From assembly GCF_001719125.1 (NCBI RefSeq), contig NZ_CP017006.1:2370384-2434383 (forward strand): a stretch of DNA of 64,000 bases, given 5' to 3'. A program made the position numbers and the translations under genes. Positions 1-64,000 of the stretch are shown here, in pieces. The notes beneath the pieces are model-generated. The model had not been told where the DNA came from. It was given only the letters and a program-made list of their open reading frames with translations, and made no database searches. Position 1 is the first letter of the stretch. Each line of letters opens with the position of its first letter. This DNA is from Sulfolobus sp. A20. Its GTDB lineage: Archaea; Thermoproteota; Thermoprotei_A; Sulfolobales; Sulfolobaceae.

Positions 1-797
1 AAGGTTGGAAATAATCCTTGAGGAATGTAATACATCAAAGCCCATCCGACTGTTATTACTAACGCTATACCTAAGGCTCTTCTATATTTTTTAGTAAATA
101 ACTCTCTAACGGGAGATTTAACTAATTCTCCTTTAGACTTTATCTTATTCCACATCTCGGACTCTGGCGTCAAATAGTTAACGAATAAGAGAACTATCAG
201 CGGTAATAGTCCTCCTAAGAACATCACTCTCCAACCCCATACTAAGTATTCAGAACCTGGATAAAGTATCGCCGTTAAGTAAAACCATCCTGCAGCTATT
301 AAATAAGCAATACCTGCAGCAGAGAATCCAAGACCCCCTACCCAGCCTCTATGTCTCTCTGGTACGGATTCTGGACCTATAGTATGACTACCACTAGTAA
401 CTCCTCCCACGAAAAATCCTTCAGCTAACCTTAAGATGATTAATAGTATAGGTGCGATTATTCCAGCTATCACGTATGTTGGTAATGCCCCTTGTAGCGT
501 TGCAGTGATTACTAAACCTAAAATGCCGTAAAAAATCGCCCTCTTCCGCCCGGACTTATCGGAAATTTTCGTTCCGAAATACGTAGCACCAACGGGTCTC
601 ATGATAAAGGATGTTAAAAAACTTGCGTAAGTTGCAGCTATGGAGAGGAGTAATATCTTTGAGGGAAAGAAGAGCTCAGCTATGAAAGGTGTGACGAAGA
701 GTATGCTAAACAAGTCGTATAGGTCGAAGGTCCAAGCTAACATTGTTGCCAATATCCATTTAATATGCTTACTAGTTAATTTATCGTCTTTTTTCAT
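1..797 (-). CDS. MFS transporter, metabolite:H+ symporter type (3' end cut by window)
   Basis: The minus-strand frame opens at the ATG at 797 and stays open to the window edge, so about 265 N-terminal residues are present. The translation starts MKKDDKLTSKHIKWILATML and contains the MFS loop 2-3 signature region (FIMRPVGATYFGTKISDKSGRKR written in parts: RPVGATYFG, SDKSGRKR) and several hydrophobic helices, followed by a charged central loop. It resembles the sugar/metabolite:H+ symporter branch and acts in the cytoplasmic membrane. A TATA-like stretch (824-834, minus strand) lies about 27-37 bases upstream of the ATG, which supports this start and a nearly leaderless mRNA. The substrate cannot be told from sequence. 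Confidence 0.85.
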   Translation of the reverse strand, partial: MKKDDKLTSKHIKWILATMLAWTFDLYDLFSILFVTPFIAELFFPSKILLLSIAATYASFLTSFIMRPVGATYFGTKISDKSGRKRAIFYGILGLVITATLQGALPTYVIAGIIAPILLIILRLAEGFFVGGVTSGSHTIGPESVPERHRGWVGGLGFSAAGIAYLIAAGWFYLTAILYPGSEYLVWGWRVMFLGGLLPLIVLLFVNYLTPESEMWNKIKSKGELVKSPVRELFTKKYRRALGIALVITVGWALMYYIPQGLFPT

Positions 798-1079
798 AAC
801 AATACCCTTTTTTCACTAATCCTTTTTATATATAAGTATGTGTTACATTTTATGATTATAAATATAAAAAAGGTTAGACAATACATTTTCTAAACCTACT
901 CTTCCTCGAATATAATAGAATACCGAATAGGTTTAGCCCAACCGTAATTTTAAATGTAAGAACTAATCAAATAGAGTATAAAATTCTTATTTTTTAACGT
1001 AATGCTCTTACAAATCTTTCAATGCTATAAGACTTTTTAATCATTATTTTTATGGATTAACGTTATTTCGAAAAATCTT

Positions 1080-1742
1080 TTACACCGTTTCATGTCTCCT
1101 CAGTAGGCTCTCTACCATTTTCTTCTCGATTTTTCTTAAATGATAGATTAATGTTGATTCTCTAATCCCTAACATTTCAGCTAACTCCTTAGACTTGACC
1201 TTTCTGGGATAATCAAAGTAACCCATTTCATACGCTAATGAAAGTATCTTTAATTCATCATCTTTTAAAGAGTTTTGGGGCAAGTCGTCCTTTATAGTCA
1301 CATTTCTAATATCTGCAACCTCATCTAATTCCCTTAAAACCTTGTTTATCTTATACTCGTATAATAGCAAATTCCAAATCTCCATCCCATTATACTTCAT
1401 AGTATTCAATAAAATGCCGTTATTGTGTGAAATCACTGAAAATACTGAGTTATCATAATCCCTAGCTAAGTCTATGAATATTTTATCTCCATATCTATAA
1501 ACGTTGAAGATGTCCTTTATTCTCTCTTCAAATTTTAACTTACTTATCTCTTTATATCCCTTTTCCGACACTGTTGCAAACACTCTTAGAATGTTTTTTT
1601 CAGGATAGGGAGTTATGTTTATTATCCTCACTAAGTCCTCATTTGAATAGTATCTGCTCCAACAATTCTCATGAATTACAATAACTCTAACAAATTTTAA
1701 AGGGAAATTTGTGAAGTTCCTCACATAATAATTTATCTTCAC
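1080..1742 (-). CDS. Bat-type helix-turn-helix regulator
   Basis: This 220-residue protein has a C-terminal HTH of the bacterio-opsin-activator (HTH_10) type, with SKELAEMLGIRESTLIYHLR as the helix-turn-helix near residues 184-203. The N-terminal 150 residues have no motif I recognise and may be a ligand or partner-binding domain, as is usual for archaeal Bat-like proteins. It is divergent from the acyl-CoA synthetase gene at 2008 and could control it; that is inference. The GTG at 1742 is only a few bases from a TATA-like TTTATAA (about 1747-1753), too close for a leaderless start. The in-frame GTG at 1724 (codon 7) sits at the spacing seen for leaderless mRNAs and is the better candidate. 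Confidence 0.75.
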   Translation of the reverse strand: MKINYYVRNFTNFPLKFVRVIVIHENCWSRYYSNEDLVRIINITPYPEKNILRVFATVSEKGYKEISKLKFEERIKDIFNVYRYGDKIFIDLARDYDNSVFSVISHNNGILLNTMKYNGMEIWNLLLYEYKINKVLRELDEVADIRNVTIKDDLPQNSLKDDELKILSLAYEMGYFDYPRKVKSKELAEMLGIRESTLIYHLRKIEKKMVESLLRRHETV

Positions 1743-1838
1743 GAGATTTATAAACTATAATGTCGTTGATATTCTGGTAATCAAAGATGAGATAAAATTA
1801 AGGAGTAGAGTAGTAATCCTAAATTCTCCCTTACTACT

Positions 1839-1860
1839 GACTTCCTCACCTTAGAGGTCT
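1839..1860. repeat. Degenerate tnpB-end hairpin relic
   Basis: GACTTCCTCACC followed by TTAGAGGTCT is a decayed version of the GACTTCCTC...GAGG(C/T)TTxC hairpin found at the end of the tnpB element near 59 kb and at many other places in this window. It lies in the gap between two divergent genes. Confidence 0.35.
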
Positions 1861-2007
1861 CATCATCGATTAAGTCTCCTCTAATATTCCACTTACGCGT
1901 GACTATTAGCCTTATTTGACTTTCCAAATTCTTAATCCTCATTAAACTTCGTTACACTTCAGCAAGTTAATAAAAATTATTTAAGACTAAAGTATATCAT
2001 ATTCTTG

Positions 2008-3684
2008 ATGGTAGAAGTAATTAGAGATAAGAAAATTGTGTTGAAGCCAAATTTAGATAATTACGATGAAATATATAAGAGCTTTAGTTGGGACAAGATA
2101 AGAAAAGAAATAAATTACATTGGAAACGTGAATCCGGCTGAACTAGCAGTCAGTAAAAAAGAAGGCTATGGCTTACTTTGGGTAAGTGAAGAAGGGGAAA
2201 CTAAAAGATATACTTTCAAAGATTTAGAGAAGAAGGCTTCAATATTCAAAGATGTTTTAACGGGACACGGTGTGAATAAGGGAGATAGGGTAGTATTAAT
2301 GTCTAAAAGGGTACCCAGCTTATACTTCTCCTTATTAGGCATAGCTATGGCGGGAGGAGTTATAGTCCCTATATTTTCCACATTTGGAGAGGAAGCAATA
2401 AGATATAGAGTAGAGAATAGTAATGCTAGAGTTGCATTAGTTCATGAGTCCTTAGTTGATAGGTTCAAGAACATAAATGTGAAAGTGGTAAAGATAAGCG
2501 ATGAAGGTATAGAAGGAGAATCAAGTAAGAGTGATGTAAATTATGAGAGAAGACCTATTGATGATCCTTTCTTAATCCTTTATACATCTGGCACTACTGG
2601 TAAGCCTAAGGGAATATGGCATTCTCAAGATATACTTACGTTTTACTATGTTTCTGGTAAGTATCACTTCGACATGCATTCTCAAGACACTTTCTGGCAT
2701 ACTGGGGATCCTGCTTGGGTAGCTGGATTTGCCGGTGTTTGGACAGCCTGGGTTAACAATATTCCATTAGTCTCATACGAAGGCAAGTTTAATGCTGAGA
2801 GATGGTACTCAATAATTCAAGAGTTTAAAGTCTCAGTGATCTCAACTGCTCCTACTGCAATAAGACTTCTTAAGAAGGAAGGCTTAGATTTGGCTAAAAA
2901 ATATGATCTGTCCTCTGTAAGGTTTATTCACGCTGGGGGAGAATACGTAAGTCCTGATGTAGTGAAATTTGGCTTAGATATTTTTGGCGTTCCCGTTCAC
3001 GATGGTTACGGACAAACTGAAACAGCTACTTACGTTATTGCCAATTTCATTTCATTGCCTATAAAGATAGGGTCTATGGGAAAGCCATTACCGGGGGTGA
3101 AAGCTTTAATAGTTGACGAAAATGGAATCCCACTACCTCCTAATAGTCAAGGTATATTAGCTTTAGATCCAAACTTCCCAGCTATGGCTGAAGGAATTTG
3201 GGGAGATGAGGAGAGATGGAAACGTAATTTCAAGAACGGATATTACTTAACCGGAGATGTAGCGTATATGGATGAAGATGGTTATTTCTGGTATGTTGGT
3301 AGAGCTGATGACGTGGTTAAAGTATCAGGTTATAGAGTTAGCCCAGTAGAAATTGAGGGTATTTTATCTACTCATCCAGCAGTAGCTGAATCTGCTGTAA
3401 TAGCTGTTGAAGATGAGGTAAGAGGTTACAAGATTAAAGCATTCGTCGTCCTGAAGAAGGATATTAAACCCTCGGAGGAACTAAAGAAGGAAATTATGGA
3501 TTACGTTAAACGGAAATTAGCTTCACACATGGTTCCAAGGGAAATAGAGTTCGTATCTGAATTGCCACATACTCTAAGCGGGAAGATAATGAGGAGGGTG
3601 TTGAAAGCTATTGAGACTAATTCTCAAATAGGAGACGTAAGTACTTTAGAAAATCCTGAGGTTGTGAAGAAGAAGGATAAATAG
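2008..3684 (+). CDS. AMP-forming acyl-CoA (acetyl-CoA-like) synthetase
   Basis: This ANL-superfamily ligase activates a carboxylic acid with ATP to an acyl-adenylate and transfers it to CoA. The core motifs are present: LYTSGTTGKPKG (ATP loop, about residues 193-204), DGYGQTETA (A5), YLTGDVAYMDEDGYFWYVGR with the hinge Asp, and SGKIMRRVLK with the catalytic lysine near the C terminus. Length (558 residues) fits short/medium-chain ligases, and the tryptophan-rich middle (FWHTGDPAWVAG) resembles acetyl/propionyl-CoA synthetases. A TATA-like TTATTTAAG about 25 bases upstream puts transcription start at about 2004-2008; I prefer ATG 2008 over TTG 2005. The enoyl-CoA hydratase gene follows after 40 bases and is probably co-transcribed. 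Confidence 0.88.
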   Translation: MVEVIRDKKIVLKPNLDNYDEIYKSFSWDKIRKEINYIGNVNPAELAVSKKEGYGLLWVSEEGETKRYTFKDLEKKASIFKDVLTGHGVNKGDRVVLMSKRVPSLYFSLLGIAMAGGVIVPIFSTFGEEAIRYRVENSNARVALVHESLVDRFKNINVKVVKISDEGIEGESSKSDVNYERRPIDDPFLILYTSGTTGKPKGIWHSQDILTFYYVSGKYHFDMHSQDTFWHTGDPAWVAGFAGVWTAWVNNIPLVSYEGKFNAERWYSIIQEFKVSVISTAPTAIRLLKKEGLDLAKKYDLSSVRFIHAGGEYVSPDVVKFGLDIFGVPVHDGYGQTETATYVIANFISLPIKIGSMGKPLPGVKALIVDENGIPLPPNSQGILALDPNFPAMAEGIWGDEERWKRNFKNGYYLTGDVAYMDEDGYFWYVGRADDVVKVSGYRVSPVEIEGILSTHPAVAESAVIAVEDEVRGYKIKAFVVLKKDIKPSEELKKEIMDYVKRKLASHMVPREIEFVSELPHTLSGKIMRRVLKAIETNSQIGDVSTLENPEVVKKKDK

Positions 3685-3724
3685 ATTTAAATTTATCATT
3701 GAAACTACAAATATAGGTGGTAAA

Positions 3725-4489
3725 TTGATAAAGGTTGAGATTGATAAAGAGAATAAGATAGGCAAGATATTTATAGATAGACAAGAGAAGATGAATGCCA
3801 TAACAGTCAGTATGAGGAGAGAGATAGGAGAGAAGTTATTGGAACTCGATAAAAATCAAGATGTTAGGGTTATAATAGTAAAGGGCTTAGGAGGAAAAGC
3901 CTTTAGTTCCGGTGGGGACGTTAGTGAGTTCCTCTCTCTTACTCCAGAAACGTTATTGGATTGGGGTGATGATTTGACAACTTCGTGGAAGATTTCAAAA
4001 CCAGTAATTGCCTCAATAGATGGTTACGCTTTCGGCGCTGGTCTGGAATTAGCCTTATCGTGTGACATTCGAGTAGCTACTCCTAAGAGTGAGTTCGCCT
4101 TTCCTGAGATAAGGTTAGGTATGGTCCCAGCGAGTGGTGGTTTAACGAGGATAATCAAGACTTTAGGAATATCTAGAGCGACTTACATGTTATTACTTGG
4201 TAAGAGAATTAATGCAGACTTAGCTTTGCAGTGGGGTATAGTACATGAAGTAGTTGAGCCAGAGAAACTAGATGAGAGGACATATGAAATAGCTAAGGAC
4301 TTAGCGAGTTTATCTCCTTTAGCCGTTAAGGCTTTAAAGAAGGTTATATATGAGATAGCTGACTCACCATTTTACGCTGGTTTCGACATAGAGAGAAAGA
4401 CCTTCGGGTTATTGAGATATAGTGAGGACTTTAGAGAGGGAGTAGATTCATTCCTAAATAAGAGGAAACCAAAGTTTAATGGTAAGTAG
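3725..4489 (+). CDS. Enoyl-CoA hydratase/isomerase (crotonase family)
   Basis: The 254-residue crotonase-fold protein probably hydrates an enoyl-CoA in the cytoplasm. The oxyanion-hole stretch KAFSSGGDVSEF, the helix AFGAGLELALSCDIR and the following FAFPEIRLGMVPASGG are clear. The Glu in GLELAL and the Glu in FPEIRLG match the two catalytic glutamates of rat enoyl-CoA hydratase. It starts at TTG 3725 with a GGTGG ribosome binding site six bases upstream, as expected for the second gene of an operon with the acyl-CoA synthetase. A decayed copy of its last codons and downstream spacer recurs at 7233-7409, before the P-loop gene. Confidence 0.88.
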   Translation: MIKVEIDKENKIGKIFIDRQEKMNAITVSMRREIGEKLLELDKNQDVRVIIVKGLGGKAFSSGGDVSEFLSLTPETLLDWGDDLTTSWKISKPVIASIDGYAFGAGLELALSCDIRVATPKSEFAFPEIRLGMVPASGGLTRIIKTLGISRATYMLLLGKRINADLALQWGIVHEVVEPEKLDERTYEIAKDLASLSPLAVKALKKVIYEIADSPFYAGFDIERKTFGLLRYSEDFREGVDSFLNKRKPKFNGK

Positions 4490-4609
4490 TGTTTTTTAAA
4501 CTTCATGATTACTTAGGACAAGGTTATCTTTATTGTGGATAAAAGTTCGTCTTGTTTATATAAACCTTACAAAATTTTTAATTCTAAATTAAAATATGGT
4601 TGTGGAAGT
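4430..4609 (+). repeat. Duplicated segment, copy A (hydratase 3' end, spacer, start of a lost gene)
   Basis: The last 20 or so codons of the hydratase gene, its spacer (shared words AGGTTATCTTTATTGTGGA and AGTTCGTCTTGTTT) and an AAAATATGGT start region match 7233-7409 with scattered differences. In this copy the ATGGTTGTGGAAGTT start (4596-) runs into a stop after a few codons, so the second gene is lost here. The copy at 7.4 kb leads into an intact 939-codon gene. The rest of the gap to 4906 holds one hairpin relic (4752-4780) and no gene that I can support. Confidence 0.75.
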
Positions 4610-4751
4610 TTTATGTATGTGAACAACAGTTTTTATATTATTTCTATTTATTTTGAAAATATTATTTATTTGGATTAGGATTGATTTCCTAAATTCATCT
4701 CCTCTTAGGTTTCATTCGGTTGAAAAATGTCCCAAATCTATTAACATGACT

Positions 4752-4780
4752 GACCTCCTCCCTAGAGGAGGAGGCTTTCC
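4752..4780 (-). repeat. Solo tnpB-end hairpin
   Basis: GACCTCCTCCCTAGAGG followed by AGGAGGCTTTCC is a strong hairpin of the family seen at the right end of the tnpB element at 59 kb. The sense orientation, reading GAAAGCCTCC...GGAGGTCA, is on the minus strand. No tnpB coding remnant is visible beside it. Confidence 0.55.
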
Positions 4781-4906
4781 CTACTTTGTAATCACTCTCT
4801 ATGATCCATTAATATAAGAAAGCCAACGCAAAACTTCTAACTAGTGCCACGGAGCTATATGTGAAGAAACGCGTTGAATAAGGGAGTAATCGGCCTTTTT
4901 AGTGAG

Positions 4907-5338
4907 TTAACCTGCATTTGTGCTATCCCACTCCAAAAACTTACCCTCACTTACCTTATCCATTATTATATTAAAGGCTTCCTCTAGCTTTTCTATCCCA
5001 AGTTTCTTTGAAGCCTCTAATAACGAGTGTAATGCAGTATACGCTTTACTCGTGACGAAGAGTGGAGTTAAGTTTAACTCTTCCACCTTGATATCATCCT
5101 TTCTCATACTATCTTTAACTTCATATACTACACATCCAGTACCCTTTATACAGTCACCAACGCAGTGTATGAATATACCGTTTTGCCCATTGTATTCCAC
5201 GTAAACTAATATATCCTTAAGGAAGTTCCTTCCCACATATATCCCCTCTTCTAACTTACGTAATCTAATCCCTTTAAGGTCTTCAAAATTCCTCTTCAAA
5301 ACATCTTTAGGGTTACCCATAAATTTTATTTTGGACAT
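4907..5338 (-). CDS. Uncharacterised 143-residue protein with a three-cysteine cluster
   Basis: I do not recognise a family. The protein begins MSKIKFMGNPKDVLKRNFED, has a beta-rich middle and a helical C terminus, and lacks signal peptide or membrane segments. Its one notable feature is FIHCVGDCIKGTGCVVYEV (about residues 76-94), where three closely spaced cysteines follow a histidine; this could bind metal or form a redox site, but nothing proves it. It stands alone, with its 3' end facing the duplicated spacer and its 5' end facing the stop of the APC permease gene. Codon use looks like that of its neighbours. Confidence 0.6.
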   Translation of the reverse strand: MSKIKFMGNPKDVLKRNFEDLKGIRLRKLEEGIYVGRNFLKDILVYVEYNGQNGIFIHCVGDCIKGTGCVVYEVKDSMRKDDIKVEELNLTPLFVTSKAYTALHSLLEASKKLGIEKLEEAFNIIMDKVSEGKFLEWDSTNAG

Positions 5339-5464
5339 AAAAATAAAAAACTTTCGGAAAACGAATGTTATGTCCTACACTATATTGACACTCAAGAACT
5401 ATAAGCGCTAAGACCAAATAAAAAATCGATAAATAGGATGTAGTAAAAAAACCTTAGATTTATC

Positions 5465-7027
5465 CTACTCTGCAATTCCTTGTTGCCTTTCCTCCTCTAC
5501 GATGTTTACCGTCTTTCCTATTTTGTTCCTTATTTGAGGCTTCTTCTTCCACACCCATAGCGAGTAAGCTATTGAAAACGCTAAGTATACCGCACTTGCA
5601 ATTACTGCTTGGGTATATGGGAAAACTGGAGGCCATATACTAGTGTAAAGCACGTAGGCGAAGATGCCAGTGGCTATGGTAGGGAAGACGTAGTGCTGAA
5701 TTGGGTGGATCAACTTGTTTAAGCCAAAGTGTCTCTCCTTAAGTCTGTGGAACAGTATTGACACCGAGGTATTCATGGTTATATGAGCAACTACCAGTCC
5801 AACTAAAGCCATTGTGGTCAATAAGCTAAAGGCGTTTTCCAAGGCGTTTATTATCTGTGTCGAAGTTGCCGGTTGAGTGAACATTTGACTAGGACTAACG
5901 CCAGAGAAGTAACCCACAACGAAGCCAGTTATGACCGCAATGACCGTTGAAGCTAATCCAACGAATGCTAGAGCCTTTGTAGGGGTCACGAACTTTTTAT
6001 GAACATATGCAAAGAACCTAGGAAGTACCCCATCCCTACCCATGGCAAAGTAAACCCTACCTGCGTTTGACTGCATTGCAACGCTGTCTGAGAAGGCTGA
6101 GTTGAAAGCAAAGAGGGCCAACAGAAGACCTCCAGCGATTCCCATGTACTCTGTATACACTATAACGCCGGGAATACCACTGTTAGCAAAGCTCAGCATG
6201 TTATTCACTCCCCATCCTACAGTTAGAGCATATGCCACTTCTGTCAGTACTGCCCCGACAATGAATACTCCCATCATTAATGCCCTCCTTATGTACTTAG
6301 AGTGCTTAGCCTCTTCTCCCAAAGGAGCTGAGCCTCCATAGCCTATGAAGCTGGTTATTCCAAAAATCATGCCTAGACCTAGGGCTCCCAGAGGTCCTCC
6401 AAGTGGTTCAAACTGGCTTCCGTAGACCTTGTTCCACGCAAACGGGTTGAAGAGATTGATGGTGTTGTCGGGGGCCTTTAAGATCACTATTAAGCTGGTC
6501 AAGGCTAGGAAAGCTACCTCAGTGAGGGCTGCATATCTAATGTACTTCATTTGAGGCCTTATCCCTACCATAGCTAACCCTATTGGTACTAATATGAAAA
6601 CTGCAATAAAGGGTATCCACACCCACGCTGGTAGAACTATCTTCCAGAAGTAGTAGAGAATTCCAGGCAAAACTATTCCTGCAACGTAAATGGGAATTGC
6701 CGCAGTACTGACTATCTGATACATCGGATACATCAGACCAACTACCATGGCAGCCCTTGGACCAAACGCAGTAGCAACGTAACCGTAGTAGCCCCCCGCA
6801 CTTGCATGTCTCTTAGCTAAGTGGTAGAGCGTGTTCACTTCTAGGTACATCACCACCATAGCCAATAGAAACGCCAGTGGAGTTAACACAAATGCTGCTG
6901 CAGCAGCTGACGTTATGAACGCCACTGTATCACACGCTGGTGCCATTGCTGCTATCTCTTGGCTTAGGGCCTCTAAGGTACCAACAACGCCTTTTTTGAG
7001 CTTTGGAACCTCTTGTTGACCACTCAT
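5465..7027 (-). CDS. APC-family amino acid permease
   Basis: The 520-residue protein has about 12-13 hydrophobic helices and the APC/amino-acid-permease pattern. The N-terminal GTLEALSQEIAAMAPA and the helix-6 region GIGSSFIGYGGSAPLGEEA-like segment (here GITSFIGYGGSAPLGEEAKH) are typical of amino-acid:H+ symporters of the AAT/YcaM-like branch. It should import amino acids or polyamines through the cytoplasmic membrane; the substrate is not predictable. It is monocistronic on the minus strand. The upstream gap (7028-7394) carries its promoter region, a degenerate hairpin relic and duplicated segment B. Confidence 0.85.
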   Translation of the reverse strand: MSGQQEVPKLKKGVVGTLEALSQEIAAMAPACDTVAFITSAAAAAFVLTPLAFLLAMVVMYLEVNTLYHLAKRHASAGGYYGYVATAFGPRAAMVVGLMYPMYQIVSTAAIPIYVAGIVLPGILYYFWKIVLPAWVWIPFIAVFILVPIGLAMVGIRPQMKYIRYAALTEVAFLALTSLIVILKAPDNTINLFNPFAWNKVYGSQFEPLGGPLGALGLGMIFGITSFIGYGGSAPLGEEAKHSKYIRRALMMGVFIVGAVLTEVAYALTVGWGVNNMLSFANSGIPGVIVYTEYMGIAGGLLLALFAFNSAFSDSVAMQSNAGRVYFAMGRDGVLPRFFAYVHKKFVTPTKALAFVGLASTVIAVITGFVVGYFSGVSPSQMFTQPATSTQIINALENAFSLLTTMALVGLVVAHITMNTSVSILFHRLKERHFGLNKLIHPIQHYVFPTIATGIFAYVLYTSIWPPVFPYTQAVIASAVYLAFSIAYSLWVWKKKPQIRNKIGKTVNIVEEERQQGIAE

Positions 7028-7117
7028 ATACTTAGGGTAACCCTAATAGTATAAAAAGTTAACTATACCATTATTTAGTGGTTTGAGAAAGCTGTAGTAA
7101 GAACAAAACGAGTTAAA

Positions 7118-7189
7118 ATTCGCCTTCATATAGCTTAAAGGCGAGCTTATACCTCAGTGGAACCCTCACCATTTATGGGGAGAGTAGCA
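7118..7189. repeat. Degenerate hairpin relics upstream of the permease
   Basis: TTCGCCTTCATATAGC followed by TTAAAGGCGAGCTTAT can fold with a seven-base stem, and ACCCTCACCATTTATGG followed by GGAGAGTAG is a decayed copy of the GCCTCGCCATTTATGGCGGGGAGG hairpin seen intact at 58755. Together they suggest an old, eroded tnpB-type end. Confidence 0.35.
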
Positions 7190-7232
7190 TACGCGTTGTC
7201 TGAAGGCAAGTGTATAAACTTCATGAGCGAAT

Positions 7233-7409
7233 TTATGAGAGAGTAGATTCATTTCTAAGCAATAAGAAACCAAAATTTAACGGTAAATTATTTTTTTGAA
7301 GTTCGTGCTTAAGTAAAACAAGGTTATCTTTATTGTGGACAGAAGTTCGTCTTGTTTGCAAAATTTTTAATTATGTATAACTCTATACTAAAATATGGTC
7401 GTAGAAATT
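7233..7409 (+). repeat. Duplicated segment, copy B (hydratase 3' relic leading into the P-loop gene)
   Basis: This copy matches 4430-4609: it keeps GAGAGAGTAGATTCATTTCT of the hydratase 3' end, the AGGTTATCTTTATTGTGGA spacer word and the AAAATATGGTCGTAGAAAT start of the following gene. No hydratase reading frame precedes it. The segment shows that a hydratase-like gene once sat directly upstream of the 939-codon gene, or that this junction was duplicated together with the start of that gene. Confidence 0.75.
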
Positions 7410-10214
7410 TCAGAAGATGACGTTTATAATAGAGTAATTAGTTCTGAAAAAAACCCTATTTATATATCTGGTCTTCCCTTCGTTGGTAAGACCACAGTAA
7501 TTAAAAGAATTAAAGGAAATTTTGAGTTAATTGAACTTCCAAAGGAGGTTAAGAGCCTTGATGAACTAAAGAAGTGTAGGCAAATGATAGAGGAAAAGGT
7601 AAAAAGCGGTAAGAAGGTAGTAGTAGAGGGCAGGAATTACGTTATCGATTTAATGTTAGGAAAAGTAAAACCAGTAAGTGAACCTTCCTTAAGGAATCCT
7701 AGGACTAAGATTTCCGGAAATGCTCTAACCTATCACTTTGATGATCTTAAAGTTGAAAAGAACATTAAGGATGTAGTGAAATTTCTCGAGTACTCATTAA
7801 TAGTAACTCCTACTTATACCACTTACATTCCTAGATTATTTGATGAAGCTCAAAAGATTGAAGGGCTAGACGAGGTCTTACCAATTGTTTCAAGGTTTAA
7901 GCAATTGTTCACCGTTTTCCCTAAGTCAAACATAAAAGGGGATGAGGCTATAATCTATCCATTAGTATCTCTTTTCAATTCACCAGAGGAAATGAAGTTT
8001 TGCTGGAATAAACTTAGCGATAGCTGGAAGGAACTAATATACTACGCTATAGACTCTCACCTCAGACTCTTGCCTGGTAGGTCAAAAGAGGTTGTAAATA
8101 AATACCTAAGTAGAATTGAAGAGAAAGAAGTCAAACTCTCCATTGACTTGGACTACACTCCAGAAAACCTGGAAATCGTGGAGTATTTAGTAGCTCAATT
8201 ACTAAATGGTAAAAGGGTAGGTATTATTGGTTCTTTGAAGAGTGGAAAGACTGGAATAGCTAAGGAGGTTATGAAATACATTAAGGGTAAGAAGGATCTG
8301 AAGATAGTAGACTATCATGACGAGAATGGGTATAAGAGTTTAAGGGGGATATACAAAAATCTTAATGCTGATATTTATGTCCTTACAGATGATTTATTGG
8401 ACGCTTTAAGGGATAAATTAAGGATTGATATTGTTACGATATCACCATACCGAACATTTATTGACGAAAAGGATTACACAGATTACGTGTATAATGTGAT
8501 ATTCGAAAGTGATCCTAACGTTTTAAAGTGGTATTCTCCTCTGCTCGCTATGAAATATTTCCCCATGCCAGTAGAGGTATCAAAACTAGTCTTGAAGTAC
8601 TTCGGGAGAAAGGTGGAGGAAACAATTGACGATCCCATATTGAATTGGTTTTCTGTTATAGACTATATTCCCGAGAGCATTAAGAAAGCTGAAGGTGCTG
8701 AGGATGTTGAAAAATATGAGAAGAGAGCTGATGAGATATTACTTATCTTAATTAACATATTAAAAGAGAAGATAATTACTGGAAATTTAGCTTATAATTT
8801 CTTTAAGATTGTAGGTTATCTTTTAGATAAATATAAGTTTAGTAGTGTAGAGGATAGTCCATTAAACAATTATCTGATTAACATATCAGATAAGCTAGGA
8901 ATAGTTAAGCCCTTGATAAAGGGATTAATACCTATCATAAAGGACTATTTAGATGATAGATGTAGTGAACTACCCCAACCTATCATGTTAGATCCATCAG
9001 CCTTCGTAAACGTTATTCCCGAAATTTTTAACTTGAACCTCCTCTTAACTGAGTTATATCCTAAAATAATTGGAACTATTGTGAAGTCTAATGACGTTAA
9101 ATGTGTAAACAGAGCCCTCCAACTCATTTTTAATTACGCTCTATTTAATGACAGAAGATTTTTCGTTAGCGTAGAGGACATTATATTTAATAAAATAATT
9201 CAACTGAAGAACGAAGATCTGGTTAGTAGTTATGTGACAACGGCTTTATTGACTGGGTATAGGAATCTCAAGCATATAAGAGAAATACAGAAAGTTATAC
9301 CCAATGCCAGACCTTATACCCTAATCCTCTTACCAAAAGAAACTGGGAAGAGTCCTATTGAAATGCTGAGTAGTGTACTCTCCTTGAACTATGAACTAAA
9401 CTTAGCAATAGATAGGTCTGAGCTAGATAAGGTTGTTAATAAATACAGTGAGTATAAGAGAAGATTAGATCAGTTAAAATCAGTCCTGAAGAAAATTGAT
9501 GATAGAAGTGCAAAGAAAGTTTTATCGACTATACTGTTTAACGGTAATTTAAAGGATTTAATTAATACGTTAGAGAATGACTACTATAAATTCATTTTAT
9601 ACGTGAGATATGCCTCCTACATAGGTTTTAGAGCATTTGTTGAAGATAAGTGGTTTACGGATAGGAATATGTTTAGGAGTTTTATACAATCCATGCTTAA
9701 GGATTCAGAGGCTATATATGGGTATATAAAGAATTTAAATGAGTTAGGAGATGAAGAAATAAAAGAGTTAATAATGATATATCAATTTAAATTAGCTAAT
9801 GCATTACTTTCTAAAAATAAATATGAATATAAGGGAGTTCTAGAAGACATAATTGAAATTGAACAGATGCCAGAGGAAATAAAAATTTTAGCTTCCTTAG
9901 CTCTAGGACGTGAAGTTAATGTCAAGAGCGATAGCCCACTAATAAATATAGCTTTATCTGTAATTAAAGGGAGTTCAAATGAAGGTCTTAAGAAAATATA
10001 TGAAGAATTTAAGGATCAAGATTACAAGTTACTTCCTCCAGATATAGTAGAAGCGATTTTAGTGCATAAAATGTTAAGCGGGCAAGATATATCAAGCGAT
10101 ATTGAAAATATAGCTAAGACATTGCCAGGAGTGTTCTTCATTATAGCCCATGATTTCATTAAAGGTGATAAGGAAAGATATATAGCATCACTTATATTGT
10201 TCTACTTGCCTTAA
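7395..10214 (+). CDS. Large uncharacterised protein with two P-loop motifs and an alpha-helical tail
   Basis: The 939-residue protein matches no family I can name. Near the N terminus is GLPFVGKTTV (residues 26-35), a Walker A loop; a second one, GSLKSGKTGI, lies at about residue 278. After the second loop a short nucleotide-binding core (KIVDYHDENG, DIYVLTDDLLDAL) is recognisable, and from about residue 400 to the end the chain is almost wholly alpha-helical, like a TPR/HEAT-type solenoid. This layout recalls STAND-type NTPases, but the canonical Walker B is not evident, so the assignment is tentative. It is soluble and has no signal peptide. It starts at ATG 7395 inside a duplicated junction whose other copy has lost the gene. 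Confidence 0.7.
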   Translation: MVVEISEDDVYNRVISSEKNPIYISGLPFVGKTTVIKRIKGNFELIELPKEVKSLDELKKCRQMIEEKVKSGKKVVVEGRNYVIDLMLGKVKPVSEPSLRNPRTKISGNALTYHFDDLKVEKNIKDVVKFLEYSLIVTPTYTTYIPRLFDEAQKIEGLDEVLPIVSRFKQLFTVFPKSNIKGDEAIIYPLVSLFNSPEEMKFCWNKLSDSWKELIYYAIDSHLRLLPGRSKEVVNKYLSRIEEKEVKLSIDLDYTPENLEIVEYLVAQLLNGKRVGIIGSLKSGKTGIAKEVMKYIKGKKDLKIVDYHDENGYKSLRGIYKNLNADIYVLTDDLLDALRDKLRIDIVTISPYRTFIDEKDYTDYVYNVIFESDPNVLKWYSPLLAMKYFPMPVEVSKLVLKYFGRKVEETIDDPILNWFSVIDYIPESIKKAEGAEDVEKYEKRADEILLILINILKEKIITGNLAYNFFKIVGYLLDKYKFSSVEDSPLNNYLINISDKLGIVKPLIKGLIPIIKDYLDDRCSELPQPIMLDPSAFVNVIPEIFNLNLLLTELYPKIIGTIVKSNDVKCVNRALQLIFNYALFNDRRFFVSVEDIIFNKIIQLKNEDLVSSYVTTALLTGYRNLKHIREIQKVIPNARPYTLILLPKETGKSPIEMLSSVLSLNYELNLAIDRSELDKVVNKYSEYKRRLDQLKSVLKKIDDRSAKKVLSTILFNGNLKDLINTLENDYYKFILYVRYASYIGFRAFVEDKWFTDRNMFRSFIQSMLKDSEAIYGYIKNLNELGDEEIKELIMIYQFKLANALLSKNKYEYKGVLEDIIEIEQMPEEIKILASLALGREVNVKSDSPLINIALSVIKGSSNEGLKKIYEEFKDQDYKLLPPDIVEAILVHKMLSGQDISSDIENIAKTLPGVFFIIAHDFIKGDKERYIASLILFYLP

Positions 10215-10386
10215 GAGTTTTCTTTCATAAAAAATGCAGATACGTAACAAAGTGAGCAAGATAGGGAAATTTTAGATGCTAGTCTATAAAGTATTTCGTA
10301 ATAAAGCAATCATTTGTGCCAAAAATGTAGTTAAGACTTTGTAAGCTTTGAGTTTAGACGTCTATGCTTTAAAATTTTTGCCAATT

Positions 10387-11553
10387 TCAGTATGATCTAG
10401 GTAAATTCAATATGTGATGGGCTACATATGCTAGGACTAAGTTTTGAGAGACTGGAGCAACTTTATATAACCTAGTCTCTCTCAATTTCCTCTCCACGTT
10501 AGAATCTACAGCATAACCATATCCTCCATATATATCCATTGCCACATTACCAGCCTCCCATGCTATTTCTGTTGCCAAGTATTTAGAGATATTAGCATAA
10601 TTTCCAATTCTTTTAACATCACTCCCCTCTTCTAAATACTTCAGCCCCTCATTAAAATACGCCTTAACTGCCTCTAATTCAGCGTAAACTTTTGCCAATG
10701 GAAATTGGACACCTTGATAGCTTCCTATAGGCTTATCAAACACTACTCTATTTTTAGCGTACTCACTAGCCTTATTTATAAACCACTCAGCATTACCTAT
10801 CATCTCTGCTGCTATCATAAACCTTTCTGCGTTAAGTAAGTCTAATAGATAGTAGAAACCTTTATCGACTTCACCTATTACGTTCTCTTCCGGTATCTCT
10901 AAGCCATCTATGAATAGTTCATAAGCAGCTGTATTTGACATAGTCCTTATCTCCCTCATTTCTATACTCCCTTCCTTTACCTCTCTTAAATCAACTACAA
11001 ACAATGTAATTCCCTCAGTTTTCCTCTCTACCTTCTCATAAGGTTTAGTCCTAGCTACGAGTATCATGAAGTCAGAATACTTAACCCTAGAAATGAATAT
11101 TTTATGCCCTTTTACGACGTACTTGTTCCCTTTCTTCTCAGCGAAAGTCCTTATCTTAGTGCTATCTGATCCAGACTCGGGCTCAGTTAAGGCTAACGAG
11201 AGGACTTTAGCCCCATTTGCTATCTCTCTAAAGTACTTCTCTCTAATTACTTTACCAGCATGTCTAACTAGGAGTGAAGTATTATAATAATGACCGTGAA
11301 GGACGTAAGAATTTCCACCTTTGACGTTAACAAGATATAAGATCGCACAAGCCATTTTCGGTCCCTTACCAATTCCACCATAGTCTTTAGGTATTAAAAT
11401 AGATCCTAAACCAAGCTCGATGAACTCATTCATGAACTCTGAGGGAAATTCCCTTTTTATATCCTTATCTAGCCAATACCTTTCATTATACTTATCCATC
11501 AATTGGTTTACAGAGTCTAAAATTAACCTGTCCTCCTCTGATAGAGGAATCAT
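10387..11553 (-). CDS. Acyl-CoA dehydrogenase
   Basis: The 388-residue flavoprotein has the full acyl-CoA dehydrogenase layout: an alpha-helical N domain, the FAD-contacting LALTEPESGSDSTKIRT and GHKIFISR of the beta domain (about residues 134-165), and a C-terminal helical domain ending in YGGYGYAVDSNVERKLRE. It should oxidise an acyl-CoA to the 2-enoyl-CoA with FAD, passing electrons to an electron-transfer flavoprotein. It stands alone on the minus strand, convergent with the P-loop gene, but its product is the substrate type of the hydratase encoded at 3.7 kb. Chain-length preference cannot be read from sequence. Confidence 0.87.
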   Translation of the reverse strand: MIPLSEEDRLILDSVNQLMDKYNERYWLDKDIKREFPSEFMNEFIELGLGSILIPKDYGGIGKGPKMACAILYLVNVKGGNSYVLHGHYYNTSLLVRHAGKVIREKYFREIANGAKVLSLALTEPESGSDSTKIRTFAEKKGNKYVVKGHKIFISRVKYSDFMILVARTKPYEKVERKTEGITLFVVDLREVKEGSIEMREIRTMSNTAAYELFIDGLEIPEENVIGEVDKGFYYLLDLLNAERFMIAAEMIGNAEWFINKASEYAKNRVVFDKPIGSYQGVQFPLAKVYAELEAVKAYFNEGLKYLEEGSDVKRIGNYANISKYLATEIAWEAGNVAMDIYGGYGYAVDSNVERKLRETRLYKVAPVSQNLVLAYVAHHILNLPRSY

Positions 11554-11741
11554 AAAATAATATTTTATCTATACCTAAAATACTTTAGTTAAGAGGCTAA
11601 AGATTTATATTTTAACAGATGTAGAAATAAACGTTAAATTTGAAAACACCTTGTAGGTATTTATGAATAAAACTGTGATATGAAGAGTTTAAATTAGTAC
11701 GTTAATAGAGTGTAAATAGGGATTTCATAAAAATTACGAAG

Positions 11742-11833
11742 TGACGAGTCGCCATTCATGGTGGGTAGGAAGTCAGATTCACATTCTAAACCTCTTTCCT
11801 GCCTTAAAATGTGAGATTTTCTCTCGTCAGCAT
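11742..11833. repeat. Pair of inverted tnpB-end hairpin relics (small MITE-like unit)
   Basis: A minus-sense relic (TGACGAGTCGCCATTCATGG, then TGGGTAGGAAGTCAG, 11742-11776) faces a plus-sense relic (CCTCTTTCCTGCCTTAAAAT, then GAGATTTTCTCTCGTCAGC). Both outer ends read TGACGAG when viewed inward. The arrangement resembles the 241-bp element at 42.5 kb but is shorter and more eroded. The rest of the gap 11554-11963 holds the promoter region of the next gene and no open frame that I can support. Confidence 0.4.
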
Positions 11834-11963
11834 TACTAGTTCTTCACGTCTATGGTAAGTTAAATATACTTTTATTGAAAATTATGCCAAAAAAATATTT
11901 TAGTTCTAAAGAATAGAAAAATTCAAGTAAATTTTTAATATTAAAAAATTAGTAACTTAACAT

Positions 11964-13352
11964 ATGAGTGACCTTAAAACAAATCCAGATTATTATGTAG
12001 CAAGAGTAGATAGATTACCTACATGGGGACTATCCTATGCCATAATATGGGCAATGGGATTTAGCTTTTTCATAACATTATATGACGTTATAAACGTAGG
12101 TTTCGCATTACCATATATACCATTCGTCGTCACGGGATTTCAAGCTTCACTGGTAGCCTCTTTAGGTCTATGGGGATATGTCGTAGGGGCGCCACTTTTC
12201 TCTTACTTCGCAGATATCATAGGAAGAAGACCTACATTAATATTTACGGCTTTGCTCACAGCAATAGGGAGTTTAGGGGATGCCTTATCAGTAAATTACC
12301 CTATGTTAGCAGCATTTAGATTTATAACTGGAATGGCAATTGGTGCTGACCTAGTATTAGTTATGACTTACATGTCCGAAATGTCACCCTCAGCCAAAAG
12401 AGGTAGATATACTAATTTAGCATTTATTGGAGGATGGGCTGGAATAGGGATTGGTCCATTCATAGCTGCTATTATTGTTACTAGTATACCATCAATAGGT
12501 TGGAGAATAGTGTTCTTAGTAGGAGCTATCTTGGCGTTTTTAGCTCTTGCAATCAGAGCGTATGCTCCCGAAACGGTTAGATTCCTAGCCTCAAAAGGTA
12601 AGTTTGATGAGGCAGAAAAGATAATTTCCTCAATGGAAAAAGTTTCTATGATTAGAACTAGTCTTACGTCATTGCCAGAGCCAGACATGAGAATGTATAA
12701 CGTTCCAAAGCAAAATCCCTTCAAGATATTAGCTAAACCTAAATATCTAAAGAGGTTATTAGCGTTATTCTTCTTAATGTTTTTCGTCTACTTCATGGAT
12801 TATCCATTTTTAGTAATCCCAGAGACGTGGGCTAAGGTAGTGTTAGGCTATTCTGGAGCCTTACTATCACAAATAGTCTTTTTATTTGGTCTAGCAGGTA
12901 TAGGAGCTTTTCTAGGGTCTATAATACTAAGACCCTTCATCGATAAGTATGATAGAAGGAAGATGACCATAATTTCTGTGATCATATATACGTTGGGAAC
13001 CGGTATTATGGGGTATGGAGGTGCAATAAGGTCGTCAACATTATTCTTCATAGGAGCATTCTTAGCTGAGCTCATAGGAGTAGGTTGGTATCAGCTTTAC
13101 TACCAGATGTGTATAGATAACTTTCCCACAGCTGCTAGAGCTACTGGATATTCTATAGCTGATGGAGTAGGACACGCAGGAGGTGCTGTGGGATTACTCG
13201 TCATACTTCCTCTCATATATGCCTTAGGAAATGTGGGAGGATGGACAATACCGTGGATACCCGCAATAATAATGGCTATATTGGTACTTTTCTTAACACC
13301 CAATACGGTGGGTAAGAGGTTAGAAGAAATTAACGAAGCAACAGATCAATAA
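11964..13352 (+). CDS. MFS transporter, sugar/metabolite symporter type
   Basis: The 462-residue protein has 12 predicted membrane helices. The MFS signatures are clear: ADIIGRRPTL in loop 2-3 (about residues 84-93), GADLVLVMTYMSEMSPSAKR after helix 4 with the typical sugar-porter E-x-x-P-x-x-x-R spacing, and RPFIDKYDRRKM between helices 8 and 9. It probably works as a proton symporter for an organic acid, sugar or similar solute. An AT-rich TATA-like stretch (11932-11945) precedes ATG 11964. The next gene is convergent, with only four bases between stop codons. Confidence 0.86.
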   Translation: MSDLKTNPDYYVARVDRLPTWGLSYAIIWAMGFSFFITLYDVINVGFALPYIPFVVTGFQASLVASLGLWGYVVGAPLFSYFADIIGRRPTLIFTALLTAIGSLGDALSVNYPMLAAFRFITGMAIGADLVLVMTYMSEMSPSAKRGRYTNLAFIGGWAGIGIGPFIAAIIVTSIPSIGWRIVFLVGAILAFLALAIRAYAPETVRFLASKGKFDEAEKIISSMEKVSMIRTSLTSLPEPDMRMYNVPKQNPFKILAKPKYLKRLLALFFLMFFVYFMDYPFLVIPETWAKVVLGYSGALLSQIVFLFGLAGIGAFLGSIILRPFIDKYDRRKMTIISVIIYTLGTGIMGYGGAIRSSTLFFIGAFLAELIGVGWYQLYYQMCIDNFPTAARATGYSIADGVGHAGGAVGLLVILPLIYALGNVGGWTIPWIPAIIMAILVLFLTPNTVGKRLEEINEATDQ

Positions 13353-13356
13353 AAAA

Positions 13357-14397
<1,041 letters not shown>

Positions 14398-14487
14398 TTA
14401 TAAGGTCACTATGACGTGCAGTCATCACTCTTCAGCAAAGACCAATCCGTTCATCAAAGATAATGTGTTCGAAAGTTAAAAAAGTCT

Positions 14488-16083
14488 TTAGTCGGTCTTA
14501 ATCTTAAAGTACCTATTCTTATCCCCGGGGTCATAGTAGATTATCTTACTTGACTCTGAAACAAGTAGATCAATTAAGTCGTTTCTTAGACTATTTGCCC
14601 TCTTAGAATACAACTTCAACGTGTTCATCATAGACTTTGGCAAATCTATAAACGTCCCCCTAATGAAGTATGGCAACCTTTTCCATATATACTTTTCAGC
14701 ATTCCTCAATAGTTCTAGCTTTCTCTCTGGAATCTTCAGTTTAGATATTTTAAGCTTACTCCTAAGATACTTGTATAAATAGAACGTGTGGTTAGCGTAA
14801 ACAGCTAAAAATTGAATTAATGCAGGATTTACCCTCGTTTTAGCTACCGGCGTTAATAAATCATAGTAATCCCAGTTCAATGTGAATAAAGCTTTTTGTT
14901 GTAAAGAGTTAACGAATATTCTAGTCCCTGGAAGTGGTGTATAAATAGAAAACTGCACACCATCTGCTCCGGCATCAGCTAGCTTTCTAGAGAACTTTAT
15001 GGTCGCAATTATATCCTTAAAAGTTTCATAAGGCGCACCCATCATCATTCCAACAAACACTATTACGCCGTTCTCATGAAGTACTTTAACAGCCTTTATT
15101 GAATCAGAAACCGCTAAACCTTTATGCATCTTCTTCAAAGTCTCTTGACTTCCACTCTCAACTCCCAAAAACGCTACCCTTAAACCCGCCTCAGAAGCTA
15201 ACTTTATTAATTCTGGATTTCTAGCTGTTACGTCAGCCCTCATTTGGGTTATGAAATTTATAGTCAACTTCCTTTCTATCATCTCTCTGAATAACTTAGC
15301 TCTCTGACTCCTATTAGGCCATACAATGAATATATCATCGACGAAAAAGACCCAATTGTATCCTAGCTTTTTGATCTCCTCAATCTCCTTTAATATTCTA
15401 GGATTAGACTTATTTCTCCACTTATTACCCCACGTGGGAGTTACAGAACAGAAATCACATGCATAAGGACATCCCCTAGCTGTTTCAACACATGCCACAT
15501 ATTGATTTTCTCCAAATGCGTCAATCCTATATCTTTCCTTTTCTACTAAGTCAAAGGCTGGAAGTGGTAATTTATCCAAATCCTCAATTAATGGGGCAGG
15601 GGGAGTCCTTATTATCTTCTCCCCCTCCTTGTAAACTATTCCCCTAACATTTGAAAAGTCTCTATTTTTCATTGCGTTACCTATTTCCATAATTGTTAAA
15701 TCTCCCTCACCCAATACCACTATATCAAAGCCGTCCTTAAGCATTTGGGTAGGTAAGAAAGTAGCGTGATGCCCTCCAGCAATCAGAATTACATCCTTTA
15801 GCTCCTTCTTTATTCCATTAGCTATCTTTACTGATACATTGTGAGAGGCTGTAGCATGTAAGGTTATTCCAATGATATCGGGATCATAACTTATTGCTAA
15901 GTTAACTACATCATCCACACTCGTCAAATCAGCTTCCATATCTATAACCTTAACATCCCAATTACCAGTAGCCCTTAAGTCTCCAGCCAATTGTAATAAG
16001 CCTAAAGGTGTTGGCATGAAGCCAAAGGACTTGTTGTAACCACTTCCGGTAGGATTAGTAGGTCTTATCAGAAGGGCTTTCAT
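14488..16083 (-). CDS. B12-binding radical SAM protein
   Basis: The 531-residue protein is a class B radical SAM enzyme. Residues 1-150 form a cobalamin-binding Rossmann domain (PTPLGLLQLAGDLRATG, ITLHATASHNVSVK, IAGGHHATFLP). The radical SAM domain begins with ETARGCPYACDFCSV, giving the C-x3-C-x2-C cluster motif at about residues 203-210. The C-terminal 120 residues are helical and basic. Such proteins act on unactivated carbons; in Sulfolobus the GDGT ring synthases GrsA/GrsB and hopanoid-type enzymes have this layout and size. A lipid-modifying role is therefore plausible but unproven. It is monocistronic, with an upstream gap of 273 bases. Confidence 0.82.
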   Translation of the reverse strand: MKALLIRPTNPTGSGYNKSFGFMPTPLGLLQLAGDLRATGNWDVKVIDMEADLTSVDDVVNLAISYDPDIIGITLHATASHNVSVKIANGIKKELKDVILIAGGHHATFLPTQMLKDGFDIVVLGEGDLTIMEIGNAMKNRDFSNVRGIVYKEGEKIIRTPPAPLIEDLDKLPLPAFDLVEKERYRIDAFGENQYVACVETARGCPYACDFCSVTPTWGNKWRNKSNPRILKEIEEIKKLGYNWVFFVDDIFIVWPNRSQRAKLFREMIERKLTINFITQMRADVTARNPELIKLASEAGLRVAFLGVESGSQETLKKMHKGLAVSDSIKAVKVLHENGVIVFVGMMMGAPYETFKDIIATIKFSRKLADAGADGVQFSIYTPLPGTRIFVNSLQQKALFTLNWDYYDLLTPVAKTRVNPALIQFLAVYANHTFYLYKYLRSKLKISKLKIPERKLELLRNAEKYIWKRLPYFIRGTFIDLPKSMMNTLKLYSKRANSLRNDLIDLLVSESSKIIYYDPGDKNRYFKIKTD

Positions 16084-16206
16084 ATTTTACTTAGATTCGT
16101 TTTGGTATTAAAGATTAGCTTATTAAAAATCATATTATGAAGTTTAAGCTATCAAACTAAAATTTAAGCAATAGCTCTTATGAAAATACACCAAACTCTT
16201 TATATG

Positions 16207-16236
16207 CTGACTTCCCTCCCGTCTAACCTTCGTCTG
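16207..16236. repeat. Degenerate tnpB-end hairpin relic
   Basis: CTGACTTCCCTCCCG followed by TCTAACCTTCGTCTG keeps the left half of the GACTTCCTCCCCG hairpin but has lost most pairing. It is one of the weaker members of the family. Confidence 0.3.
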
Positions 16237-16329
16237 TAAAAATTAGGTGTAGGGTACTTGCAACTTAAAAAGATCTACATACAAGCAATGAGTAAATTTT
16301 TCTTTACTATCTTGAAATTTACAAAATGC

Positions 16330-16338
16330 TTATATTTG
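16330..16338 (+). promoter_or_regulatory. TATA box of the HTH/DGG-repeat gene
   Basis: CTTATATTT lies about 20-28 bases upstream of ATG 16358, so the mRNA is probably leaderless. It is framed by ACAAA and TTTGT (16321-16343 region), a short inverted repeat that could be an autoregulatory operator; the repeat is only five bases per arm and may be chance. Confidence 0.5.
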
Positions 16339-16357
16339 TCAAAGACTATACTAACAT

Positions 16358-17566
16358 ATGGATATATTTGAGGCAGTATCAAACGAGATCAGAAGGAAAA
16401 TAATAAAGCTACTCCAGACTCCTAGGAGTTTTTCTGAGTTATGCGAGAGACTCAACTTAGAGAGCTCTGCCCTAGCCTTTCACTTAAAAAAACTAGATGG
16501 CTTAATAACTAAGGACGATAAGGGAAATTACGTCCTCACAGAGTTAGGGAAAAAAGCCTTATCAATAGTAAACATGATAGAGAGCCAAAACGTAATATTA
16601 CCAGAAGAAAAAAGAGTATTAACACCAGTATTGATCGAGTACGCAGATAAGGTAATAATAGACAAAGGTATGTTGACTAAAATTAAAGAAGAGAACAAGA
16701 AATTAATAATAAGAAACGTCAATGAGGTAATATTCAAAGATGATATTGATGAAAACCTATTAAATGGCGTGTTAGAACTGATAGAGAACGTTATAACTAT
16801 CAAGTCCCCTCCAAATCTAAAGGATATTATATCTAGAAAATCGAAGCAAGTTTTGTCAATAGAAGAGGAACTTAGCAGCGAAGAAGAGATCAATGAGGAG
16901 ATAGGGAATATAGTGAGTGGAGTAGGAGGATTAGTAGGTAAAATAGTATCTAGAGTACTTGGTTCTAAGGACTTCTCAATTAACATAGGCTCACACCTAA
17001 GGGTAGTATATGACGGTCCTCTAAAAGTTAATGATAAGTTAAATATTGAGGTAGACGGTGGTGTAGTTAAACTAAGTAAGGGAGAACCACATCTCCTAGC
17101 TAAGTGTAGTTATATAGGAGACCTCGAAATAAATGATAATGGCATTAGTGCAGATGGTTGTTACATAAAGATAAGCTACCCCGATTTAAATCAACTTAGA
17201 GTTAGCGTTGACGGAGGGAAAGTAGAGATTAATGAAATAAAAGTAAACGATCTGAAGATTGACATGGACGGAGGATTAATTAGCCTAAACGTGAAGTGTA
17301 AGGATATGGTAGACATCACTTTAGATGGAGGGAAAGTTGATGGAAAAGTCCAGTTTGAGGACACTACCAAAGCGAGATTGAATATTGATATAGATGGAGG
17401 GATGGGGAAAATTGATGTATCAATACCTAAGGACTTTAGCGTTATAACCTCGTCGAGAGTAGACGGAGGAGTTGCGAGACTACCTCCCAATAGAGCTGGG
17501 AATAAAGGTGAACTAATAATAACTGCGAACGTTGACGGAGGGATTGTAACTATCAATGAAATATAA
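16358..17566 (+). CDS. ArsR-like HTH protein fused to a DGG-repeat beta-helix-like domain
   Basis: Residues 1-75 form a winged HTH of the ArsR type (RRKIIKLLQTPRSFSELCER, then LAFHLKKLDGLI). Residues 75-200 are mixed helical with a glutamate-rich stretch (SIEEELSSEEEINEEIG). From about residue 200 to 402 the chain repeats a short unit with DGG at its turn: VDGGVV, VDGGKV, MDGGLI, LDGGKV, IDGGMG, VDGGVA and VDGGIV, plus one DGC. This resembles DUF4097/putative-adhesin beta repeats that occur in bacterial anti-sigma or membrane-stress proteins. No membrane helix is visible, so the fusion is probably a cytoplasmic transcription factor whose beta domain is a sensor or scaffold. The function is unknown. 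Confidence 0.72.
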   Translation: MDIFEAVSNEIRRKIIKLLQTPRSFSELCERLNLESSALAFHLKKLDGLITKDDKGNYVLTELGKKALSIVNMIESQNVILPEEKRVLTPVLIEYADKVIIDKGMLTKIKEENKKLIIRNVNEVIFKDDIDENLLNGVLELIENVITIKSPPNLKDIISRKSKQVLSIEEELSSEEEINEEIGNIVSGVGGLVGKIVSRVLGSKDFSINIGSHLRVVYDGPLKVNDKLNIEVDGGVVKLSKGEPHLLAKCSYIGDLEINDNGISADGCYIKISYPDLNQLRVSVDGGKVEINEIKVNDLKIDMDGGLISLNVKCKDMVDITLDGGKVDGKVQFEDTTKARLNIDIDGGMGKIDVSIPKDFSVITSSRVDGGVARLPPNRAGNKGELIITANVDGGIVTINEI

Positions 17567-17699
17567 TTTTCATCAATCCCATCCAGACTATTTCTGACCA
17601 CCTTCCAGTCATAAAAGGCTTGACGCTATTTGTATAAATTTTTATCCTACTATGCTTCAATTTTAAAAAGTTTAACGTATTATGGACAACCATAGACAC

Positions 17700-17920
17700 A
17701 GCAAGAGAATTTAAGGCATGAGAAGTTAGGGGTTTGGGTTTCATCGGATCTCATATATATCGACCCTTGGGCTTCACGGGAGTCAAGCGAATTTTTCGCC
17801 TTCACCCTCCTCTGTCCCATTAGCGGGATAACCCCAACCCACCATCTAAGTGGAGAAACATCTCGGGCTATGTAAGCCTTTTGGGATACATACCCACATC
17901 TGGCATTATGTAAAAAAATT
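17700..17920 (-). pseudogene. C-terminal relic of a TnpB (IS200/IS605 OrfB) protein
   Basis: On the minus strand an open stretch reads CGYVSQKAYIARDVSPLRW, then VGVIPLMGQRRVKAKNSLDS and REAQGSIYMRSDETQTP. It looks like the last zinc-finger pair and C-terminal tail of Sulfolobales TnpB proteins (CGYVxxRDYxAAxNI followed by a proline/arginine-rich tail). No RuvC motifs or N-terminal half are present, so this is a fragment. The assignment rests on remembered TnpB tails and needs alignment. Confidence 0.5.
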
Positions 17921-17999
17921 AGTATGGAGTTACATAAACTTAATCCTCTCACTGAAACTGCTTACCACGGCAAATAGGTTTGATGTAAATAATAAGCCA

Positions 18000-18446
18000 T
18001 GATCAAAGGCACAATATTTATCGGAAGTCTAGGAATGTAGATAGTGGAAAACTTGAAAAATATTTAATATTTTTAATCACTTACACATCTTATTCTTGGG
18101 ATATTATATTAATTCTTCTTTGAGCTATTGACATATGTATTACCGTATAAAATATAGATTTTATATCGTAATAAAACCTTTTATTTTAACGTAGGTTTAA
18201 TTTTTACGTTAAATACGTACATTTAAGTTTCTTTATAAACATAACTATTGCGCTGTGTTAAAAAACATTTATTCTGTCATTTTCAAGTGACATTTCAATG
18301 CCCCAATACGATATAATAACCCTATTATTCATTAACTCAAACAATATTAGTTCGTCTTCATTAAGTTATTTAAAAGCGTAAAAATGCGAGTCTTAATGCA
18401 AGAAATGCGAGAATCATTTGCTTAATTAAACGTTTATAAACTCACC
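18000..18446 (+). other. AT-rich non-coding stretch, CRISPR-leader-like
   Basis: This strongly AT-rich stretch has no open frame and ends directly at the solitary CRISPR repeat. Near its end are two copies of AAATGCGAG (18382-18390 and 18403-18411, 21 bases apart, two helical turns) and a TATA-like GTTTATAAA (18432-18440). Length, composition and position match what is known of Sulfolobales CRISPR leaders, but I cannot align it to a known leader. Confidence 0.45.
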
Positions 18447-18471
18447 GTTGCATCCCAAAAGGGATTGAAAG
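18447..18471 (+). CRISPR. Solitary CRISPR-type repeat (no array)
   Basis: The 25-base unit GTTGCATCCC-AAAA-GGGATTGAAAG has the form of Sulfolobales subtype I-A/III repeats: a short CCC/GGG stem region and the invariant ATTGAAAG 3' end that becomes the crRNA 5' handle. I found no second copy in the window; a weak AACAATTAAAG at 18525-18535 is at roughly one repeat-spacer distance but is not convincing. No cas1, cas2, cas4 or Cascade gene is present. It lies between the convergent HTH/DGG gene and the 2-oxoacid dehydrogenase operon. Confidence 0.7.
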
Positions 18472-18537
18472 AAAAATGAGCAATTATTAGAGTGCAAGTT
18501 AATCTTAGAAAGAAGAATATAAAAAACAATTAAAGAA

Positions 18538-19710
18538 TTAACTAACTTTCCTCCTTAACTCCTCTTCATTTTCTATAATACTAGCCAACTCTTTTAGGAA
18601 CTTAGCCGCTGTATGTCCGTCCAATACTCTATGGTCGAAAGTCAAACTCAGCCACATCGTATATCCTATTGATATTGAGTCTCCTACAACAATAGGGCTC
18701 TTCTTTATTCTTCCCACACCTAATATTGCAGTCTGAGGTGGATTTATTATGGGAGTGAAGGAATCGATATCATACATTCCTAGATTTGATACGGTAAAAG
18801 TTCCCATAGCTACGTCATCTGGTGAAAGCTTATTTTCCCTAGCCTTATCTGCTAGCTGGTGAGCCTCTCTGGATATCTCTACTATGGACTTCTTATCTGC
18901 ATTTCTTATTACTGGTACTATTAACCCTTGGTCTAGGGCTACTGCTATACCTATGTTGATCTCATCTAATATCTTAATCTCATCTCCTTCTAAAGTAGCG
19001 TTCAAATATGGATGTGTCTTTAAAAGACTTGAGGTTAACTTGACTATAATATCAGTGTAAGTTATCTTCTCTCCAGTCTTCTTCTCTATCTCCTCTCTTA
19101 TCTTAACTAGATTAGTCGCATTTACCTCCATTGATAAGGTTACTTGGGCCATGGTTTGAAGGCTTTGGGTCATCCTCTTACTTATCTCCTTTCTCATCGG
19201 GCTCATTGGAATTATTTCTCTAACCCTTATTCCTAATAGACTAAATTTGGTCTTACTTTCTAATTCCCTTAATACGTCCTCTTCAGTTATCATTCCCCCT
19301 GGACCAGTTCCCCTTACTGCAGTTAAGTCTATACCTTTTTCTCTAGCTAACTTTCTTGCTCTCGGAGTAGACCTAACCTCTGCCTTAACCTCTGCCTTAA
19401 CTTCCATCTTTTGTCTAACATCAAGAGGTTGAGTGACTTCTTCTCCTCTAGTTATTGGTGGTGGTGTTTCTCCCGGCATGCCTATAAAGGCTATTATCTG
19501 ACCAACTGGCACCTCTTCTCCTTCCTTAGCGTAAATTTTAAGGATTATCCCACTTATTGGGGCTTTAATAGTGGTAGTTATCTTTTCAGTTTCTATTACG
19601 ACTATATCTTCTCCAGCTTCAACCTTATCTCCTTCTTTCTTCTTCCATTCAACTATTTTACCCTTAGTCATAGTTAATCCAAGTTTGGGCATTACTACCT
19701 CTTTACCCAA
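18538..19710 (-). CDS. Dihydrolipoamide acyltransferase (E2) of a 2-oxoacid/acetoin dehydrogenase complex
   Basis: The 390-residue E2 has the standard order: one lipoyl domain (residues 1-77; the lipoylated Lys is in ETEKITT), a linker rich in K/E/V, a peripheral E3/E1-binding domain (TPRARKLAREKGIDLTAVRG, about residues 115-150) and the acyltransferase core, with the catalytic DHRVLDG near the C terminus. It moves the acyl group from E1 to CoA. It is the last gene of the E3-E1alpha-E1beta-acoX-E2 block, and its start overlaps the acoX stop by eight bases. One lipoyl domain is usual for archaeal E2. Direct evidence for the substrate (acetoin, pyruvate or branched-chain acids) is lacking. Confidence 0.9.
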   Translation of the reverse strand: MGKEVVMPKLGLTMTKGKIVEWKKKEGDKVEAGEDIVVIETEKITTTIKAPISGIILKIYAKEGEEVPVGQIIAFIGMPGETPPPITRGEEVTQPLDVRQKMEVKAEVKAEVRSTPRARKLAREKGIDLTAVRGTGPGGMITEEDVLRELESKTKFSLLGIRVREIIPMSPMRKEISKRMTQSLQTMAQVTLSMEVNATNLVKIREEIEKKTGEKITYTDIIVKLTSSLLKTHPYLNATLEGDEIKILDEINIGIAVALDQGLIVPVIRNADKKSIVEISREAHQLADKARENKLSPDDVAMGTFTVSNLGMYDIDSFTPIINPPQTAILGVGRIKKSPIVVGDSISIGYTMWLSLTFDHRVLDGHTAAKFLKELASIIENEEELRRKVS

Positions 19711-20704
19711 TTTCTTTCCCCCTATTCTCTTTATAGTAAGTTGTAATATATCTAATTCCCTTTTGAGGATTTATTAATAAGGGACCATCCCTTTCTACCC
19801 TAACCTTAACCTCTTGTGATTGATTTGCAACTAAATCTCTTTCACCATCAAACGCAATAACGTAATTACCTCTAGGTATCTCAATCTCTTCTCCTATCCT
19901 TAACGTTCTTACTTCACTGATGAAGACTTCTTTTATTAACCCTGGTGCTAATATGGCATTAATCTTACTGTGACCAATTCCGAACTTTATCATTAAGGAA
20001 AAATCGTCATCGAAATTTATTGGTTTAAGGAAGCTGGCGATTGAGGGTATGCCTATATCACCCAGTTCACCTTTGGATATGAAGGTATATCTGAGAGAGT
20101 ATTCATCCCATATAGCCTTAGCCCCTACATACCATCCATCAATGAACGTTAAGTCTACTAGAGCGAAGTCTTTCTCTTCGTTATTAATCAACACTTTAAT
20201 CGTTTTAGCCTTATCCAATATGTCGTAATAGTTCCCTTTCAAGAAATACCCTAGCATAACCCCCAATACTGTTGGCTCATAGGAAGCACCTAAGACGTTG
20301 TTAGTGCCTAAAGAAAGACCTAAAATTGGTGTAGTATCACCTATACCTTTAAACACAGCCCTTAATGTACCGTCTCCCCCTGCACTTACAATGGTCTTTA
20401 CCCCTTTCTCCTTCATTATCTTTGAAGCGGTTATAGTATCGTTTACTGTATTTTCGGGCTTCATATTCACTTTAGTGAGCTTAAAATTTACTTTATCTTC
20501 AGTTTCCTCAATTAGGTCTAAGGATAACCCATAAAAGTCTGGCATTAATAATACTTCGTCCACGCTGTCAGTAGAATCTAGACCTAAGAGAAAGCGTTTT
20601 ACCGCGTTAATTTTCGCATAACTACTTATATAAGATGCGTTACTTACTATTCTCCTTATATCCTTTCCGGACTCGGGGTTGATGATAACGCCAATGGAGT
20701 TCAC
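19703..20704 (-). CDS. acoX: AcoX-like ATP-NAD kinase-fold protein
   Basis: The 333-residue protein has the NAD-kinase/diacylglycerol-kinase fold signature TIVSAGGDGTLRAVFKGIGD (about residues 110-129) and the N-terminal GVIINPESGKDIRRIVSNA typical of AcoX. AcoX genes sit in acetoin dehydrogenase operons of bacteria; their reaction is not settled. Placement between the E2 and E1beta genes, with an overlap downstream and a six-base gap upstream, marks it as part of the complex operon and is the main hint that the complex acts on acetoin. An NAD kinase role is possible because the GGDG motif is intact. Confidence 0.82.
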   Translation of the reverse strand: MNSIGVIINPESGKDIRRIVSNASYISSYAKINAVKRFLLGLDSTDSVDEVLLMPDFYGLSLDLIEETEDKVNFKLTKVNMKPENTVNDTITASKIMKEKGVKTIVSAGGDGTLRAVFKGIGDTTPILGLSLGTNNVLGASYEPTVLGVMLGYFLKGNYYDILDKAKTIKVLINNEEKDFALVDLTFIDGWYVGAKAIWDEYSLRYTFISKGELGDIGIPSIASFLKPINFDDDFSLMIKFGIGHSKINAILAPGLIKEVFISEVRTLRIGEEIEIPRGNYVIAFDGERDLVANQSQEVKVRVERDGPLLINPQKGIRYITTYYKENRGKEIG

Positions 20705-20710
20705 TTCTTT

Positions 20711-21703
20711 TTACCCCGTAATGGACTTAACTGTGTTCACTATCTTCTTAGCATCTGGCAATACGTATTGCTCTAATGGAGGGCTAAACGGAATTGGAAC
20801 GTTTGGTGTAGTTATTCTCTTTATGGGAGCATCTAAGTATTCAAAAGCCTCATCTGCAATGATGGAAGCTACCCAAGAGGCGAATCCACACCTATCATAG
20901 TCTTCATCAACTATTACCACTCTACCAGTCTTCTTAACTGACTTGAGAACTGTTTCCTTATCGAATGGTACAATAGTTCTTACGTCAACAACTTCTGCAC
21001 TAATACCTTCCTTTCCTAAAGTCTCGTTAGCCTCTAAAGCGTGCCATACAGTTCTGGCTATCCCTATTATTGTCACATCCTCTCCTTCCCTTTTCACTTC
21101 AGCCTTACCTAAAGGTATTGTATACTCTTCCTCAGGCACTGGCCCCTTAACTCCATACAATACTTTGTTCTCCAGAAACACTACTGGGTCATCATCACGA
21201 ATTGATGATATCAACAGACCTTTAGCGTCATATGGGGTTGATGGGACAACTACTTTTAAGCCAGGGACGTGAGCGAAAATGGAGTATAGCGTTTGAGAGT
21301 GTTGAGCTGCTGCACCTATTCCAGCTCCTATGGGAGCTCTTAATGTTAAGGGGACCTTCAGTTGCCCACCAGACATGTATCTTAGCTTTGCCATTTGGTT
21401 ATATATCTGGTCCATTGCTACACCGAAGAAGTCTACGAACATTAATTCCACTACTGGCCTTAATCCAGCTAAAGCAGCTCCAACAGCAGCTCCTATATAT
21501 CCTGCCTCTGAAATAGGGGTATCAATAACTCTATCCGTGCCAAACTTCTCTACTAAGCCTTTAGTTACTCCAAAAGCTCCTCCATAAACTCCTATATCTT
21601 CACCTATTAAAACTACAGAAGGATCTCTTTCCATCTCTTGCCTTAAAGCCTCATTTATGGCTTCCGTGAAGGTGATTTGTCTATTGTTCAAGTTTAAACA
21701 CAC
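20711..21703 (-). CDS. 2-oxoacid/acetoin dehydrogenase E1 beta subunit
   Basis: The 330-residue E1beta shows TFTEAINEALRQEMERDPSV, VVLIGEDIGVYGGAFGVTKG and PISEAGYIGAAVGAALAGLRP, the usual transketolase central-domain motifs, and a C-terminal transketolase_C domain (RVVIVDEDYDRCGFASWVAS). It pairs with the alpha subunit to decarboxylate the substrate with thiamine diphosphate. The alpha gene ends five bases upstream. GTG 21703 directly abuts a GGGGGGTG ribosome binding site; TTG 21691, giving MNNRQITF, is better spaced and may be the true start. Confidence 0.9.
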   Translation of the reverse strand: MCLNLNNRQITFTEAINEALRQEMERDPSVVLIGEDIGVYGGAFGVTKGLVEKFGTDRVIDTPISEAGYIGAAVGAALAGLRPVVELMFVDFFGVAMDQIYNQMAKLRYMSGGQLKVPLTLRAPIGAGIGAAAQHSQTLYSIFAHVPGLKVVVPSTPYDAKGLLISSIRDDDPVVFLENKVLYGVKGPVPEEEYTIPLGKAEVKREGEDVTIIGIARTVWHALEANETLGKEGISAEVVDVRTIVPFDKETVLKSVKKTGRVVIVDEDYDRCGFASWVASIIADEAFEYLDAPIKRITTPNVPIPFSPPLEQYVLPDAKKIVNTVKSITG

Positions 21704-21708
21704 CCCCC

Positions 21709-22707
21709 TTAATAAGAGTTATCTGTGAACACATCAGTTAGAGCCTCCTCTAGCTCTGGATATGGGCTCTGTTCAGCGAACTTTAACGCCTCACTTATTT
21801 CTTGTTTAGCTTCCAAATCTATCTTATCCAACTCCTCTGAAGTGGCAATCTTCATTGAGATTAGCTTATCCTTGAACAAAGTTATGGGATCTCTCTTCTT
21901 CCACATCTCCTCTTCCTCCTTATCCCTATATACCAATTGATCTCCTTCGAAATGACCGAAGAATCTGTAAGTTTTACAATGTAATAATGAAGGTCCTTCT
22001 CCTCTTCTAGCCCTATTTATTGCCTCCCTAGAGGCTTCATAAACTGCTAAAACATCCATACCATCGACTTCCACTGCTGGAACTCCAAATCCTAAAGCCC
22101 TATCTACGTAGCTCTTAGCAGCTGAATATCTGGGTTGCAACCTCCCTGGAGATAAACTCCTTGTAGACATAGCATACATGTTATCCTCGACTACGAACAC
22201 AACAGGGAGTTTCCACACTGTGGCTAAGTTTAATGATTCCAATACTACTCCTTGGTTCATAGCCCCATCTCCAATAAAGGCAACTGCAACTCTGTCCAAC
22301 CCCTTAAGCTTAGAAGCTAAAGCAGCTCCAACAGCGTGAGGTGCACCTCCTCCTACGATACCATTAGCCCCTAACATTCCTTTACTGAAGTCAAATATAT
22401 GCATAGACCCCCCTTTTCCCTTGCAAACTCCAGTTTTCTTGCCCAATATCTCAGCTAACATTCTCTTAACGTCTAACCCCTTAGCTATGCAATGTCCATG
22501 TCCTCTGTGCGTGCTTGTGATGTAATCCTCTTCTTTTAAGTTACTCATTACACCTACAGCAACAGCCTCTTCTCCCACGTATAGGTGTACGAAACCTGGT
22601 ATCCTTCCAGATGCGAACAACTCCTTTACCGTTAACTCATGATATCTTATCAGAAGCATCTTCCTATACATGTCTAATAGCTTATCCTTAGAAATTGATA
22701 TTGACAT
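21709..22707 (-). CDS. 2-oxoacid/acetoin dehydrogenase E1 alpha subunit
   Basis: The 332-residue E1alpha carries the thiamine-diphosphate motif GDG-x-x-N (VAFIGDGAMNQGVVLESLNL, about residues 149-168) ending in the conserved Asn of VEDNMYAMSTR, and the phosphorylation-loop region TYRFFGHFEGD with its His. Substrate-side residues HRGHGHCIAKG are conserved. It decarboxylates the 2-oxo substrate together with E1beta. It is located between the E3 and E1beta genes; 64 bases separate it from the E3 gene upstream, so it may have its own promoter (AT-rich 22708-22771). Confidence 0.9.
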   Translation of the reverse strand: MSISISKDKLLDMYRKMLLIRYHELTVKELFASGRIPGFVHLYVGEEAVAVGVMSNLKEEDYITSTHRGHGHCIAKGLDVKRMLAEILGKKTGVCKGKGGSMHIFDFSKGMLGANGIVGGGAPHAVGAALASKLKGLDRVAVAFIGDGAMNQGVVLESLNLATVWKLPVVFVVEDNMYAMSTRSLSPGRLQPRYSAAKSYVDRALGFGVPAVEVDGMDVLAVYEASREAINRARRGEGPSLLHCKTYRFFGHFEGDQLVYRDKEEEEMWKKRDPITLFKDKLISMKIATSEELDKIDLEAKQEISEALKFAEQSPYPELEEALTDVFTDNSY

Positions 22708-22771
22708 GATATACCATAAAATAATTGCATTTTAAGATATTTAAACCTTACTTTTAAAATTTTTATTAGAT

Positions 22772-24004
22772 TTACTTTAACACTCTTAATGACTCGCTTA
22801 GAACCTCCAAGTATGATGGATGTGGTAAAATTAAATTTAGAGCGTCTTTTAAACTAACCTCAAGCCTTATTAGTGCTGAGACCAATGAGACTACACTTTC
22901 AGCCTCAGGCATAAATGCTATCGCTCCAGTTACTTTGCCATCTCTTTCGCAAATCTTAAAGAGACCACCCTCATCTCTATCTATAATAGACTTAGTCAGG
23001 CTTAATGTATTAACAGTTACGCACTTTCCGGAAGGTACACCAGTATATGCTATTTGAGGATGAGTGTAAATGACTTTAGGAACTCCTTCAGCTATAAACT
23101 CCTCATTATATCCCAGTATATTTTTACCAGCTATAACTCCTCCATATATAGCTTCATGCGCAGTATAAGTGCCTATGATATCTCCAGCTGCGTAAACGTT
23201 TGGAGTTTCAGTTCTCAAAAATTCATCAACGTAGATAAACTTATCATGGGGTATCTCCTCGAAACCCTCTAAATTGGTTTTCCTACCGTAGGTCAAAAAG
23301 ACAGCATCACCAGAGATAACCTTTCCGCTCTTTAAAGTGACTGAATTATCGTTTACCTTTACTACCTCTTCTCCTAAATATAGGCTTACTCCTAATTGGT
23401 TAAAATAACTTGTCACTACTGTAGATAGATCCTTATCCACGTTAGATAATAGTGAGGAGTTTCTGTCAACTAAGGCTACCTCTTTTCCTAACCTGTTCAA
23501 TAGCCAGCTTAGTTCAATCCCACCTACGTCTCCACCTATTATGATAACCTTCTGATAATCTCCTCTTTCATAGGGTAAGTCTTCAGTATACTTCAAACCC
23601 TTTACTCTCTCCCTTCTAGTACCAGATGCTATTAATATCTTATCAACGTTTATCGAAGAATTCCCAGCATGAAGCATAGATGACCTTATGTAAGCATTGG
23701 AGTGAATTACTTCTACACCAATACTGTTAAGCATAGACTCTACTCCTTTACTTATCTTATTTATGGAATCTAGAGCAAAGCTTCTGAGCTCGTCAATGTC
23801 AAATTTAATTTCCCTCTTATAAGATGAAAGAAAAGAGGAGAGGGTTAGTGGTGTTAACATGGACTTAGTTGGTATACATCCATAAAGTACACAAGTACCC
23901 CCTAATCTGTCTTCTCTCTCTATTAAGACGACTTTAGCGTCCTTAGCTAGAGTAATTGACGCATAAACCCCAGCTGGACCGGAACCAATAATTCCTACTT
24001 TCAT
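22772..24004 (-). CDS. Dihydrolipoamide dehydrogenase (E3)-like flavoprotein
   Basis: This FAD disulfide oxidoreductase reoxidises lipoyl groups of E2 with NAD+. The FAD loop is VGIIGSGPAGVYASI, the redox pair is in GGTCVLYGCIPTKSML (C-x4-C), the NAD loop is VIIIGGDVGGIELSWLLNRLG, the second FAD contact is VYAAGDIIG, and the C-terminal LPHPSYLEVLSESL holds the catalytic His and Glu. At about 410 residues it is shorter than the usual 450-470. I chose ATG 24004 (MKVGIIG), because the FAD fold normally starts two or three residues before the loop; the upstream ATG 24022 adds MIYYRN. It is the first gene of the complex block. Confidence 0.87.
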   Translation of the reverse strand: MKVGIIGSGPAGVYASITLAKDAKVVLIEREDRLGGTCVLYGCIPTKSMLTPLTLSSFLSSYKREIKFDIDELRSFALDSINKISKGVESMLNSIGVEVIHSNAYIRSSMLHAGNSSINVDKILIASGTRRERVKGLKYTEDLPYERGDYQKVIIIGGDVGGIELSWLLNRLGKEVALVDRNSSLLSNVDKDLSTVVTSYFNQLGVSLYLGEEVVKVNDNSVTLKSGKVISGDAVFLTYGRKTNLEGFEEIPHDKFIYVDEFLRTETPNVYAAGDIIGTYTAHEAIYGGVIAGKNILGYNEEFIAEGVPKVIYTHPQIAYTGVPSGKCVTVNTLSLTKSIIDRDEGGLFKICERDGKVTGAIAFMPEAESVVSLVSALIRLEVSLKDALNLILPHPSYLEVLSESLRVLK

Positions 24005-24314
24005 ATTCCTATAGTAGATCATATGCTTAAAAATTTTTATCTAATATGAAATATTTTGCATTTTAATTATTTTATTTAAATAGTAAGAAAATTATAGAAA
24101 ATTTATCAAAAATTATTATCACTTATTCTATGTACTAAGTCTGTTTCAAGAGTGAGTTTTTTGCTTAGAGAAACATAAAACAGTTCATTTCAAATTTTGA
24201 AAGATATTTTTAGACGCTAATGATTTTTATAAAAGGTTTTTTATCCTATTTGTGTGAAAAATATTTTAACTTTTTAGTCATGTTCTCAAATTTTTGAAAA
24301 ACTTAAGTAAAAAA

Positions 24315-24572
24315 TTAAGCCCTACTTTGCTTTAATTGTTCTATCTCTTTTTGTAGTTCAACTAACTTCTTTTCTAGCTCCTCAACACTCTGATTAGCAG
24401 ATGGTTGAGAGTACATCTGCTGTATTTCCATTTCAGCCTCTATTCTCCCCTTCTTAAACTCTCCCATTGCTCTACCTAAGGATCTGAATATTTCGGGTAT
24501 CTTAGATGATCCGAAGAATACTACGGCTATAACTACCAAGAGAATTAGTAAATCGGTAGGACTATCCAACAT
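24315..24572 (-). CDS. tatA: Sec-independent translocase protein TatA
   Basis: The 85-residue protein has one N-terminal membrane helix (LLILLVVIAVVFFGSSKIPE), the FG hinge motif, an amphipathic helix (IFRSLGRAMGEFKKGRIEAE) and a charged, coiled tail, which is the TatA pattern. It forms the pore of the twin-arginine pathway for folded proteins. No tatC is present in the window. Its closest neighbours on the same strand are a membrane protein and a Rieske protein with a twin-arginine signal, so it may serve export of that redox partner. A GGTAGG ribosome binding site precedes ATG 24572, and a palindrome (24585-24599) sits just downstream of its TATA box. Confidence 0.9.
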   Translation of the reverse strand: MLDSPTDLLILLVVIAVVFFGSSKIPEIFRSLGRAMGEFKKGRIEAEMEIQQMYSQPSANQSVEELEKKLVELQKEIEQLKQSRA

Positions 24573-24584
24573 TTTTTACTACCT

Positions 24585-24599
24585 ACCTTAATTTAAGGT
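24585..24599 (-). promoter_or_regulatory. Palindrome at the tatA transcription start
   Basis: ACCTTAA-T-TTAAGGT is a perfect 15-base palindrome with a single central base. It lies 13 bases upstream of the tatA ATG and directly downstream of a TATA-like stretch (24601-24618, minus strand, TTTATAAATGTATAAA), the usual position of an archaeal repressor operator. The AGGT at one end overlaps the ribosome binding site. Confidence 0.5.
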
Positions 24600-25319
24600 C
24601 GATTTATACATTTATAAATTTTTCTAAAGTTAGAGAAACTTCTGAAGTTCTTAAATAGCCTTATCACGCTTTAATATTGATCGTAGTCTTAAAACTAAAA
24701 CACTCTACGATTTTTGAACGTATAAATGCCGTTATATGATAAAGAATGAAGAAGCTCAGAGCAAAACCCATCCATCATCGATTCGCAGGAATGAGAAAAT
24801 GCAATCATAACATTATCTCTAACTAAAGAACTGGCATTCTCCTGCCTTAAAAGACGAGGCTTGACATTTTATCGTTAAGTATTAGGCGATCTAAAGAATA
24901 AAAGCTTGAGAAGTTTTAATAAGTCTTATAAATCAAAAACTTTCGGAGAAATTTATACTAAGATATTTGTCTACACATGAAAATAGATTTAACCAAAGTA
25001 AAATGTTACTAGTAAATCGGAGAAATACAATAAAAACTTTTTAAAAATAAACAGATATGACTCTAATTCTTTATATCACTTATAGAGTTGAAGGTAAACA
25101 TTAACGTAGTTTAATATATAAGTTTAACGTAATATATATGTATAAATATTCTTATCCTTGTTAGCAAAACAAGTAATTTATACAAAAACAAGAATTGTTT
25201 TTATTAAATAATATGTAATAAATTTAATATAGTTATAAGGATAAAAATTCAAGTAAATTCATATAATGCGCAACTATTTTTCACTTACGTAAAAAAACTT
25301 TTATGATTACAAACCTCGT
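24600..25319. other. Long gene-free gap between tatA and the membrane protein gene
   Basis: About 720 bases hold the tatA promoter, a decayed tnpB-end hairpin (24832-24874) and otherwise AT-rich sequence without an open frame or RNA gene that I can support. A stretch near 25080-25150 is rich in TATA-like words on both strands but has no gene start close by. Confidence 0.5.
24832..24874. repeat. Decayed tnpB-end hairpin relic
   Basis: GGCATTCTCCTGCCTTAAAA followed by GACGAGGCTTGACATTTTATCG aligns with the CCTGCCTTAAAAGG...TTGCCGTTCTTTTATC end of the 42.5-kb element, including the trailing TTTTATC. Pairing is partly lost. Confidence 0.4.
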
Positions 25320-26078
25320 TCACCTATCTAGTCGTGATAGATTCTTAGGCAACAACTTCATTCTCTTCTTAGGAAATATTAAAGTCCTAAAATGTAAACC
25401 TAATATTAAAGCTGTTAATGGTGGTAGCGTAATATAAGCTATGAATAAGGCTAGATCACCAACAGGTGAAAGAAGAATTATATTAGCTACTGGTATTGAA
25501 GTGGCTAGAATTAACGGTATTGAAACACAACAACTCCCTCCTCCTATTACTCCTAAGATGGGAATTATTAGAACTTCCTTTACTAACTTCGTCTTTTTGT
25601 ACAAGTAAACTACTCTATCCATGATAGAAGCTATGAACAGTGCTATTATTATTCCCATGGAGATGGAGTAAAATGAAAGGTCAAGGAAGTAGTTTGGTGG
25701 AAATCCAATTGTGATAGAAGGGTTAAAGATCAAATTATATGCTAGAGATAGTAGTGAATTACCTATAAACGGTGTGAAGCTAAAGCTTAAGAATGGGCTA
25801 TTAATTGTGAATAGTTTACCGTAAATACTAGTTAATAGCCTCTCTAGGGCTAAACTATATATGAACAGATGAATTGGTAAATAGGATAAGAATATCACGT
25901 AGAAGAGCCTAGAATTAAAATTAACCCTATCTTTAACTAATGAAACCACCATCATAATTAAAGTAGACCAAAAAATGAATAAACCTAGTCCTAAGAGTAA
26001 ATAGTTATATCCGGTGTACGTCAGAATTAAGCCTAGGAACAGGCTTAATGAACGATAAATCCAAATACTAGGTTTCAC
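25320..26078 (-). CDS. Polytopic membrane protein with a conserved-looking Cys-Cys pair
   Basis: The 252-residue protein has about six to seven hydrophobic helices and no family signature that I recognise. Its most distinctive feature is GVIGGGSCCVSIPLILATS (about residues 178-196), with two adjacent cysteines at the start of a helix, which could bind copper or heme-synthesis cofactors or be redox-active. It is followed after 127 bases by the Rieske gene upstream on the same strand and by tatA downstream, so a role in assembling or anchoring the neighbouring redox chain is a reasonable inference. The C terminus is very basic (FPKKRMKLLPKNLSRL) and probably cytoplasmic. Confidence 0.65.
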   Translation of the reverse strand: MKPSIWIYRSLSLFLGLILTYTGYNYLLLGLGLFIFWSTLIMMVVSLVKDRVNFNSRLFYVIFLSYLPIHLFIYSLALERLLTSIYGKLFTINSPFLSFSFTPFIGNSLLSLAYNLIFNPSITIGFPPNYFLDLSFYSISMGIIIALFIASIMDRVVYLYKKTKLVKEVLIIPILGVIGGGSCCVSIPLILATSIPVANIILLSPVGDLALFIAYITLPPLTALILGLHFRTLIFPKKRMKLLPKNLSRLDR

Positions 26079-26205
26079 GCACTATTATGTTTAAAAAAAG
26101 ATTAAAAAAATTTCTTTTGCTAAAGCGTTTACGAGAAAACCATAATTCTCGTTTACTATAATTTGAAGAAGGGTAGTAAAAATTATTAAAAAACTTATAA
26201 CCTTT

Positions 26206-26832
26206 TTATGAAGTTGAGGAGGATGTCGAAGCCTGTAGTACGTTATCATAAACTCCGTATAGAAGCCTATTAAAGCCTAAAGCATAAATATTCCCAGTTG
26301 AACTATCATATTCCAATATAACCTGCGGAAGATACTGATTAGGATGACCCACTACCTGCATCCCTCCCCTAGTGAAGTCGTATTGAGAATAGTGATATGG
26401 GCAAACACCACAATTAGTATTAGGGTCATATTGAACAGGACCTCCCATGTGGACACAGACAGCACTGAAGGCTACAACATCACCGTTTGGTCCAACTCCT
26501 CCAATTGAAGGAGTACCCGTTCTGACAACAACAATAGGATATCCCATATATGTAGTTAATTTAGGAACCCCAACTGAGAGTTCACTATAATTAGCTATCA
26601 ACTGCTTCTGATATTGAGCGACAACTTGTTGCGTAACAGTAGATGTAACAGTCGTAGTCTGTACTTGAGGAACCACCTCTTGTACCCTATAAACTCTAGG
26701 GAAAGCTTCACCACCTATTACAATTCCAGCTGCGATACCGGCAACCGCAGCAGCTCCACCGATTATAATAGCCCTCCTATTTGGATCAGGATCCTTTCCA
26801 TTAGAACCTTTCTTCTCTTCTTTGCTACTCAT
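26206..26832 (-). CDS. aioB: Rieske [2Fe-2S] protein, arsenite-oxidase small-subunit (AioB) type
   Basis: The 208-residue protein begins with a twin-arginine signal/anchor ([19 protein letters not shown], about residues 18-36). The Rieske ligands are C-V-H in SAVCVHMGG and C-P-Y-H in [11 protein letters not shown]. The C-terminal part, [19 protein letters not shown] and [10 protein letters not shown], follows AioB (pattern LPQYVL...GDIFAEG...LIYGRLSNVL) better than cytochrome bc1 Rieske proteins. It should pass electrons from the Mo subunit to a blue copper protein on the outer face of the membrane. The AioA-type partner is on the other side of the divergent cluster at 32.5 kb. tatA is two genes away. 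A Sox-type Rieske protein is the alternative. Confidence 0.83.
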
Positions 26833-26944
26833 AACTTACCATTTTAATATGGTATAGTCCACTTATAAATGTTTTGCGGATATGTATAGTTATACATATT
26901 AAACAATAATTCAATTAGGTCATGATATCAAATAATAGCCCAGA

Positions 26945-27453
26945 AATAATATGTTTTAAAAAAAGGGTTTAATTTATTCTACTATTGCGTAGGGTGTTGT
27001 TATTGAGCTTGATACTTCTATTACACCCCACATTCCACTTGAAGCATGACCTTCTACTCCACAAGCAAACCAGTATACCCCGGGATTTAGCGTAATTGAA
27101 CCACTTGCAGTTTGCCCACTTGAAATACCGTTATACAAATAGTTTGAACTAGTAGCCCCGACATACAATAATATGTTGCCATCTTGACCAACATCAGTAC
27201 CTGGCGTAGCAGTAGTGTTCTGTATGATTAAGAAGTTATGTGGCAAACCCTCCTCATTAGTGAAATAAACAATAACAGTCCAACCAGCAGGGATATAAAT
27301 ATGAAGATTACCATCACTAGTACCATTAAAGTTGAAAGGATTACTACTACTCTCAGCAACTATGTACAAGAAAACAGTCTTATTAGAAGGATTATAAGGT
27401 AAAGCATAAGCACCAGAAGGAAGAGAAGAAGTCATACTAGTTGTCGTAGTAGT
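26945..27453 (-). repeat. 509-bp inverted repeat, left arm
   Basis: The arm covers the blue-copper domain, stop codon and first 29 bases after the stop of the left sulfocyanin gene. It pairs with 28603-29111 without any indel; I noticed one mismatch (TGTCGGGGC against TGTTGGGGC). Identity stops abruptly at both ends. Confidence 0.93.
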
Positions 27454-27606
27454 ACTCGTAGTATGTATAACCTTAGATAATATTGGGGCTTTAGAGACTT
27501 TAGGCAATGGGAAATAGACGATCGAAAAGTTATATGCTAAAAAACCTGCCATCACTGCAGTCCCAACAAATATTATCACTATGATAGCTATGCCTATTTT
27601 GCTCAT
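26974..27606 (-). CDS. Sulfocyanin (membrane-anchored blue copper protein), copy 1
   Basis: The 210-residue protein has an N-terminal membrane helix ([20 protein letters not shown]), a short Ser/Thr linker, and a cupredoxin domain with the copper ligands His in GLPHNFLII and the C-x5-H-x4-M set in [15 protein letters not shown]. This is the sulfocyanin pattern of Sulfolobales, an extracytoplasmic electron carrier between quinol- or substrate-side complexes and a terminal oxidase. From MTSSLPSG to the C terminus it is identical to the protein encoded at 28402-29082, while the anchor and linker differ. It lies directly upstream of the Rieske gene on the same strand. Confidence 0.92.
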
Positions 27607-27870
27607 AATATATCAAAATAAATTAAACTAATTTAGGGTATTTAAACTTACTTTTCAACTATACTCTCTAAAGAACACCACGTTAGGAATCTAGAATGTG
27701 TTATTTGTTCTCTAAGTGATGTCAGTTAATACAAAAACTTTCTCCGCATTCTACTAGTTATACGATATATGACCTTATTAATGGTAATAATCTTCATAAA
27801 GACTATGTTTTCCTAGTGTTTATCCTCACTTACTTTCTATCCTAAAAAACGAGGGCCTCTTCTCATCTTC

Positions 27871-27896
27871 CGACTTCCTTCCCGTAGAGGGTTCCC
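27871..27896. repeat. Decayed tnpB-end hairpin relic
   Basis: CGACTTCCTTCCCG followed by TAGAGGGTTCCC keeps the GACTTCCTxCCCG half of the family. A second imperfect pairing (TCATCGATTCTCGTTTGG) follows. Confidence 0.35.
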
Positions 27897-28370
27897 TTAG
27901 GGTAGTTCATCGGTTCCTCTCATCGATTCTCGTTTGGAGATGAAGAGAATCCCTCTCATTTACATATAGAATTGACTCTAAAAACTTTATGTGCAACAAT
28001 TTCGTCCAACTATAAAATTTTTTACTTATACGAGAGTCTATTGTGGAAGAATATTTTCAGCCATCTTGCTATTGTGTTTCTCATTGAGTTAGGTGAGTCC
28101 TAGGAAATCAAACCTATTCTCGTCCCAATAAATAACCCTAAAAATACTTTTCCACAATAAAGAAAATTCAATTTATATCAAAACAACCAAATTGTTGCCC
28201 ACACGTAGATACCTTAAATTAGTACTTTCTCTTACACTATCTCTAGATATAATTCTTAAAATATTCTCCACGTGGAGATTCCGTTTTCTCATTTTAATTC
28301 TGCTATGACATCCTAAAATGCTCTAGTTCTGTCTGAAGTAATTGTTATGATAAAATTTAAAAATTATTAC

Positions 28371-28379
28371 TTATATAAG
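28371..28379 (+). promoter_or_regulatory. TATA box of sulfocyanin copy 2
   Basis: TTATATAAG lies about 23-31 bases upstream of ATG 28402 and is preceded by an A-rich stretch that could be the TFB-binding element. A GATGAG sequence between the box and the ATG could act as a ribosome binding site if transcription starts slightly earlier. Confidence 0.6.
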
Positions 28380-28401
28380 TTGTTTTAAGAGTTGATGAGA
28401 A

Positions 28402-29082
28402 ATGGCTAAGGTAGATACTCCAGTAGTGGTAGCAATAGTAATAGCAATAATCTTAGTAGCTGTAGCAGCTTATTATGTAGTAGCTGTAAGGCCTGTTTCA
28501 CCAGTTGTAAGCACTACTACTCTACCACCTACCACGGTTTCTTACACTATGACAACGAGTATGACGACTAACACTACTACAACGAGCACTACTACGACAA
28601 CTACTACTACGACAACTAGTATGACTTCTTCTCTTCCTTCTGGTGCTTATGCTTTACCTTATAATCCTTCTAATAAGACTGTTTTCTTGTACATAGTTGC
28701 TGAGAGTAGTAGTAATCCTTTCAACTTTAATGGTACTAGTGATGGTAATCTTCATATTTATATCCCTGCTGGTTGGACTGTTATTGTTTATTTCACTAAT
28801 GAGGAGGGTTTGCCACATAACTTCTTAATCATACAGAACACTACTGCTACGCCAGGTACTGATGTTGGTCAAGATGGCAACATATTATTGTATGTTGGGG
28901 CTACTAGTTCAAACTATTTGTATAACGGTATTTCAAGTGGGCAAACTGCAAGTGGTTCAATTACGCTAAATCCCGGGGTATACTGGTTTGCTTGTGGAGT
29001 AGAAGGTCATGCTTCAAGTGGAATGTGGGGTGTAATAGAAGTATCAAGCTCAATAACAACACCCTACGCAATAGTAGAATAA
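28402..29082 (+). CDS. Sulfocyanin (membrane-anchored blue copper protein), copy 2
   Basis: The 226-residue paralog has its own anchor ([20 protein letters not shown]) and a long threonine-rich linker (about residues 38-76, mostly Thr with a few Ser, Met and Pro). Its cupredoxin domain is identical to copy 1, with ligands in GLPHNFLII and [12 protein letters not shown]. The longer linker may let the copper domain reach a more distant partner or may be heavily glycosylated, as is usual for extracellular Sulfolobus proteins. It heads the rightward arm that carries the oxidase subunits, so it is the likely donor to the CuA subunit. The identical domains indicate recent duplication or gene conversion. 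Confidence 0.92.
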
Positions 29083-29111
29083 ATTAAACCCTTTTTTTAA
29101 AACATATTATT
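28603..29111 (+). repeat. 509-bp inverted repeat, right arm
   Basis: The arm starts inside the threonine linker codons of sulfocyanin 2 and runs 29 bases past its stop codon, ending in AACATATTATT. It pairs with 26945-27453. The spacer between the arms is 1149 bases. Confidence 0.93.
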
Positions 29112-29395
29112 ATTTTTCTAATGTATTGTTGCGTTGTGAGCCGGGATTAGAGGATTGACGTTTTATATATATTGGACTCATTCTATCATGTTGAGTTTAT
29201 ATTCTAAGAGCCTTTGCTTCTTGACCCAAAGATAAGTTTTATTCCTTATTAATATTGTTTTTACTAATTTCTATACTTATCTATTTTGTTTATGTATCAA
29301 TATGTTTCTATAATATTTAACGATATTTCTTTTTAAAGTAAAGTAAAATAAAAGAAAGAAAAGTTTTTTAATGCGTTTTTAGTTATTATAGTGTG
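29112..29395. other. Gap upstream of the 47-codon gene
   Basis: About 280 bases of AT-rich sequence follow the right repeat arm. AGTTTTTTAATG (29363-29374) is a TATA-like stretch correctly placed for the small gene at 29396. I see nothing else. Confidence 0.45.
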
Positions 29396-29539
29396 ATGAA
29401 CATGATAGTGTTTCAAGTGGCTACGTATGCAACGCCTGCAAGTATAGGGTTTCAAGATGTGTTTGGATTTGGTCTTGCCGGAATAGCAATAGCATCGGGG
29501 TTAGTCTTTTACTTGATATATAGGAAGAAGGTTTTTTAG
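29396..29539 (+). CDS. 47-residue single-span membrane peptide, candidate oxidase small subunit
   Basis: The frame starts at ATG 29396 (GTG 29393 is in frame) and reads MNMIVFQVATYATPASIGF, then QDVFGFGLAGIAIASGLVFY, then LIYRKKVF and a stop. It has one C-terminal membrane helix with a basic end, so the N terminus is probably outside. A TATA-like stretch lies about 25 bases upstream. Small one-helix subunits are common in heme-copper oxidases (for example subunit IIa of ba3 oxidases), and it sits 138 bases before the subunit II gene. Its job is inferred from position and topology only. Confidence 0.6.
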   Translation: MNMIVFQVATYATPASIGFQDVFGFGLAGIAIASGLVFYLIYRKKVF

Positions 29540-29686
29540 AAACATTATTTCTTTTTATAATTAATTATTATGATTTTGTCTCAATAATTTGCGAATATTC
29601 AAATGAGTTTTTAAAATGTATAAATACATTAGCAACCAAAAAACTTTTTAATTAAATTTGGTAGATATATATAGGAAGTGTTAGTT

Positions 29687-30223
29687 ATGAGTAATCATAA
29701 GGATTGGGAGAAGATATGGTTTATAGTTATGTTAGTGTTAGTTACTATTTTTACTGGTTTATCTTACTTCACAATAGTCAATGGAAGTAGTGCGACCTAC
29801 AGATATGGTCTTCCGCTAGCTAGCGGAGTGCCTAAACCTTTGCCTAATGGTACAGTAGTAATTTACATGGCTGCGATACAGTGGGCTTTCTTGCCAAATA
29901 ACGCTACTGAAATAATTTACTTGCCTAATGGGACTATGGAAAATATTTCTGTTACTTCACAAGTGATAACTTACGTCCATGGCTATCCTTACATAAAAGT
30001 GTATCCAAATCAGCCAGTGCTGTTCATTTTATACAGTAATAATGTTGTCCACGGATTTTATATAAGGTTACCTCACGGGGCTCAGAACGTTAACATTGTC
30101 CCTGGAATAAACAGTTATTCATTCTTCTTCTCTCCCTCAACCCCTGGTAACTACACTTTTCACTGTGCGGAATATTGTGGGATAGGACATTCTTATATGT
30201 ATGGTTATCTGTGGGTGATGTGA
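29687..30223 (+). CDS. Heme-copper oxidase subunit II with CuA site
   Basis: About 178 residues: one N-terminal membrane helix ([19 protein letters not shown]) followed by a cupredoxin domain. The CuA ligands are all visible: His in [10 protein letters not shown] and the set C-x3-C-x3-H-x2-M in [15 protein letters not shown], including the bridging Glu. It takes electrons from a soluble or anchored donor, here most likely sulfocyanin, and passes them to subunit I. Single-helix subunit II is typical of B-type oxidases. The longer GTG start at 29678 adds three residues; I prefer ATG 29687, with AGGAAG upstream. The subunit I gene starts one base after its stop. Confidence 0.9.
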
Positions 30224-30224
30224 A

Positions 30225-31748
30225 ATGAAACTATATCCTAAGACTACTTTAGGTGTTGCCTTAGCTTATGGAATAGCTGGTCTAGTATGGTTAGCCGTAA
30301 TGGGTGTTGCTGCACTATGGTTTAGGACTATCTTAATAAGTCCACACACTAACCCAACACTGGGTTATAAGGTAGCCCCGTTGTATTACTTTCTTGTAAC
30401 TATGCACGGATCTACTGCAATGTATATAATTGTTCCAGACCTAGCATTATCATTACTAGCATATTCGTTGTATAAAAGTAATATGAATGTATTAAGCTAT
30501 AAACTAGTAGCTCTCTCATTCTACTTGATAAATTTGCCGATGATAATAACATTCCTAGGAGGACCGATGACGGGTTGGTATATGTATCCTCCTCTATCGT
30601 TACAGCTTGGTAGTTGGTTATACTTTGGATCCTTTGCTCCATCATTAGCAGGGAAGTTAATAGGCTTAGCTTACTTCATGATGTTCCTTAACTCGATAGG
30701 AGTTGCGATAGGCTCTATAACAATGTTTATTGATGGCTATAAGACCAGACCTAAGGAGGGTAAGATACCGATATTTGCAGCTTACGGCATGGCTTTTGGT
30801 GGTGCATTAGTCTTTATAACCATCTTAGCATTAGCTGCAGCTGAGCTGTGGTATGTATTATACTTCTGGGCTTCAGTACCAGTTAACCCATTAACATGGG
30901 TAGTCTTGTTCTGGTTCTTTGGACACCCAGTAGTGTACTACGTTCCCTTCGCTGCCTTTGGTGGATTATATTACTTCATACCTAAGTTCGCAGGAAGACA
31001 ACTTTATAGCGAAAGGTGGGCGAGGTGGAACATAGCTTTACTATTCACTTTCTCGATGTTAGCTTGGGTCCACCACTTACAGACTTGGCCTTTGCCAGTA
31101 GTTTTAAGGGCATTCATTACCCCGACTACTTTAATACTAGCTGCCGGTTCAGGTTTAACTGTACTAAACTTAGGCTTAACTATATTGCTAGGTAAAGGAT
31201 ATGAGTGGAAGAACCCTGTAGGCCTTACCGCACTGATAGCCTTATTAGGGTTTATATTAGCAGGGTTACAAGCGCTAATGTTACCAATAAATCCATTGAA
31301 CGTGTTAGTTCACAACAGTTATTATGTAGTTGGACACTTCCACTTGATGATATGGACTATAATATTCCTAGGTTATTTAACCTCATTCCTAGGAATGCTA
31401 TCTGAGAGAATGGGAGGTATCTCATTATCTAGCTTATCTACCGGTCTAATAGGGGGTGGAGTGATAATGTGGACTATAGGTGCTTTCCTGTTAGGATATA
31501 CGATGAGCATTGCCGGTTATCTAGGACTACTGAGGAGGTGGATGGCTTATCCGCTAAAGTTCTTGCCATATATGGATGCCATGTCGATATATGCGATTAT
31601 GATGGGGGCTAGCTTCGTTATGATAATGATTCCCGTACTAGCTACTTTATTGAGGATAAAGTTGGACTCTTTCTGGGAGTTACCCGGTATTGAAGGTAAA
31701 GTTTCTGCTGGAAGTATGCCCGGAGTAATGGCAGAGAATAAAAAATAA
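30225..31748 (+). CDS. Heme-copper oxidase subunit I
   Basis: The 507-residue protein has about 12 membrane helices. Ligands are in place: the low-spin heme His in TMHGSTAM, the CuB/Tyr region [17 protein letters not shown] (His and the tyrosine four residues on), the CuB pair in [11 protein letters not shown], and the two heme histidines in [10 protein letters not shown]. It reduces O2 to water and pumps or consumes protons. HPVVY in place of HPEVY and HHLQT in place of HHMFT set it apart from common A-type enzymes, so B-type or a deep archaeal branch is likely. A GGGTGATG ribosome binding site overlaps the end of the subunit II gene, which shows tight coupling. Confidence 0.92.
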
Positions 31749-31789
31749 AATAAAGAAAAACTTTTTTTCTGCATTTCCTATTTATATAT

Positions 31790-32356
31790 ATGTTATCCTA
31801 TAACGGAAATGTTAGGGAAAATTATAAGACCTTAGCATTATCCGTAGCCTTGATAGTGATCTTTGTTAATCCAGTAATGGAAGTCTTACAAGGGATAAAT
31901 CCAATAATCTACATGTTAGATCATTATGCTCTTTACTTAGCTGGGCTAATATTTGGATCTAAGTTCTTTAAGGGTTCAATACATACTCTTATATTAGGTG
32001 TTATCCCAGCTATATTCTGGCACTACCCCCTATTCTTTGACTTAGCAGGGGCTAGTATAACTTTTAGGCTATTATGTGAGGCTACCCTCTTTCTAGGGGG
32101 TTTATTAGCTGGTTCGTTCATACCTGTAGCTAGCCTTAGAAGTAAGGTCATATTGTTTGCATTATATATGCTTGGGGATACTCTATTAAGTATTTTCTTC
32201 ATTTTAGGTTATCCACAGTACTCTAATGTATACTTTCCCTCTTTAGCTTGGGGACCTTCAGCACTTTTTGGAGTTGGCATTATGATGTTTATTATTATGA
32301 ACTTGTTTCTAGCATATGTTATAATTAGACTATTAAAGGATATTTCTATTTTTTAG
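31790..32356 (+). CDS. DUF1404-like polytopic membrane protein
   Basis: The 188-residue protein has five to six membrane helices with histidines near helix ends (MLDHYALYLAGLIFGSK, IFWHYPLFFDLAG). The size and pattern resemble archaeal DUF1404 proteins and, distantly, CtaG-type oxidase assembly factors. Lying 41 bases after subunit I and before the AioA-type gene, it is probably a maturation or accessory subunit of the oxidase; that is inference from position. ATG 31790 follows TATATAT closely, so it is probably translated from the upstream mRNA. Confidence 0.65.
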   Translation: MLSYNGNVRENYKTLALSVALIVIFVNPVMEVLQGINPIIYMLDHYALYLAGLIFGSKFFKGSIHTLILGVIPAIFWHYPLFFDLAGASITFRLLCEATLFLGGLLAGSFIPVASLRSKVILFALYMLGDTLLSIFFILGYPQYSNVYFPSLAWGPSALFGVGIMMFIIMNLFLAYVIIRLLKDISIF

Positions 32357-32442
32357 CTAATTTTTTATTCTTAAGATTTATTAATTTTTAGTTCAAATGG
32401 AATAAGCTGTTAAATATGTTTAACTATATATATATACGGTAG

Positions 32443-32450
32443 TTTTAAAA
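32443..32450 (+). promoter_or_regulatory. TATA box of the aioA-like gene
   Basis: TTTTAAAA lies about 40-47 bases before ATG 32490, which would start transcription near 32473-32476 and leave a short leader. The leader carries a GGTGA ribosome binding site at 32479-32483, seven bases before the ATG. The gene therefore probably has its own promoter. Confidence 0.5.
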
Positions 32451-32489
32451 AGTTAAAACACTTAATTCTTTTGATAATGGTGAAAGTAG

Positions 32490-35400
32490 ATGAGCTCATC
32501 TTCTACTACGCAGTATAGTCCAGTCCCTAATAGAAGGATTCCACTACCTCCTGTAACTGCTGAGAGATATCACGTCACTTGTAGATTCTGTAATGTAGGC
32601 TGTGGATATGATGTTTTTGTATTCCCCGTTGGACAAGAGGGTAGTCCTGCAAAGGGACAGAACGCTGTTGTATATAATCTAGTTGATAAAGTATTCAATA
32701 GGAACTTGCAGAACTATCAGGCTGATTACACACAGCAGTTAATACCATTAAGCGCTAACTACGGTACCCCATGGATTGGAGAAGGTATGGTAACTAAAAC
32801 TATCAGATATAACACTAATACTAAGAGCTGGGAGGAAGTATACATAATAGAAGTTCCAAGCTCAGAGTGTCCAGCTAATGAAGGGAACTACTCCACCAGA
32901 GGAGGGAGAAACGCTCAAAGGATTTGGAGCCCATTCAAAGATGTTGCCTCTGGCTTCGCGGTCTATCAATCTAGGATAACTACACCATTACTGAGGTGGA
33001 ACAATAGTTTACAGCCAATATCGTGGAGCTATGCGATTGAGGCAATTGCAACTATCATTAAATATTTCCTAGACAACGAGAACTTTACCTACCCAGACCC
33101 AGTAGGTCCTGCTGCAATTCAAGTATTGGGTATAAGGGCTGATCACGGTGGAGGTCAAGGTGGAGGTATAGTAAGTAATTTAATGCCGGGATTATTCTTG
33201 CACATGGGTTTAGCAACACCCTTTATTAGGTTCCATTATCAAGTAGCTTTCTCGTTTACGCAGGACGCTTTAGAGGAGGCAACAAATGGTAATGGAACTG
33301 ACACTGCTAGCATGCTAGACATTTCAATTGCTGATACTCTAGTAGTATGGGGCATAAACGAGTACGTTACTTCGACTGTTAACCTAATTCAACATATATT
33401 TGATAATATTTCTGGTGCTACAATTGATAGGAAGAAGCAATGGTTTGAATCTGGAGAGCCGGCAATGCCGGGTAATATAATTATAGTTGAAGCTAGGCCC
33501 AGTGAAACTGTTCACGCTGTAGCTGCTAAGCTAGGAATTACTATACAGCAAGCTATGCAGGGAATAACAGCACAATCTGGCAATAATGGTGGGGGTTACA
33601 TGTTATATGTGCAAGTTAACCCCGGTACTGATGCCGAATTAGCTAACGCTGTAGCAGCTTACATTTACTACACTTATCCAGATGTGGTGAATTATTTCAT
33701 TAACTTATACAAGTCCGCTTCTACGAATGGCTTCACCTTCAACGAGGAGACTTTTAACTATTATATACAGTACTTGACTTCAAAGAGTCTAGATGAGTGG
33801 CTATCAGAGGCTGAGCAGATAACTGGTGTTCCTAGTCAAATTATAATGCAGATGGGAGACTTAATTGCCAAGCCAAAGACTGCTAATGGAAACACTTATT
33901 ATAAGAGGACGTTAATAGAGTTTGAGAAGGGTGTCATATGGTCTGGTAACTATACTCCAATTTACGCTATAGCAAACTTAGCGATTATTAGTGGTGCATT
34001 ATCCGGTAGACCAGGGTGTGGAACATCTACTGGTTTTGGACATCAAAGAGGTGCTGCATTTCCATTACCTCCACCACCACCGTGGTCTTCCAACTTGAGT
34101 CAAAGTAGACAATTCTTCATACCGATGCACGTTTATGCTCCTCAACAGCTACAGTCCATGGGAATGACAGTTAACGGTACTAACATTGTTAACTTCATTA
34201 AACAGTTCTATAATCAATATAACAGTACCCTAGTCCCACAGATATACCAATATAATCCGGTAGTAGACTATTTAATATACAGCGGTTATGGCAAAGTATT
34301 ATGGGTCTTCACAGCTAACCCATATAAGCAAACCATGTCGGGTACTAAGCTTGGATTAACAATTGATAATAGAGCAAGACTACTACAAGAGTGCTTAGAA
34401 AATAGTGCAAGCCTAGGTGTTTCATCTTCCTCTACGACTACACCATCTTCCTCCTATAACGTTAGTGCCGTGAGCCAGCCAGTTCCCAGTGTTCCTACTC
34501 CTCAACAGTATGCTAGTGCAGTAATAAGCTGTTTAGGTAGTGTAAATGGTTCATTATTTGTAGTTGGTAATGATATTATACTCCCACAGAACGGAGTATT
34601 TGAGAGAGCTGCACACATACTATTACCCTCAGTAGCTAACCACGGTGAGATATATGAGCTAAGGTGGAATGGACACGACAGAAGATTGAGGTTGGTAGAA
34701 GCGTTTCACTCTCCACCGGGTAATGCAATGCCAGACGTTTGGATATATTCGATGATAGCTTACGTAATATATCAAATGTATCAGTCTGAAGGGAATGGAA
34801 GTTCTCCACAAGCACAAAGGCTATACATGGCGTTTAACCCAATATGGCAATCATTAATGAAAAACATGACTCAAAACTCTCAACCATTATCAGTTGCACC
34901 ACAATTCTCTGAGAACTTCTATGATTATGATTGGTTCAGTATTTATAGTGATATATGGGACTACTATGTTGCAAATGGTCCAAAGAACTTCAGCTCATGG
35001 CCCTATGGATATGTAGTACCACACTGGGCTCCAGGGTGGACTCAAGTTAGCTTAAGTGACTTAAAGATGGCTAGGACTATAGGAGTTCAATTGCCAATAC
35101 TAGGCAAGACCACTAACTCAGACGGTAGTTTCACCTTATGGGGGTTAGTTAACTACGCTGAACCAGCTATTAATGGAATGTTCAGGGCTGAGAAAGTTAC
35201 TATTAATCCTAACCAAGCTGTAACAGTTGGTAACACTACATTACCCTTAATCACGAGAGAGGTGGTTTACATAAGTATTAATGACTTACAGTCAATGTTT
35301 GGTTATTCATGGCAAGACTTATTACCATACGTAATTAATGGCTTTAACCCGTTCCCAACGCCTTATGTGGGAGTGTTTGGCTATGCTAAGCAATTACAGC

Positions 35401-35825
35401 AGAAGTACAAGTACTGGGTCAATAACGGTAGGTGGAACATAATATTTCAGTCTGGATGGATTGATTATCAGATCCCCGACATATATAAGAGAGTTCCATT
35501 CCCGATAATTCAAATGAACGCAACTGATGCACAGAATGAGGGATTACAGAACGGGGATATAATACAATTATACAACGACTTCGGATCATTAGAAGGAGTA
35601 GTGTGGATATCTAATACTGTTCCACAAGGGCAAGTATTTGTAGCAATGGCTTATGAAGTGAAGCCTGGAGCTAATCAGTTAACTACACCAACTGTAGACC
35701 CAGTAACTGATAACCAAATGGTCAAGTGGGCTTGGGCTAACATAAAGAAGATTGGTACACTATCACAAGAGTACATACAGCAAGTCACCTTCGCGCCAGT
35801 GAAGTTCCAAGTTAGCTCGTCTTGA
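32490..35825 (+). CDS. aioA: Arsenite-oxidase-type (AioA-like) molybdopterin oxidoreductase
   Basis: The 1111-residue protein is a DMSO-reductase-superfamily enzyme of the AioA branch. [20 protein letters not shown], then [20 protein letters not shown], gives the cluster motif C31-x2-C34-x3-C38, and the fourth ligand position is Ser in GNYSTRGG, as in the [3Fe-4S] cluster of AioA. The C-terminal pterin domain has [15 protein letters not shown] and [13 protein letters not shown], again AioA-like. It has no signal of its own; AioA is known to be exported with the Tat-tagged AioB. It is about 280 residues longer than A. faecalis AioA. Of the arsenite-pocket residues, both His are found (DHGGG about 219; GFGHQRG 518), but the Glu and Arg positions differ, so the substrate is uncertain. 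Confidence 0.85.
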
Positions 35826-36714
35826 TAAGAAAAAATATTTTTATTTTTTGAACTCATGTAGTTGATACCACTAGTTTTCCTCATTGTACAATCTTTCTTT
35901 TAAATTTTCCATATGATTCGATAAGTTAATGAAAATTTCACTTAAGAATAAAATCTCTGTAGAAAGGTATAGAAGTGGAAAAATATAATCTCCAATACTC
36001 TAACTTCGTATCTCAAACACTACTTCCGAAAGTGTTTTACTATTCTATCTTTAACGTTAGCCTAGATGATCCTTCTCAAAATACACGACAGAAGACTCGA
36101 CTAAAAGGAAATTGTTTTGAGGGATGTAAAGTAATTTAATTAAAACGTTACATTCTTGACTAGTCTTTAAAATAAAAACGTCGCCTATTTTAAAATAATG
36201 ATAAAACTTGTTTATATTTTAATGAAATTTTAGTATTAATACGGTTAGTTCCCTACTAAGTCTCTCTTTCTCATGAATTCTCTATATAAAAAAAGGTTTA
36301 TAAATCACAATAGTTCTATAGGTTTTTGAGTTTTACGTCATATGCGACATTTTAAATATGTTACCCATTCTTAACATCTTCATTACCCCTCACGATTTTT
36401 CCTTGCATTTTTTAATGATCAATTAATGTACTCGTTACCCTTATTTTCCCCTTTAAACAGTTGACATTAGAGACGATTTATGTATTAATGGTTTCTCAAA
36501 AAGTTTTTTACAAGGTTATTGTCTTCTCATTCGACTTGATACTAACCTCCTTGAAGAGTCTTTCCTTGTTTCGTAATTATAGTTATCTCATGTGAGATTT
36601 ACCTCCTTCCACCTAAAGGCGAGGTTTGGCGCTCTTTCTTTCAATGAGGATTAACTTCCTAAGTGGTTTTGAGATAAGAGTAAACCTTATTTCCCATCAT
36701 GCCTCACCTATGGT
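35826..36714. other. Long gene-free gap after the aioA-like gene
   Basis: About 890 bases without a supported gene. It is AT-rich with many stop codons in all frames. A tnpB-end hairpin (36601-36638) lies near its right end, and the 100 bases before it hold a related eroded CCTCCTTGAAGAGTC word. No RNA gene was recognised. Confidence 0.5.
36601..36638. repeat. Solo tnpB-end hairpin
   Basis: ACCTCCTTCCACCTAAAGGC followed by GAGGTTTGGCGCTCTTTC aligns with the CCTC...GCCTTAAAGGCGAGGTTTGCCG family and can form a CCTC/GAGG-based stem. Confidence 0.45.
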
Positions 36715-38988
36715 ATGGACTTTGTTCCACAAAGGGAGCAAATGAGACTTGGTAAGAACTTTATCCTAAAGGACTATAAAATGGTGTATCCAGAGAGGTT
36801 AAAGTTTAAGGTAAATCACTACAATTTCTTCCTTTTCGTGGACGTAGACTCTCAAAGAATTGAGGGGTCAGCCAAGATAAATGTGACTTCATGGGGACCG
36901 GTAAAACTTGACGCAATTCACTTTAACATCTCTTCAGTTAAAGTAAATGATAAGCCTTATGAATATAAATATGACGGTAAAAATATCACTTTAGACGTAC
37001 AAGGGGATAACTTAATCGAGATAAATTACTCAGTACAAAAGCCTAAGACTTTTAAGTTCCTCAAAAAAGAAGATATTATAGAGGCTTGTAATGTAGGGGA
37101 AGTAATGAGTGCTCCCCATTGGATTCCAGTAATAGATTACCCTGGCATGAAGGCTACATCAGAGAAGGTAATAAAGGTAAAGAAGCCTTTGATAGCTGTG
37201 TCAAATGGTGTTTTAGTTAAGAGGTGGGAGGAGGGTGAGTATAACTACTTCCACTGGTTAATGGATAAACCGCATTCAGCATACCTCAACAGTGTTGCCG
37301 TCGGTAACTTCTCAATCTTTGAGGAGGAATTTGACGGTATTTCACTTCAATACTATTTACCTAAAGGATATGAGAAGTTCTTATGGAACCTCTCTAAAAC
37401 AAAAGACGCGATCTCTTTCTTTTCCTCATATACTGGTGTGAAATATCCTTATAACAAATACGCACAGATAGTTCTCCTCTCAATGAGGGGAGGAATGGAG
37501 TATATCACTTCTACGCACTTAACATATCAAACTCTTCATGACGAAATAGCTGAAATGGACTACTCTAGTGACAGTTTAATGTCGCATGAGTTAGCCCACC
37601 AATGGTTTGGCGATTTAGTGACTACGAAGCACTGGTCAAATATTTGGCTTAATGAAGGCTTTGCCACGTATTTCCAAGCTTTATATTACCTCCACTCTAG
37701 GGGAGAAAACGAGTTCATTTACGAGATGTACATGAAGTTAAAGGACTATTTGGAGGAGTATAAGAAGTATTCAAGACCAATAGTTATAGGCTATTATAAG
37801 TGGGGAGAAGAGCTTTTTGATAGGCATACTTATCCTAAAGGTGCCCTAGTTCTCCACACCCTAAGAAGCTACCTAGGTGACAGCAAGTTTAAACTGGGGA
37901 TAAAGAACTATTTAGAAAAATACAAGTTCTCCTCAGTGGATACTGAGGACTTCAGAAAGGCAATGGAAGAGGTGGCAAATGAGGACTTAACGTGGTTCTT
38001 TGACCAGTACGTTTATACTGCAGGTCATCCAATAGTTAACGTTCATTATGACGGTAAGAGGATCAAGATAGAACAAACTGGCGATATAAAGTACGACATG
38101 TTTCTAGAGGTTAGGGTTATGAAGAGGGATGGAAGTGAAAAAATTTTAACGATAGAAGGAGAGGGAGAAGTTGAGGAAGAGGGTGAATACGTATGCCTAG
38201 ACCCCAAGTTTAAGTGGTTTAAAGTAACAAATGATATGCAGGGTGAGGAGATGCTGATAAAGGAGAGTAGGGACAAGGATATAATGTGTAAAATAAATGC
38301 GATAAACGGTTTGACTAGGTTTACAAGCGTCAAGGCATTATCAGCATTAGGTGAGTTACTAAAGGATGAGTTTTGGGGAGTTAAGTATGAGTCAGCCATG
38401 GCTTTAGGTAAGATTGGTAATGAAGAAGCTTTAAAATACTTAACTTCAATAAGGGTAGAACCATCAAAGGCTAGAAGAGGAGTAGTTAAAGCGTTAGGTG
38501 AGTTTAAGTATAGTCAAGAGAGTGGAGAGTTCTTAGCTAACCTTCTCAAGGACGAGAAGAGTTATTACGTTAAAGCTGATGCAATAATCTCTCTTGGAAA
38601 GATTGGTTTGACTCGATTTAAAGAATTAATTAAGTCTTACTTTGAGGAGCCAAGTCATAATCATGTTATATCCTCAGCTGTCATTGAGTCACTATCGTAC
38701 TTTGCTGACGATGACTCCTTTAACTTTGTCTTAGAGAAGGGTATAAGGAGTGAGGTAGCAACAATTAGGGCTACTGCAGTTAAGCATTTATGGAGGTTTA
38801 AGGATCCTAGGGTTAGGGAGATATTGAGGGTTATGATAAAGGATGAGAGCTCAGAAGTTAGATCGGCTGTGGTAAACTCTCTCAGCGAATTAAAAGAGAA
38901 GGACTTACTTATCCAGATAGCGAATAATGAGGATGAGGACGGGAGGATTAGAGCTGCAGCCTTAAGAGCTATTGAGAGTGAAAAATGA
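36715..38988 (+). CDS. M1-family aminopeptidase with C-terminal HEAT repeats
   Basis: The 757-residue protein has an N-terminal beta-sandwich, then the gluzincin domain. The zinc motif is HELAHQWFGD (His 291 and 295), followed 18 residues later by the third ligand in NEGFATY. The exopeptidase loop reads RGGMEYITS where GxMEN is usual, with Tyr in place of Asn. From about residue 520 the chain shows HEAT/PBS-lyase repeats (AMALGKIGNEEALKYL, IISLGKIGLTRFKELI, AVKHLWRFKDPRVREIL) instead of the normal ERAP1-type helical domain. It should trim peptides in the cytoplasm, perhaps downstream of the proteasome; the HEAT tail may bind a partner or gate the active site. It is monocistronic. Confidence 0.85.
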   Translation: MDFVPQREQMRLGKNFILKDYKMVYPERLKFKVNHYNFFLFVDVDSQRIEGSAKINVTSWGPVKLDAIHFNISSVKVNDKPYEYKYDGKNITLDVQGDNLIEINYSVQKPKTFKFLKKEDIIEACNVGEVMSAPHWIPVIDYPGMKATSEKVIKVKKPLIAVSNGVLVKRWEEGEYNYFHWLMDKPHSAYLNSVAVGNFSIFEEEFDGISLQYYLPKGYEKFLWNLSKTKDAISFFSSYTGVKYPYNKYAQIVLLSMRGGMEYITSTHLTYQTLHDEIAEMDYSSDSLMSHELAHQWFGDLVTTKHWSNIWLNEGFATYFQALYYLHSRGENEFIYEMYMKLKDYLEEYKKYSRPIVIGYYKWGEELFDRHTYPKGALVLHTLRSYLGDSKFKLGIKNYLEKYKFSSVDTEDFRKAMEEVANEDLTWFFDQYVYTAGHPIVNVHYDGKRIKIEQTGDIKYDMFLEVRVMKRDGSEKILTIEGEGEVEEEGEYVCLDPKFKWFKVTNDMQGEEMLIKESRDKDIMCKINAINGLTRFTSVKALSALGELLKDEFWGVKYESAMALGKIGNEEALKYLTSIRVEPSKARRGVVKALGEFKYSQESGEFLANLLKDEKSYYVKADAIISLGKIGLTRFKELIKSYFEEPSHNHVISSAVIESLSYFADDDSFNFVLEKGIRSEVATIRATAVKHLWRFKDPRVREILRVMIKDESSEVRSAVVNSLSELKEKDLLIQIANNEDEDGRIRAAALRAIESEK

Positions 38989-39070
38989 ACAGTTTAAACG
39001 AAAGTCTTATTTTTTGTTAAATATGTAGAATGTTACAGAAAGCTAAAAGTGAAATTAACTTGTCAGAAAA

Positions 39071-39078
39071 TATTTATT
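39071..39078 (+). promoter_or_regulatory. TATA box fixing the csx1 start
   Basis: TATTTATT lies 22-29 bases upstream of ATG 39100. This favours a leaderless start at 39100 (MNKVLITSWGNP) over the in-frame upstream ATG at 39049, which would place the box inside the coding region. Confidence 0.5.
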
Positions 39079-39099
39079 CTTTTGATATCTATAGCGAGT

Positions 39100-40377
39100 A
39101 TGAATAAAGTATTGATAACTTCATGGGGAAATCCATCTTCATGGAGAGAAGTAACTTATGAGAAGGTAAACAAGAGAGTAAAGGGCTTAACACCTTTAAA
39201 ACTTCTAAGCGAGGAGGTAGAAAAAGTTTACATTCTAGTCCAAGACTCAGTACTGTTTACGGCTAAGAAGGAGAAGAGGATAATAAATCAATACGCAATA
39301 GAGTGTGGAGAAAAGGTAAACGCTTATTTAGACCTTCAAGATTACGGAGCTATTTGGCTAAAAGATGAGGTAAACTCTTATGCTGAGTTAGTCAAGAAGG
39401 TGAGAGATTATATATCATGTATAGCTAAAAAGGATGGGATAAACGCTGAGGTATTTGTCTTACCATCTAGTACTAGTATTAGTGTGAAGTCAGATCTTCC
39501 GATTACGAAGTTCGAGTCCATCTCAGATCTCTCCTTAATGTATATAGCAGGAATAATTAGCCTTTATGATAGACTAAAGGAAGAACCTCCAGAGGAAGGT
39601 ATAATAGTGGATAATACGTTAAGCGAACCACATTTAGCTACATTAACCTCTACAGTGAGTAGGGATTTGGCATCAATAATCTCTGTCATAAGTGAGAAGC
39701 CGATAAAGGTAGACTTTTACAGCTATGTTCCAGCTAGCTTAGATAAATACATATTGACTAATCCCTTCACAGAGGAGATGCCTAGAATTCGGCAAGTTAA
39801 TGTGACCGATACTGCTCTAAAGATAGCGTATAACACATTGAAGTTGAGCTCTCCTCTTGCATTAGTTTACTCCTTATTCGAATATAGAGGTAGAGAGGTT
39901 AAAGGATTGGACGTCAAGATAAAGTATGAGGAGAGAAAGTTGAGGATTGAATATAAATGCGAAAACGATGCTGACAGTGTTTATCTATCAATTCTGTTAA
40001 GTGCAATATACCAGCTTTGCGTAAGTTCTTCCTGTGAAATACCGGTAAGGTTTAGCTTTCTGAAGAAGCTTAATGATAAAGTGTACAAGTCTTTCTCTGA
40101 TACGTCTTATAAGATAATAGATCAAGAACTGGGAATACTTTATGATAAGGTTAAGGAGAAAATTAGAGAGCTAAGAGAAGAGATTATGTTAGATGAACTT
40201 TATGGTAATCAACGAGTAGCTAAAGACATTTATGATAAAAGGGGTGAAGCTGCCTTACATGCAGGTCTTCTAAGAGATGAGGTAAAGATTAAGGTAGAAG
40301 TGGAGAACGGTGAAGTTAAAGAAATATACTTGTCCTATAAGGATTGGCAAAAAGTTAAAGAGGTTTTCTCTTATTAA
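39100..40377 (+). CDS. csx1: Orphan Csx1-type CARF-HEPN protein
   Basis: The 425-residue protein starts with MNKVLITSWGNPSSWREVTY, close to the N terminus of Sulfolobales Csx1 proteins, whose CARF domain senses cyclic oligoadenylate made by type III CRISPR complexes. The DxTHG motif of the family is replaced by VDNTLSEPHLATLTS (about residues 190-204), so ligand binding may be altered. The C terminus is helical, and KRGEAALHAGLLRDE fits a HEPN R-x5-H ribonuclease motif at about residues 385-391. If active it is a non-specific RNase switched on by a second messenger. No cas10 or other cas gene is near; a lone CRISPR repeat lies 21 kb away. Confidence 0.75.
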   Translation: MNKVLITSWGNPSSWREVTYEKVNKRVKGLTPLKLLSEEVEKVYILVQDSVLFTAKKEKRIINQYAIECGEKVNAYLDLQDYGAIWLKDEVNSYAELVKKVRDYISCIAKKDGINAEVFVLPSSTSISVKSDLPITKFESISDLSLMYIAGIISLYDRLKEEPPEEGIIVDNTLSEPHLATLTSTVSRDLASIISVISEKPIKVDFYSYVPASLDKYILTNPFTEEMPRIRQVNVTDTALKIAYNTLKLSSPLALVYSLFEYRGREVKGLDVKIKYEERKLRIEYKCENDADSVYLSILLSAIYQLCVSSSCEIPVRFSFLKKLNDKVYKSFSDTSYKIIDQELGILYDKVKEKIRELREEIMLDELYGNQRVAKDIYDKRGEAALHAGLLRDEVKIKVEVENGEVKEIYLSYKDWQKVKEVFSY

Positions 40378-40551
40378 AGCTACTTATCACGGGCTCGTAG
40401 TTACCTCCGATTCTCTTTAGTTCATGAATCCGCTTTGAAAGGCAATCAACTGTGCTAACAGTAAAGCTTATATCATTATACATGAAAAATCTCAATTACG
40501 CATTAGGCTTTCTTAAATTCCAAATCCTCACGTCTACATTTACGAATTAAT

Positions 40552-40581
40552 GAAAGCCTCGCCATTCATAGCGGGGATAAC
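40552..40581 (+). repeat. Solo tnpB-end hairpin
   Basis: GAAAGCCTCGCCATTC followed by ATAGCGGGGATAAC is the sense orientation of the family (GAAAGCCTxxCC...GGxGAGGAAGTCAG). The GGAAGTCAG 3' tail is eroded. Confidence 0.45.
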
Positions 40582-40734
40582 AAAGTATATGAACTCTTTT
40601 CCCTATCTCCTCGTCTATGAGTAGGGGAGCTAAGAAGGCTGGGTTAGGATTCGAGGCACACTAAGCTTACTGATTTCCCCCCTAATCATCCTTATTCAAA
40701 GAAAAGGATTAAGATATGTGCTTAGTTAGTTAAA

Positions 40735-40960
40735 GGGAAAGTAAGCTTGACAAGAACTTAATTAAGGAGGTTCATAAGGTTATTTATGAAGTTTTAAAAG
40801 AGAGTTATAACCTTCACCCTAGGCTCAAGATTGTTACAGAAACGCTATAGCAATATACAAGGGTTGGCTTAAGAACCCTAAGCGTGGTAAGTATCCTAGA
40901 ATACGTAGAGTGTCTATTTGGTTTAACTCCTAATATTTCATACAAGTTAGGGAATTTTAA
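40735..40960 (+). pseudogene. Frameshifted N-terminal fragment of tnpB
   Basis: Two reading frames together give a TnpB-like N-terminal region. The first reads DKNLIKEVHKVIYEVLKESY then NLHPRLKI up to a stop. A one-base shift then restores [20 protein letters not shown] and RRVSIWFNS, the conserved [21 protein letters not shown] stretch of Sulfolobales TnpB. The RuvC and zinc-finger parts are absent. The rest of 40378-41099 contains one hairpin relic and no intact gene. Confidence 0.65.
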
Positions 40961-41112
40961 ATAATTCAGTCATTATTATCCAGAGAGAGTCACGAGATGT
41001 GATGAAGACATTAGTAATGTTGTTTTGATTAATTTGCAGAATAAAAAATAAATACTGATGTTCTTATAATTTCCTAGAATAATTTATTAAGCATAATTGT
41101 GTACTAACAAAT

Positions 41113-42381
41113 ATGAAATCCTTAATAGAAATGTCAAGACCTAAAAGGTTAGTTAGACTACTTCCAGTACTTTTATTTTTATATCTTGTAAACTTCCTCG
41201 ACAGAGTAAACATCTCATATGCGATAGATGCAGGGATGTTCCAGTATTTAGGGGTTCCAGCAAAACAGGTAGGAGTAATAGCGTCTCTAGCCTCATCACT
41301 ATTCTTCGTAGGATACTTCATACCTCAAATATTCTCAAATTTGGGTGTTAATAAATATGGTGTGAGGAGGATTTTCGCAATTGCTTTTACCGCTTGGGGG
41401 ATAATAACTATCTTAACTGGTTTCGTAACCAGTGTACCACAAGTTGAAGTGTTGAGGTTCTTATTGGGTATCGCTGAGGGTCCATTCTATGCTGGTGTTA
41501 TGTTCTACTTGAGTTTATGGTTTTTGAAGCCGGAAAGAGCATTTGCGAATAGTATATTTAATGCAGCTATTCCGATTTCTGGAATAATCGGTGGTTTAGT
41601 AGCGGGTTCAATATTTGCAGTATATGGAGATTACCCAGGTTGGAGGTACTTGTTCTGGTATGAGGGAATTTTAGCATTAATAGGTGCATTAATAGCCTAT
41701 CTTTTGTTGACAGACTTTCCTAAAGATGCTAAATGGTTAAGTAAAGATGAAAAAGAAGCATTAGATCAAGCTATGAAGGAAGAATCAGTAAGTAAGATTA
41801 AAGTTAAGTGGACCAAAGCCTTAGCGTCTAGAGACGTAATATTACTAGCAATAGTTTATTTCTTAGGCGTTACGAGCTTGTATGGCTATTCTATATGGCT
41901 TCCTACAATAATAAGTAATATAGCAAAAGTTAATGCTAGTATAGCCAGCTTCTTATCGATAATACCATATATAATAGCGTCAATATCCTTAGTCTTCATT
42001 GCAAGATATTCAGATAGACATCAAAATCACAAATTCATAACTTTTGCAGTATTTTTGATAGCTGGGATAGGACTAGCGTTAAGTGCCCTTAGTGCCAGCA
42101 TTGTAGTATTATCTTTCATATTATTTGCCATTGCTGCAATAGGCATTTATAGCTTCCTTTCTCCTTTCTGGGCTGTACCACAGAAGGCATTGGAAAGAGA
42201 AGGTGCAGCAGCGTCTATTGGTTTAATAAATGCTATAGGAAATTTAGGTGGAATAGTAGGACCAATAGTAGTAGGATTTCTGAAAACATTTACGGGCTCC
42301 TTCTTGCCGGGAATATATGCCATGGCATTATTCGCATTCCTCGCAGGAATAGTAATGTTACTAGTGAGGGAAAGAGGTTAA
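41113..42381 (+). CDS. MFS transporter, anion:cation symporter (ACS) type
   Basis: The 422-residue protein has 12 membrane helices and an ACS-family beginning, [20 protein letters not shown], with the early D-R-x-N motif typical of hydroxyphenylacetate, glucarate and related permeases. Loop 2-3 has [13 protein letters not shown] and helix 5 [20 protein letters not shown]. It likely imports an organic anion with protons. It is monocistronic and flanked on both sides by tnpB debris, but it is itself intact and has the base composition of its neighbours. Confidence 0.85.
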
Positions 42382-42531
42382 AATTGTATAATAAATTTTT
42401 TAACAAAATGAGGAAAAACCTTTAAGAAGAGGAGATGAGTTTGTAATATATTCTAAGTAGCTATTAAAGATATACTTGAGTACCTTTTTAGATCAGCTTC
42501 TTTTATTTGAAGAACTGTCCCCCCTCTCGTA

Positions 42532-42772
42532 GTTGATAAAATAACGGCAAGCCCTTAAAGGCAAAGAGGAGGTCAGTCCACAGTTTTCCAGTTATGTCAG
42601 CTCACCGATTTGATAGCGATTTGGGAATAGTCTAACTTGTAGTGACGCTATGGTATTGCAGGAGTAATGATCGGCTCCTCATCTTTATGAAGTTGACCAG
42701 AAGGGAGTTTTATGAGAGAAAGAGTTTAAAAACCTTACCCTGCCTTAAAAGGTTTGCCGTTCTTTTATCAAC
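42532..42772. mobile_element. 241-bp MITE-like element with 32-bp terminal inverted repeats, derived from a tnpB element
   Basis: The ends are inverted copies of one another: 42532-42563 (GTTGATAAAATAACGGCAAG...) and 42741-42772 (...TTGCCGTTCTTTTATCAAC) match at 28 of 32 positions. Inside, 42599-42709 matches 59780-59911 (AATAGTCTA, GCTCCTCATCTTTAT, AGTTGACCAGAAGGGAGT), the 5' end and first codons of the decayed tnpB at 59 kb. A GAGGAGGTCAG hairpin tail (42568-42578) is also present. The element therefore looks like an internally deleted tnpB transposon with both ends inverted. No target-site duplication is visible. The rest of the gap 42382-43055 is AT-rich and gene-free. Confidence 0.75.
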
Positions 42773-43055
42773 TCAGTTAAAATTTTTCATCTAATCTAAC
42801 ATACTGTATTTCTTATAAATAATATACTCGGCAAGTAGATAGAAAACTCAATTCATGAATTCCTCATGGTCCTTATCTTTATTTGTGAATAATAATTTCA
42901 CTTTTTTGAATATTACTAAAGTATTTTGTCTTAAATATGATCTATTATTGAAATTTAATCATCTATTATTAATAAACTTCCTTAAGGTAAGTTAAACTTG
43001 GATATTTTAGCTTATTATTGTATACGCACTTTTTCATGAGAAAAAAGCGTAACTA

Positions 43056-44579
43056 TCATTTCATTAATAACTTCTTTATTTCTTCTCTCACTACTTTTTT
43101 ATCCAATTTCCCCGTACTAGTCTTAGGTATTGAATCAACGAATATTATTTTGTCTGGCAATTGCCACTTAGCGAACTTATTCAGAGACTTCAAATACTCA
43201 ATGATTTCCTCAGCAGTAACGTTAACACCAGATTTTTTAACTACTAAGGCTACTGGTCTCTCTCCCCACCTCTCATCTGGTATCCCAACTACTACAGCCT
43301 CTAAAACCTTGTCATAAGACATTATCGCGTTCTCTAAGTCTACAGAGCTTATCCATTCACCACCACTCTTTATTAAATCCTTTAACCTATCAACAACCTT
43401 GATACTACCGTCTTTGTTTATTTTAGCCACGTCACCAGTCCTAAACCACTCATTGTTATGTAAGACATTCGCATCAGTATTAGAATACCTCTTCGTAACG
43501 AAGGCTCCTTTAACTACTAATTCTCCTACAGATTTACCATCCCAAGGCAATTCCTTGCCATCAGGGCTTATTAAGCTTATCTCAAATGCTGGTATGGGAA
43601 TACCTTGTTCCACTAATTTATTTACGTCATCGCTCCTATTTACGGTCGCAATAGCCTCAGTCTCCGTCATACCCCACGCGTGAACTGTTTTAACGTTAAA
43701 CTTCTCTTTGAGATTCTTGATTAAGCCTAGAGGTGGTTCGGCTCCTCCAGTTACGACAACTTTTAAGGGGGATAGGTTAATATTCTCTCTTTCTGCGTAG
43801 TTCACGACATCAATCCAAACAGTAGGAGCTCCAACACCTATCGTTACATTAAAGCTTTTAATCAGATTTACTATATCCTCTGCCTTAGGTCTTGGTCCGG
43901 GCAAGACTAGTCTTGCTCCAGTCATCAGTGAGGCAAATGGTATATCCCATGCTGAGATGTGAAACATGGGAACTATAGGCATTACAGTATCACTTGAGGA
44001 TATTCCCACTACATCCTTAGCTAGTAAGGACAAAGAGTGTATGAAGACACTTCTGTGACTATAAATTACTCCTTTTGGCTTACCAGTAGTTCCTGAAGTA
44101 AAACACGCTATAGCACCTTGCCTTTCATCTACGTCTGGGAAACTATCTAATGGTTCTTGAGAATCCACCTCTTCATCATATTTTTCATCAAAAATAAAAG
44201 TGGGTAAGTCCCCTTTATAATCTATATCCTTATCCATGAAAACAGCTTTGTCTCTCATCTCCTTTATCACATAATCCATTTCACTTGTGTGAAACCTAAC
44301 GTTGACAGTGTGTAAAACTCCATTTAGCATAGGAACTGCAAAATAAACTTCAAGATGCCTGTGAGTATTCCAAGCAATAGATGCAACGCTCTCTTTTTCC
44401 AATCCCTTCTCTTTGAGTAATCTCGCTAATTTTTTAACTCTCAATGCGAAATCTGCATAAGTATATTTCTTTACTCCTTCATGAGTCCTTGATATTATCT
44501 CTTGACTGTAGAAAAGTTTCTCAGCTCTCCAAAATATTGATTTGATATTTAAATTATAATCCATTATTGTAGAGTCCAT
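43056..44579 (-). CDS. AMP-forming acyl-CoA ligase (fatty-acid type)
   Basis: The 507-residue ANL enzyme has AIACFTSGTTGKPKGVIYSH (ATP loop, about residues 158-177), VHAWGMTETEAIATV (A5), WFRTGDVAKINKDGSIKVVD with the hinge Asp, and the C-terminal KTSTGKLDKKVV with the catalytic lysine. The N-terminal pattern (LARLLKEKGLEKESVASIAW, VNVRFHTSEMDYVI) is that of medium/long-chain fatty-acyl-CoA ligases. It would feed beta-oxidation enzymes such as the dehydrogenase and hydratase elsewhere in the window. It is monocistronic. Confidence 0.88.
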   Translation of the reverse strand: MDSTIMDYNLNIKSIFWRAEKLFYSQEIISRTHEGVKKYTYADFALRVKKLARLLKEKGLEKESVASIAWNTHRHLEVYFAVPMLNGVLHTVNVRFHTSEMDYVIKEMRDKAVFMDKDIDYKGDLPTFIFDEKYDEEVDSQEPLDSFPDVDERQGAIACFTSGTTGKPKGVIYSHRSVFIHSLSLLAKDVVGISSSDTVMPIVPMFHISAWDIPFASLMTGARLVLPGPRPKAEDIVNLIKSFNVTIGVGAPTVWIDVVNYAERENINLSPLKVVVTGGAEPPLGLIKNLKEKFNVKTVHAWGMTETEAIATVNRSDDVNKLVEQGIPIPAFEISLISPDGKELPWDGKSVGELVVKGAFVTKRYSNTDANVLHNNEWFRTGDVAKINKDGSIKVVDRLKDLIKSGGEWISSVDLENAIMSYDKVLEAVVVGIPDERWGERPVALVVKKSGVNVTAEEIIEYLKSLNKFAKWQLPDKIIFVDSIPKTSTGKLDKKVVREEIKKLLMK

Positions 44580-44768
44580 GATTATAAGTAGTTTACAAAA
44601 CTAATAAACCTTACTCACAAAAGGAAAGTTGTTCACTTTTATTAAATACAAACTAACTATTGTAATAGCTATTATTCCCATCTTAACCTTTAGAAAAAAA
44701 TTAGATAAAGTAAGTTCAATGTTTCTTTGTTCTTGCTTTTATTATGAGTAATTCTTATATGATTGTAA

Positions 44769-45119
44769 TTAAATAATTTCAACATCTACGTAATTCCTTA
44801 CCTTAAGGAAGTCCTTATCTTTCGTAATTAGTTTTTGATTGTAAGCCTTAGCAGTAGAGGCTATGATTAGATCTAGATCAGACATTATCTCTCCCTTCTT
44901 CTTCAACTCATAATAAAGTTTAGAGTACTCTATTGCTACCCTTTCATCAATAGGGTATATTAAATAAATCTCCTTTAACTTCTCAAAAGTTTTCTTTCTC
45001 TTCTCGTCATCTATAACCCTTCCAATTTCCATCATAGAAATAATGGATAATGAATCACCAATAGCCTCTAATCTTCCTTTTAATATCTCGACAATGACTG
45101 AAGTGTCTATGAGAGTCAT
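44769..45119 (-). CDS. vapC: VapC-type PIN-domain toxin
   Basis: The 116-residue PIN ribonuclease shows the acidic centre: Asp in LIDTSVIVEILKG, Glu in SMMEIGRVID, Asp in SDLDLIIASTA and Asp in TKDKDFLK. VapC toxins cleave specific RNAs under Mg2+ when freed from VapB. Its start overlaps the antitoxin stop by four bases, so the two are translationally coupled. Many VapBC pairs are known in Sulfolobus, where some respond to heat. Confidence 0.9.
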   Translation of the reverse strand: MTLIDTSVIVEILKGRLEAIGDSLSIISMMEIGRVIDDEKRKKTFEKLKEIYLIYPIDERVAIEYSKLYYELKKKGEIMSDLDLIIASTAKAYNQKLITKDKDFLKVRNYVDVEII

Positions 45120-45343
45120 AACTTAAATTCCTCATGCATCTCTTCATGGCTCTTTTCTATTTCCTTGATATCATCCTCAGTCAAGATTTTCATTAATTCC
45201 CTTAGTCCCTCTTCTCTTTTCTTTCTCTTATACTCATTAACCAAGATTAATAAAAACTCGTCCCAGTTCATGTCACCCTTTTCTCTCTCTAAGATTTCTT
45301 TTACACTATCAGAAACAGATATTGTAGTTATCCTTCCAACCAT
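45116..45343 (-). CDS. vapB: VapB-type antitoxin
   Basis: The 75-residue protein starts with the short beta strand GRITTISVSDSVKEILEREK of ribbon-helix-helix/AbrB-like archaeal VapB proteins, followed by a charged helical tail that would wrap the toxin (EDDIKEIEKSHEEMHEEF). It binds VapC and normally represses its own promoter. Three tandem AATTAAT units lie directly upstream of the ATG and could be its operator. Confidence 0.85.
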   Translation of the reverse strand: MVGRITTISVSDSVKEILEREKGDMNWDEFLLILVNEYKRKKREEGLRELMKILTEDDIKEIEKSHEEMHEEFKL

Positions 45344-45363
45344 AATTAATAATTAATAATTAA
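45344..45363 (-). promoter_or_regulatory. Tandem AATTAAT repeats upstream of vapB
   Basis: AATTAAT is repeated almost three times at 7-base steps immediately before the vapB start codon. A ribbon-helix-helix antitoxin could bind here, but AT-rich composition makes chance repetition possible. Confidence 0.4.
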
Positions 45364-45605
45364 ACATTTAACGTTTTCTCTTAAACGTTTACATCAACTT
45401 GCTGATGAATTGGATTTTAATAAATTATTGCATTTTATAGTTTACACCTTTACGACGGCATCATATCCACACATACTCTTTTTTGGATAAAAATTTTTTA
45501 AGCATGAGAGAGGAAATTTTTGATATTTTTCCCTTTCTATTATACTTGGCGTAAAATTTTTCATATATATAAATCTTTCTTAGATTCACACTAAGACAGT
45601 GTTTA

Positions 45606-47831
45606 ATGTGTGTCCACATAGCAATCATTATGTCATTAAATTTCCTATTAAATCGGAAATGGATCGTTTTATGGGTAGTATTAATCTTATTAATGATACC
45701 AGCTGTAATGAATTACAGTCACTATATCACTTACTCTAATGAACAAAATGTACCTGCAAATAGTGAGTCAGCAATAGTCACAAACATCCTGAATGGAACG
45801 TCATACAATAATGACACATTAATAGTGGTCGTTCAAGAAAATCCTTTCTCACCATATGTAAGCAATGCCACCCTATCCTTCCAAGACTCTTTACTTAAAG
45901 CCAATATACCTTATTTATCAGAAGTTCAATCTCCCTTCAGTGAATATATTTCCTTTCTTAATGATATATTATCTAATGTTTTTCATAACACAACAGAATC
46001 TCATCTATATTCAATTCAGTATATAGAAGAAAATGGGCTTAAAGGTGCTCCTAATTTCATTACGTCAAGATATGTAAGTACTGATAATACTACTTTTTTG
46101 ATATTTATCATATTCAATAAATCTTCAGGATATGTACTTCCAAATGGGAACACTCCATCCCAAGAGGCATATCCTTATGTAAAAACTATAATGCAAAAAT
46201 TCTTTGGAAATAATGCTACCTTAACCGGTGAAGGGGCAATAGCTTATGAGACTCAGCAAATTAGCTCCAAGAACGCGTTTGCCTTCGGGCTCGTTTTCAT
46301 AATTTTAGCCATAGCAGTAGGGATAACATTGAGGTCTTATAAAGCGTCATTAGTCTCTCTATTATTCATATCTATAACTACTCTAATTGGTTACGTGGCT
46401 ATATTCCTAGTAGGTAGTCTAGTAGTGAAAGTAAATTATGTAGTAAATTATACGCTGACGGCAGTATTAGTAGGAGTTACGACGGATTATGTCGTATTCA
46501 TTATGGCAAGATTTAGGCAAGAGTTAAGAGAGGGTAAGGAGGATAAGAAAGCTTTAGAGATAGCGATTAGTAAAGGAGGTAGAGCTGTATTAGTAAGTGG
46601 GCTAACTGTGGGAATAAGTCTATTAGCATTTTCCTTAATACCTAATTTCTTAAGCTGGGGATTGGTCTTATTCTCAGCTGTAGTGATATCAACTATATTA
46701 ATACTTACTCTATTACCATCAATCCTTTCGGTGACTGGCAAAAAAGTGTTCTCCATCAAGGGGCTGAGTAATATAAGTAGTCAAAAATTAGAACGTTCAA
46801 TATTTTACCGTGTTAGCAATGTATCGGTAAGGAGAAAATACGTTATTGCTACAATAATCATAGCCTTAGCAATACCATCAATTATATTATTCTTGAATGT
46901 TCCAACTACTTATGATTTTAACGCTGGGTTACCAAATAGCCTTCCCTCTGTTAAGGCTTTGAATCTTATAGAGAGTAAGTTTGGGGCTAATGAACTTTAT
47001 CCAATAGTCATTTTAATGAAGATAAACGAAAGTGTTACAAATACGCAGATTATAAATACTGCTAAAGAGATACTCTCAACTCCCGGAATAACAAACGTAT
47101 ACGGACCATATGTTAATGGTAGGAACATAACTAATAACACTAACGTTTCAGCATTCACTATTAACGATAAGTATATCTTGTTTATAGCTTATACCTCTTA
47201 CAATCCTTTTTCTGCAAACGCTATAAGGACAGTTAACATTCTTAAGCAAGATCACAGTCTACTAGTTGGAGGTTTAACTTCAGCGGTAATAGATCAAAGG
47301 ACTGTAGCTTCTCACAATTTCGGAGAATTGGAAATATTGATCACATTGTTTGTCGCACTAATTATAGGAGTTTCATTTAGGTCTTGGAAGTTTCCATTAA
47401 TTTCAATTTCTGGTGTCATAATAAGTATAACCTGGACTACAAGTTTACTTTACGCAATATCTACCTTCATACTTCATGAACCCATAATTTATCTCATACC
47501 GGTAATATTGTTTGTTATACTAATGAGTTTAGGGAACGATTACACTGTTTTCATAATATCCAGAGTAATTGAAGAGGTCAATCAGTATGGACAGGAAAAA
47601 GGAATACAGTTAGCTATAGCGAGGACGGGGATAGTGGTTACCTCACTTGGACTTATATTAGCTGGCTCTTTAGGAGCTTTAGCATTAATTCCAGTAGGAT
47701 TTTTGGAGCAGTTAGGTATCGCCTTCATATTATCCCTAGTTATCGACACATTTATAATAAGGACAATATATTTCCCAGCCATGTTAGCAATTTTAGGAGT
47801 TGAAAAGGGAATTAAAGGATTGAACAATTGA
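45606..47831 (+). CDS. MMPL/RND-superfamily membrane exporter
   Basis: The 741-residue protein has two similar halves, each with one membrane helix, a large extracytoplasmic loop and five helices. Typical MMPL motifs are TAVLVGVTTDYVVFIMARF in the first half and LMSLGNDYTVFIISRV in the second, with the D-Y pairs used for proton coupling. Families with this layout export lipids or hydrophobic compounds by proton antiport. The start may be ATG 45630 (MSLNFLLNRK), which removes nine residues; the TATA-like TATATAAA at 45564-45571 fits either. The gene is monocistronic and faces an Lrp-type regulator at its 3' end. Confidence 0.85.
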   Translation: MCVHIAIIMSLNFLLNRKWIVLWVVLILLMIPAVMNYSHYITYSNEQNVPANSESAIVTNILNGTSYNNDTLIVVVQENPFSPYVSNATLSFQDSLLKANIPYLSEVQSPFSEYISFLNDILSNVFHNTTESHLYSIQYIEENGLKGAPNFITSRYVSTDNTTFLIFIIFNKSSGYVLPNGNTPSQEAYPYVKTIMQKFFGNNATLTGEGAIAYETQQISSKNAFAFGLVFIILAIAVGITLRSYKASLVSLLFISITTLIGYVAIFLVGSLVVKVNYVVNYTLTAVLVGVTTDYVVFIMARFRQELREGKEDKKALEIAISKGGRAVLVSGLTVGISLLAFSLIPNFLSWGLVLFSAVVISTILILTLLPSILSVTGKKVFSIKGLSNISSQKLERSIFYRVSNVSVRRKYVIATIIIALAIPSIILFLNVPTTYDFNAGLPNSLPSVKALNLIESKFGANELYPIVILMKINESVTNTQIINTAKEILSTPGITNVYGPYVNGRNITNNTNVSAFTINDKYILFIAYTSYNPFSANAIRTVNILKQDHSLLVGGLTSAVIDQRTVASHNFGELEILITLFVALIIGVSFRSWKFPLISISGVIISITWTTSLLYAISTFILHEPIIYLIPVILFVILMSLGNDYTVFIISRVIEEVNQYGQEKGIQLAIARTGIVVTSLGLILAGSLGALALIPVGFLEQLGIAFILSLVIDTFIIRTIYFPAMLAILGVEKGIKGLNN

Positions 47832-47941
47832 CGTCTACAATTTTGAGATAAAAAAGTAATCATCTAAATAATTGATTTGCCTAATCAATAACTGAGTTTA
47901 AAGTTATTTTTTCCATAAAATTTTTTAAAAGAGTTTAATAG

Positions 47942-48730
47942 CTACTCCAACTCTAGATTCCTAGTATCTGTTCTTATCTCATAATTATATACTAACATAA
48001 CTTGGGCTTGAGGATCTACTCCCCTAACCTTATCAACTATCTCTTTAGCATTCCTTATTGATCCCACGAAACTTACGTCAACTCCACCTAATACTCCACT
48101 TATAGTAATAATTGAAAACCTATTCGTGATGTTCCTTATTTCATCCACTTTCTTAGTGAATACTCCTAGGAGAAGAGAATCCGCCTTTATGAGATCCACC
48201 TCTGGAATAATAGTCACCCCTTTAAGTTCGCTCATTAACCTCTTAACTTTAGAGACCTTAAGGTTCAAGGCATGAGCTATTTCACCCATTTCAGCTCTAG
48301 GGTTTTCAACCAACGTTCTTAAAAGAAGCAAATGTAATTTCTTTGGTTTTAAAGGACTCTGAGGAGGTAAATACTCCATTATCGGATTCCCTACCTCAGC
48401 CTCAATCCCTCTCACCGTTTCCCTTATTTCGTTTATGCTATTACCTAAAAACCCATATACGTTGAAGTTCTCTAGACAATTAAACTTGACGAAAATTTTA
48501 TCAGAGTGAGCTTCCCTCAAGTTAGGGAAAGCATAATACGCGAAGTATTTATTAATTAGATTAGGATTTATGAAAACCTTAAAATCCCTTATTATTCCTT
48601 CATCTATAAGTCTTTTAAACCGAGCATTAAGCGATGGAGGAGCTAAATTGACTATCTTTGCTAATTTGTTTTGAGAAACCCTACCATTCTTTAGTAGGTT
48701 AAAGATTATTTCTCTATCAGTCTCATCCAC
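47942..48730 (-). CDS. Lrp/AsnC-type regulator with two HTH segments
   Basis: The 262-residue protein starts with an Lrp-like HTH (DETDREIIFNLLKNGRVSQN, then LAPPSLNARFKRLIDEGII). A second HTH-like segment occurs at about residues 130-170 (LRTLVENPRAEMGEIAHALN). The C-terminal part (ITISGVLGGVDVSFVGSIRN) is compatible with an RAM-like ligand-binding fold. It is divergent from the MFS gene at 48853, with 122 bases between them, and is a good candidate for its local regulator. Two-HTH Lrp-like proteins are less common than the standard 150-residue form. Confidence 0.78.
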   Translation of the reverse strand: MDETDREIIFNLLKNGRVSQNKLAKIVNLAPPSLNARFKRLIDEGIIRDFKVFINPNLINKYFAYYAFPNLREAHSDKIFVKFNCLENFNVYGFLGNSINEIRETVRGIEAEVGNPIMEYLPPQSPLKPKKLHLLLLRTLVENPRAEMGEIAHALNLKVSKVKRLMSELKGVTIIPEVDLIKADSLLLGVFTKKVDEIRNITNRFSIITISGVLGGVDVSFVGSIRNAKEIVDKVRGVDPQAQVMLVYNYEIRTDTRNLELE

Positions 48731-48852
48731 GCTATAAAATCTGATTCTCAGCTTAAAAACAGTTGGCTTAATAGCATGAGATAAGCTAACTTACGTTTTC
48801 TATTAGGTTAAAACTAAAACAGTCTTAAATTCGTTAAGAAATAGCTACTCCT

Positions 48853-50001
48853 ATGGCTGAAGGAAGAACGCTAATCACTCTAGCTCTTACAGCTTTTTTA
48901 GACTCGGTTGGTTTTGGTATTATAATCCCAATCCTTCCTTACTATTCGTTGAAATTAGGGGCAACACCAATTGAGTTTAGCTTACTTACAGTTGCCTATT
49001 CTATTGGTCAATTAATCTTCTCACCATATATAAGTAGATTATCCGATATAAGAGGCAAGAAAACCGTACTTTTATTAGGAATAAGCTCAGAAGTAGTAGG
49101 GTATTTAATAATAGGTCTTTCCCCGTTTTTCTACCTATTACTCTTAGCCAGATTCATAACAGGCTCTTTAACGAGTAATTTACCCGTAATACTTTCATAT
49201 GTAACTAGCATGGATGAGGAACGAATGAAATCTCGTAATATAGGAATAATATCCGGCTCATTTGGTGTGGGATTTGTTGCTGGTCCGATCATGGGCGGTG
49301 CTTTATCCCCTTTAGGATATAGGAATACGTTCATTATAGTGTCGATTTTAAGCTTAATTAACTTACTATCAGTTTTATTAACTTTAAAGGATGAAAATAC
49401 TGGAGTTATCATCAAGCAAAGCTCTTTAAAGGATATTCTCAAAATGTCGAGTTCTTTCTTCATTTTAATACTTACGGTTACCTTGAGTTTCGCAATTCTT
49501 CAAGGTACTTTAGCCTTCTACGGAAAGTATTTTTACGAGTGGGGTCCTCAACAAATAGGACTAATATTAGGAATAGTAGGAACAGTTCAGGCTATTGTAC
49601 AATTCCTTTTAGTCTATAGATTAATAGGAATAGTAGGGGAGAAGGTTTCAACAGTGATTGGTCTATTAGTGTCCCTTTTCGCTTACGCTCTTCTCTTATT
49701 TCCAATCAATCAAAACTTAACATATATATCATTAGTTACAATAGCAATAGGAAATGGAATAGTCCAGAACTCGATTTTGACGTTACTTAGTAAGAGCATA
49801 TCATCTGGAAATAGGGGAGGTGCCTTTGGATTCACTCAATCATCGACAGCATTAGGTAGCCTAATAGGTTTCCCTCTAGGGAATTTCATGTTCCAATTCG
49901 TCTCGGCAAGCTCAGAGTATGTTTTAAGTTCTGTCTTGATCCTAATCTCACTTTCCTACTTTTATAGGACCTATATGAGAGGAATATCTTCTTCGAGATA
50001 G
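48853..50001 (+). CDS. MFS transporter, drug-efflux (TetA/MDR) type
   Basis: The 382-residue, 12-helix protein starts with TLITLALTAFLDSVGFGIII PILPYYS (in parts), the pattern of DHA1 drug:H+ antiporters. Loop 2-3 has SRLSDIRGKKTVLLLG, and helix 5 has the antiporter motif C-like GSFGVGFVAGPIMGGAL. It probably exports a toxic or signalling compound. It is divergent from an Lrp-type regulator gene, a frequent regulator-pump arrangement. Confidence 0.85.
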   Translation: MAEGRTLITLALTAFLDSVGFGIIIPILPYYSLKLGATPIEFSLLTVAYSIGQLIFSPYISRLSDIRGKKTVLLLGISSEVVGYLIIGLSPFFYLLLLARFITGSLTSNLPVILSYVTSMDEERMKSRNIGIISGSFGVGFVAGPIMGGALSPLGYRNTFIIVSILSLINLLSVLLTLKDENTGVIIKQSSLKDILKMSSSFFILILTVTLSFAILQGTLAFYGKYFYEWGPQQIGLILGIVGTVQAIVQFLLVYRLIGIVGEKVSTVIGLLVSLFAYALLLFPINQNLTYISLVTIAIGNGIVQNSILTLLSKSISSGNRGGAFGFTQSSTALGSLIGFPLGNFMFQFVSASSEYVLSSVLILISLSYFYRTYMRGISSSR

Positions 50002-50084
50002 ACTTTTAAGATAGAATTCAAAGGGCGTTAAAAAGTTAAGATGATATAAATAGCGTTATATTTGTCTTATCATTTCTCTTCTTT

Positions 50085-51083
50085 ATGACGTGGAAAATAA
50101 TATTTGACGGAAAAGGTTTTAAGAAAGTTGAGATGCAAGATGAGACTTTAAAGGAGGGACATATCAAAATAAAACCCATCTTCTATTCCGTTTGCGGAAC
50201 TGATAAGTCAATTCTATTAGGCAAATATAAGTTAGAGAAGCCTATTGCTCTAGGTCATGAGATAGCCGGAATTGTAATGGAGGGAAATGGTATTGACATA
50301 GCTGGAAATGAGTTAAAAGTTGGAGACTATGTGGCACTTTATCCAAATTATTTTTGTGAAAAATGTATTGACTGCTTAAACAGGAACTTTAATGCGTGTA
50401 GGAACAAGGTGATGATAGGAGTTAGAACTGATGGGGGACTCTCGGAGTATATGATGGTTGATCCAAGATTTCTCCTAAAACTTCCAGAAGACCTACAGAA
50501 AATATTAGGCCCAATAATTGAGCCAGTTGCTGTAGGGATTCACGCTCTCAAGAAGTTCGAGGAAAAGGATAGAAGGTTAGTAATTATAGGCTTGGGTGGA
50601 ACGGGTAGTCTAGCATATGAGACAGCTCGAATTTTAGGCTTTAATGATGTGGTAGCAGTGGAGAAGAATGAGAGGAAGTTAGAGTTAGCTAGGATGATAG
50701 GTATAAGGGCTTTTCCTTCCATAAGGGAAGCCTTAAGCAATAAGGCAATAAACGTTCTTGATACCGTAGGAGATAATAAGAGTATAGGAGAGATAGAGTC
50801 AGCCCTTGATCTCATCCCTTCTAAGTCTGAAATCGTCATAACTGGCTTAGGAAATGAAGTACTAAGCTTTCACAGAGATTCGTTAATAAGAAGAGAGCTG
50901 ACGATTAAGGGTTCAATAATCTATAATCCTACAGACTTCATTGAGGCTAGTGAGATAGTTTACGCTAATCAGCAATATTATTTGAAGTATATTACTAAAG
51001 TAGTTAAACTTAGTGATCCAGATATTTTACCCTCTCTCTTATTAGATGAAAATAATTTGAAAATTATTATAATAATTCAGTAG
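50085..51083 (+). CDS. Zinc-dependent alcohol/polyol dehydrogenase (MDR family)
   Basis: The 332-residue enzyme has the catalytic zinc ligands in YSVCGTDKS and LGHEIAG, the structural zinc loop CEKCIDCLNRNFNAC (four cysteines) and the NAD(P) loop IIGLGGTGSLAYETARILG. It resembles sorbitol/threonine/arabinose dehydrogenases. It is followed after about 55 bases by an MFS transporter, so the pair may import and oxidise one sugar or polyol. The C terminus is short and ends in a run of isoleucines (LKIIIIIQ), a few residues shorter than most relatives. Confidence 0.83.
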   Translation: MTWKIIFDGKGFKKVEMQDETLKEGHIKIKPIFYSVCGTDKSILLGKYKLEKPIALGHEIAGIVMEGNGIDIAGNELKVGDYVALYPNYFCEKCIDCLNRNFNACRNKVMIGVRTDGGLSEYMMVDPRFLLKLPEDLQKILGPIIEPVAVGIHALKKFEEKDRRLVIIGLGGTGSLAYETARILGFNDVVAVEKNERKLELARMIGIRAFPSIREALSNKAINVLDTVGDNKSIGEIESALDLIPSKSEIVITGLGNEVLSFHRDSLIRRELTIKGSIIYNPTDFIEASEIVYANQQYYLKYITKVVKLSDPDILPSLLLDENNLKIIIIIQ

Positions 51084-51138
51084 CATTAAAAAATATTTTT
51101 GAGTAAAGCTTTTATTCTTGGTAAGATTTAGTAGATTT

Positions 51139-52404
51139 ATGCCCTCTAACCATGTAAGATGGACAATAATCGCTCTGATGTTCGTTATAATAACAGTTGA
51201 CTATGTAGATAGGGGGATAGTTCCATCAGCTGAACCAATATTGACTAAACTATTTTCCTTAAACCCTATAGAGATAGCATTAATAGGAAACGGATTTCTT
51301 TACGGCTATTTAATAATGAATCCAGTTGTTGGTTATCTATTAGATAGATATGGTCCTAGATCAGTCCTAAGCTCATTCGTGATGGGTTGGGGTGTGATTG
51401 AAATAATAACAGCTTTTGCCTTATCAGCTATTTACTTAATTATCGCTAGAGTCTTATTAGGAGTTGCTGAAGCTGTAGGATTTCCAGCTGTGACTAAAAT
51501 AACAGCTAATTGGTTAACTAAGGGGGAGAAAGCTAGGGGAGGTACTATAGGTGATGCAGGAGTTAATGTGGGAGTAGTATTAGGTTCATTGGTGCTAATA
51601 TGGTTTTTATTATTCTTTCCAAGTAATGTCGCATGGAGAGTAGCCTTAATCGTAGTTGGGATAATTTCCATTTTGCTAGGTATTGTATTGAGGTTTTTAG
51701 TACATGATACCCCTGACAAGCATCCTGGAATTAGTCAAGATGAGCTTAACTATATTAAAAATAATCAAGAGGTTATCTTACAGCAGAAGAAAGTGCCTAT
51801 AATCTATTGGTTTAAGACTAGGGATTATTGGGCTTACATGATGGGATTAGGGGCTCAAGCTGGTATATTCTTTGGTCTATTTACGTGGTTACCGGAGTAT
51901 TTATATTATGCAAAGGGTCTAACGTTAACCTTAACATTGTATTATACGGCATTAATTTGGGGATTTGGTTTCTTCGGGGAGATCACTGGTGGGTTCGTGA
52001 TAGATTATCTTATAAAAAGGATTGGGGCTAATACTGCTTTAAAAATAGGTTTTGCTGTGAGTTCCATCTCAGTTACCTTAGGTCTATTGCTAGTCACTTT
52101 GTCTAATTCCGTCGTAGAGGCAATAACGATATTATGTGCGTCATTTTTCTTCTTGAGATGGTCTGGTATACAATGGGCTGCCCCTTCATTTATAGTTCCA
52201 CCCGAGTATAGTGGTCAATGGGGAGGACACATTGGCTTATGGGAAACTCTGTGGGGAATAGTTATTCCAATAGTATTTGGATATATGCTGACAATTACTC
52301 ATTCCTATAATCCCGGTATAGAAATGTTTGCAATCGTGGGTATCATATATTTCCTTGGAGCTTCAATACTGACGAGATATAAGAGATTAAACATATATTT
52401 TTAG
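51139..52404 (+). CDS. MFS transporter, organic anion/sugar acid (ACS) type
   Basis: The 421-residue, 12-helix protein begins with ITVDYVDRGIVPSAEPILTK, the ACS-family D-x-x-D-R motif, and has LLDRYGPRSVLSSF in loop 2-3. Relatives import glucarate, galactonate and similar sugar acids by proton symport. A TATA-like CTTTTATT (51109-51116) lies 23-30 bases before ATG 51139, so I prefer this start to TTG 51118. It therefore has its own promoter although it follows the dehydrogenase gene closely. Confidence 0.84.
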   Translation: MPSNHVRWTIIALMFVIITVDYVDRGIVPSAEPILTKLFSLNPIEIALIGNGFLYGYLIMNPVVGYLLDRYGPRSVLSSFVMGWGVIEIITAFALSAIYLIIARVLLGVAEAVGFPAVTKITANWLTKGEKARGGTIGDAGVNVGVVLGSLVLIWFLLFFPSNVAWRVALIVVGIISILLGIVLRFLVHDTPDKHPGISQDELNYIKNNQEVILQQKKVPIIYWFKTRDYWAYMMGLGAQAGIFFGLFTWLPEYLYYAKGLTLTLTLYYTALIWGFGFFGEITGGFVIDYLIKRIGANTALKIGFAVSSISVTLGLLLVTLSNSVVEAITILCASFFFLRWSGIQWAAPSFIVPPEYSGQWGGHIGLWETLWGIVIPIVFGYMLTITHSYNPGIEMFAIVGIIYFLGASILTRYKRLNIYF

Positions 52405-52582
52405 GGTTAAAGTTACATTATTTTTTACTAACATTAAAATAATGGTATTGTAAAAAGAGTACTCCATGACTACACGACTTCTTCCAATTGATTTTCAACA
52501 ATTTGATGATAAACGTTAAATAATTCGTCAGCATTTAAAAAAATCTAACACGATTAAATATGATAATTGAGGTAATTTATTA

Positions 52583-53512
52583 TTAAGAATAGAGATGGCA
52601 TGCGACGAAGTGATTAACTTTAATTTGCCTTAACTCTGGGTTAACCTCCTTACAAACCTGTTTTGCGAACTTACACCTATTAAAGTAGATACATCCTCTC
52701 GTAATTACTTTATTATTGCCCTCTACGTAATTATAGCCTTGTTTCAATTTCACTTTGAATTCACTTGAGGGAATAGATTCGAGTAGTTCCATAGTGTATG
52801 GATGCAGAGGATCCTTAATTACATCCTTAGTTTCACCCAATTCTACCAGTTTCCCTCCATATAAGACTGCTATCCTATTAGACATGTATTTAGCCACTTG
52901 AATGTTGTGAGTTATGAACAAATATGATAAATTCCTCTGTTCCTGCATGTCTAACAATAAATTCAAGATCTGAGCTTGTATTGAAACATCTAGATTGGAT
53001 GTTGGCTCATCCAGTACTATGAACTCCGGATCTCCTATCATAGCCCTAGCTATTAATACCCTTTGTCTTTGACCACCTGAAAGTTCCTTAGGGTATCTAT
53101 CCTTAATTGAGGGATCTAATCCCACTTGCTGTAAGACCTTATTAGCTTTCTCATCTAAATCATATTTCTCATTTAGTATGGGTTCTATAACTATATCTCT
53201 TATCTTTAACTTCGGATTCATGCTAGAATATGGGTCTTGAGGAACTAATTGCATGAACTTCCTAATCTTTCTGAGCTGTTTCTCGCTCCAATTGGTTATG
53301 TTAAGCCCCTTGAAGTGTATTTCCCCTTCAGTGATCTTTATTAATCTTAAGATAGATAATCCCAACGTTGTTTTTCCGCTTCCAGATTCTCCTATTACCC
53401 CTAATGTCTCTCCCTTATTTACGTGAATTGAAATACCATCTAAGGCTGTTTTCTTCTTGTTGTAAACTACTTTTAGATTTTTTACGTTAACTATAGAGGT
53501 GGCATCTGACAT
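52583..53512 (-). CDS. Peptide ABC transporter ATPase (OppF/DppF type)
   Basis: The ABC ATPase has Walker A GESGSGKTTLGLSILRL, Q-loop FMQLVPQDPYSSMNPK, signature LSGGQRQRVLIARAM, Walker B FIVLDEPTSNLDV and the switch His in LFITHNIQVAK. The C-terminal oligopeptide-transporter domain with clustered cysteines (GCIYFNRCKFAKQVC) is of the type that can hold an Fe-S cluster in OppD/F proteins. I start it at ATG 53512, which has a GGTGATG ribosome binding site at correct spacing; the open frame itself extends to 53557. It overlaps the end of the OppD-type gene. Confidence 0.9.
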   Translation of the reverse strand: MSDATSIVNVKNLKVVYNKKKTALDGISIHVNKGETLGVIGESGSGKTTLGLSILRLIKITEGEIHFKGLNITNWSEKQLRKIRKFMQLVPQDPYSSMNPKLKIRDIVIEPILNEKYDLDEKANKVLQQVGLDPSIKDRYPKELSGGQRQRVLIARAMIGDPEFIVLDEPTSNLDVSIQAQILNLLLDMQEQRNLSYLFITHNIQVAKYMSNRIAVLYGGKLVELGETKDVIKDPLHPYTMELLESIPSSEFKVKLKQGYNYVEGNNKVITRGCIYFNRCKFAKQVCKEVNPELRQIKVNHFVACHLYS

Positions 53513-54500
53513 AATGTTCATCACCCAAGTATTTCTCCTTTGGAATTTGAGACTCACAAATCTTCATATTTGAACTACATCTAGGATAAAACGGACAACC
53601 GAGTGGTAAACTAAATATGTTAGGTGGGAAGCCGGGTATTGAGGATACTCTACCCTCACCTTTAAAGCTATTAGGTATTGAGGATAGTAATCCTTTGGTA
53701 TATGGGTTAAGAGGATCTTTTATTATATCTTCACTTTTTCCATATTCTAGTATCATTCCACCGTACATCACCGCTATCTTATCACTTATTTGACTTATTA
53801 ATGTCAGATCGTGGGTTATGAATATTATAGAAGTCTTATACTCCTCCTTTAACTCCATTAGCATTTTCAACACTACAGCTTGGTTAATTACGTCTAACGC
53901 TGTAGTAGGCTCATCTGCGATCAAGACCTTAGGTTTTAATAAATAAGCCATTGCAATCATTGTCCTTTGTCTCTCTCCACCTGACAACTGATGTGGATAT
54001 TTGGACAAAATTTCATCAGGGTTTCTAAATCCTACTTTCTTTAATGATTCCTTTAACTCATCTATTTCCCTAACAATGTTCTTCTTACGATAACCGAAAA
54101 ATAAGGTCGAATGTGAGAACTCATCTTTTCTAGGCTCGTTTCTGAGAATCTCACCTAGTTGATCCCTTATTTTCATTGTAGGATTTAAACTGGTCATCGG
54201 GTCTTGGAAGATTATGAAAATACCGTTTTTCCCTCTAAACTTGAAATAGTCCTCCTTTCTCACTTTAGTTAAATCAGTTCCCTCGAATATTATGTTCCCT
54301 TTCTCTATCTTAGCATTATTAGGCAACAATCCAATAATCGCATGTCCTAATGTACTTTTACCAGAACCACTTTCTCCGACGATTCCTATTATTTGATTCT
54401 TCTCTATCTCCAAATCCACTCCTCTAACAGCATATCCTCTTTTACCTCCCTTAGAATAGCTAATCCATAAATCCCTAATTATGAGTAATTTATTATCCAT
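53487..54500 (-). CDS. Peptide ABC transporter ATPase (OppD/DppD type)
   Basis: About 337 residues with Walker A GESGSGKSTLGHAIIGL, Q-loop IFQDPMTSLNPTM, signature LSGGERQRTMIAMAYL, Walker B VLIADEPTTALDV and switch His FITHDLTLI. The C-terminal cysteine cluster LGCPFYPRCSSNMKICES is the oligopeptide-transporter C-terminal motif. It energises peptide uptake as a heterodimer with the OppF-type ATPase. ATG 54500 has a GGTGAG ribosome binding site and is preferred over the upstream in-frame start at 54512. It overlaps the OppC-type stop by eight bases. Confidence 0.9.
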   Translation of the reverse strand: MDNKLLIIRDLWISYSKGGKRGYAVRGVDLEIEKNQIIGIVGESGSGKSTLGHAIIGLLPNNAKIEKGNIIFEGTDLTKVRKEDYFKFRGKNGIFIIFQDPMTSLNPTMKIRDQLGEILRNEPRKDEFSHSTLFFGYRKKNIVREIDELKESLKKVGFRNPDEILSKYPHQLSGGERQRTMIAMAYLLKPKVLIADEPTTALDVINQAVVLKMLMELKEEYKTSIIFITHDLTLISQISDKIAVMYGGMILEYGKSEDIIKDPLNPYTKGLLSSIPNSFKGEGRVSSIPGFPPNIFSLPLGCPFYPRCSSNMKICESQIPKEKYLGDEHYVRCHLYS

Positions 54501-55365
54501 TGTTAATCTCACCTACATCTGAGGATAATACGTCCCTTAATCCATCCCCAGCTAAGGAATAACCAAGGGCCATTAAAGTTATTATTAATGCTGGAAATAA
54601 AGAGGACCACCAATTTTGTGGGAGCGATGATAAACCGTCATAGACCATTCTTCCTAACTCAGGTGTTGGTGGAGGAGCGCCGAGCCCAAAAAATGCGAGG
54701 ATAGAATAACTTAGAATTATAGTACCTAGGTCTAGAGTTGAATAAACCAGTAGCGTTGAATATAGGTTTGGTAAAATGTGCTTTCTAACTATGTAATAAT
54801 TCCCTAATCCTGCCACTTTGGCTAAGGTTATGTAACCCATCGATTTTATCTGAAGTACTTGGGACCTAGTTAGCCTAGCATAAACTGGCCAATTCACAAT
54901 GGTTAGAGCTATAGCACTGAAATATAATCTTAGCGATAAGTGTGTCGTACCTAAAATCTCGCTTATTGCCAATGCTAATAATATCCCGGGGAAAGCTAAA
55001 AATATATCCGTAATTCTCATAAGTGCCTCATCAATTAGACCACCATAATATCCACTGATAATCCCTATCACTAGACCAATGATTAATGATGCAATTACTA
55101 TGAGATATGGTATGAAGAAGTCTATAGGTAAGGCAGCTATAACTCTTGAAAATACGTCCCTTCCCTCTTGATCAGTTCCAAATATATGAGATGGTGATGG
55201 AGGTAAATTAGATTGATCGAAATTTATTTGATTCGGATTATAGGGAGTTATCAAGTGAATATCAGCCCATGATAATAACGTTAAAATGAAAAAGAATAAT
55301 ATTATAGCGGTGCCAATAAGCAAATTATTGTTTCTTCTGATTATCTTAAGCGACTGAAGACTCAT
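54493..55365 (-). CDS. Peptide ABC transporter permease (OppC/DppC type)
   Basis: The 290-residue protein has an N-terminal helix, a periplasmic-type loop with FGTDQEGRDVFSRVIAALP (the OppC FGTDxxGRD motif) and a BPD_transp_1 core of five helices with the EAA-like loop YITLAKVAGLGNYYIVRKHI LPN (in parts) contacting the ATPases. It forms the channel with the OppB-type permease. Its start overlaps the OppB stop by four bases (ATGA), so the genes are coupled. Confidence 0.9.
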   Translation of the reverse strand: MSLQSLKIIRRNNNLLIGTAIILFFFILTLLSWADIHLITPYNPNQINFDQSNLPPSPSHIFGTDQEGRDVFSRVIAALPIDFFIPYLIVIASLIIGLVIGIISGYYGGLIDEALMRITDIFLAFPGILLALAISEILGTTHLSLRLYFSAIALTIVNWPVYARLTRSQVLQIKSMGYITLAKVAGLGNYYIVRKHILPNLYSTLLVYSTLDLGTIILSYSILAFFGLGAPPPTPELGRMVYDGLSSLPQNWWSSLFPALIITLMALGYSLAGDGLRDVLSSDVGEINNG

Positions 55366-56375
55366 ATCGCATCCCTTATCCTAGGATCTAGAAATGCGTA
55401 GGAAATATCAGCAATTAGATTAGAAATTACAACTACTATTGTAATTATAACAGTACTAGCTATGAGGGTAGGAGAATCTAAATTTAGAAGGCTTTCAGCA
55501 ACTAAATATCCTATTCCGTAGTAGTTAAATATCGTTTCAACTACTAGACTTCCTTGCATTAGTCCAGAAAAGATTATACTAATTATAGTAACAGATGGTA
55601 GTAATGAGTTCTTCAAAGCGTGTCTAAAAATTACGATCCTCTCTTTTAGACCTTTAGCTCTCGCCGTCTTCACGTATTCCATGTTTAAAACCTCAAGCAT
55701 AGAGTTTCTAGTCAATCTAACTACACCTCCAAATCCTATTAACACTAGCGATAATGCCGGGAGTATTGCATGCTGTAATGACGATACAAAGGCTGGGATA
55801 TCACCTACTAATAAGGAGTTTAGGATAGGCATATTGTCAATTAACCATATATAATATTTATGACCACCAATTGAAACGTAGAACTTAGGTTCGTGGACAG
55901 ATAAAATAGGATTCATGTAATACGAAGGAGGGAATAGATGAACATAATATGCGAATGCTAAGAGTAAAGCTAACGCTATCATGAAAGGTGGAGCACTTCT
56001 TAAAATTGTATATATGATTCTTATAGCGTTATCGAGATATCCGTTAGCCCTAATCGCAGAGATTACTCCTAATGGGACTTCTATTAATATTTTCAGTATT
56101 AAGGCTATGATAGCTAGTTCTAAAGTTACGGGTAGATATTCCTCAATCAATGTAATCACTGGGGTTTGATACAATGGTGAAATCCCCCACTTCCCGGTAA
56201 AGAAGTTTAAAATATAGTAGTAAAGTTGAACGTACCAAGGTTGATTTAAGTGATAAAGCTCAGTAATTATCTGAATTTGAGCAGGAGACGCTTCTGGACC
56301 TGCCCAAACGGAAGCCGGATTAGGAGCTGCAACATTTGCTAAATAAAAAACAATAAGTAACTCTCCAAGTATCAC
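55362..56375 (-). CDS. Peptide ABC transporter permease (OppB/DppB type)
   Basis: The permease has the OppB core with LHAILPALSLVLIGFG-like (QHAILPALSLVLIGFGGVVR) and EYVKTARAKGLKERIVIFRH, the ATPase-contact loop. With the GTG at 56375 the protein is 337 residues but loses most of its first membrane helix. The open frame continues upstream through IGKRIIEAFFVI, which matches a normal OppB first helix, to an ATT codon at 56420 that follows a GAGGTGA ribosome binding site (56427-56433) by six bases. The true start may therefore be ATT 56420. It is the second gene of the operon after the binding protein. Confidence 0.88.
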   Translation of the reverse strand: MILGELLIVFYLANVAAPNPASVWAGPEASPAQIQIITELYHLNQPWYVQLYYYILNFFTGKWGISPLYQTPVITLIEEYLPVTLELAIIALILKILIEVPLGVISAIRANGYLDNAIRIIYTILRSAPPFMIALALLLAFAYYVHLFPPSYYMNPILSVHEPKFYVSIGGHKYYIWLIDNMPILNSLLVGDIPAFVSSLQHAILPALSLVLIGFGGVVRLTRNSMLEVLNMEYVKTARAKGLKERIVIFRHALKNSLLPSVTIISIIFSGLMQGSLVVETIFNYYGIGYLVAESLLNLDSPTLIASTVIITIVVVISNLIADISYAFLDPRIRDAI

Positions 56376-56426
56376 AAAAAAAGCTTCAATAATTCTTTTT
56401 CCTATGAGCTTATAAAAAATCCCCTT

Positions 56427-56433
56427 TCACCTC
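56427..56433 (-). promoter_or_regulatory. Ribosome binding site suggesting an ATT start for the OppB-type gene
   Basis: GAGGTGA on the minus strand lies six bases before an in-frame ATT (56420-56418) and 51 bases before the first conventional start (GTG 56375). An in-frame TGA sits just upstream of the ATT, so no longer conventional start exists. Confidence 0.5.
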
Positions 56434-56437
56434 TCTT

Positions 56438-58489
56438 TCAATATAGGTCCGCGTAGAACATCCCATCTAATCCTGGGCTGTACCACAATCCGTGAATAGT
56501 GGATGACGTTACAGTATATGCTAAGAAGTCATCTAACCAGACGTATTGGGCTTGAGCTAACGTTAATAATGTTATGTTATTAAATATTTGCTGTAATTGT
56601 GTTGGATTACTTGTCCTAACCGCTTCTATAATCAATTGATTAATTGTTGTATTATCTACGAAGGCTGGATTACCGTGATGTAATCTTGCTATAGATAGAA
56701 GATATATTGCTGGATCAATAGGGCTTAATACTGGTGGAAAGTTACCGGCTAATTGGAATGCAGGATAAGCGGAAGAATTTGGAGGATTGAGGTAAGATTC
56801 GACTATTGTTACTGCAGACTCAGCGTTTAATTGAACGTTTATCCCTATTTGAGCTAACTGTTGTTGCACTAATAATGCCTCATCTTGTAGTGCAGTGCTA
56901 CCAGACTGATATGTTAAAGTTATCGTAGGGAATGGTTTACCATTCGGATTTATAACTGTCCCATTAGGCAATACTAATTTAAAACCTGCTTGAGTTAACA
57001 ATTTAATTGCTAAAGAAGGATTATACGTATAACCTTGTATTGACGAGTTATAGTAAGGTAATGCTGGGTCATTAGGACCCACATAACTGACCGCAAATCC
57101 TTTGTAAACTTGTTGTTGTATAACCGTAGGATCTATCGCGTGGGCTATTGCGAGCCTAACAGCTGTAATATTAAATGGATATTGATATGCGTCTATAGCC
57201 AGAAAATCTATTTGAGCTGATGGTCCCCATACATATATCGTCGTATTTCCGGATGTGAAGACTACTGGATATATGCCTTTAGATACTTCACTCTGAAGAG
57301 TTGATAAACCAGAAGAACCTATTAGTTCTGGCAATTGTATAACGTCAACTTGAGATATTTGTGCTTTACCTTGTTGTAGGTCTAAAATTCTTACTGCTTC
57401 ATTAGTTTGATAGTCTATGATTATAGTCTTAATTTTTGGCGTTTCAAGCATAGGATTTACCATATTCTTTGGAATTTGTGAAGCCCAGTAATTCGGACTA
57501 GCGTTCAGTATAACGTAAGAACCACCTATAGGGGTTTCAAGAACATAAGGACCTGATCCTAAAGCGTGAGTAGATAGATAAGTATTTGGAGAGTCTATTT
57601 GAACTCCTCCATGCTCATCAACAAATACTGGATCGACTATTGCACCTGCACTAGTCGATATTGCTGCCAAGAAAGCTGAGTATGGATAGTCTAGATTAAA
57701 TTCTACGGTATATGGATTCAATACAACTACGGCTTGATGAGGATAGGACATTATTTTCTGTATGGTCTGATTGCTCACATTGAAGTGGGAAAGGATGTAC
57801 GCTAAGTCATAAGCAGCTTGCTCCATAGCTATAGTCTGGTTTGACGAAAAACTGTATCCAGCGTTTTCAAATGCTTGAACGATTCCGTTCGGTAACATAA
57901 TAGTTCCAGTTTTTCCATTTGGTAAAGTACCAACAAATCCCACACCGTTGTTTACTGCTAATCCTTGGCTAACATAGATAGATATTCCTAGATCTATTAG
58001 CATTGTCCTATATATTGAAAACCATACATCAGTAGCGTTTAGTGGGCTCCCATCACTAAACTTTATAAAAGGCCATAAGTGAAATACATAAGTAGTACCG
58101 TTATTCAGTACAGTCCAGTTCTCTGCTAGAACTCCTATGAAGCTAGATGTATTGGTTCCATTATAGAATACTAGTGTCTGATATACGTTTTGAATAATCT
58201 CGCCTCCTGCAATATCATAGCTAGTAGCTGGATCTACGCTCACGGGAGCAGCTGCTTCTTCTACGGTAATGGAAGAAGGTACTGAGACGTTAGTAGCAAT
58301 TGGTATGGTAGATGATGATGTAGGTATGCTTGTCATGCTAGTAGTGGATGAAACTGTTGTAACGAGGTTAGTCTTCGAGTGATTAGATATTAAAAGTATA
58401 CCTACTATTGCTCCTATTATTACTATGATAATTACTATAATAGCGATTATATATTTACTAATTCCTAAAACTAATTTATTCCTTCTCAT
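56438..58489 (-). CDS. Peptide ABC transporter substrate-binding protein (OppA/DppA type)
   Basis: The 683-residue protein has an N-terminal membrane anchor (YIIAIIVIIIVIIGAIVGIL), a Ser/Thr-rich linker and an SBP_bac_5 domain (TVEEAAAPVSVDPATSYDIA, VFHLWPFIKFSDGSPLNATD, HAIDPTVIQQQVYKG). It captures peptides outside the cell for the OppBCDF-type importer encoded downstream. The anchor-linker layout is usual for Sulfolobus binding proteins, which are often glycosylated. It is the first gene of the operon; a TATA-like TTTTTATAATAG lies about 20-30 bases upstream, and a similar AT word recurs about 60 bases further upstream. Confidence 0.9.
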   Translation of the reverse strand: MRRNKLVLGISKYIIAIIVIIIVIIGAIVGILLISNHSKTNLVTTVSSTTSMTSIPTSSSTIPIATNVSVPSSITVEEAAAPVSVDPATSYDIAGGEIIQNVYQTLVFYNGTNTSSFIGVLAENWTVLNNGTTYVFHLWPFIKFSDGSPLNATDVWFSIYRTMLIDLGISIYVSQGLAVNNGVGFVGTLPNGKTGTIMLPNGIVQAFENAGYSFSSNQTIAMEQAAYDLAYILSHFNVSNQTIQKIMSYPHQAVVVLNPYTVEFNLDYPYSAFLAAISTSAGAIVDPVFVDEHGGVQIDSPNTYLSTHALGSGPYVLETPIGGSYVILNASPNYWASQIPKNMVNPMLETPKIKTIIIDYQTNEAVRILDLQQGKAQISQVDVIQLPELIGSSGLSTLQSEVSKGIYPVVFTSGNTTIYVWGPSAQIDFLAIDAYQYPFNITAVRLAIAHAIDPTVIQQQVYKGFAVSYVGPNDPALPYYNSSIQGYTYNPSLAIKLLTQAGFKLVLPNGTVINPNGKPFPTITLTYQSGSTALQDEALLVQQQLAQIGINVQLNAESAVTIVESYLNPPNSSAYPAFQLAGNFPPVLSPIDPAIYLLSIARLHHGNPAFVDNTTINQLIIEAVRTSNPTQLQQIFNNITLLTLAQAQYVWLDDFLAYTVTSSTIHGLWYSPGLDGMFYADLY

Positions 58490-58754
58490 AACGAGTATAG
58501 TTTAAGGTACACTATTATAAAAATTTTTATCACATATGTACTTCATTAACTACCTAAATTTACTGGGTAATGTATCTACTATTATAAAAAATTTTTGAAT
58601 CAGTTATGTCATTAAAAGTTGATTTTATGCAAATTATGTGAAAAACTAAAGCAAGTAATAAAGCGTATTATTAGAGGATGTTTATAAAGCTTGAGATTAA
58701 CTTTTTATAGTGCCTACACAGTGTGATACTTTTAATAACAAATTACAGCGTGGT

Positions 58755-58789
58755 GAAAGCCTAGCCATTTATGGCGGGGAGGAAGTCAG
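58755..58789 (+). repeat. Solo tnpB right-end hairpin (best-preserved copy)
   Basis: GAAAGCCTAGCCATTTATGG followed by CGGGGAGGAAGTCAG forms a near-perfect stem (GCC/GGC plus flanking CCT/AGG) and carries the full GAGGAAGTCAG 3' tail of the tnpB element end. It stands alone, 200 bases from the decayed tnpB, in the opposite orientation. In functional TnpB systems the guide RNA would continue from this tail into the flank (58790 onward). Confidence 0.55.
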
Positions 58790-58995
58790 TTCAACTGGAC
58801 TATACGTCAAATATCAGAAACTGTGATCCACTTCTAAAATATCTCACATGCATCTAACTTTATTTATGACTTAAGAATAATACGATAAAATATTAAAATA
58901 TCTTTAAAAATTATTATAATTATAAGAAGAATTATAATAACATTGAACTATCGAAAAACCGTGTTGTGAAGTTTGATCTCGGAAATTAATCTTCT

Positions 58996-59911
58996 GACTT
59001 CCTCTTCTCCCTGAAGGGTGAGGCTTTCCTCAGCTTGCAAAGAGCCTTTCCCTCTATTTAAGAATTTCTTCCCTAGCATGAAACTCTTAAACCTTCTCAG
59101 CTTTACTCTTCAACTCATCAAGCTCAGTAATCCTCTTCTGAAAATAGAAAATCACTCTTAACTATGGAACCGCGGTAAAATAGAGTTTTACCATGATCAA
59201 CTAAAACCGTTGCTAACATGTTTATACCAAGGTCAATTGAGGCTGTATTGTTACCTTTAGGAACGGCTATTTAGATCTTATCCCTTTTACCGTGAATTAT
59301 GAGGGAGTTCTTTACTGGTTTTTTACTCTTCTTTGAAACTACCCTACTAGCGTCTATAGGAATATGAGCATAGAACTTATTGATTATGTGTATTTCTATC
59401 CTTCCTTATATGCCAAACCATCTAAGTGTGCCTGCAAAGGGTATTTCCATCTTCCAGTCCTTCACACTAAAATATGCCTTTCCTCACCAACCTTATAACG
59501 GTCTTGCGTAATAAGAAGATTCCTCTCGCCGTTTTCTATCCAATAACTTGGTTATGAAATTTGATTAGGGAAAGATGTAGGTCTTTCTTCTTTAGCAGAG
59601 AGAAAAAGGGACGACCAAGCCTCATTATTCTTGTGCAATACTGCTTGTGCATTAACTCCAAGTATCCCCTTGTACTTCTCGTAGAATTTATTCCAAGTAC
59701 CCTTGAAGTCTATTTTCTTTTGTTGGAAGAACTGTTGCCTTCTCTCATATTTCGTTCCACATCTTTGATGTTACGTCAGCTTAGCTTTCTTTTTTGGTAT
59801 CCGTTAGGGAATAGTCTAAGAACGACTGTTCTTACACTCCCCTTTGGTATTGCGGGAGTGATAATCTGTTCCCCTGCTCCTCATCTTTATTAAGTTGACC
59901 AGAAGGGAGTG
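58996..59911 (-). pseudogene. Decayed IS200/IS605-type tnpB with RuvC-I motif and right-end hairpin
   Basis: On the minus strand, broken frames give a TnpB: RTVVLRLFPNGYQKRKLS (start region, about 59850-59790), RRQQFFQQKKIDFKGTWNKF, YEKYKGILGVNAQAVLHKNN, EAWSSFFSLLKKKDLH, then YAHIPIDASRVV and the RuvC-I stretch TASIDLGINMLATVLVDHGK. After this a coiled segment (ITELDELKSKAEKV) runs directly into the right-end hairpin at 58996-59028, so RuvC-II, the zinc finger and RuvC-III are missing. Several stops and frameshifts interrupt the chain. A related hairpin at 59950-59990 marks the other end of the element. No tnpA is present. Confidence 0.75.
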
Positions 59912-59949
59912 GCATAAAAGAGACTACGATTTTTATATTTTAAAAACTT

Positions 59950-59990
59950 TTACCCCCTTCTTGAAAGGTAAGGTTTGTCGTTATTTTATT
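59950..59990. repeat. Hairpin at the left end of the decayed tnpB element
   Basis: TTACCCCCTTCTTGAAAGGT followed by AAGGTTTGTCGTTATTTTAT matches the 42732-42768 end of the MITE-like element. It is in the same orientation as the hairpin at 58996. An eroded partner lies at 60030-60050 (GTGGGGAGAAGTCAGC). Confidence 0.5.
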
Positions 59991-60163
59991 ATGATACAAT
60001 ATTTAAAGATTTACGAAATGAGGAAAAGCTTAATGTGGGGAGAAGTCAGCTTGCTTCGGTAGTTTTACTTTGATATGATAGATAATTTATTGTTTTATAT
60101 TACTTAAATATTCCTTACATGTAAGGAGGCTATAATATTAATTTGGAAGATTAGTTATGTCTC

Positions 60164-61510
60164 ATGAGCAAAGACTTCACTCCATTCGATAATGCACCAA
60201 TAAAGAATGTACACTATAGATGGACTATATTAGCTGCCTTAGGTGACTATCTAGATGCCGGGGCGATAGTGGCAGGAGCTGCCTCTGTTTCCATTTGGGT
60301 ATCCTATTTTCATTTGAGCTCGATCCTCTTAGGCTTGATAGCTGCATTAAGTCCTAATGCTTTTGCTGCCTTCATTGGAGCATTAGTAGCTGGTCCTTTA
60401 GGTGATAGATATGGTAGAAAAGCGATTTACACGTATGACCTTATATTCTATATTATAGGTACCATTATAGTCATTGCAAGTGTAAATCCGTTCATGTTAA
60501 TTTTAGGGTATATAATAACTGGAATAGCTGTGGGTGTAGATGTTCCTACATCATGGTCTTTAATTGCAGAATTCTCTCCTAAAAGAGGAAGAGGTAGATT
60601 AATGTCCTTCACCAACCTCTTCTGGTATATAGGTCCAATAGTAATATTATTGCTAGGAGTTGGAACATATTCTGTAGGAGTAAACTCTTTCAGAATACTT
60701 TTCGGGAGTTTAGCATTGGTCGCACTAATTACTTGGTTACTTAGAAGAGGACTGATAGAATCACCTAGATGGTCCGCTGCTAAGGGTAAGGAAGAGGATG
60801 TAAAGAAAGCTATTGAACAGCTTGGTGTAAGCTCACCATCGACTAGTGTTACTTCCGGCATAGAAAATTCCAAGCCTAAATTGAGCCAATTCGCTAAAGG
60901 ATTTGCATTTATCATCCCATTATACATTATGTGGGGAATACCAGCTGGTACATTCGGATTCTTCTTACCATTTTTCGTAAAGGATTTGGGAATTAGTAGT
61001 GCTACTGGAGGAGATTTAATACAAATACTCTGGTTCATAACTGCAATTATGGGAGTAATACTAGTTCCAATGCAGTTATCAGATAAGGTTAACAGAAGAC
61101 TATTATATGCAATTTCAGCAATGGTATGTGCGATAGCATTCGCTATACCCATAGCTTTACCAGTGAAGATACTAGCTGTAGCAGCTGCTAATGTCATATT
61201 ATTCGGCTTTGGACACGGAATGGGTCTATGGCCAATAACTAGAATGTGGTCAGTAGAGCTTTTCCCCACAGAAATAAGAAATACAGCTCAAGCTTTAGTA
61301 TGGGCTTCAATGAGGTTTGCGATTGGAGTATGGAGTATATTTGTCCCTACTATCGTGTCAACAATAGGTTACAGTGCAATAGCCTCTGTTGCTACAGCCT
61401 TCTTTGTAGCTAATGCCATAATAGGGGGACTATTTGGACCAAGAGCTGAGGGAAAAACTTTAGAAGAAATATTAAAAGAATTTTATGGACAGAAAATTAT
61501 GCAAAAATAA
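60164..61510 (+). CDS. MFS transporter, sugar/metabolite symporter type
   Basis: The 448-residue, 12-helix protein has AGPLGDRYGRKAIYTYDLIF in loop 2-3 (about residues 77-96), GVDVPTSWSLIAEFSPKRGR after helix 4 and VELFPTEIRNTAQALVWASM late in the second half, all typical of the sugar/aromatic-acid symporter branch. TATAATATTA (60131-60140) lies 24-33 bases before ATG 60164, giving a leaderless mRNA. It is convergent with a metallo-beta-lactamase-fold gene and close to acid-sugar catabolic genes, so a sugar-acid substrate is possible. Confidence 0.86.
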   Translation: MSKDFTPFDNAPIKNVHYRWTILAALGDYLDAGAIVAGAASVSIWVSYFHLSSILLGLIAALSPNAFAAFIGALVAGPLGDRYGRKAIYTYDLIFYIIGTIIVIASVNPFMLILGYIITGIAVGVDVPTSWSLIAEFSPKRGRGRLMSFTNLFWYIGPIVILLLGVGTYSVGVNSFRILFGSLALVALITWLLRRGLIESPRWSAAKGKEEDVKKAIEQLGVSSPSTSVTSGIENSKPKLSQFAKGFAFIIPLYIMWGIPAGTFGFFLPFFVKDLGISSATGGDLIQILWFITAIMGVILVPMQLSDKVNRRLLYAISAMVCAIAFAIPIALPVKILAVAAANVILFGFGHGMGLWPITRMWSVELFPTEIRNTAQALVWASMRFAIGVWSIFVPTIVSTIGYSAIASVATAFFVANAIIGGLFGPRAEGKTLEEILKEFYGQKIMQK

Positions 61511-61514
61511 TTTT

Positions 61515-62285
61515 TTAAACTATTTTTTCTCCAAACCTTTCAACATTTTTTGGATCATATGCAGGTATGACAATATCACACGTTTTTCTTAAATACTCAT
61601 AAGCGTTTAGGCACTCATAAATATTCTCTGCTATACCAATTGGTATATTCTCCTCAAAGTTTCTCGCAACAAACGCTGAGTCAGTTATACAAATTCTCTT
61701 TTGACCATTTATCACAATGGATAACGAGCTCCTATGATGGCAACCAGTCCACTTAACGAAGACGTTCTCACTAATGTAATCATCATCAATTAAAACTATC
61801 CTATTCCACGCCTTTTCAAATAGATACTCTCTAACGTATCTAGGTAAATATATGTCTCTATTTAAAAAAGGTGAAGGATTAGGATTAACTACATCCTCAA
61901 ACCATCCTCTTTTAGAGAAGTAAAACTTTGCCTTATCAAATAAGTCAATATTACCTATTGCATAGTCTTGGACTGGGGTTATCACAACTTTTGATATATC
62001 TTCTAGTTTAATATTGTATCTAGCTAAATGGTTTTCTATTCTTTGATCTTCGGTAAAGGAGAACTTACATCTATCATTACCAGCCCATTCTCTTAAAAAC
62101 TTATTCCTTAACGTTAAATCCCTAACTAAACCAGTGTTAATTAAAACATATTCATCTCCATCCTCTATCAAAAAAGAGTAAAACGAAAGCTTCATCCAAT
62201 TGTTGAACTCTCTCATCCAGAAAACTTCTGCTCCCGGTACTTCTCCATGTTCTCCTACCTTGAACATGAGAACTCTCTTTATCAT
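61515..62285 (-). CDS. Metallo-beta-lactamase-fold protein lacking the HxHxDH metal motif
   Basis: The 256-residue protein follows the lactonase-like metallo-beta-lactamase layout (YSFLIEDGDEYVLINTGLVR, then KVVITPVQDYAIGNIDLFDK, then KRICITDSAF). Where active enzymes have T-H-x-H-x-D-H, this one reads T-P-V-Q-D-Y, so three metal-binding histidines are lost. GCHHRSSLSI keeps the position of the third His motif and TDSAF that of the bridging Asp. It could be a catalytically dead binding protein, or use another metal set. It is 48 bases downstream of the acid-sugar dehydratase gene and probably co-transcribed with it. Confidence 0.75.
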   Translation of the reverse strand: MIKRVLMFKVGEHGEVPGAEVFWMREFNNWMKLSFYSFLIEDGDEYVLINTGLVRDLTLRNKFLREWAGNDRCKFSFTEDQRIENHLARYNIKLEDISKVVITPVQDYAIGNIDLFDKAKFYFSKRGWFEDVVNPNPSPFLNRDIYLPRYVREYLFEKAWNRIVLIDDDYISENVFVKWTGCHHRSSLSIVINGQKRICITDSAFVARNFEENIPIGIAENIYECLNAYEYLRKTCDIVIPAYDPKNVERFGEKIV

Positions 62286-62333
62286 TTAATATCCTCATCA
62301 TCTCTCTAATATAAAAATGAAATCCCTGACTAG

Positions 62334-63443
62334 TTAGTTAAGACTATACTCTATTCCAAAGCCTACTTTATCGTTTAAGTAGAAATATCCATTCTTGGGT
62401 CTCGGTGGATTAACCATGAAGTCCTCCATCCATCTATATTTAGTTAAGAACTCAGCCATTGGGCAGATGTGAGGAGGGCATGAAAATAGGAAATGCAGAT
62501 TATACGGTATGCTAGTGTGAGGAATGACTTGTAATCCATAAGCCTCAGCTAATCCTTGAACTTTCTTAAGAGTGGTAATTCCACCAGACCATAAGGCATC
62601 TGGTTGCAAAATCTCTATGCCATAATCTGCTAAAAGTTTAAATTCCTCAACGGTGTAAGCGTGTTCCCCTGCTGCTATGGGAATTCCTATCTCCTTACTT
62701 AATACCTTATAAGCATGGTATTCATCTGGTGGTAGTGGTTCTTCTATCCAGCTTAACTCATACCTCTCTAGTCTCTTTAACATTCTTCTAGCGTACTTTA
62801 AATTCCAAGCCATCCAAACGTCAGCCATTAGGTCTACATTATAACCTATAGCATCTCTTACAGCTTTAACTAGTTCCTCATTCCTCTCCATCCCCTTATA
62901 GCCATCTAATGGACCACAACATAATCTCATTTTCATAGCTTGATACCCTTCTTCTAGATAGCTTAAAGCCTCTTTTCGTAATTCGTTTATATCAGTTGGA
63001 TGTAAATGACTGGCATAAGCTGGAATTCTCTCCCTAGTCGGACCGCCTAATAATTTATATACAGGCTTTCCAGTCTCTTTACCTTTTAGATCCCATAACA
63101 TTAAGTCAATTGCACTTATTGCCATCATTACTATCCCTTTTCTGCCAAAAGGTAAGGTTATTCTATAAAGCAAGTCAAAAATTCGTTCGGTTTCATCAAT
63201 TTCCCTTCCGATTATTACGTTTTTTAACTTCAAAATGATGTCTGCAACCATGTCACTAACTTCTACAATACTTTCCTCATTGTTGTCTGTGACCATTTTA
63301 ACGAAAGAGACCGTATTATAGCCAGCTGACTCTAGTGGATTTAAGCCCTTTATTTCATAATAATCTGTGGGTTTTGTATAAGGATAAGCCTCTAGATTTG
63401 GTTTATAATTCGCCTTAACTAATACGATATCTTTTACTCTCAT
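62334..63443 (-). CDS. Enolase-superfamily acid-sugar dehydratase
   Basis: The 369-residue protein belongs to the mandelate racemase/muconate lactonizing group. Base and metal residues are visible: YQAMKMRLCCGPLDG, the Asp in VDLMADVWMAW, Glu in LSWIEEPLPP, Glu-His in IAAGEHAYT, Asp in LQPDALWSGG and His in VIPHTSIPYNLHF. This set is that of L-rhamnonate/galactonate-type dehydratases, which remove water from a sugar acid to give a 2-keto-3-deoxy acid. It lies beside an MFS transporter, a lactonase-like fold protein and a flavin oxidoreductase, consistent with a sugar-acid pathway. Exact substrate unknown. Confidence 0.85.
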   Translation of the reverse strand: MRVKDIVLVKANYKPNLEAYPYTKPTDYYEIKGLNPLESAGYNTVSFVKMVTDNNEESIVEVSDMVADIILKLKNVIIGREIDETERIFDLLYRITLPFGRKGIVMMAISAIDLMLWDLKGKETGKPVYKLLGGPTRERIPAYASHLHPTDINELRKEALSYLEEGYQAMKMRLCCGPLDGYKGMERNEELVKAVRDAIGYNVDLMADVWMAWNLKYARRMLKRLERYELSWIEEPLPPDEYHAYKVLSKEIGIPIAAGEHAYTVEEFKLLADYGIEILQPDALWSGGITTLKKVQGLAEAYGLQVIPHTSIPYNLHFLFSCPPHICPMAEFLTKYRWMEDFMVNPPRPKNGYFYLNDKVGFGIEYSLN

Positions 63444-63532
63444 TCTTAGCTATATTTATTTCTTAAATAGAAAAAAAGTAAACCATACAAGTAAGGTAAT
63501 AGTTTTATTAACTAAGGTAGCTTATCCGTAAG

Positions 63533-64000
63533 TTAATCGCTAAATTCGAGTGTAATACCTTTACTTTCTAATGCCTTGCTAACCTTTTCCTTAAGTAGTA
63601 CCATATTCTCCTCAACCATCTCTAAGGGCTTCATACCGTAGTCTATTAAGAACATTAGCCTTGTTGGTCTAGCTAATTTATAGATATACTCTATCTGGTT
63701 AGCTATATCCTCTGGTCCACCTAACAATAAAAGACCGCTTTTATATAACTCATCTAAAGTCCTCCTCTTAGCATATAATCTTGAAAATACGTATCTATGT
63801 AAGTAGTCTTTAGATTGTTCTATTGCATCGTGAAAAGACTTTCCTACGTGGGTATGAAATGATAACGATAACTCCTTTTCTTCTAATCCAGAACTTTTCA
63901 ATCCCTCTCTAAACGAGTTCACAACTTGACTTATGTCATCAAGCTTATCGACAGTAGCATAAGGTATCATCATTAAATTAAATCCTTTCTTGCCAACATG
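63533..64000 (-). CDS. Luciferase-like flavin-dependent oxidoreductase (5' end cut by window)
   Basis: The minus-strand frame is open to the window edge, where it reads HVGKKGFNLMMIPYATVDKL, so the apparent start at 63973 is internal. The 155 visible residues form the C-terminal part of an LLM-class, F420- or FMN-dependent monooxygenase, with LLLLGGPEDIANQIEYIYKL near the end. The N-terminal flavin-binding half lies outside. The next gene downstream is the acid-sugar dehydratase, 90 bases away on the same strand. Confidence 0.75.
   Translation of the reverse strand, partial: HVGKKGFNLMMIPYATVDKLDDISQVVNSFREGLKSSGLEEKELSLSFHTHVGKSFHDAIEQSKDYLHRYVFSRLYAKRRTLDELYKSGLLLLGGPEDIANQIEYIYKLARPTRLMFLIDYGMKPLEMVEENMVLLKEKVSKALESKGITLEFSD

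What the first reader, a model, noticed from the sequence alone, without database searches (positions are those of the whole stretch)
18000..18471. Solitary CRISPR repeat behind a leader-like region, far from any cas gene
A single 25-base repeat with the ATTGAAAG handle follows about 450 AT-rich gene-free bases with a TATA box and two AAATGCGAG repeats 21 bases apart. It may be a decayed or new-born array, or a single-repeat RNA that loads Cas6 or Cascade for regulation, as known for CRISPR-derived antitoxin RNAs (CreA-type) in archaea.
Basis: partly seen in the sequence, partly recalled or inferred. Interest (0 to 1): 0.75.

Follow-up and report, generated by a model that had tools for sequence, protein, structure and literature searches.

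The report
CRISPR leader fused to one repeat
In the hot-spring archaeon Sulfolobus sp. A20, a leftover CRISPR locus keeps its leader promoter and one intact repeat but has lost 151 bases that active leaders carry between the two, so it probably can no longer record viruses, and its promoter now fires from underneath a repeat that the cell's CRISPR-repeat-binding protein should keep covered.

Summary
Window 18150-18446 is about 80% identical to the leaders of all four arrays, and the match ends on the last base before the repeat. The surprise is what is missing. Every active leader examined in the genus carries about 150 bp between the leader TATA box and repeat 1, including an inverted repeat. 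Here 151 bp are absent, so the TATA box ends 6 bases before the repeat and the predicted transcription start (18462-18464) falls inside it, at the ATTGAAAG handle. No second repeat, spacer, protospacer, enriched guide target or syntenic copy was found. Most likely this is a CRISPR remnant disabled for spacer acquisition. Its promoter has the geometry (TATA, then a repeat covering the start site) that Cbp1 silences in S. solfataricus; A20 encodes an intact Cbp1. A CreA-type antitoxin, a newborn array or a Racr-type RNA is not supported. A handle-initiated, Cas6-independent crRNA-like RNA is not excluded.

The parts
18150..18446 (+). CRISPR leader (promoter-distal part up to and including the TATA box), homologous to the leaders of the host's four arrays
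   Evidence: 78-80% identity, E 1e-62 to 1e-70, match ends at 18446; alignment
18382..18411 (+). Two AAATGCGAG words 21 bases apart, lying in a conserved leader block
   Evidence: aligned array-leader words are AGTATGAG and GTTGCGAG
18433..18440 (+). Leader TATA box (TTTATAAA)
   Evidence: read; identical in all four active leaders up to TTTATAAA
18446..18447 (+). Deletion junction: 151 bp present in the active leaders between the promoter block and repeat 1 are absent here
18447..18471 (+). Single intact CRISPR repeat with stem TCCC/GGGA and handle ATTGAAAG; predicted Cbp1 site
   Evidence: Cbp1 site inferred from PMC10883916
18462..18464 (+). Predicted transcription start, inside the repeat at the handle
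   Evidence: inference: TATA centred at -26/-27 (PMC4333418) applied to 18433-18440
18472..18537 (+). AT-rich flank with no second repeat and no recognisable spacer; also the 3' flank of the E2 gene on the other strand

Best explanation
This is the remnant of a fifth CRISPR locus of the host's type I-A-like leader family. Shown: the leader up to and including its TATA box and one intact repeat remain; the 151 bp that normally separate the promoter block from repeat 1 are missing, and no spacer-repeat unit follows. Inferred: a deletion (possibly slippage between imperfect 17-bp direct repeats at the two ends) fused promoter to repeat. The locus can no longer acquire spacers because the repeat-proximal leader with its inverted repeat is gone. 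The leader promoter now starts transcription inside the repeat. The intact repeat is a single Cbp1 site over that start, so Cbp1 should silence the promoter, which otherwise points antisense into the E2 gene of a 2-oxoacid dehydrogenase cluster. The locus is therefore mainly a silent relic.
For: Only repeat outside the four arrays. Leader homology ending exactly at the repeat. All active leaders in A20 and in three other species of the genus have the missing segment, so its absence is derived. Imperfect direct repeats at the two ends of the segment, 12/17 at 150 bp, matched by 2 of about 430 offsets. Leader deletions abolish integration in S. solfataricus (PMC5815122) and leader-proximal mutations reduce uptake in S. 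islandicus (PMC9456107). Cbp1 represses promoters whose start is covered by a repeat downstream of the TATA box (PMC10883916). A20 has one intact Cbp1. No spacer, second repeat, target or synteny.
Against: The remaining leader has not changed faster than the active ones (14 versus 9 specific changes), and the repeat is intact, so relaxed constraint is not visible. No transcript, ChIP or acquisition data exist for this site. In S. solfataricus the isolated non-canonical Cbp1 sites do not recruit Cren7.
Confidence: 0.7

Rival explanations
1. Selected single-repeat guide RNA: the fused promoter starts RNA at AUUGAAAG, giving a crRNA-like molecule with a ready 5' handle, without Cas6 cleavage, that loads a host effector to regulate a gene (works like CreA or other ectopic-repeat RNAs).
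For: Predicted start coincides with the handle; handle intact; leader not decaying faster than active leaders; host has I-D and III-B effector genes.
Against: No target enrichment, no protospacer, no similarity to host spacers, no conservation beside the E2 gene in relatives. Ectopic regulatory repeats are usually degenerate (PMC9458426); this one is not. No defined 3' end.
Confidence: 0.08
2. Cbp1 operator recruited as a switch: the repeat is kept as a binding site that controls an antisense promoter at the 3' end of the E2 gene.
For: Geometry of Cbp1-repressed promoters; 15 of 72 start sites near non-canonical Cbp1 sites rise when cbp1 is deleted; a + strand transcript would run antisense into 18538-19710.
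Against: Not present beside the E2 gene in five relatives; with one genome, selection cannot be tested.
Confidence: 0.09
3. New-born array: a leader with a single repeat ready to take its first spacer.
For: Leader and repeat are in the right order and orientation.
Against: The repeat-proximal leader is missing, which is needed for integration in relatives; the leader is 20% diverged from the active leaders, so it is not a fresh copy.
Confidence: 0.03
4. Racr-type RNA anti-CRISPR: a solitary repeat unit from a mobile element that occupies Cas6/Cas7.
For: Single repeat downstream of a promoter, away from cas genes, as described for solitary repeat units (PMC10651486).
Against: Neighbours are metabolic chromosomal genes; it carries a CRISPR leader; the predicted start would leave out most of the hairpin; the exact repeat is absent from IMG/VR.
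Confidence: 0.03

Closest known systems
Leader-damaged CRISPR locus E of S. solfataricus (20-25 bp leader deletion near -46/-50; PMC5815122, PMC4390879)
   Same: Leader deletion close to the repeat; short, defective in normal spacer addition
   Different: Locus E keeps six spacers; here 151 bp and all spacers are gone and promoter abuts repeat
Promoters inside S. solfataricus array F repressed by Cbp1 (PMC10883916)
   Same: TATA box followed by a repeat that covers the start site
   Different: Those are chance promoters in spacers; this is the leader's own promoter, outside any array
Non-canonical Cbp1 sites (PMC10883916)
   Same: Isolated repeat-like site in the chromosome
   Different: Many of the known strong ones lie in ISC1229 elements; this one follows a leader. 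Binding here is untested
CreA of CreTA modules (PMC8501985, PMC9458426)
   Same: Ectopic repeat behind a promoter
   Different: CreA has a guide, usually two degenerate repeats, and an RNA toxin partner
Racr / solitary repeat units (PMC10651486)
   Same: Single repeat downstream of a promoter, no cas genes nearby
   Different: Racrs lie on mobile elements; this locus is chromosomal with a CRISPR leader

Membership tests
CRISPR array (Sulfolobales, CCN-type leader) | At least two repeats separated by a spacer | tested here: not met
   One repeat only; no second repeat remnant, p=0.7
CRISPR array (Sulfolobales, CCN-type leader) | Leader homologous to those of the host's arrays | tested here: met
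   78-80% identity to four leaders
CRISPR array (Sulfolobales, CCN-type leader) | Complete repeat-proximal leader | tested here: not met
   151 bp missing
CreTA antitoxin RNA (CreA) | Guide matching the promoter of a linked toxin next to a PAM | tested here: not met
   CCN plus 9-nt seed: 3 genome sites, control 3, none in the window
CreTA antitoxin RNA (CreA) | Second (degenerate) repeat, in most cases | tested here: not met
   one-repeat cases exist, so not decisive
CreTA antitoxin RNA (CreA) | Linked small RNA toxin (CreT) | tested here: inconclusive
   None recognised, but RNA toxins have no shared sequence to search for
Racr / solitary repeat unit | Located on a virus, prophage or plasmid | tested here: not met
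   Metabolic neighbours on both sides; no viral match
Racr / solitary repeat unit | Expressed RNA that binds Cas6/Cas7 | not testable with these tools
   Needs RNA and binding data
Non-canonical Cbp1 site | Repeat-like motif with the conserved 3' core | tested here: met
   Full 25-base repeat with intact ATTGAAAG, motif as described in PMC10883916
Non-canonical Cbp1 site | Cbp1 encoded in the genome | tested here: met
   NF040595 E=2.7e-65 at C1:651917-652369
Non-canonical Cbp1 site | Occupancy by Cbp1 in vivo | not testable with these tools
   Needs ChIP-seq in strain A20

The most novel reading that the evidence does not exclude
Deletion of the leader's 3' part created a promoter that starts RNA exactly at the crRNA 5' handle, yielding a Cas6-independent, single-repeat guide RNA whose output is switched by Cbp1 binding to the same 25 bases.
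Probability: 0.08. Interest if true: 0.75.

Novelty: new variant of a known kind. Interest (0 to 1): 0.4.

Why it matters
It is a natural leader-promoter-to-repeat fusion. It would let one test, outside an array, whether a single Cbp1-bound repeat is enough to silence a leader promoter, and it is a natural deletion of the leader part thought to be needed for spacer uptake. It also shows one way a CRISPR locus may die in Sulfolobales, leaving promoter and repeat behind.

Tried and rejected
Protospacer or target: blastn of 18447-18540 against phages and plasmids gave only weak matches, all listed ones to bacterial elements; exact repeat core in IMG/VR none; CCN + 9-nt seed in own genome 3 = control 3. 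Similarity of the flank to the 253 spacers extracted: no better than shuffles. Second repeat: none. Orthologous locus next to the E2 gene in five congeners: none. Similar TATA-repeat fusions in 31 genomes: every other hit examined lies in an array. The genome-contig scan with E2 returned only distant phyla and was of no use. The dispersed 245-bp element upstream was considered as the agent of array loss, but it lies on one side only, so this stays open.

Full report
Observation. The 25-base unit at 18447-18471 is real and not chance. The genome is one 2,688,317-bp contig, the size published for Sulfolobus sp. A20 (PMC5127849); the identification rests on this size and on the genus context. A tolerant search finds 149 forward and 110 reverse repeat matches. 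These are four arrays of 76, 72, 42 and 68 units plus this one. The nearest array (A) starts 246 kb away; adaptation, I-D and III-B cas genes lie with the arrays around the numbering origin. The neighbours of the solitary repeat are metabolic genes.

The region before the repeat is a CRISPR leader. Searching the genome with 18129-18542 returns, after itself, the leaders of all four arrays at 78-80% identity (E 1e-62 to 1e-70), each match ending at 18446, the base before the repeat. Aligned over 18150-18446 the identities are 79-81%, against 88-96% among the four active leaders.

What is missing. In each active A20 leader about 151 bp lie between the promoter block (ACGTTTATAAATTAACC) and repeat 1, with an inverted repeat of the type CATGCGAGGG...CCCTCGCATG. 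Leaders read in three other species of the genus have the same layout, so absence here is derived. In array B the two ends of the missing segment are imperfect direct repeats (12 of 17 bases, 150 bp apart; only 2 of about 430 offsets match as well), which would suit a slippage deletion; this is suggestive only.

Consequences. (a) Acquisition: S. solfataricus integration needs at least 400 bp of leader and internal 100-bp deletions abolish it; a 20-bp natural leader deletion in locus E goes with defective adaptation (PMC5815122). In S. islandicus mutating the leader-proximal end reduces uptake, and Cas1 binds a stem-loop there (PMC9456107). I did not establish that their stem-loop is the same element as the A20 inverted repeat. 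This locus should not acquire spacers. (b) Transcription: with TATA centred at -26/-27 (PMC4333418) the start falls at 18462-18464, inside the repeat at the handle. (c) Silencing: Cbp1 inhibits S. solfataricus promoters whose start site is covered by a repeat downstream of the TATA box, while the normal leader promoter is largely unaffected (PMC10883916); isolated repeat-like sites are bound in vivo. A20 carries one intact Cbp1, found as a 160-codon frame with three HTH matches and confirmed by NCBIfam NF040595, E=2.7e-65, with homologues in 29 of 31 family genomes. Points (a), (b) and (c) are predictions for this site.

Age and constraint. Against outgroup G012, 14 changes are specific to the solitary leader and 9 to the active leaders: no clear sign of faster decay. 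So it is either a fairly recent loss of function or a promoter still under some constraint; one genome cannot decide.

Guide-RNA readings. No second repeat remnant exists (p=0.7), the flank resembles none of the 253 spacers extracted, nothing convincing was found in phages or plasmids, and PAM-plus-seed sites in the genome equal control. No relative has the locus beside its E2 gene. These lower, but do not exclude, a CreA-like role.

Verdict. A CRISPR remnant in which a deletion fused leader promoter to repeat, predicted to be unable to acquire spacers and to be held silent by Cbp1. Homology and the missing segment are shown; loss of acquisition, start site and Cbp1 control are inferred.

Noticed in passing
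window 17728-17975: A ~245-bp non-coding element with at least ten copies in the genome, the eight best 77-91% identical, one of them (C1:2655164-2655365, 75%) among the adaptation cas genes; no tnpB seen next to five copies. MITE or solo IS end candidate.
   Followed up: partly
window 18216-18248: The block most conserved between the A20 leaders and the G012 leader holds a second TATA-like TTTATAAA (18232-18239); it could be a second leader promoter that reads through the whole repeat.
   Followed up: no
G000:C1:15228-15856 (array D): The same pair of TATA-bearing spacers occurs twice, 521 bp apart, which suggests an internal duplication in array D.
   Followed up: no
G000:C1:13881-18271, 2634606-2639489, 2650013-2652686, 2658195-2662819: Repeat variants change in blocks within the four arrays (for example ATAC to ATAA or AATA in the loop), with degenerate terminal repeats.
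   Followed up: no
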